Under the pieces are notes generated by a model, which was not told where the DNA came from, searched no databases, and saw nothing but the letters and a program-made list of their open reading frames with translations. Below are positions 1 through 22,740 of a DNA stretch of 22,740 nt, piece after piece. The DNA is from a virus. The position numbers were made by a program, and so were the translations under genes. Location of the stretch: the IMG/VR virus record IMGVR_UViG_3300035034_000445, positions 1 through 22,740 of that record; one strand, given 5' to 3'. The stretch's first letter is position 1. Each line of letters opens with the position of its first letter.

Positions 1-436
1 CCGCTCGGAGTCGACTCATAAGATGAGAAAATACTTCTAACTGGCGAGCTGTGTGTTTTGATCGTAAAAGATGACCGTTATGGCGATGAAGGTATGCCAT
101 ATCAGCTGTGGCTTCTTCCATAAAAGACAGCAAACCAGATTGATCCCAAGCGCGGTATCGCGATATGGATTTACGGAATGTCCAGACATTCCTTATAAAG
201 TGGACTATCGGCGATGCGCGGTATGCGTATACCCATTGACGAGGATCAAAATATTCGGCAAAGTCTTGTACTGCAGAGAAGCCGGTATTAGTTAACCAAT
301 TAGTGAATGGCGCAGTTTCTTTTGCGTGGATTTCATACGCATCCCATTCGTCCATTGATCCGCATGTAAGATCAACAATGCCAGCGCGGCGGCGCATGTA
401 TTTTGCTAGTTTTGATAGAGCCCAGTGATTTCGCAT
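1..436 (-). CDS. Hypothetical protein, cut by the left edge
   Basis: An open frame starts at ATG 436-434 and runs without a stop off the left edge, giving at least 145 residues. The start (MRNHWALSKL) has an AGGAAAA Shine-Dalgarno-like sequence about 7 nt upstream. The visible protein is rich in aromatic and basic residues, for example RNVWTFRKSISRYRAWD near residue 90, followed by an amphipathic helical stretch with DMAYLHRHNGHLL and RQLEVFSHLMSRL. There is no signal peptide, membrane segment or catalytic motif that I recognise. It lies 40 nt downstream of the small gene at 477-695 and probably shares its early promoter. The function is unknown; the start and reading frame are well supported by the long open frame and the ribosome-binding site. 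Confidence 0.75.
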   Translation of the reverse strand, partial: MRNHWALSKLAKYMRRRAGIVDLTCGSMDEWDAYEIHAKETAPFTNWLTNTGFSAVQDFAEYFDPRQWVYAYRASPIVHFIRNVWTFRKSISRYRAWDQSGLLSFMEEATADMAYLHRHNGHLLRSKHTARQLEVFSHLMSRLRA

Positions 437-476
437 ATTTAGTTTTCCTAATTAAACCAGTGGGCATCAATATCCC

Positions 477-695
477 TTAGAAATATTGAGAATCTGGATC
501 TACTTCATAATCAGTAATATCTGAAAACTGAGTACTCATTGCGGCACGAACTTCTTCTTCAGTTTCACAGTATGGAAACTGTTGCTCGACAGCATACTTA
601 CCGGGCTCAGTTACCTCGACATACGACTCAGAGTCACTACAGCAACCACACCCTAAGTCAAAAGAACGATACACGTAATAAACTTTGGTTTTCAT
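477..695 (-). CDS. Small acidic, cysteine-bearing hypothetical protein
   Basis: A 72-residue protein beginning MKTKVYYVYRSF. An in-frame ATG two codons upstream (701) is less likely because the GAGAC ribosome-binding sequence sits 7 nt from the 695 ATG but only 1 nt from the 701 ATG. A cysteine cluster (CGCC, about residues 16-19) is followed by an acidic body; there is no complete CxxC pair typical of a zinc ribbon. It is the first gene after the promoter at 734-762, so it is probably an early, host-interaction type protein, as is common for small genes in T4-like genomes. I do not recognise the family. Confidence 0.7.
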   Translation of the reverse strand: MKTKVYYVYRSFDLGCGCCSDSESYVEVTEPGKYAVEQQFPYCETEEEVRAAMSTQFSDITDYEVDPDSQYF

Positions 696-733
696 AATCA
701 TTGTCTCATTTGGTATTTCGTTTCGATAGATGT

Positions 734-762
734 ATTATATCAATTCTAGCACCAAGTGTATA
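734..762 (-). promoter_or_regulatory. Sigma70-type promoter, TATACA-17-TATAAT
   Basis: On the minus strand a perfect -10 TATAAT (739-734) lies 17 nt from a -35 TATACA (762-757, 4 of 6 matches to TTGACA). Transcription would start near 727 and read the genes at 477-695 and 1-436. A 7-bp inverted repeat (TTGGTAT 710-716 and ATACCAA 760-766) brackets the promoter, but repeats this short are common by chance. Confidence 0.6.
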
Positions 763-789
763 CCAATATTTTCGTAAAACGCACAATTT

Positions 790-810
790 TTTAGAACATT
801 TTGTTCTAAA
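790..810. other. Perfect palindrome / hairpin downstream of the dNMP kinase gene
   Basis: A 9-bp perfect stem (TTTAGAACA with TGTTCTAAA) closes a TTT triloop. It lies 33 nt beyond the dNMP kinase stop on the minus strand and upstream of the next promoter. No run of U follows it on the minus strand, so it is not a canonical intrinsic terminator. It could be a 3'-end stabiliser of the mRNA or a dyad operator. Confidence 0.5.
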
Positions 811-842
811 GAGAGACAACTATATTCTCTATCTCGTAGCGA

Positions 843-1463
843 TTATTTTGCTATTAGTGTGGATGCTACGTGGGTTGCTTCAGTAAACATGTCACCGATC
901 GTTCCATAATTATGAATAAGTACATGACGGCTGGCATCATAATTATGCATTAACCCAGCTTCGGAGACGTGGTCGGTGCATCGACGTCGCCTCATAAACG
1001 AAAATAGCTTAGGCATTACTGGATATTCTCTTTCTTTGTCGCTAGATAAATCTCTAATAATAAAGACAAATTTGGCTCCAATGCTTTCGAAGTAATCATA
1101 CTCATGCTGGAATCGGATATCAGTAACAATAACGAAATCCGCGTCACTATTCTTGGTTTTGTCAACTAGCCTATCTATCCATATCATTTCGCCGAACACG
1201 CTCTGTGCCCAATCAGTTCCAAAAGTTTGCATAGCGCGCCTTGGCGTGACTCCTCTCATCAAGTCACACGGCAATTCTTTTAGAACTGGATTGCGAAAGT
1301 ATTCATCTGATACACCGAACATACTTTGCAGCATTTCTTTTATTGGTGTCGCCAATGCTTCACATCTTACTACCACATTGGCAGTCTTTAGTATAGAAGC
1401 AAGAATGTCTGAAAATGTATCTTTCCCGGCACCTTTCAAACCAACCACGCAAATGTATTTCAT
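843..1463 (-). CDS. 1: Deoxynucleoside monophosphate kinase (T4 gp1-like)
   Basis: A 206-residue P-loop kinase that would phosphorylate dNMPs to dNDPs for phage DNA synthesis. The N-terminus carries a Walker A motif, GLKGAGKDT, at residues 8-16 with Lys14. Later segments (LATPIKEMLQSMFG, near residue 37, and RRAMQTFGTDWAQ, near residue 75) match the nucleotide-kinase fold of T4 gp1. Length is somewhat shorter than T4 gp1 (about 240 residues). The ATG follows the ligase stop codon directly (TAA-ATG), so the two genes are translationally coupled and share the promoter at 2845-2873. This fits a nucleotide-metabolism and repair pair. The assignment is confident; substrate range cannot be read from the sequence. 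Confidence 0.88.
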   Translation of the reverse strand: MKYICVVGLKGAGKDTFSDILASILKTANVVVRCEALATPIKEMLQSMFGVSDEYFRNPVLKELPCDLMRGVTPRRAMQTFGTDWAQSVFGEMIWIDRLVDKTKNSDADFVIVTDIRFQHEYDYFESIGAKFVFIIRDLSSDKEREYPVMPKLFSFMRRRRCTDHVSEAGLMHNYDASRHVLIHNYGTIGDMFTEATHVASTLIAK

Positions 1464-2813
1464 TTAGCAACCTTCTTTTATCTTTTCCAAATTATCAGCG
1501 ACGTCTTTGTCATCCCGAATTTCAATGAAGCGGGGAAGGAAAAGACTGTATGTATCACGCCCTTTAGATTGAATTAGCTCATTGTAATCTATTGTGACAA
1601 TCTTGCCTATGACTGCGTTAGTATATAAAGCAGTACGATCAGCATCTGATAGCCCAGTACCTACGCGCGTCTTAACAAGACCGTCTGCGGATTCGCATAA
1701 AAACGCACCAAGCATTCCTTCGTATTTATTTGATCCTTCTTCTAAACCAACGATCACCAAATCGCACTCAAGCACTGCTTTGATTTTCAGCGAACCAAAA
1801 GACCGCTTAGCTTCCCAGCCGTGGTTTGGATTCTTCAAGATTCCGCCTTCAAGACCCTGCTTAATGTACTTGGCGCCGATGGTGACAGCTTCTTCCTGTG
1901 ATTGCACTGTGACCGTATCAGCCATAAAAATATTGCATGCAGCAGTATTATCAACAGCTGCTTTCTGTAGCATACCGAACCGCTCATCATACGCCACGTC
2001 CCACTTACCTTTGACGAATTTCTCGTATGGAACAATATCCCACAGCGCGATACCGACGTTTTTGTGATGGGACGTAGCGGCGGTACCACGAATGAATTTG
2101 GTTGCTACGCCGTTAGAGACGCGACGAGAGTCAGGTTTACCATCAATCATCTGATAAAGCTCGCCATCAAACACGATGTCGCCAAGACCAATGTTAGCAG
2201 CCAACTCAAGAAACGCGTTGTCAAGTTTTGAATTTTCAATGAGATACGTTAGACCGTTACGGGTGCGATATGTAACAGCACCGCCTTGGACAATAACGGC
2301 AACACGCGCTGCATCATACTTGATTTGGAAGATGGCCGGATAAGTCATTTTCTTGGCAGTCTTTTCATTCAAGCTATGGCACGCCATGACTTCAAATGTA
2401 GAAATGAGACCGGGCGACGCCTTGTTAATTGTACTAGCTGACATATTGGACTGAATGTCATGGTCAAGAATATATGCAAACAGCTCTTGCCAGTATTCTG
2501 GGAGGCATTGCATTGTAACGTCAACAAGATCTTTAGCCGCGTGACCGGTTGCCGTCCGAGCTTGCAATTTACCTAAGGTTTCGGTAATGATTGCAAAGAA
2601 CGCTTCGTCAGTCAACGAGGTATCGGCTGGGACAGAGAAATGTGGTTCTTGGTTTATTTTCGGAGCAGAAATCCCATACGTGGTGTATGGGTCGTAGACA
2701 GCCGTAAGATATGCCTTAATTAGGACTTCATCTTCGGCTAGCAGCGTGGTGAGAAGCTTTACCTTCTCTTTTGGCGAATTGGTGGAGCGGAGGGTTGAAA
2801 TGAAATTCTTCAT
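1464..2813 (-). CDS. 30: ATP-dependent DNA ligase (T4 gp30-like)
   Basis: A 449-residue nucleotidyltransferase that seals nicks during replication, recombination and repair. Adenylation motif I is KYDAAR at residues 165-170 with Lys165 as the expected AMP-accepting lysine; the usual Gly of KxDG is Ala here. Motif III is FDGEL near residue 215, and motif IV is EGGILKN with the following LKIKA as motif V. A C-terminal OB-type segment contains GAFLCES and VGTGLSD, aligning with the same region of T4 ligase (487 residues). The start (MKNFIS) has GAG 8 nt upstream. It is the first gene after its own promoter, directly downstream of the small terminase gene. Identification is firm despite the motif I variation. 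Confidence 0.92.
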   Translation of the reverse strand: MKNFISTLRSTNSPKEKVKLLTTLLAEDEVLIKAYLTAVYDPYTTYGISAPKINQEPHFSVPADTSLTDEAFFAIITETLGKLQARTATGHAAKDLVDVTMQCLPEYWQELFAYILDHDIQSNMSASTINKASPGLISTFEVMACHSLNEKTAKKMTYPAIFQIKYDAARVAVIVQGGAVTYRTRNGLTYLIENSKLDNAFLELAANIGLGDIVFDGELYQMIDGKPDSRRVSNGVATKFIRGTAATSHHKNVGIALWDIVPYEKFVKGKWDVAYDERFGMLQKAAVDNTAACNIFMADTVTVQSQEEAVTIGAKYIKQGLEGGILKNPNHGWEAKRSFGSLKIKAVLECDLVIVGLEEGSNKYEGMLGAFLCESADGLVKTRVGTGLSDADRTALYTNAVIGKIVTIDYNELIQSKGRDTYSLFLPRFIEIRDDKDVADNLEKIKEGC

Positions 2814-2826
2814 ATTTTCTACTCAT

Positions 2827-2864
2827 TTGATTGTCAATGCTACTATTATAACACAGACAATCAA
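2827..2864. repeat. 9-bp inverted repeat around the ligase -10 box
   Basis: TTGATTGTC (2827-2835) and GACAATCAA (2856-2864) are exact reverse complements, 20 nt apart, with the ligase promoter's TATAAT between them. Read-through RNA from the terminase gene could form the hairpin; RNA started at this promoter (about 2838) would contain only the promoter-distal arm, which ends 3 nt from the ligase ribosome-binding GAG. It may alternatively be a DNA operator. Confidence 0.5.
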
Positions 2865-2873
2865 TGATGTAAA
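2845..2873 (-). promoter_or_regulatory. Sigma70-type promoter, TTTACA-17-TATAAT
   Basis: Minus-strand -10 TATAAT (2850-2845), 17-nt spacer, -35 TTTACA (2873-2868; 5 of 6). It sits just past the small terminase stop codon and would drive ligase and dNMP kinase with a leader of about 25 nt. Confidence 0.75.
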
Positions 2874-2876
2874 TGG

Positions 2877-3377
2877 TTATTTTTGGTTTTCTTTCAATAA
2901 TTTTGCTAGGTCGGCTGGACCACCAACGAAGAAATTGTTCTGTTGGTTATTCTGCCCAGCCGGCGGAGCGGTAGAGGCTGACGAGCCCTGAGCCTTCTTG
3001 CGAGTCTCATGCACATTCACCAAATCTTTATTGATGTCAACAATGGTTTTCATCAAAACGGCAACGACTTCCCAAGCCCTAGGCGAATCAGACGATTGAG
3101 CTAAAACGACGGCGTCAGCGAGTGCGGTTGCGGTGTCTGCAAGAACTCCCTTAATACCTGATCGTGCATCGTCAAAATCATCGTCTAACTGTTTAGCGCG
3201 CCGAAGATCGACTTGAAGGGCTTTATCGGATGCGTCGTCTGCCAATTTTGTTAATTGGTTATCTGCAGGAGCTCGAAGCGCGTCGTCTAGTTTAAAAGAC
3301 GACGGCGAGTCAAAAGAACCTTCGTATTCTGATGGGAGATATTCTCCCATCAATTCAGATTGTGTTTTAGTGGCCAT
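2877..3377 (-). CDS. 16: Terminase small subunit (gp16-like)
   Basis: A 166-residue protein, almost the same length as T4 gp16 (164), which regulates the large terminase ATPase/nuclease during headful DNA packaging. The central block, DDFDDARSGIKGVLADTATAL (about 66-86) followed by SDSPRAWEVVAVLMKTI (about 96-112) and INKDLVNVHETRKKA, shows the two-helix pattern typical of T4-type small terminases. The C-terminus is Gln/Asn-rich and ends in a short helix (LAKLLKENQK). It is the last gene of the structural block; the large subunit (gene 17) does not follow, as it does in T4, but is replaced by a ligase/kinase operon. The start MATKTQ lies 11 nt after the gp15 stop. Confidence 0.85.
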   Translation of the reverse strand: MATKTQSELMGEYLPSEYEGSFDSPSSFKLDDALRAPADNQLTKLADDASDKALQVDLRRAKQLDDDFDDARSGIKGVLADTATALADAVVLAQSSDSPRAWEVVAVLMKTIVDINKDLVNVHETRKKAQGSSASTAPPAGQNNQQNNFFVGGPADLAKLLKENQK

Positions 3378-3388
3378 AGTGTTTTATC

Positions 3389-4102
3389 TCAAACTGGATC
3401 GGGTTCGGGTCTTGGTGGAGCCCAAGACCCGTCTTCTGCAAAGTAGCTATCATAATCTAGCAGCGGAGTGTCTGTCTCCAATATAATTGATCTCCGATTA
3501 ACTGGGCCGAAGTACACGGCTTTCATTAAGAAATTCATTGACCACATTATCTGCCGTCGGTCTTCAAACGTACCTTCGTAACTATCACTAGGCTGAACAT
3601 CTAGCAGACTGATTGGTACATCATACGATGTCTGTGGATCGCCGATTCCTCTAACGTTTATATTTACATCAGGTGCAAAGCCAGGCAAAATCTGCTCAAC
3701 TATTTGCAGCATATCGTCTTGTGTCTTTGTGACAATGTACAGACTATAAATCATATCATACGGGACAGGAGTATAGAGAGAAGAAGCTGAGCTTCCATTA
3801 TCACGAGAATAGAAATGCTTATTTAGTTTCTGCAGCTTTCGCCCGCCGTCATAATTCAAAGATTGTAATTCAAATGCCATGCGAGGTAATTGAATAGCCG
3901 GCTTTTGTCTGTGATCTGGGTCATCTTGTAGACGTTGTACGAATTTCTCTTTGTTAGAATACGCCAACGGAACAGTCACCCGCGACGCCTCATCCCCATT
4001 TTCGCTATAATGAACGACCTGCATGTCATTAAACAATGAACCAAACGCTATAGTGTAGCGCTTTGTTAGCTCATGGTAGAAATGGGTATTGAAGATGGCC
4101 AT
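3389..4102 (-). CDS. 15: Tail sheath stabilizer / completion protein (gp15-like)
   Basis: A 237-residue protein (T4 gp15 is 272) that caps the finished tail and joins it to the neck. The N-terminal HFYHELTKRYTIAFGSLFNDMQV (positions 7-29) and the later PLAYSNKEKF and LPRMAFELQSLNYD are characteristic of the gp15 family. A third signature, PVPYDMIYSLYIVTKTQDDMLQIVEQILP, falls near residue 112. The C-terminus is proline-rich. It lies between the holin and small terminase genes, continuing the 13-14-15-16 order of T4, here interrupted by the lysis pair. The start follows the holin stop by 3 nt. Confidence 0.87.
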   Translation of the reverse strand: MAIFNTHFYHELTKRYTIAFGSLFNDMQVVHYSENGDEASRVTVPLAYSNKEKFVQRLQDDPDHRQKPAIQLPRMAFELQSLNYDGGRKLQKLNKHFYSRDNGSSASSLYTPVPYDMIYSLYIVTKTQDDMLQIVEQILPGFAPDVNINVRGIGDPQTSYDVPISLLDVQPSDSYEGTFEDRRQIMWSMNFLMKAVYFGPVNRRSIILETDTPLLDYDSYFAEDGSWAPPRPEPDPV

Positions 4103-4105
4103 ATT

Positions 4106-4375
4106 TTATTCGCCTTTGTCTTGATCTAAGTTGTATGCTGCGCCGCGCGGTGATTCTTTTTTCGTTACGTACGACGCACCCGCCATTGCTGCGAGGGGAG
4201 TTGTTACCGCCCATAGTGCCATTTCAACTGGGTAGCCAAGAACTGCTGCAGCAGACAATATGATAACCGAAATCGACATTGTGAATCCGGCCATGATTAA
4301 TACGAGACGTTTAGATGAAGCACCAGATTCTGGGCCATGAGTCATGGTATCGCGCATAAATGAAAAGAATGACAT
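4106..4375 (-). CDS. Putative holin, two membrane segments
   Basis: An 89-residue protein with two hydrophobic helices, roughly residues 24-48 (LVLIMAGFTMSISVIIL and following) and 50-70 (VEMALWAVTTPLAAMAGA), and a charged C-terminal tail (YNLDQDKGE). Size and topology fit a class II-like holin that permeabilises the inner membrane to release the endolysin. It begins immediately after the endolysin stop (TAA-ATG), with GGAG 7 nt upstream, so the two genes form a lysis cassette. It is not related in sequence to T4 holin gpt (a single-membrane-segment protein). The call rests on topology and neighbourhood, so a different small membrane protein remains possible. Confidence 0.65.
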   Translation of the reverse strand: MSFFSFMRDTMTHGPESGASSKRLVLIMAGFTMSISVIILSAAAVLGYPVEMALWAVTTPLAAMAGASYVTKKESPRGAAYNLDQDKGE

Positions 4376-4999
4376 TTATCTACTCCTAAGAATTGAATTG
4401 TATAAAGTACGTCTGTGATCTAACCCAATCGTCCCACCGTTTAATCTTTTGGTACATCCAACAATATCTTTATTATCGGCAAAAGTACTAAGATTATTTT
4501 TATCCCAAAACCAGCATGCACTATCAATAGCCTTCAACGGAAATGAGACATCGTCATACGATCGCAGTGGGCCAGCTTCGCGGATATATGCGATATAGTT
4601 GTCGTGTCCAGTTAGCTGAAATATACCACGCCCGCGAAATCTCCAGCCATCCCCAGAAGAAGGATCGCCATTACCCATACGATTTGCGTATGTCACATTG
4701 GCAATGCCTTCGGGATTACGATGGAGCGCAAGGGCAAGTGCATTAGGACCATCTGCGCCTCGCTTGTTATTAGCGAACCTAGACGGCCACACTACAGCTA
4801 AGCGGTCGGCGGAATAGTTTAAACTTTCTGTGAGACGTGTAAATCCACCAGATTCATGAGACGCTTGAGCTAAAAACATAGCTATGCGATCTGGTGTATC
4901 AATTCCCCACTTAATAAATGCTGCGGCTAATAAGGGCACCCATGTTTCATAAGATGCTCCTTTAGCCGCAACTATTTCCCACACTTCTGGTGTAATCAT
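4376..4999 (-). CDS. GH19 chitinase-like endolysin
   Basis: A glycoside-hydrolase family 19 type lysozyme that cleaves peptidoglycan glycan strands at the end of infection. Signatures are FLAQASHESGGFTRL with the likely catalytic Glu in HESGGF, LNYSADRL with the following WPSRF, YANRMGNGDPSSGDGWRFRG, and RGRGIFQLTGHDNY. I chose ATG 4999 (MITPEVWEIV), which gives the 207-residue layout usual for these phage enzymes and starts 4 nt after the gp14 stop. A longer form from ATG 5053 adds 18 residues overlapping gp14 and has a GAGG sequence only 3 nt away. T4's own lysozyme is unrelated, so this is a replacement lysis module embedded in the neck-gene operon. Confidence 0.88.
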   Translation of the reverse strand: MITPEVWEIVAAKGASYETWVPLLAAAFIKWGIDTPDRIAMFLAQASHESGGFTRLTESLNYSADRLAVVWPSRFANNKRGADGPNALALALHRNPEGIANVTYANRMGNGDPSSGDGWRFRGRGIFQLTGHDNYIAYIREAGPLRSYDDVSFPLKAIDSACWFWDKNNLSTFADNKDIVGCTKRLNGGTIGLDHRRTLYNSILRSR

Positions 5000-5003
5000 T
5001 TGC

Positions 5004-5855
5004 TCATAGTCCACTGAATGGGTTACTTTCTGAGAAACCGACAATCTCGTCATCTTCCTCGTTAATGTATTTATTATCCGATGTAGTATTTGCAGCAGAA
5101 TCTGTTACTCCTATAACTACGCCCACTGATCCAGAGATATCTCCAACGATAGAGGCGGTACTATCAAATGTACCCTTAACGGCATACATGGTTATTATTT
5201 GGTCAATAGTAGAGATGACAGTAGCTGACCAAGTTACTCCTTGACGTATGGTTTCTCCTGGGATGAAATCATCAAAGCCTTCTTCTAATTCCATCGAGGT
5301 TCCTATAGAATATTCCGGCTCATAAGAATCAATTACTGGGTGACCGGTATCAAACGTTTCACCGTTGTATTCAAAGTTACGAACTTTAAGCTTCCACACA
5401 AAAAGCTCACCCAGCTGATAAAATACCGATTCCCCATCGACATAGGAAACTTCAAATGCGCGCATACGCTTGTCGATAGTAGACGGAAACACAATCACAT
5501 CACCCTCTCTCGGTACTTTGATATCCGGAAAATTGGACGTCACTTCTTCGACGAATCGTTTTCTGGCTACAATTAACGTCGCTTCATCGCGTATCTCCAT
5601 ACCAAACTTAGATAGAAATTTATTATCTCCGTCCCAGCCTTCAATATTTTCAAGATAGAATTCAACGGTGACCGCAGTATTAAACGCAGAGCGAGAGTCT
5701 TCACCGAAGAAAGAATCAAAGTTAGTTAGTGTGCGTGGAAGATAAAACATATTTCTACCGTGCACTTGTATGGATTCTATAATCAGATCTGCGAACAGCT
5801 CTTGGTCGGCATCATCCGCAGTATACGAGCTTTCAAAATAATAATTTACTGTCAT
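5004..5855 (-). CDS. 14: Neck protein (gp14-like)
   Basis: A 283-residue neck protein (T4 gp14 is 256) that completes the head-tail connector after DNA packaging. Diagnostic parts are IESIQVHGRNMFYLPR (about 27-42), AFNTAVTVEFYLENIEGW (about 57-74) and FLSKFGMEIRDEATLIVARKRF (about 80-101). The C-terminal 60 residues, rich in small residues and acidic toward the end, look like a variable extension. The ATG overlaps the gp13 stop (ATGA), showing translational coupling. The assignment is strong from family pattern and order. Confidence 0.87.
   Translation of the reverse strand: MTVNYYFESSYTADDADQELFADLIIESIQVHGRNMFYLPRTLTNFDSFFGEDSRSAFNTAVTVEFYLENIEGWDGDNKFLSKFGMEIRDEATLIVARKRFVEEVTSNFPDIKVPREGDVIVFPSTIDKRMRAFEVSYVDGESVFYQLGELFVWKLKVRNFEYNGETFDTGHPVIDSYEPEYSIGTSMELEEGFDDFIPGETIRQGVTWSATVISTIDQIITMYAVKGTFDSTASIVGDISGSVGVVIGVTDSAANTTSDNKYINEEDDEIVGFSESNPFSGL
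5068..5075 (-). promoter_or_regulatory. Possible T4-type late promoter octamer AATAAATA
   Basis: On the minus strand, AATAAATA matches the T4 late consensus TATAAATA at 7 of 8 positions. It lies inside the 3' end of gene 14, where it could give a transcript starting near 5055 for endolysin and holin. Seven-of-eight matches are frequent by chance in this AT content, so support is weak. Confidence 0.25.
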
Positions 5856-6589
5856 TGTATGATTATTCCATACGGTTGAGCTTGGCTATGGATATACTCT
5901 TCCATCTCAGTAATATCGGCCATAGCATCTTGGTATATTACATCACCATTCAGTGTTGTCCCAGACGGCAATGTTACGCCAGAGAATTTCTTAAGGTTCA
6001 TCGCCCATGTCTTTTTTGCATATGCAACAGCGAGCTTACGTAAAATCTTATCACCCCAAATAGTTACACCTGGAGTCTTGTAAAGATAACCCATCACTTC
6101 GATTAGAGCTATACCGTCAACTCTAAACATAGTAGTCATTTTGTCAAAAATGTGCAATTGGTGTTTGTGATATCTAAAGTCGAATTGAGCATGAGGGTTT
6201 AGCTGGGCCGCCAGCTCTGCCATATATGAACGGGCAACAAAGTATGAACTCAAATCTGGCGTTCTTGCTGCCGAATACATAGTATCACGGATCATTTCAT
6301 ATTGGCCCGTCATCCAACTTAGGTTGCCGTATGAGTTGGGGTTGTAGACTTTCAGAACCGCCATCACATTATCTGGCATAGTTAAGTATCCGTTATCCAA
6401 ATCAGCTTGGCTAACGGTATGCCTAATAAACGTTCTTTCTTGCGCCGCTTCGGAAAACTCCGACCAATATGCTATCGCATCATCTACGGCGTTTTCTAAT
6501 TGTTCCGTCGCAATGTTTATCTTAATTACCGGTTCGCCTAAATCTTGCAAGACACGAGTGTAAAACTCATCTTTAGTAGTCGGAATCAT
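5852..6589 (-). CDS. 13: Neck protein (gp13-like)
   Basis: A 245-residue neck protein (T4 gp13 is about 309) that acts with gp14 to close the filled head. Recognisable segments are the N-terminal TTKDEFYTRVLQDLGEPVIKIN, the helix LENAVDDAIAYWSEF near residue 32, and the C-terminal WGDKILRKLAVAYAKKTWAMNLKKF and LPSGTTLNGDVIYQDA. AGGA is placed 7 nt before the ATG. Its stop overlaps the start of gene 14. The order 13-14-(lysis)-15-16 supports the call. Confidence 0.86.
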   Translation of the reverse strand: MIPTTKDEFYTRVLQDLGEPVIKINIATEQLENAVDDAIAYWSEFSEAAQERTFIRHTVSQADLDNGYLTMPDNVMAVLKVYNPNSYGNLSWMTGQYEMIRDTMYSAARTPDLSSYFVARSYMAELAAQLNPHAQFDFRYHKHQLHIFDKMTTMFRVDGIALIEVMGYLYKTPGVTIWGDKILRKLAVAYAKKTWAMNLKKFSGVTLPSGTTLNGDVIYQDAMADITEMEEYIHSQAQPYGIIIQ

Positions 6590-6607
6590 TTTGCTATCCT
6601 TTGAGTG

Positions 6608-8200
6608 TTAAACTGCATGACGACCTTCATTTCTAAAAAGAGAAGCAATCATGCTTTCTGTCTGTCTTGCCGGTCTTGGCACTGTCGATTGTTGCGACAC
6701 GCTAGCTGCTTGGCTAGAAGAGCGTGACGTATTTGAATTCTGTGTAGATGCTTGAGGTGGTGTACTTGTAGTTGTTCCACCAGAGTCATTTGACATACTT
6801 AATGCTGTAGGAGCTACGGATTTATCTATAGGAGCCGCTTTAACTGTATTCTGTGGCGCAGTGCTCAATACTCCTCTGTTTGGAACAAGAGACATAAGCT
6901 CAGGTCTACTAATGTGGGCTCTGTTACTACCAACGCCACCGTAGTGCGATACGCCTTTATCTGTTGGGAGTGAAGCCCATTCTTTAGCTATGTTGTTTGC
7001 AAATTCTTCTTTGGTGATTTTGCCACGTCTATACTCAGCTAAGTCGCGACGACCTAGTAATGCCATAAACAGCTTGTCTTGATTTTGTGGGCTGTATTTA
7101 GATTCCAGGTTCAGTCCGGCTTTTTCATAATGCTCCTTCAAAGTGTTACGCAGTATCTGCCACCGACCAACTGCAGTAGACTCATGACCATTCTCTATCA
7201 TAGATTCTTGAAATTTCATGACTTCTCTTATCGTCATGCTAGTCAAGTTGGATTTTTTCTTACCGCCAACCAGTTTCGTATAATCGTTATTAGATTCTTT
7301 TTCACCAATCATATTAGCAAGGCTTACTAGATCATCAGGTATGACACCTGTAGAAATTACCGGAGTGACGACCGACTGCGACGAATTAGTATCTCCCCAT
7401 CCACCAGAAGCTCCAGTTGCCCATGTACCAGTAGCCGACGGCGCTGTAGCCGGATCTTCTACCGTGCCTGCTGTCTTTGGTGTTACAGTGTTAGCATTAA
7501 CAGTAGGCGTCATCCCTTGGCTGCTTGGGTCCATTCTGGAGTCGCGTACTTCGGGGTTTTTAATATCGGACACCAGTTTTTCTGTACTATCTTTAATAGC
7601 TACAGCTTTATCAAAAAACCACTTCTCAAACGCATCGCGTATGCCACCATTAATTGCACTATATATTAATCCGCCTAATGTTGTTTCTTCGCCGTCTGTT
7701 ACAGATGTGACAACTGAGTCTATTCCACCCGCCAAGATTCCGCCCAGGTTCCAACCACCATAAGCAGCACCAGCAATCGCGATAGCAGGGATTGACAATC
7801 CAAGAAATCTACCAATACGCAACAGCGGTCCTAGGCTTTTCCCTAGAGCAAGTGCCAATCCGCCAAACTCTTTTAATAACATTCCACCAATAGCACCCAT
7901 CGCACTTTCTGGGTCTTCTGATTTACTAATAGGACCATTATATTTTAACTTTGAATAGTCATACGCGTTGCGACGCTCCCGCTCATTTTCTACATCATCT
8001 AGGCGGTCATCACCAGCCAAGCGCGTTGATCCGTCTCTCACACCACGCCCAACACTCGCCGGGAACTCTTCTGTGGTGCTATTATTCATATCTGCTACTG
8101 TATATCCTATAGCTAGCCCAAACGATGTTTCTCGTTTGTTGGGATCAGCATCGCTATAAGCGTTTTGTAGCGTAGATGTAATTTTGGACAGATTATTCAT
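6608..8200 (-). CDS. Tail/baseplate protein with lysozyme-like domain and hydrophobic segment
   Basis: A 530-residue protein in three parts. Residues about 101-165 form a long Gly/Ala/Leu-rich hydrophobic stretch (for example LGLSIPAIAIAGAAYGGW), as in tape-measure proteins. Residues about 288-412 look like a lysozyme/transglycosylase-superfamily domain: MIGEKESNNDY with candidate catalytic Glu300 or Glu302, AVGRWQIL, then FMALLGRRDL and IAKEWASLP. The C-terminal 100 residues are low-complexity Ser/Thr/Gln-rich. It follows gp26 and its small overlapping partner and precedes the neck genes. I infer a virion protein that locally opens peptidoglycan at entry, possibly the tape-measure (gp29 role) or a hub protein. 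A weak late-like sequence (GTTAAATA, 8224-8231) lies upstream. Confidence 0.6.
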   Translation of the reverse strand: MNNLSKITSTLQNAYSDADPNKRETSFGLAIGYTVADMNNSTTEEFPASVGRGVRDGSTRLAGDDRLDDVENERERRNAYDYSKLKYNGPISKSEDPESAMGAIGGMLLKEFGGLALALGKSLGPLLRIGRFLGLSIPAIAIAGAAYGGWNLGGILAGGIDSVVTSVTDGEETTLGGLIYSAINGGIRDAFEKWFFDKAVAIKDSTEKLVSDIKNPEVRDSRMDPSSQGMTPTVNANTVTPKTAGTVEDPATAPSATGTWATGASGGWGDTNSSQSVVTPVISTGVIPDDLVSLANMIGEKESNNDYTKLVGGKKKSNLTSMTIREVMKFQESMIENGHESTAVGRWQILRNTLKEHYEKAGLNLESKYSPQNQDKLFMALLGRRDLAEYRRGKITKEEFANNIAKEWASLPTDKGVSHYGGVGSNRAHISRPELMSLVPNRGVLSTAPQNTVKAAPIDKSVAPTALSMSNDSGGTTTSTPPQASTQNSNTSRSSSQAASVSQQSTVPRPARQTESMIASLFRNEGRHAV

Positions 8201-8232
8201 TTATAGTACTCAAAGTTTCAGATATTTAACCG

Positions 8233-8403
8233 TCATTTGCGAGCTTTGTTCTTTTCTTCTACATGCGCATTATACATGTCTATGTATAATGCTCTCTCAA
8301 ACGGAATCATGTTATCAAGCTCCGTAAGAGTAAATGCATTTGCTAAGACGAGGTCGGAATTCGTCTTGTACATATTAAACAGATCTGCATCTCCGACCGT
8401 CAT
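8233..8403 (-). CDS. Small overlapping frame after gp26, probable frameshift extension
   Basis: A 56-residue frame, MTVGDADLFNMYKTNSD to HVEEKNKARK, whose ATG overlaps the gp26 stop (ATGA). It contains LTELDNMIPFERALYIDMY near residues 27-45, a short amphipathic pattern like the small proteins found after gp26 in other T4-like phages. It has no ribosome-binding site at initiation distance: the only purine-rich sequence, AGAGGA, is 17 nt upstream. The frame is -1 relative to gene 26, and a U UUU UUA slippery heptamer lies immediately before the overlap. It may therefore be made mainly as the C-terminal extension of a 296-residue gp26 fusion, as with lambda G/GT tail chaperones. Independent initiation by re-starting at ATGA is the alternative. 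Confidence 0.72.
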   Translation of the reverse strand: MTVGDADLFNMYKTNSDLVLANAFTLTELDNMIPFERALYIDMYNAHVEEKNKARK

Positions 8404-9122
8404 ACTAAAAAACCAATGAGTCCTCTAACATTATACTCAAAGTCTTTACCACATACTTTGCATTTTGTTTTTATATCAGCAGCAGTAACTGGAGCTGCAC
8501 TCAAGAAGTCTTTTAGCTTTTTGGTAGCGGGTGATGGAAGATCATCCACAAACTCGGCAAATTCTTCTTTTGTAAAATCGGATTTATTGAACACGGTATC
8601 ACCGTCAATAACCGCGTCAGTCATTTCATACAACGCATGTTCAAAAGAGTCAATGACTTTAACACGCATCTGCACAGCAACGGTTTCTGATAACCTTACT
8701 ATCCATGTATTATTTTTGCGTGTTGCATGTTTTTCCATTTCTTCTAAATTTACTACATATGCAGCATCAATAGAAAATCCAGCTTTTAAGACTTTAGGGC
8801 ATTTTTCTTCGTACGTTGCTGGATATTTGCACGAGGATTCGGCTATGTTATAATTTACTTCTACTGAGCTGCCAACAGAACATGCTCTAATTTTTAGATA
8901 TGCCCACTCAACATCTGCTGGGTGATCTTCTTTCGGGTTTACGTCCGAACATATAGTGATAATTTGATATGCGGCAGTCATTTTATCATCAACAGAATCT
9001 CCCTGCATACCCATCAAAAGAATCTTCTCTTCTTTTACGGTATATGGGCGATAGGTATAATTTCGCCCAGACACAGGTAGACTGTCATTATAGTTAGGCA
9101 TGTCAAGTTTTGGTAATTTCAT
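8400..9122 (-). CDS. 26: Baseplate hub assembly protein (gp26-like)
   Basis: A 240-residue protein related to T4 gp26 (208), needed for assembly of the central baseplate hub. The N-terminus is diagnostic: KLPKLDMPNYNDSLPVSGR, then YTYRPYTVKEEKILLMG (about 23-39). The middle contains a second hub-type region with NYNIAESSCKYPA, and the C-terminus carries a CKVC pair and ends in RGLIGFLV. A GCGGAG site lies 6 nt before the ATG. Its last codons include the slippery sequence and overlap the next frame, so a minority 296-residue product is predicted. The gene sits between the tail-tube-type protein and the lysozyme-domain protein, all parts of tail assembly. Confidence 0.83.
   Translation of the reverse strand: MKLPKLDMPNYNDSLPVSGRNYTYRPYTVKEEKILLMGMQGDSVDDKMTAAYQIITICSDVNPKEDHPADVEWAYLKIRACSVGSSVEVNYNIAESSCKYPATYEEKCPKVLKAGFSIDAAYVVNLEEMEKHATRKNNTWIVRLSETVAVQMRVKVIDSFEHALYEMTDAVIDGDTVFNKSDFTKEEFAEFVDDLPSPATKKLKDFLSAAPVTAADIKTKCKVCGKDFEYNVRGLIGFLV
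8406..8426 (-). promoter_or_regulatory. Candidate programmed -1 ribosomal frameshift signal
   Basis: On the minus strand the zero-frame codons GGT TTT TTA form the slippery heptamer T TTT TTA (8412-8406), a perfect X XXY YYZ motif. AGAGGA (8426-8421), a Shine-Dalgarno-like hexamer, ends 8 nt upstream of the heptamer, similar to the spacing of the dnaX stimulator. After a -1 slip the next codons are AGT ATG ACG, directly entering the 56-aa frame. I see no strong downstream pseudoknot. Confidence 0.6.
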
Positions 9123-9144
9123 TATATACTCCGCTTATAAAATA

Positions 9145-9825
9145 TTAAGGACCAATGAGTGTAGATGTGGCAGCAGCAACAGCACCCCGAATCAAAGTAG
9201 AACCTTGATCCAAAACACCAAGATCACGAGACGTCCATTCATGAAATGCTAACTCAATTGGAATTACTAAATGCTGATTAGTTGATGCCCAGCTCATCTG
9301 TGAACTATTTACCGCTACTGGATAACATTCTTTCAATACCCATTCATGTGTCGCAAATCCATTGGATGCATATGACCTAATAATGAAGTCAGTATGACAG
9401 TTGTCATAATACTGTATCTGGTAGCCATTAGTGCTATCAAATATGCGCGTGTGCCATGCGTCAAAGAAATCCCGCATCTGAAACTTTTCGCTTTCTATGA
9501 TTTCCATATTCAGTGTAGAATAGACAAGACCAAACGGAATTAATCTCTGTGGTCCGTTAGCGAATCTTGGGACTGTCTCTAACTGCCTAGACGGCAAGTC
9601 AATAGATTGTACGCGAAATCTAACGTTATTGAATGATCCACCTAAGGAGAAAATATCCGAATCACCGCTAAAGATGTTGATCAGTCTGCCTATGATAGAT
9701 GGGGCGTTTACTTGTAGGCACCGTGGCACATCTGCAAAATACGCCTCATAGTATGCCGGCGACGCAATTGCGTTAAAGAACGGATTTAATGATTCATTTC
9801 TGAATCTGTTTGCATTGAACGCCAT
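9145..9825 (-). CDS. Tail-tube-fold baseplate protein (gp54-like)
   Basis: A 226-residue protein with the pattern of the T4 tail-tube family (gp19, gp48, gp54). The central sequence has SIDLPSRQLETVPRF (about 74-88), LNMEIIESEKFQMRDFFDAWH (about 105-125) and, near the end, WVLKECYPVAVNSSQMSW followed by VIPIELAFHEW, the classic end of a tube domain. It is longer than gp19 (163) and has an extended N-terminus beginning NRFRNESLNPFF, more like the baseplate tube initiator gp54. It is placed directly before gp26. I favour a gp54/gp48-type role as the platform on which the tube polymerises; a second tail-tube protein is possible. Confidence 0.55.
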   Translation of the reverse strand: MAFNANRFRNESLNPFFNAIASPAYYEAYFADVPRCLQVNAPSIIGRLINIFSGDSDIFSLGGSFNNVRFRVQSIDLPSRQLETVPRFANGPQRLIPFGLVYSTLNMEIIESEKFQMRDFFDAWHTRIFDSTNGYQIQYYDNCHTDFIIRSYASNGFATHEWVLKECYPVAVNSSQMSWASTNQHLVIPIELAFHEWTSRDLGVLDQGSTLIRGAVAAATSTLIGP

Positions 9826-9828
9826 CTC

Positions 9829-10428
9829 TTAAGACCTTTTGATAATCTTGCGTGAATCTTTATATACTTGATCAGCAGTAGCACCCTGCCATTGAGCTAC
9901 GGGCAAAAATATAGCTATCTCCCAATAGTTAGCCGGGACCAAGATAAATTGTGTTGTGAAATTCGATTTTAGGTATTGCTTAACACATGGTGCAAATGCT
10001 TTAAATTTGCTAGATGAAGAAACAAGCCGGTATGATAGTTTTACTTTAGTTTTTTCGTCAAGCTTGTCATTATTGGTTATTGTGTGCAGCGCATCTAATA
10101 TCTTAATACGATATTCCATTGGCATATAATGAAAATTCAATCCAATGATTGAAGTCTTGGTCTCAGACACAGGTATAACTAAGGGCATAGCATCCCAATA
10201 TGGTAATGTGTCTTTATGCTTTGCATTATACCCAAAAAAGTACATATGTCCTGGACGCATCTTTGTTACTAGCTTAACTTCTTTAGACGCGACGAGATCA
10301 GCATAAGACACCTTTCTTGACATATGCGTTCTAATGTATCCTTTAAACCACGCCAAAGCACCCTGTACTTTTGTTGCAATACCGGCGGAAGCTGCTTTTG
10401 ATACTGCGTCAGCAAATTTTACTTTCAT
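9829..10428 (-). CDS. Conserved T4-like virion protein in the gene 53 position
   Basis: A 199-residue protein starting at an ATGA overlap with the gp4 stop. Characteristic blocks are MRPGHMYFFGYNAKHKDTLPYWD (about 57-79), GLNFHYMPMEYRIKILDAL (about 97-115) and FAPCVKQYL (about 144-152), ending in KDSRKIIKRS. I recognise this as a family common in T4-like phages of aquatic bacteria, next to gp4. By T4 order (4 then 53) it holds the place of baseplate wedge gp53, whose length is similar (196), but I do not see clear gp53 sequence. Head completion (gp2-type) is another option. It is probably structural or an assembly factor. Confidence 0.5.
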   Translation of the reverse strand: MKVKFADAVSKAASAGIATKVQGALAWFKGYIRTHMSRKVSYADLVASKEVKLVTKMRPGHMYFFGYNAKHKDTLPYWDAMPLVIPVSETKTSIIGLNFHYMPMEYRIKILDALHTITNNDKLDEKTKVKLSYRLVSSSSKFKAFAPCVKQYLKSNFTTQFILVPANYWEIAIFLPVAQWQGATADQVYKDSRKIIKRS

Positions 10429-10898
10429 CGTTTACCCTTTGGTAGAGTACCAGGAAGATTGATCCCAATACTCTTTAATGTATGCTCGGTAAATACCGCA
10501 AAGTCCCATCCACGTTTTGCAGCGTACTTTTCAGCTGCAAGCCACTTTGCAATGTTGACGGCGTATGTCTTAGTCTCTTCAATTACAGCCGAGCGTTTCT
10601 TGCCTTTCTTAAATATGGGTTTCTTTGTTTGGTGTGCCGGTTTGATCTCTACTAGAAGAATCTTACCACTAGCAAACTCCACTTTGACATCAACAAAATA
10701 TCTATGCTGTCTATCATCAACTGGAGAAATGTATGGAATGAAGAACTCTTCGCTCGAGAACTTTACTACATCGGGGTTAAGACAACACCACTTAAAGAAA
10801 AGATTCTCCCATGAAGATCTATACACAATGTTAGTATAGTCGCCTTCATATTTGTGGCGATGTTCTACTAACATGTTAAATTTGCCAGAATATGCCAT
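10425..10898 (-). CDS. 4: Head completion protein (gp4-like, nuclease fold)
   Basis: A 157-residue protein (T4 gp4 is 150) required to finish filled heads before tail joining. The signature runs YTNIVYRSSWENLFFKWC (about 21-38), EEFFIPYISPVDDRQHRYFVDV (about 50-71), ILLVEIKPAHQTK (about 79-91) and ETKTYAVNIAKWLAAEKYA with GWDFAVFTE. The D-x-(n)-E-x-K arrangement (VDVKVEF, then VEIKP) resembles the PD-(D/E)XK/TnsA-type endonuclease core, as known for this family. AGGA lies 5 nt before the ATG. The gene begins a structural operon preceded by a terminator containing a late-type promoter. Confidence 0.88.
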   Translation of the reverse strand: MAYSGKFNMLVEHRHKYEGDYTNIVYRSSWENLFFKWCCLNPDVVKFSSEEFFIPYISPVDDRQHRYFVDVKVEFASGKILLVEIKPAHQTKKPIFKKGKKRSAVIEETKTYAVNIAKWLAAEKYAAKRGWDFAVFTEHTLKSIGINLPGTLPKGKR

Positions 10899-10916
10899 GT
10901 AATCCTTATAAACTAA

Positions 10917-10959
10917 AAAGGTTCTATTAGCAGTTATTTAAACCACCAATAGAACCTTT
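10917..10959 (-). terminator. Intrinsic terminator after the internal-protein gene
   Basis: A perfect 12-bp stem (AAAGGTTCTATT 10917-10928 with AATAGAACCTTT 10948-10959) with a 19-nt loop; on the minus strand the stem runs into CCTTTTTAG. It lies between the stop at 11023 and the gp4 start at 10898. Stem sequence also permits plus-strand use (CCTTTGTTTT). Confidence 0.7.
10935..10942 (-). promoter_or_regulatory. 4: Candidate late promoter TTTAAATA inside the terminator loop
   Basis: Minus-strand TTTAAATA matches T4 late TATAAATA at 7 of 8 positions and sits in the loop of the terminator hairpin. Transcription would start about 10922, leaving about 24 nt before the gp4 ATG, so it would restart transcription for the structural operon. 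Confidence 0.5.
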
Positions 10960-11022
10960 GTTTTGGCTGTTACTCTTTGTTAGTGCACAGCAAGTCAGAT
11001 GTCACTCCTACATGTTTACCTA

Positions 11023-12057
11023 TTACTTTTTATCAGTGCCTCGAAGGCGTCGAAGGTCAGAAGAAAACGATTTGGCTGGCCATGAGGCACCAGACCGTGT
11101 CCCGGTGCCTGCGCGGACTGCTAATTCGCGGGCGCTTCTATTAGTACTATCTGCGTGGTAGTTAGAATCAGACATCGACGTTTTCATGTGAGTGTGTAGC
11201 TTTTCTATTGCAGCGGATGCACTCTTAGTATCGCCGGACTCTAAATGTTTACCTATTTCACTGTGAAGATCTTTTGCTAACGCGCGATGGCTGCCGGGTC
11301 CGTCTTGCGATTTAGCAACTAGCTTTTCTGCGGCCCGGGTGGTAATAGCAGACAACGAGTTAGCATCATGAATATTGCCTCTCATATTATGATGCACAGT
11401 ACCACTGTACACGTCGCTATGACCTTTACGAGCAAGCTGACGTTCTTTTTGTGTAGCTGCGCGCATTGCGTCTGGATGAACATGATGAACTTCTATTCCG
11501 TCTTTGTGATCTACGCCGGCATTACCCAAATGAGTATCTACTAAATGTTTAACGCGGTCTAGAGTTTGCGAGCGATTAAGCCGCGCATGCTTATTATTCA
11601 CCATTCTATCTGGACGTCTGTCAGTATACTTCATACGCGAAGTTCCAGGATACCCTTTTATACGCTTATAGTCATCGACCGTCTCAGCATCCGGTGAATC
11701 AGCTGTATGGATAGTATGTGTAGGATTACCACTGTTATTCGCATCTGGGTGAGCCGACGCAATAATTTTGCCTTTGTGAGATACAATTACGCCGTGTCCG
11801 TTTTTTAGGCCAGTAGCAATATGTGCATGCAGTTTAGACACCGATTTAGACTCATGAGTTTCAATGTCTGAGTTCTCACCTGCTCTATTACTAGTTAATT
11901 TTTTAACTATGTGTTTAGGAAACGCGCTTAACGCGCCAGCAGCTTCTTCTAGAGTATCTGTTTCAAAAAACTCTATGGAGTCTGCTTCACCCAGAACTAC
12001 AAATAACTCTCCATGATCTGATGCCATCTCAATTAATAAACTTTTAAAACTAATCAT
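11023..12057 (-). CDS. Predicted internal (co-packaged) virion protein, basic and His-rich
   Basis: A 344-residue protein of unknown fold. The N-terminus, MISFKSLLIE, resembles the capsid-targeting sequences that T4 internal proteins and Alt carry (MKTYQEFIAE type), which are removed by the prohead protease after an (L/I)-x-E. An acidic region to about residue 45 is followed by a long His-, Lys- and Arg-rich body with HVHPDAM, TVHHNMRGNIHDANSL and a strongly basic C-terminus (FSSDLRRLRGTDKK). There are no cysteines, membrane segments or enzymatic motifs that I recognise. It lies with the similarly tagged 51-residue gene between two terminators and late-type promoters, ahead of gp4. I infer a DNA-associated head protein delivered into the host; this is not shown. 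Confidence 0.6.
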   Translation of the reverse strand: MISFKSLLIEMASDHGELFVVLGEADSIEFFETDTLEEAAGALSAFPKHIVKKLTSNRAGENSDIETHESKSVSKLHAHIATGLKNGHGVIVSHKGKIIASAHPDANNSGNPTHTIHTADSPDAETVDDYKRIKGYPGTSRMKYTDRRPDRMVNNKHARLNRSQTLDRVKHLVDTHLGNAGVDHKDGIEVHHVHPDAMRAATQKERQLARKGHSDVYSGTVHHNMRGNIHDANSLSAITTRAAEKLVAKSQDGPGSHRALAKDLHSEIGKHLESGDTKSASAAIEKLHTHMKTSMSDSNYHADSTNRSARELAVRAGTGTRSGASWPAKSFSSDLRRLRGTDKK

Positions 12058-12072
12058 ACATACTACTCCTAA

Positions 12073-12228
12073 TTATTTAGACGAATCTTTGGTTGCTAAT
12101 TTTGGCGAATCGGTGCCATCATCTTTTTTATCTGAGCTAGGAGTTTTCCACATGCGTTTAACTTCGTCATTCATACGGGCTTTAATGCTTTGCGAATCAG
12201 ACTCTTTGAATGTCTTAAAAGATTTCAT
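12073..12228 (-). CDS. 51-residue protein with capsid-targeting-like N-terminus
   Basis: A short frame from ATG 12228 to TAA 12073-12075, MKSFKTFKES at the start, ending KDSSK. An AGAGAG site lies 6 nt upstream. The N-terminal MKSFKTFKE closely resembles the MKTYQEF-type leader of T4 internal head proteins and the MISFKSLLIE start of the next gene. The rest is hydrophilic, lysine- and aspartate-rich, and probably disordered. It is the first gene after the gp32 terminator, and its stop is followed by GGAG for the next gene, so the two are co-transcribed. Function is unknown; a small packaged protein is the best guess. Confidence 0.6.
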   Translation of the reverse strand: MKSFKTFKESDSQSIKARMNDEVKRMWKTPSSDKKDDGTDSPKLATKDSSK

Positions 12229-12262
12229 AATGTACTCTCTTCTCTGGTAAAACTATTTGTCA

Positions 12263-12270
12263 TATTTAAA
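12263..12270 (-). promoter_or_regulatory. Candidate late promoter TTTAAATA
   Basis: Minus-strand TTTAAATA (7 of 8 to TATAAATA) lies just beyond the gp32 terminator and about 35 nt before the 51-residue gene. The predicted start is near 12250. The same variant occurs before gp4. Confidence 0.5.
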
Positions 12271-12271
12271 A

Positions 12272-12303
12272 GAAAAAAAAAGGACGGCAATTGCCGTCCT
12301 TTT
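12272..12303 (-). terminator. 32: Strong intrinsic terminator of the gp32 gene
   Basis: An 18-nt perfect palindrome, GGACGGCAATTGCCGTCC (12282-12299), extended by A-T pairs and followed on the minus strand by about eight T residues. It starts 16 nt beyond the gp32 stop. The A/T flanks could also stop plus-strand transcription weakly (TTTTG). Confidence 0.92.
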
Positions 12304-12318
12304 GTAAGTACCGTTCTG

Positions 12319-13257
12319 TTAGAGATTCTTAACAAGATTCTTCAGAAAATCCAAATCATCATCATCGTCTGTACCAGACTCTGGTTCTGCTTCAGCATCT
12401 GTACCTTTTGGCACACTAGCTTTTTGTTGCTCTGGAGCTTTTTGCTGTGCTTGAGCTGGGGAATCCATGCCCTCAACAGTTTGAATACCAGAGCCTGACA
12501 TAGGACCAAGAACATCAAACAACTTGCGCTTTAGCTCATCTTCAGTCTTGTATTGTGCTGGGTCGGTAAATTCAGCAAGCGGATAGCACATGCTATACAC
12601 TTCGTCGATTTTATCATCATCTTTGAACAGCGGACCAGCATCACCAAATACGGATTTCTCGTAGTTAGGAACGAGGTCTTTACCCAACAGCTTGCCGACC
12701 ATACGAATGTTAAAATTAGCACCATCCCATGGATCAAACGGGTTCATTGGGCTTTCATCTTCAAACTTAGGAAACATCTTTTCTTGGATCATACCAAAGA
12801 TCATAGGACCAAACTGATAGATCTTTACTTGGCCTTCGTTCTCGGGATGAGCCGGGTCTTTGATGACAAGAACATTACAGCGATACTCAATTTTTTGCTT
12901 CTGAGTTCGTGCGATTTCTTTATCAGACTCAACGCCCGAATTCCACAGCTTGGCATTAAGAATGGCGACAGGATCGCTCTTATCGATGTTACGCAGCGAG
13001 TTCTCAATATACCACTTCCCAGTGGGACCCTTGAACGCGTGCTTAATTACTTTAGACCATGGAAGATCTTCGCCTTCAACTGCAGGTAGGAATCGTACTA
13101 CAGCTGAGCCTGTGCCGCGCTCTTTGTCGAACGTTGGGCGCCAGATGCGCGGGTCTTGCTGCTTTGAACCACCACCGCCCGGAGCTTGCGCTTCAGATGC
13201 TGCCTTCAATTTATTCAGAATGTCGGCACGGTTTTTCTTCAAGTTAGATAGGGACAT
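12319..13257 (-). CDS. 32: Single-stranded DNA-binding protein (gp32-like)
   Basis: A 312-residue ssDNA-binding protein (T4 gp32 is 301) that coats replication and recombination intermediates. The N-terminal basic LSNLKKNRADILNKL helix corresponds to the cooperativity domain. The core has WRPTFDKERGTGSAVVRFLP, then GKWYIENSLRNIDKSDPVAI (about 82-101), VLVIKDPAHPENEGQVKIYQFG, and FDPWDGANFNIRM. The C-terminus is the expected acidic tail (TDDDDDLDFLKNLVKNL). The T4 zinc ligands are missing: Cys positions of the T4 knuckle are Ser, Asp and Ala here. GGAG lies 7 nt before the ATG. It has its own candidate late promoter, a repeated-octamer leader and a strong terminator, so it can be expressed as a single gene. 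Confidence 0.92.
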   Translation of the reverse strand: MSLSNLKKNRADILNKLKAASEAQAPGGGGSKQQDPRIWRPTFDKERGTGSAVVRFLPAVEGEDLPWSKVIKHAFKGPTGKWYIENSLRNIDKSDPVAILNAKLWNSGVESDKEIARTQKQKIEYRCNVLVIKDPAHPENEGQVKIYQFGPMIFGMIQEKMFPKFEDESPMNPFDPWDGANFNIRMVGKLLGKDLVPNYEKSVFGDAGPLFKDDDKIDEVYSMCYPLAEFTDPAQYKTEDELKRKLFDVLGPMSGSGIQTVEGMDSPAQAQQKAPEQQKASVPKGTDAEAEPESGTDDDDDLDFLKNLVKNL

Positions 13258-13271
13258 ATTTGTACTCCGCT

Positions 13272-13295
13272 GCTAGGTTGCTAGGTTGCTAGGTT
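13272..13295 (-). repeat. 32: Three tandem octamers in the gp32 leader, possible translational operator
   Basis: On the minus strand AACCTAGC occurs three times without interruption, beginning inside the last codons of gene 59 and ending 2 nt before the GGAG ribosome-binding site region of gene 32. T4 gp32 represses its own translation by cooperative binding to an unstructured leader; this C/A-rich array with little pairing potential is a good candidate for the same role. Confidence 0.6.
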
Positions 13296-13868
13296 TTCGG
13301 TTATTGTTTGAAGAAGTAACATCTTAATTGCATTACGTTCTTCAATGGTATTTATAGTGCAAAATAATTCATACTTTTCAATTCTCTGCTTTATTAAACT
13401 CCACATAAGCTTATGCTGTGCCGAAGCATCTATAAGTTTTACGAGAGGGATGAAGCGATTGATAAAAGCAATTAGTTCAATTGATATCTTATTCGTTATC
13501 AATGTATCTATTATATCACCATTCTTGATCGAAGTCAATAGACCAGATCGCAATTCATCTTTAAAATCATCAAGCAAAGCATTCTTATTTTTGTTGTACT
13601 TTGCTAGCGTTTTCCCTGCATCAAGATCAATGTTTGTTGGGAAAAGCTTTGTATCTCTTACAAGATTCGCCGCGAAGCATATCTTTGCTTCTTCTAACGT
13701 ATCAAACGTGTTTGCATAAACCATATACAGTCGATTAGTATGTTCTTTTTCCATCGTCTTCTGTGTGAATCGTTTATTGTTAAACCCATAACGCCTAATG
13801 TCATAGTTACTATTAAAATGCAACTTCATGACATTAAATGTTACGTATAATTCTAAAGCATTTGTCAC
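13281..13868 (-). CDS. 59: Helicase loader (gp59-like)
   Basis: A 195-residue protein (T4 gp59 is 217) that loads the gp41-type replicative helicase on gp32-coated forks. ALELYVTFNVMKLHFNSNYD (about 4-23) and RRYGFNNKRF align with the N-terminal HMG-like part of gp59; later the DTLEEAKICFAANLV and IDLDAGKTLAKYNK segments also align. The start is GTG overlapping the gp33 stop (GTGA); I prefer it over the internal ATG at codon 14 because the alignment to gp59 continues upstream of that ATG. Its 3' end holds the late promoter and leader repeats of gene 32. Order 33-59-32 is as in T4. Confidence 0.82.
   Translation of the reverse strand: MTNALELYVTFNVMKLHFNSNYDIRRYGFNNKRFTQKTMEKEHTNRLYMVYANTFDTLEEAKICFAANLVRDTKLFPTNIDLDAGKTLAKYNKNKNALLDDFKDELRSGLLTSIKNGDIIDTLITNKISIELIAFINRFIPLVKLIDASAQHKLMWSLIKQRIEKYELFCTINTIEERNAIKMLLLQTITENLAT
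13349..13356 (-). promoter_or_regulatory. 32: Late promoter, perfect TATAAATA
   Basis: Minus-strand TATAAATA is an exact match to the T4 late promoter octamer, inside the 3' part of gene 59. Transcription would begin about 13336, some 80 nt before the gp32 ATG and upstream of the triplicated octamer, so the transcript would carry the entire leader. Confidence 0.6.
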
Positions 13869-14116
13869 ATTGGAAGTCTAGGCGAATCGTCCCGGATAGT
13901 ACGAGCAGCTAGACCCTCGATAAACAAGTTCTCTCGTAATGCTTTCGAGATTAATGGGGCTATCTCATCAACATCAAGAGAATGATCTTCACAATATGAA
14001 GTAATAGCTTCAATGTAACTTCCGGTCTGTTCATACAATCCAAGAATGGTTGTATGAAAAGATAACATAGAATCTTCTTCAATAAATGAAAAGTCCAAAT
14101 TCTTCTTTTTAGCCAT
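13865..14116 (-). CDS. 33: Late transcription co-activator (gp33-like)
   Basis: An 83-residue protein (T4 gp33 is 112) that links RNA polymerase bearing the gp55-type sigma factor to the sliding clamp for late transcription. MLSFHTTILGLYEQTGSYIEAITSYCEDHSLDVDEIAPLIS, about residues 17-57, shows the helix pattern (SYIEAI-YCE-IE-LIS) shared by gp33 of distant T4-like phages. ISKALRENLFIEGLA follows. It starts 1 nt after the nuclease gene's stop. Its presence supports the late-type promoters seen elsewhere in the window. The family is short and divergent, so confidence is moderate to good. Confidence 0.75.
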   Translation of the reverse strand: MAKKKNLDFSFIEEDSMLSFHTTILGLYEQTGSYIEAITSYCEDHSLDVDEIAPLISKALRENLFIEGLAARTIRDDSPRLPM

Positions 14117-14117
14117 A

Positions 14118-14783
14118 TTAATCGCTTTCTCCCGCGTTATACATTTTAATAGTTTCTAGCAAATAGTGGATGTGATTCTTTGGTGAATCAATAAACACTT
14201 GAGGTTCTTTTACATTGTACACATTTATTGCTATTACAAGTTGCGGCGGAGCAATATTAAACATCTCAGCTGCAGCATAAGAATAGAATGTGGCCTGTGC
14301 AAAGTAATTTTGTATCTGATCTATAGTCTTGAGTTTACTTGAAGTCTTAAAGTCAATTGCACTACGCTTATTATTATATTTCGCAATGCAATCAACAGTC
14401 CCACCGACTTTTAGTAATGTTGATACTAATCCAGCTTCTAATAGTTCAACCTCGCTAAGTTGTTCTAAAAATGGAATGAAGTTCTTAAAGCGGCTACTAA
14501 CTTCTGGCATTGCTCTACGCATGAGCGGACGTATATCATGTCCAAGCAAGTAATGCTCAGCTAACATATGAACAGCCGTTCCTGATTTAGCCGCTTTATT
14601 CGATATAGTGTCAGCACGGTCATGTCCTACATTATCTCGCCACTCTTCTACCCATCCATTATTACGACACGACAACACTTGAGTTATAGACGGATACTTT
14701 TCAGGTTGCCCATCTATAACGTAATGCCGACCACTAGAGTCTTGTATTCTAGATACTTGCTGTGCTGAGCTTCTACTAATCAA
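14118..14783 (-). CDS. PD-(D/E)XK superfamily exonuclease, Cas4/RecB-like
   Basis: A 221-residue nuclease-fold protein. The active-site pattern is visible as GTAVHMLAEHYL (about 67-78, His and Glu), VGGTVDCIAKY with the metal-binding Asp near residue 131, and SAIDFKTS with Asp and Lys near residues 142-144. QIQNYFAQATFYSYAA (about 156-171) corresponds to the QxxxY motif of RecB-family nucleases. Similar proteins in T4-like phages of aquatic bacteria are listed as exonucleases. The start appears to be TTG overlapping the preceding stop (TTGA), as no ATG occurs before the conserved region. It belongs to an operon with a zinc-ribbon protein, gp33 and gp59, suggesting a role in recombination or host-DNA breakdown. 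Confidence 0.75.
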   Translation of the reverse strand: MISRSSAQQVSRIQDSSGRHYVIDGQPEKYPSITQVLSCRNNGWVEEWRDNVGHDRADTISNKAAKSGTAVHMLAEHYLLGHDIRPLMRRAMPEVSSRFKNFIPFLEQLSEVELLEAGLVSTLLKVGGTVDCIAKYNNKRSAIDFKTSSKLKTIDQIQNYFAQATFYSYAAAEMFNIAPPQLVIAINVYNVKEPQVFIDSPKNHIHYLLETIKMYNAGESD

Positions 14784-15088
14784 ATTTCATCAAGTCCTGA
14801 CGAGTGAGTGTTTACAGTATTTCCATACTTAGAATGGCGTCCTTTAAATTCCTTAAGAAAAGACTTCCAATTGCCACTCAATCCTTTGTGCCAATCATCG
14901 CCGTTAACGCCGCCTCGGACATTTACCATTGCACTACTTCCACCTGTGATCTCAAGTGGCAAGTTTAGCAGTTCACATGTAGGGCACTTGGTTCCTTGTG
15001 GGATTCCGTCGTACACCCACATGTATTCCTTGAACTCTTCTCCGCAATCGCATTTGAAGTTATACGGCTTGAAATTTTTAACACTCAT
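14780..15088 (-). CDS. Zinc-ribbon protein, unknown function
   Basis: A 102-residue protein with a CDC pair at residues 13-15 and CPTC at 35-38, spaced like a compact zinc ribbon (FmdB-like). The rest contains GGSSAMVNVRGGVNGDDWHKGL and a basic helix, KSFLKEFKGRHSKYG. It is the first gene after the promoter at 15116-15144 and is followed, with a 4-nt overlap, by the nuclease gene. I can support zinc binding, not a function; nucleic-acid or protein contact is likely. Confidence 0.7.
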   Translation of the reverse strand: MSVKNFKPYNFKCDCGEEFKEYMWVYDGIPQGTKCPTCELLNLPLEITGGSSAMVNVRGGVNGDDWHKGLSGNWKSFLKEFKGRHSKYGNTVNTHSSGLDEI

Positions 15089-15115
15089 CTATTCTTTTTC
15101 CTTTCTTGTCTAGCT

Positions 15116-15144
15116 ATTATATCACATACATGCCAATCTGTCAA
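15116..15144 (-). promoter_or_regulatory. Consensus sigma70 promoter, TTGACA-17-TATAAT
   Basis: Exact -35 (15144-15139) and -10 (15121-15116) hexamers with 17-nt spacing on the minus strand. It would start near 15109 and transcribe the zinc-ribbon, nuclease, gp33 and gp59 genes. TGTGA directly upstream of the -10 adds an extended -10-like context. Confidence 0.85.
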
Positions 15145-15161
15145 TAGCCAGCGTATGTGAT
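15121..15161. repeat. 9-bp inverted repeat spanning the promoter
   Basis: ATCACATAC (15121-15129) and GTATGTGAT (15153-15161) are exact reverse complements 23 nt apart, enclosing the -35 box and abutting the -10. Both arms lie upstream of the predicted start, so it may be an operator or a hairpin in read-through RNA. Confidence 0.45.
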
Positions 15162-15173
15162 CTGGCATAGAAA

Positions 15174-15692
15174 TTATTCTTCTGTGCCAGTCTCGGACTT
15201 TGGGGATTTATCTGGCAACATCCCAGGAAATGCGGCACGGAACAATGTTTCAGTAACGCCCTTGTACTTCTTAGAATCCATCTTCTTGTTTTTAATCATG
15301 ACAAACAATTCAGCATCATCTTTGTATAGGCTTTCGAGAGTCTGAATGTAAACTGATTCACGTTTAACAGGATTCTTGATATGTTTAGAATGGCTTTCAA
15401 CAAAATATGGTAGACGCTTGAACGCAGTCACAAGAGTACTTGGCGCCATATTGTAATCAAGATAGTCAGTCTTATATGGTGGTGCTCCCGGCGGTAGATC
15501 AAACACAACCGCAGGATGAAACATACTTTGAACTACATCGCGAATAAGATTCGCATGTTCTTGGTCTTTTCGCTGGTATGCTTGAAGAGCTTCAATCTTA
15601 TCGGGTAGCGCTTTCATCTTGGCCAATTCGGCAAACAACTCTGGCACATAAATGCGAGCGCGGGGTGTAACTAATTTCTTAGCAAAATCCAT
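15174..15692 (-). CDS. Conserved hypothetical protein of T4-like phages
   Basis: A 172-residue soluble protein, mostly helical. Conserved-looking blocks are ALPDKIEALQAYQRKDQEHANLIRDVVQSMFHPAVVFDLP (about 29-69), PPYKTDYLDYNMAPSTLVTAFKRLPYFV, and FRAAFPGMLPD near the end; the tail is acidic. I recall a family of this appearance in T4-like marine phages (possibly DUF6433) with no known role. GAGGA lies 6 nt before the ATG. It follows RNase H by 9 nt and probably shares its promoter, so a link to DNA replication is possible. Confidence 0.7.
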   Translation of the reverse strand: MDFAKKLVTPRARIYVPELFAELAKMKALPDKIEALQAYQRKDQEHANLIRDVVQSMFHPAVVFDLPPGAPPYKTDYLDYNMAPSTLVTAFKRLPYFVESHSKHIKNPVKRESVYIQTLESLYKDDAELFVMIKNKKMDSKKYKGVTETLFRAAFPGMLPDKSPKSETGTEE

Positions 15693-15701
15693 AATGTGTC
15701 C

Positions 15702-16592
15702 TCAGAATTTATCAATGTCGCCGGCAAAGTTTCTTAACTTAAACTTCATCATATATTGAAGTAGTGCCGATCGTGGAGCAACGTTTGCTGTAGTATATCT
15801 ATCTAAGATATTTTTAGCGATGTTTTCTGGAATGCAGTTAATCAGATCAATGCAAGTTTTGTTGCGATCATAATTGATTTCAACTGCAGCAGGAACAGGC
15901 TTATTAGACAGTAATGCCTCGAGCACAGGTGCAATCTTTTTTTGAGTTGCTGGGCTCTGACGCTTTGAGTCATTAACCAAACAATCATCATCAGAAAATA
16001 TATTAGGCACACCATCACCAGTGTCACCACCGATAATTTTGAGATGTAGATACTCAACTGGATTAGATTCACGGAGCAACTTTTTGAACATCGGCGACCA
16101 TTGATCTACGGCATCAAAGACTTGCAGTTGAATAAAGTCTTTATCAGAAGACAAGATCAAGATAGGCTCTGGTGATTCGTCAAGACCAACTTGGATCAAT
16201 TCATTTTCTTGGAAGTACTTTACTAGAACGCCAACAACATCATCGCCTTCAGCATGATCAACCTTAACTACTTTGTATGGGAAGTATTCATCCATTTCAT
16301 CATGCAACGCGTGTAGTGTTTCAAAAATCATTGTCCAATCCATCGGAGACTTAGCTCGACCGGATTTGCGATTTGCTTTGTAGTACGCGAACGCAGTCTT
16401 ACGCCATGAATCGGGGCCATCACAGCACATAATAATTTCACCGTACTTTGCTCCGAACTTTTTCTTATAGCTAAGAATCATATTCAGAAACATGTTACGA
16501 ATCATGGCTGGATTAAGATCGTCTTTGACACTGGCATAGCCTGCGGTTACACCAACGATTGCTACGTTGTTAAAATCTACTAGAATTGGCAT
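15702..16592 (-). CDS. rnh: RNase H / 5'-3' exonuclease (T4 Rnh-like, FEN family)
   Basis: A 296-residue flap-endonuclease-family enzyme (T4 RNase H is 305) that removes RNA primers from lagging-strand fragments. Counting one residue upstream GTG as residue 1, metal-binding acids are in LVDFNN (Asp7), CCDGPDSWRK (Asp59), HAEGDD (Glu116, Asp118, Asp119), SSDKDF (Asp151, Asp153) and GGDTGDGVPN (Asp191, Asp194). The helical arch region (YYKANRK) is also present. I chose ATG 16592 because GAGAGG lies 8 nt upstream; a GTG directly before it is less likely. It is preceded by its own promoter and a structured leader. Confidence 0.92.
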   Translation of the reverse strand: MPILVDFNNVAIVGVTAGYASVKDDLNPAMIRNMFLNMILSYKKKFGAKYGEIIMCCDGPDSWRKTAFAYYKANRKSGRAKSPMDWTMIFETLHALHDEMDEYFPYKVVKVDHAEGDDVVGVLVKYFQENELIQVGLDESPEPILILSSDKDFIQLQVFDAVDQWSPMFKKLLRESNPVEYLHLKIIGGDTGDGVPNIFSDDDCLVNDSKRQSPATQKKIAPVLEALLSNKPVPAAVEINYDRNKTCIDLINCIPENIAKNILDRYTTANVAPRSALLQYMMKFKLRNFAGDIDKF

Positions 16593-16615
16593 CACATATA
16601 CCTCTCAGATTGGCT

Positions 16616-16649
16616 TGCCTTAATGTATATTTTATTGTGCATTAAGGCA
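16616..16649 (-). other. rnh: Leader hairpin of the RNase H gene
   Basis: A perfect 10-bp stem (TGCCTTAATG with CATTAAGGCA) and a 14-nt AU-rich loop in the 5' leader, ending about 24 nt before the ATG. It has no terminal U run, so it is a leader structure and not a terminator. It overlaps by 3 nt one arm of the 11-bp inverted repeat, so the two folds compete. Confidence 0.6.
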
Positions 16650-16724
16650 GCTTTTGGCAGCTAATGTATTCTAGAGCAATCAACGCAATAGAAGTATTAG
16701 TTTATATTATACACCAAAAGCTGC
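16647..16724. repeat. 11-bp inverted repeat between promoter spacer and leader
   Basis: GCAGCTTTTGG (16647-16657) and CCAAAAGCTGC (16714-16724) are exact reverse complements. The second arm lies between -35 and -10 of the RNase H promoter, and the first lies in the transcribed leader, so only read-through RNA could pair them. Confidence 0.5.
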
Positions 16725-16735
16725 AGCAATGTCAA
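16706..16735 (-). promoter_or_regulatory. rnh: Sigma70 promoter, TTGACA-18-TATAAT
   Basis: Minus-strand consensus hexamers (-35 16735-16730, -10 16711-16706) with an 18-nt spacer containing TGGTG just before the -10. Predicted start near 16699; drives rnh and the downstream unknown gene. Confidence 0.8.
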
Positions 16736-16747
16736 CAATCTTTTATA

Positions 16748-17038
16748 TTAAGGTAGGATGCTTGGGTCTACTTTAGACATAATCGAAACATACGCGTCAT
16801 TGAACTCTTCGGATTCCCGAGAGATTTTGGCGTAAGTAGATTTAAAATACACCCGAGCAAATTTATTAAATGCAGCAGGTGGCATGTCAAAATCTTCCTT
16901 CATTTTCTGCGCAATATCTTTAATGAGATCGGACTCAGCTTGTTTACGCAACATAGAATCACCAGCCTCTTTAACAGCATCGGATATCTTTTTGCGATCA
17001 GCTTCTGAGCTAGGAACTATAAATTCACCTTTAGACAT
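16748..17038 (-). CDS. dsbA: Double-stranded DNA-binding protein (DsbA-like)
   Basis: A 96-residue protein (T4 DsbA is 89), which in T4 binds DNA near late promoters. The family pattern is clear: ADRKKISDAVKEAGDSML, then LIKDIAQKMKEDFDMPPAAFNKFARVYFKS and FNDAYVSIMSKV. I use ATG 17038, with GGAG 6 nt upstream, over an in-frame GTG four codons earlier. It overlaps the dCMP deaminase stop by 8 nt. In T4 dsbA lies between rnh and 33; here the neighbourhood is kept but the order is changed. Confidence 0.75.
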   Translation of the reverse strand: MSKGEFIVPSSEADRKKISDAVKEAGDSMLRKQAESDLIKDIAQKMKEDFDMPPAAFNKFARVYFKSTYAKISRESEEFNDAYVSIMSKVDPSILP

Positions 17039-17471
17039 ACTTATCTCCACTTAGTGTAATAAATTCAATCCCTGCGTCATGCAGGATTTGTTCTGTAATT
17101 GACTGCTCGTAACGAATACCAAAATCGGCATTTTCTCTGCATACAACAGCAGCTAGGCCAAAGGCTGAGATGAGGTTGGCGCAGACAGGGCAACATGGAT
17201 GAGTAACATACAGTGTCATCCCGCGGACGTCTTGACGAGCATTTGCAAGAGCATTGCGCTCTGCGTGAATAACACGAGGAGCCTTGTATTCACGATCGCC
17301 CATAAGACTATCGTCAAGACCTTTTGGAAAACCATTGTAGCCTGTACTAACAATCTTACCATCAGCGGAAACTAAAACTGCACCACATTTAGTAGACGGA
17401 TCTTTACTCCATGTTGCCATAAGATCAGCTACGTCGAGATACCGCTGTTGCCATTTTTGAGAATGACTCAT
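17031..17471 (-). CDS. cd: dCMP deaminase
   Basis: A 146-residue zinc enzyme converting dCMP to dUMP for thymidylate synthesis. Zinc and catalytic residues are in VIHAERNAL (His69, Glu71) and THPCCPVCA (Cys94, Cys97). The N-terminal MATWSKDPSTKCGAVLV and GYNGFPKGLDD complete the family pattern. It is shorter than T4 Cd (193), lacking the inserted second zinc site of the T4 enzyme, and closer to bacterial-type size. Its ATG overlaps the gp52 stop (ATGA). Confidence 0.92.
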   Translation of the reverse strand: MSHSQKWQQRYLDVADLMATWSKDPSTKCGAVLVSADGKIVSTGYNGFPKGLDDSLMGDREYKAPRVIHAERNALANARQDVRGMTLYVTHPCCPVCANLISAFGLAAVVCRENADFGIRYEQSITEQILHDAGIEFITLSGDKYV

Positions 17472-18778
17472 ATGATTTTTTTCAACCTGTCTACGTAAAT
17501 TACTGTTGGATCCATTGCAACTAACGACACTCGAAGCGACTCAGACGCCGCAATAATATTCTGCAGATCTGTTACGGCGTCTTGAGTCATATCAACCATG
17601 GGCATCTGAAGAAGCCTGCCGATTTCAGATTTATCAGCCACATACTCTGCAGTGAGATATGTAATCCATTCAGCTTTTGGTTTCTTACTCAGTTCTATCT
17701 TTTTGGAAATATTATCAGTAACGAATCGCTCTTTGAGTTTTAACCAACGAATATCTGCGATACATTTTGCCAAGTCAAATGCAATGCGATCGGCAACCTT
17801 TGCTATACGATACTCTACAAAAGCACGAACGAGCTGAACCTTTGACTCAAACAAAACAAGCTCGCCGCGTTGATCGAGAGCCGTATAGTTTTCAGTAAAA
17901 GACTTTTCTAAGCGAAAAAACGCGATTGGATCTTTAGCGCATTTTGTATCGTGGTTACTATCGACTTTGATTGTAAAATTGAATCCACTGTCATCGCAAT
18001 CATCATCGAAGTCTACTATTTTACCATCTTCAGACATCTTTGTCAATAGATTAAAGAGCTGTTCACGATCAAATCCCCAAGGGGCTTCAGTGATGTGCCA
18101 CGTATTACGCTTAATGCGATTAACGATACCACGAGTGACAACCTTAGCAGCCGTCTCTTGGATGACTTCACCTTTGAATCCAGGAAACGACACAGGGATA
18201 ATGTAATCGTCTTTAAGTTTGCCTTTTACAGCAAGCTGACATGCTTTTGACAGATCAAGAGGATTGTGCGGCAAATATCTACACGCAAACCCAACAGCAA
18301 TACCTTCAATGCCATTCACAAGAACCCAAGGAACGGTAGGCAGATATGTTTGCGGCTCAGGATTAGCTTCGTCGAGGTTTTTGTCACAGACATCAAAGTC
18401 AGTAAAGAACGTCTTGAAGATGGGACTGAGAGAAGCAAAGATGTAACGCGGAGCAGCAGCGTCTTGAATCAACCGCGAACCAAAGTTGCCGTGACCTGTA
18501 AAGATCGGCTCGTTATTATTCCAATCGGCGGTCAATGTAATAGCGGCGCCCATAGCAGACGTTTCGCCGTGGTGATAATTGAATTTAGAAATACCGCCAA
18601 GGTCGCTAACCTTAGTCTTTTTGCCGTTGTGCTCATTCAGCATTGCATAGACAAGCTTACGGTGTGTAGGCTTAAACCCGTCAATGAAACATGGGATGGC
18701 ACGATTTCCAAGAACGTACATAGAATACGCTTTGTAGTCGCTATTGATTACGTCTGCTATACTTTTATCAGTTTGCAT
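17468..18778 (-). CDS. 52: DNA topoisomerase II, medium subunit (gp52-like)
   Basis: A 436-residue subunit (T4 gp52 is about 441) equivalent to the DNA-cleaving half of GyrA/ParC. The catalytic tyrosine is Tyr112 in AAAPRYIF, preceded by GHGNFGSRL. DGFKPTHRKLVYAML (33-47) forms the winged-helix start, and PWVLVNGIEGIAVGFAC (near 149-165) is the conserved tower-proximal segment. It acts with the 604-residue ATPase subunit encoded upstream in the same operon, separated by four small genes. The next gene, dCMP deaminase, overlaps by 4 nt. Confidence 0.92.
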   Translation of the reverse strand: MQTDKSIADVINSDYKAYSMYVLGNRAIPCFIDGFKPTHRKLVYAMLNEHNGKKTKVSDLGGISKFNYHHGETSAMGAAITLTADWNNNEPIFTGHGNFGSRLIQDAAAPRYIFASLSPIFKTFFTDFDVCDKNLDEANPEPQTYLPTVPWVLVNGIEGIAVGFACRYLPHNPLDLSKACQLAVKGKLKDDYIIPVSFPGFKGEVIQETAAKVVTRGIVNRIKRNTWHITEAPWGFDREQLFNLLTKMSEDGKIVDFDDDCDDSGFNFTIKVDSNHDTKCAKDPIAFFRLEKSFTENYTALDQRGELVLFESKVQLVRAFVEYRIAKVADRIAFDLAKCIADIRWLKLKERFVTDNISKKIELSKKPKAEWITYLTAEYVADKSEIGRLLQMPMVDMTQDAVTDLQNIIAASESLRVSLVAMDPTVIYVDRLKKII

Positions 18779-18780
18779 GT

Positions 18781-19227
18781 TTATCCAAGAATGATAACTG
18801 GAATTGGCTTTGAAATAGTTTTAATTGAATGCTGGAGCGTGTGCATGATCTCGACGATATTGTCGTGTTGGACACTGCCATCAACGTATATGACCGACGG
18901 TGCATCAATTCTAATTCCTCGTAGCTGTTCTGAGATTCTATTATACAACAAAATGCGAGGCTTGTATATAGGATTTTTCATTTCTTTGTAACAATTCCCA
19001 ACGTCCCGCGTTGACTGACAAATGTACATTGATGATGGGTTTAGTAAAAAATTGCGCTCTATCCAATGGGTGTGTCCGAATTGACGACCAAAGTTAACTT
19101 TGATTGTATACCAGCCGCCCAATGTTACTCCACGAGATGAAATATCTTTAACCAAAGAGTAAAACTCAGCAAGCTCAGAGATTATCTTTTCATCTAGGAT
19201 TTCTTGATTACTGTTATGGTTAAACAA
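18781..19227 (-). CDS. Hypothetical protein between topoisomerase subunit genes
   Basis: A 148-residue protein with an alpha/beta look: a hydrophobic GVTLGGWYTIKVNFGRQFG centre (about 34-52), then RGIRIDAPSVIYVDGSVQHDNIVEIMHTL (about 103-131) and a C-terminal beta strand PIPVIILG. There is no P-loop or metal-binding motif that I can see. It starts 8 nt inside the end of the preceding small gene and ends 2 nt before gp52. I do not recognise the family. Confidence 0.72.
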   Translation of the reverse strand: MFNHNSNQEILDEKIISELAEFYSLVKDISSRGVTLGGWYTIKVNFGRQFGHTHWIERNFLLNPSSMYICQSTRDVGNCYKEMKNPIYKPRILLYNRISEQLRGIRIDAPSVIYVDGSVQHDNIVEIMHTLQHSIKTISKPIPVIILG

Positions 19228-19450
19228 CGGGCTGTCTCCATTCAGCCGACATGTCAGCCGGCGTCGGCAAGTTATAATTTTTTTCTTCTGCCATTTTTAT
19301 AACACTTACGTCATGTTTCATAATTGGTGAATTATGCTCTAAGTCCCATCCACATAAATATTTTTTACCATCTTTTATAAATCTAGCTAAATGCCATGGT
19401 TCACTTGTATAATAGCCATAAGGATTTAACATAATTTCAAAATTTTCCAT
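19220..19450 (-). CDS. Small hypothetical protein
   Basis: A 76-residue soluble protein, MENFEIMLNPYGYY at the start, with aromatic-rich motifs EPWHLARFI and LCGWDLEHN and an acidic end. An internal Met at codon 7 is a possible alternative start because no good ribosome-binding site is seen before codon 1. It overlaps the next gene by 8 nt. No family is recognised. Confidence 0.6.
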   Translation of the reverse strand: MENFEIMLNPYGYYTSEPWHLARFIKDGKKYLCGWDLEHNSPIMKHDVSVIKMAEEKNYNLPTPADMSAEWRQPVV

Positions 19451-19500
19451 AAGGTAATTACCGCCGTGGGTTTGTATATTTTGAACAACCTGGTATTAAG

Positions 19501-19644
19501 TTAAACATTGGCCTTTGTCCGTTCACATTTGTAACTCCCATCTTTTGTTAGTATCACACCTCGGTCTAGTTCTTTTAATAGAGCACGGGTACTTAATGCA
19601 TGACCGATAATCATACCGACCACAAACATCACAAACGCAATCAT
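19501..19644 (-). CDS. 47-residue single-pass membrane protein
   Basis: A short frame from ATG 19644 to TAA 19501-19503, with GGAGAG about 5 nt upstream and a 4-nt ATGA overlap with the preceding gene. Residues about 1-20 (IAFVMFVVGMIIGHAL) form a single hydrophobic helix, followed by a charged cytoplasmic-looking tail with KELDRG and KCERTK. The coupled start and clear helix support it as a real gene. Function is unknown; such small membrane proteins are common in early regions of large phages. Confidence 0.6.
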   Translation of the reverse strand: MIAFVMFVVGMIIGHALSTRALLKELDRGVILTKDGSYKCERTKANV

Positions 19645-19832
19645 TCTGTCTCTCCGGTGCGATGAATAGAATCAAGTAGTGCATCTACTGAATCAAGTAG
19701 TGCATCATAATCTGCGGCCAAAACATATAGACCGGTTTCGTCTTCTTCCATAGTAGTTTCAACTAAACCGCGTCCGTCTGCGGCCACATATTTAGCAACT
19801 GTAGTCAATTTGTATCGTGTAACTTTAGACAT
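19641..19832 (-). CDS. Small acidic protein with a heptad duplication
   Basis: A 63-residue protein whose ATG (19832) overlaps the topoisomerase stop in TAATG; an ATG five codons upstream has no ribosome-binding site. The N-terminal half is basic (MSKVTRYKLTTVAKYV) and the C-terminal half acidic, with DALLDSVDALLDSIH made by a 21-nt duplication. The pattern suggests a C-terminal helix that could self-associate. No family is recognised. Confidence 0.62.
   Translation of the reverse strand: MSKVTRYKLTTVAKYVAADGRGLVETTMEEDETGLYVLAADYDALLDSVDALLDSIHRTGETE
19669..19706. repeat. In-frame tandem duplication (21-nt period)
   Basis: GAATCAAGTAGTGCATC occurs at 19669-19685 and 19690-19706, exact over 17 nt. 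It encodes DALLDSV followed by DALLDSI on the minus strand. Confidence 0.85.
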
Positions 19833-21646
19833 TAGTTTATCATCCATTTTTTACGTTCATCGGCAGAATCACCGAAAGCCATATCCAACAGTTCGTTACC
19901 GTCCCAGTTAATAACCGATAAGCGTGGGTTATCAATAACATTTTTATAGTCAGACTTTTCCAAAGAACCAAGTCCCTTCATAAAGTCAATCTGGCATCCT
20001 GATATGTCAGTAGCAGCCTCAAATTCTTTTTGAGTATAGAAATACCTATCTGCTTTATTTTTCTTTCTAGCAACATATAGAGGAGTATCAATACGCGCTA
20101 CACGACCATTCTTAAACAAGTCCGGCCAGTTAGAGAAAAACTGCAATAATAGACAAGCAATACTATGACCGTCTGGGTCTTGGTCAGTCATAATAACTAT
20201 CTGTCCATAGTTCAGATCACTTACATCTTTAGAGTTCAGATCAAGTCCTATGATATGCATCAATTCAGATAGTTCTTTGTTCTTAACTACATCAACAGCT
20301 TTCATACCATGCGTATTCATGATCTTACCGCGAAGAGCATACCCACCATGCTTCTTGGGATCACGTACAGTAATCAGACTGCCGATAGCAGACAAACCTT
20401 CAGCAATAAACAAAGAGCGCTTTGTCCAGTCAGGATCAGTGGCGGGTAAGTGGTTAGCAATCTTTTTCTTTTGAACCTTTTTCATAGCTGCAGCAGCAGC
20501 GCGCTTATCTGCCATTTCTTTCTTCTGCAGAATCGCATCAATCATTGGCTTGATGATATCATCAGTAGCCAGAATCTTTTTGGCGATCTTGCTTGCATCA
20601 AACTGAATAAACGCTTTGATCTCGCCAGGAGTATTCGTTAGACGCTCTTTGGACTGCGAATCAAACTTAGGATTAGGGAAGTCAGATATCCACGTACCAA
20701 TAAGCAAATGCTGCTTGATTTGGTTTGGGAGAACCTCAATTTTCCACTTACGCTTGATAGCAGGAATGAGCTCAGTTGTAATCTGATTCACAATAGCATC
20801 AATATGTCCGCCACCGTTCTTTAGGTTAAGACCGTTTACGTATGACACATATCGGAATTCTTCATCAATGCCAGACGGAGCAATTACAAATGCGCCATGA
20901 GTGTTGTCTGATGAAAAGGAAATTGCATTAGTGTGAAACGCTTTGGCAATTTGCGCAAGGTTCTTTACTACTATTTTTTTCTTATTGAATTTAAATGTAA
21001 TGCCGGGATAACAAATAGCAAGGTTGGTGATTCGGTCAAGAATAACATCAAGGTGATCTTGCGATATCTCTAATACGCCAAACAGCGACAAGTCGGGAAA
21101 GAATGAAACGGATGTTCCTTTGAATTTAGATTTTTTTGCTGTAGTTTTTGTTTTGTCTGCACCGTTAAAGCATTGCACAGTTACGGTTGTCTTGCCGTCA
21201 CCAGACACACCACAAAAATCAGTAGAGAAGCAGTTGGTTGCAAATGAACCTACGCCGTTCATTCCGATAGTAACACGGCCGTCATCTGAAAAGTTGCTAC
21301 CTGCACGAGCACGCGTCCAACCGAGCTCAGCTTCATATACATCGTCATGCTTAACAACTGGAATGCCGCGCCCATTATCGGACACGACGATTTGCCAACC
21401 TTCTAAACCAGTGTCGGTAATATCGACGGATATTTCGTTGGCGAAATTGCCGTGTGTACGAATAAACTCGTCTACGCTGTTGTCAAGAATCTCGTTAATA
21501 ATCTTGATCAGCCCAGGAACCACATTCAATGTCTTGTACTCATAGTTAAGAATACCAGACAGCGGCTCAGCCGTCGTGGAACCTATGTACATATTGGCTC
21601 TACGTCGAATGTGGTCCCGTTCACTCAATACTTGAAAACTAGTCAT
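19832..21646 (-). CDS. 39: DNA topoisomerase II, large ATPase/TOPRIM subunit (gp39+gp60 in one frame)
   Basis: A 604-residue GyrB/ParE-like subunit. The GHKL ATPase has NEILDNSVDE (51-60), DNGRGIP (90-96) and GMNGVGSFATN (128-138), with the transducer lysine region near QSKERL. The TOPRIM domain shows EGLSA with Glu416 and TDQDPDGHS with Asp488, Asp490 and Asp492. In T4 this protein is divided between genes 39 and 60, the latter with a 50-nt translational bypass; here the frame is continuous with no split. GGA lies 8 nt before the ATG. It is the first gene after its own consensus promoter, though transcription from 22325-22353 can also read in. Confidence 0.94.
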   Translation of the reverse strand: MTSFQVLSERDHIRRRANMYIGSTTAEPLSGILNYEYKTLNVVPGLIKIINEILDNSVDEFIRTHGNFANEISVDITDTGLEGWQIVVSDNGRGIPVVKHDDVYEAELGWTRARAGSNFSDDGRVTIGMNGVGSFATNCFSTDFCGVSGDGKTTVTVQCFNGADKTKTTAKKSKFKGTSVSFFPDLSLFGVLEISQDHLDVILDRITNLAICYPGITFKFNKKKIVVKNLAQIAKAFHTNAISFSSDNTHGAFVIAPSGIDEEFRYVSYVNGLNLKNGGGHIDAIVNQITTELIPAIKRKWKIEVLPNQIKQHLLIGTWISDFPNPKFDSQSKERLTNTPGEIKAFIQFDASKIAKKILATDDIIKPMIDAILQKKEMADKRAAAAAMKKVQKKKIANHLPATDPDWTKRSLFIAEGLSAIGSLITVRDPKKHGGYALRGKIMNTHGMKAVDVVKNKELSELMHIIGLDLNSKDVSDLNYGQIVIMTDQDPDGHSIACLLLQFFSNWPDLFKNGRVARIDTPLYVARKKNKADRYFYTQKEFEAATDISGCQIDFMKGLGSLEKSDYKNVIDNPRLSVINWDGNELLDMAFGDSADERKKWMIN

Positions 21647-21677
21647 TCGTTGATTCCATTAATTCATCTGATGGCCT

Positions 21678-21706
21678 ATTATACAACATTTAGCTCACTG
21701 TGTCAA
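21678..21706 (-). promoter_or_regulatory. 39: Consensus sigma70 promoter, TTGACA-17-TATAAT
   Basis: Exact hexamers on the minus strand (-35 21706-21701, -10 21683-21678) with 17-nt spacing. The -35 lies inside the last codons of the upstream gene. Predicted start near 21671, about 25 nt before the topoisomerase ATG. Confidence 0.88.
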
Positions 21707-21959
21707 TAGAAATAACCGATTCGATCTTAAATGACCGCCATCCCTGGGCGTCAACATCAAATGCGCGGACTATACCTTCAGGGAGAACTGGTGGAGCTTT
21801 TACTGTACCGTCTTCTAAGATGCGCGGCTCGACTGTTGGTACAATACAGTGTTTGGTGGTACAATTCATGATACGAATTGATCCATCAACCTTCGTGAAT
21901 TCTACCCGAAGGACACTGTTCTGCAACAGCTTCTTCACATTACTAGCGTCATAATTCAT
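21690..21959 (-). CDS. DUF2693-like small protein
   Basis: An 89-residue protein with the pattern of the DUF2693 family: VLRVEFTKVDGSIRIMNCTT (about 16-35), a Pro-rich linker, and IVRAFDVDAQGWRSFKIESVISI (about 63-85), compatible with a small beta-barrel of SH3-like type. Such proteins occur in many large phages and have no proven function. The ATG overlaps the stop of the preceding gene (ATGA). Its 3' end carries the -35 box of the topoisomerase promoter. Confidence 0.75.
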   Translation of the reverse strand: MNYDASNVKKLLQNSVLRVEFTKVDGSIRIMNCTTKHCIVPTVEPRILEDGTVKAPPVLPEGIVRAFDVDAQGWRSFKIESVISIDTVS

Positions 21960-22297
21960 AGAGCTACTCCTAACTTTGATTTGCTGCGCGATTTTTTAAC
22001 AGGAAGCACTTCAGCTGATGCGGTATTTTCCCAAGATACTCTATACTTAGCCCGCTCAGTCTTTTCGGCAGACGGAGACGGTTCTACGACTGATATGTCG
22101 TATCCAAGCTTTGTCACTTCTGCAATCAAGAGACTTTCAGAATGCATGCGAATTGAGCTAACAAAAATCACAGCCGTTCCGCGATCTAGGCCAAGCTTTA
22201 CTGCAGTGGCGATTTCATTGTTAATGAAAGACATCGTGTTCTCTTTCACCGTCTTTTCTAGCAGATTCTGCGCTTCGTATGCTGTCATTAATTTCAT
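21956..22297 (-). CDS. Hypothetical protein, first gene of the leftward early operon
   Basis: A 113-residue protein beginning MKLMTAYEAQNLLEKTVKEN, with an amphipathic helical first half (FINNEIATAVKLGLDRG), then LIAEVTKLGYDISVVEP and a basic C-terminus (KKSRSKSKLG). The layout, a helix followed by a small alpha/beta unit, is typical of short early proteins in T4-like phages, but I do not recognise a family. GAGGA lies 6 nt before the ATG and the gene is directly behind the promoter at 22325-22353. It is probably made soon after infection. Confidence 0.72.
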   Translation of the reverse strand: MKLMTAYEAQNLLEKTVKENTMSFINNEIATAVKLGLDRGTAVIFVSSIRMHSESLLIAEVTKLGYDISVVEPSPSAEKTERAKYRVSWENTASAEVLPVKKSRSKSKLGVAL

Positions 22298-22324
22298 TGA
22301 GAGTCCTCTTTTGTGTATGTAGCT

Positions 22325-22353
22325 ATTATATCAATAATCTGTTATGCTGTAAA
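22325..22353 (-). promoter_or_regulatory. Sigma70-type promoter, TTTACA-17-TATAAT
   Basis: Minus-strand -10 TATAAT (22330-22325), 17-nt spacer, -35 TTTACA (22353-22348; 5 of 6). Predicted start near 22318, 20 nt before the ATG of the 113-residue gene. It forms the leftward half of a divergent control region. Confidence 0.8.
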
Positions 22354-22407
22354 CAAGCTATCATAGTTATTTGTATCGTATAATCTGCGTTTAGAGCAAT
22401 AATTTGC

Positions 22408-22440
22408 CAAAGCTGGCGAATCGCCGAGGGCTTTGCCCTC
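22408..22440. other. GC-rich hairpin group with alternative pairings
   Basis: GAGGGC-TTT-GCCCTC (22426-22440) is a 6-bp hairpin; GGCG-AAT-CGCC (22415-22425) lies just before it. CAAAGC (22408-22413) can instead pair with GCTTTG (22430-22435), which disrupts the first hairpin. No U run follows on either strand, so this is not a canonical terminator. Confidence 0.4.
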
Positions 22441-22475
22441 AATACCAATTATCTTAAAAAACTTTAAAATAACCA

Positions 22476-22504
22476 TTGACATCCTAAATGAAATGTGTTA
22501 ATAT
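22476..22504 (+). promoter_or_regulatory. Rightward sigma70-type promoter, TTGACA-17-TAATAT
   Basis: Exact -35 (22476-22481), 17-nt spacer, -10 TAATAT (22499-22504; 4 of 6 to TATAAT) with TGT in front as an extended -10. The region just upstream (TTAAAAAACTTTAAAAT) is A/T-rich like an UP element. Predicted start near 22511. Confidence 0.75.
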
Positions 22505-22536
22505 AGTTCTAAGAACGCCGGAATGAGTAATAACTA

Positions 22537-22643
22537 CAAAGTCCGCTGCGCGTCCTTTGATAAGTGTTCCACTTATCAGTCCAATTCTCTGTTCTATTAT
22601 TTCTATATAGGAGTCTCTCAGTCCGCTGCGCGTCCTTCGAGAC
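22537..22643 (+). repeat. Two hairpins presenting the same 13-15-nt loop
   Basis: GTCCGCTGCGCGTCC occurs at 22541-22555 and 22621-22635, 80 nt apart. Copy 1 is closed by CAAAG/CTTTG (22537-22541 with 22555-22559). Copy 2 is closed by GTCTC/GAGAC (22613-22617 with 22639-22643) plus two inner pairs. The loops are identical and the stems differ while remaining complementary, which suggests an RNA element in the rightward leader. Confidence 0.5.
22558..22578 (+). other. 9-bp hairpin in the rightward leader
   Basis: TGATAAGTG and CACTTATCA pair perfectly around a TTC triloop, directly after the first conserved-loop copy and sharing 2 nt with its stem. No U run follows. Confidence 0.55.
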
Positions 22644-22705
22644 GGATTCTTGACTTCTACGGCACATTAAATAATTCGTCTATTGATCTTCACAGGAAAT
22701 TCACA

Positions 22706-22740
22706 GTGGAACTTACTAACTTAAATAACATGACGGCTAC
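22706..22740 (+). CDS. Start of a rightward gene, cut by the right edge
   Basis: A likely start is GTG 22706, with AGGA placed 8 nt upstream, reading MELTNLNNMTA before the window ends. The same frame is open back to ATG 22523, but that ATG has no Shine-Dalgarno sequence at a suitable distance. Only 11 residues are visible, so nothing can be said of function. It is the only gene on the plus strand that I support, and it would be transcribed from the promoter at 22476-22504. Confidence 0.4.
   Translation, partial: MELTNLNNMTA

Follow-up and report, generated by a model that had tools for sequence, protein, structure and literature searches.

The window, by which we mean the whole stretch of DNA that was analysed, is a 22,740-base IMG/VR virus fragment (IMGVR_UViG_3300035034_000445) whose genes lie almost entirely on the minus strand. 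Read 5′ to 3′ on that strand, the genes of interest encode a gp4-like protein, a gp2-like DNA end protector, a tail-tube-like protein, gp26, a small 56-aa frame, a 530-aa protein and neck proteins (Table 1). A near-DNA search of INPHARED with the window as query returned no matches, and a scan of viral contigs with a single sequence found no relatives.

Table 1. Features at the gene 26 locus, in window coordinates.
Feature	Position	Strand	Basis
gp26, predicted short form (TAC-N, lambda G-like), 240 aa	8400..9122	-	PF12322 E 2.8e-32; phrog_150 E 4.2e-33
Slippery heptamer T TTT TTA in gp26 phase	8406..8412	-	Sequence and conservation in relatives
SD-like AGAGGA, probable stimulator	8421..8426	-	Sequence; synonymous bias in relatives
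Predicted C-terminal extension (T-like, gp51 domain), 56-aa frame in -1	8233..8403	-	phrog_634 E 2.3e-14
Possible downstream stem GGTCGGA...TCCGACC, ~7 nt past the heptamer	8345..8400	-	MFE -15.5 kcal/mol
530-aa protein, probable tape measure protein with C-terminal lysin-like domain	6608..8200	-	Inferred from position
Tail tube / gp54-like protein, upstream of gp26	9145..9825	-	phrog_45 tail tube E 4.5e-23; PF06841 E 4e-5

A sequence-only reading of this DNA had proposed that gp26 is extended by programmed -1 frameshifting at a U UUU UUA heptamer near its stop codon, and the sequence bears this description out base for base. The 3′ end of gene 26 on the minus strand reads GTT AGA GGA CTC ATT GGT TTT TTA GTA TGA CGG, in which the heptamer T TTT TTA stands in the phase of gene 26, with the single codon GTA between it and the stop codon TGA. 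The other elements named in that reading are also present: AGAGGA ends 8 nt before the heptamer, and after a slip the -1 frame (AGT ATG ACG...) is open for 57 codons, consisting of a serine and the 56-aa frame, so that the fusion would comprise 239 + 57 = 296 aa. The small frame was likewise said to lack a normally spaced ribosome-binding site, and its ATG indeed has a match to the SD sequence of only 3 nt at normal spacing. No Rfam family is found at the shift site. Within the window, 10 in-frame X XXY YYZ sites (Y being A or T, and Z not G) occur in 30 genes with 6788 codons, and the gp26 site is the only one of the 10 within 30 nt of a stop codon. We estimate the chance of such a site at roughly 1% per gene end, which is a weak argument alone; it is the comparative evidence from relatives that places the site far beyond chance.

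We compared the gene with relatives in 20 annotated phage regions that carry it and in about 315 IMG/VR loci (the window and the first nine named phages are counted in the figures below). In a first analysis, the extension was detectable downstream of 320 of 325 gp26 sequences, each time in the -1 frame relative to gp26; the five remaining loci break off no more than about 50 bases from the gp26 stop. After removal of identical sequences, every one of 293 distinct loci has an in-phase heptamer of the form U UUU UU[C/U/A] (U UUU UUC in 169, U UUU UUU in 114 and U UUU UUA in 10), which ends 0-24 nt, mostly 3 nt, upstream of the gp26 stop and within the open region of the -1 frame. Relatives that keep the small frame and have lost the heptamer, or have the frame elsewhere, would speak against the frameshift; heptamer, frame and place are kept in 293/293. 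Since the median pairwise identity among 187 representatives (chosen to share under 70% aa identity) is 36%, this conservation does not reflect recent shared ancestry.

Comparison of the 3′ end of gene 26 in named phages, which had been suggested as a check, gives the same picture. Among named phages without a separate fused gene for the long form, 17 of 18 have the site, including P-SSM2, Cr30, HTVC008M, phiM7, Mosig, Milchi, Vibrio F86, the KVP40-like PG216, Aeh1, pf16, P10VF and phiM9 (U UUU UUG), S-WAM1, S-BM3, nACB2 (Ackermannviridae) and XG4, the closest relative at 33%. The exception is Klebsiella phage MDA2066 (L330:3432-4400), which has the extension in -1 and no canonical heptamer, its gene ending in GAG ATT TTC ATT TAA TTT TTG; this phage may use either another slip site or another mechanism. 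As the signal is kept in all relatives examined save this one and the T4 type, we consider it real. In S-WAM1 and DSL-LC03, the extension domain is present in -1, yet no gene is annotated between gp26 and the next gene. Annotations of T4-like phages would thus either split one protein in two or omit its second half.

Conservation around the heptamer suggests that further elements assist the shift. Relatives have an SD-like sequence 8-10 nt upstream of the heptamer (GAGGG at about 10 nt), with a mean SD match of 4.0 at the site against 2.9 in the control. In the codons that form it, Glu is written as GAG in 62% of cases compared with 25% elsewhere, and Gly as GGA or GGG in 63% compared with 35% elsewhere, so the base sequence appears to be selected beyond the peptide. 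Downstream of the heptamer, the RNA is predicted to fold more stably than its shuffles (z -1.53, SEM 0.17, n=120), whereas upstream sequence is not (z -0.10), and strong stems (score at least 15) are found in 53% of representatives against 16-33% of control windows. In the cyanophage clade of P-SSM2, an 11-bp stem begins 5 nt past the heptamer; it is 81% paired compared with 26-43% in slid controls, and it covaries: TA, GC and AT all occur at one pair. Strong stems are clearly aligned in this clade only, and we therefore rejected a universal downstream hairpin; the stem in the window, with a z of -1.37, is not significant alone.

The frame that would be reached by the shift has a recognizable identity. 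It matches phrog_634, annotated as ‘baseplate hub assembly catalyst’, and the end of phrog_150, the gp26 family (E 0.0023). Judged by this similarity, the 56-aa frame has known kin and represents the domain found at the C-terminus of T4 gp51. T4 gp51 itself consists of a gp26-type PF12322 domain (residues 1-201) plus the extension, with residues 147-246 matching phrog_634, while T4 gp26 is the PF12322 domain without the extension, that is, the short form. The fused long form thus exists as an ordinary protein in T4. The two T4 genes encode domains homologous to those at our locus, but they are separate genes on opposite strands and lack the heptamer, which is absent from both T4 and RB43, the two phages with a fused gp51. 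The extension also behaves as a protein-coding sequence when read in -1: within the P-SSM2 clade it shows purifying selection in this frame (median dN/dS 0.12), with divergences of 0.21, 0.10 and 0.41 at the three codon positions.

It could be argued that the heptamer has no role and arises as a by-product where an FF or FL peptide is conserved. The C-terminal FF of gp26 is indeed conserved in the protein, and the pattern G...FF even extends to T4. Because of this conservation we tested silent positions. T4 encodes the same residues as GAG TTC TTT, which contains no heptamer, whereas all 187 representatives have xxT TTT, compared with 43% expected given their amino acids and codon usage (log10 P about -72, a figure not to be taken literally, as the 187 sequences are not fully independent and were found by the same heptamer rule, though not selected for it). 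Of the 260 F-[F/L] pairs at other places in gp26, just 36 would make a heptamer. The by-product explanation therefore has almost no probability in our judgement. Nor do we give much more credence to the idea that RNA polymerase, rather than the ribosome, slips on the T run and so restores the frame. Runs of T can provoke transcriptional slippage, but a run of six T is short for this purpose, and 177 of the 293 runs are only 6 T long. Moreover, the run always stands in X XXY YYZ phase, while other runs of at least six T in gp26 mostly begin at codon position 1, and an SD-like element acts on ribosomes.

A different objection concerns the ATG of the small frame, which overlaps the gp26 stop (ATGA) in the window and in some relatives, and which could allow the frame to be translated as a separate gene by termination and reinitiation, with no fusion; public records do list the small frame as a gene of its own, ‘gp51’. 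However, 102 of the 293 loci have no ATG, GTG or TTG from the heptamer up to domain residue 12, and an SD match of at least 4 nt at normal spacing is seen in only 6 of the remaining 191, against 168 of 244 gp26 starts. In 27 loci that lack a start codon, the -1 frame is open only from a point within 3 nt of the heptamer onwards, so that a shift in these loci has to occur at the heptamer. Reinitiation would also require neither the heptamer nor the synonymous codons that are conserved with it, and T4 gp51 is fused to a gp26-like domain. As the whole explanation, a separate gene is thus very improbable. A combination, in which frameshifting makes the fusion and the overlapping ATG, where present, yields some free small protein, is less improbable though still unlikely. 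The window and XG4 both retain an ATG near the stop in the -1 frame, and some reinitiation could take place in the window since its ATG overlaps the stop; against this, the window ATG has the short SD match mentioned above, and start codons are not conserved at that place. We conclude that a -1 frameshift in gene 26 very probably produces the predicted 296-aa long form of a chaperone.

The assignment to tail assembly chaperones (TAC) draws on a predicted fold and on gene order. An AlphaFold2 model of gp26, built from 67 sequences, has a pLDDT of 85.8. Among 640 PDB chains, its best fold match is the HK97 tail assembly chaperone 2OB9 (Z 7.5 over 79 residues, 4.0 A), followed by YqbN 3KLU (Z 6.7) and then by a match with a Z of 2.7; these values come from a predicted model, cover residues 1-83 only and are moderate, being below 8. 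Foldseek also ranks 2OB9 first, with a non-significant E-value, and a PDB sequence search with a gp26 profile gave nothing relevant, with no match to a solved chaperone. Just upstream of the shift site, the C-terminal part of gp26 contains a CxxC motif (CKVCGKDFEY), with counterparts in Milchi (CSECG), Vibrio F86 (CPKCG) and T4 gp26 (CPECG); the motif is absent from P-SSM2 types.

The 530-aa protein that follows is, by its position only, the probable tape measure protein and chaperone partner. Hydrophobic segments are visible in its sequence, and the Cr30 and HTVC008M proteins at the same gene position match tape-measure families. A family search with the 530-aa protein gave no matches to tape-measure families; its residues 269-418 match phrog_90 endolysin (E 2.6e-17). 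Tape-measure homology was also sought by phmmer against downstream ORFs and was rejected, as the inspected matches fall in the lysin-like part.

The comparison with lambda G and GT that the sequence-only reading drew holds at three levels: the gene order, the predicted HK97-like fold and the existence of T4 gp51 as a real fused protein. As in systems of the lambda G/GT and HK97 gp13 type, the order is tube, chaperone and extension, a heptamer lies near the end of the short gene, the predicted shift is to -1 and the domain that it would reach is small. There are also differences. The slippery motif of lambda is G GGA AAG, whereas the heptamer here is U UUU UUN, and gp26 is longer than the lambda-type proteins, with a beta-rich second half. 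The arrangement further resembles the E. coli dnaX cassette, in which an SD-like element about 10 nt upstream accompanies a heptamer and a downstream stem (the latter aligned here in one clade), but the heptamer sequences differ, and dnaX frameshifting leads to a shortened product while the shift here would lengthen the protein.

With the signal and its conservation established, along with the homology of the domain and a chaperone-like predicted fold, we infer how such a system might work. Gene 26 would encode a short tail assembly chaperone. A fraction of ribosomes, paused by pairing of AGAGGA with 16S rRNA, would slip on U UUU UUA into the -1 frame just upstream of the stop, with some efficiency, and read 57 further codons, giving the long form whose added domain equals the C-terminus of T4 gp51. 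As with lambda G and GT, the tape measure protein would then be coated by the short and long forms together while the tail is being assembled.

The general claim for T4-like phages is already published, to judge from papers that cite it. The identification of tail assembly chaperones in T4-like phages goes back to Vladimirov et al. (2022, Virology 566:9; via PMC10885494 and PMC12846349). PMC10885494, which refers to this work by Vladimirov, Gautam and Davidson, states that frameshifting is replaced in some T4-like phages by a pair of TAC genes, a short one and a long fused one; PMC12846349 cites the same work for poly-T -1 signals in the TAC-N genes of T4-like phages. The short and long TAC genes described there are presumably the same pair as ours. 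The breadth of conservation, the selection at silent sites and in the SD-like element, and the covarying hairpin were not found in the literature searched, in which Vladimirov et al. 2022 is represented through the papers that cite it.

These observations also bear on T4 itself, where a description from 2010 lists gp51 as an essential protein of the hub whose function was unknown (PMC3004832). On our reading, T4 gp51 represents the long form of a tail assembly chaperone, a form that would arise by frameshifting in many other T4-like phages, and this role can consequently be tested in T4. We lean towards the view, without great confidence, that a frameshifted gene 26/51 pair is ancestral in T4-like phages (Kyanoviridae, pelagiphages, KVP40 and Aeh1 types, Pootjesviridae and part of the Ackermannviridae), with a signal made up of an SD-like element and U UUU UUN, joined in some clades by a covarying hairpin as a third part, and that the shift was lost in T4 and its close kin when the gene was duplicated and one copy became fused to the extension. 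If so, the essential T4 gene 51 would be a fossilised frameshift product.

Two further observations concern other genes of the window. A 225-aa endolysin-like frame shares 50 nt with the end of a gp14-like gene (4376-5053 and 5004-5855), and may in fact start at a more internal position. The gp4-like head completion protein (10425-10898) matches the N-terminal domain of TnsA-like endonucleases (PF08722, 4e-19).
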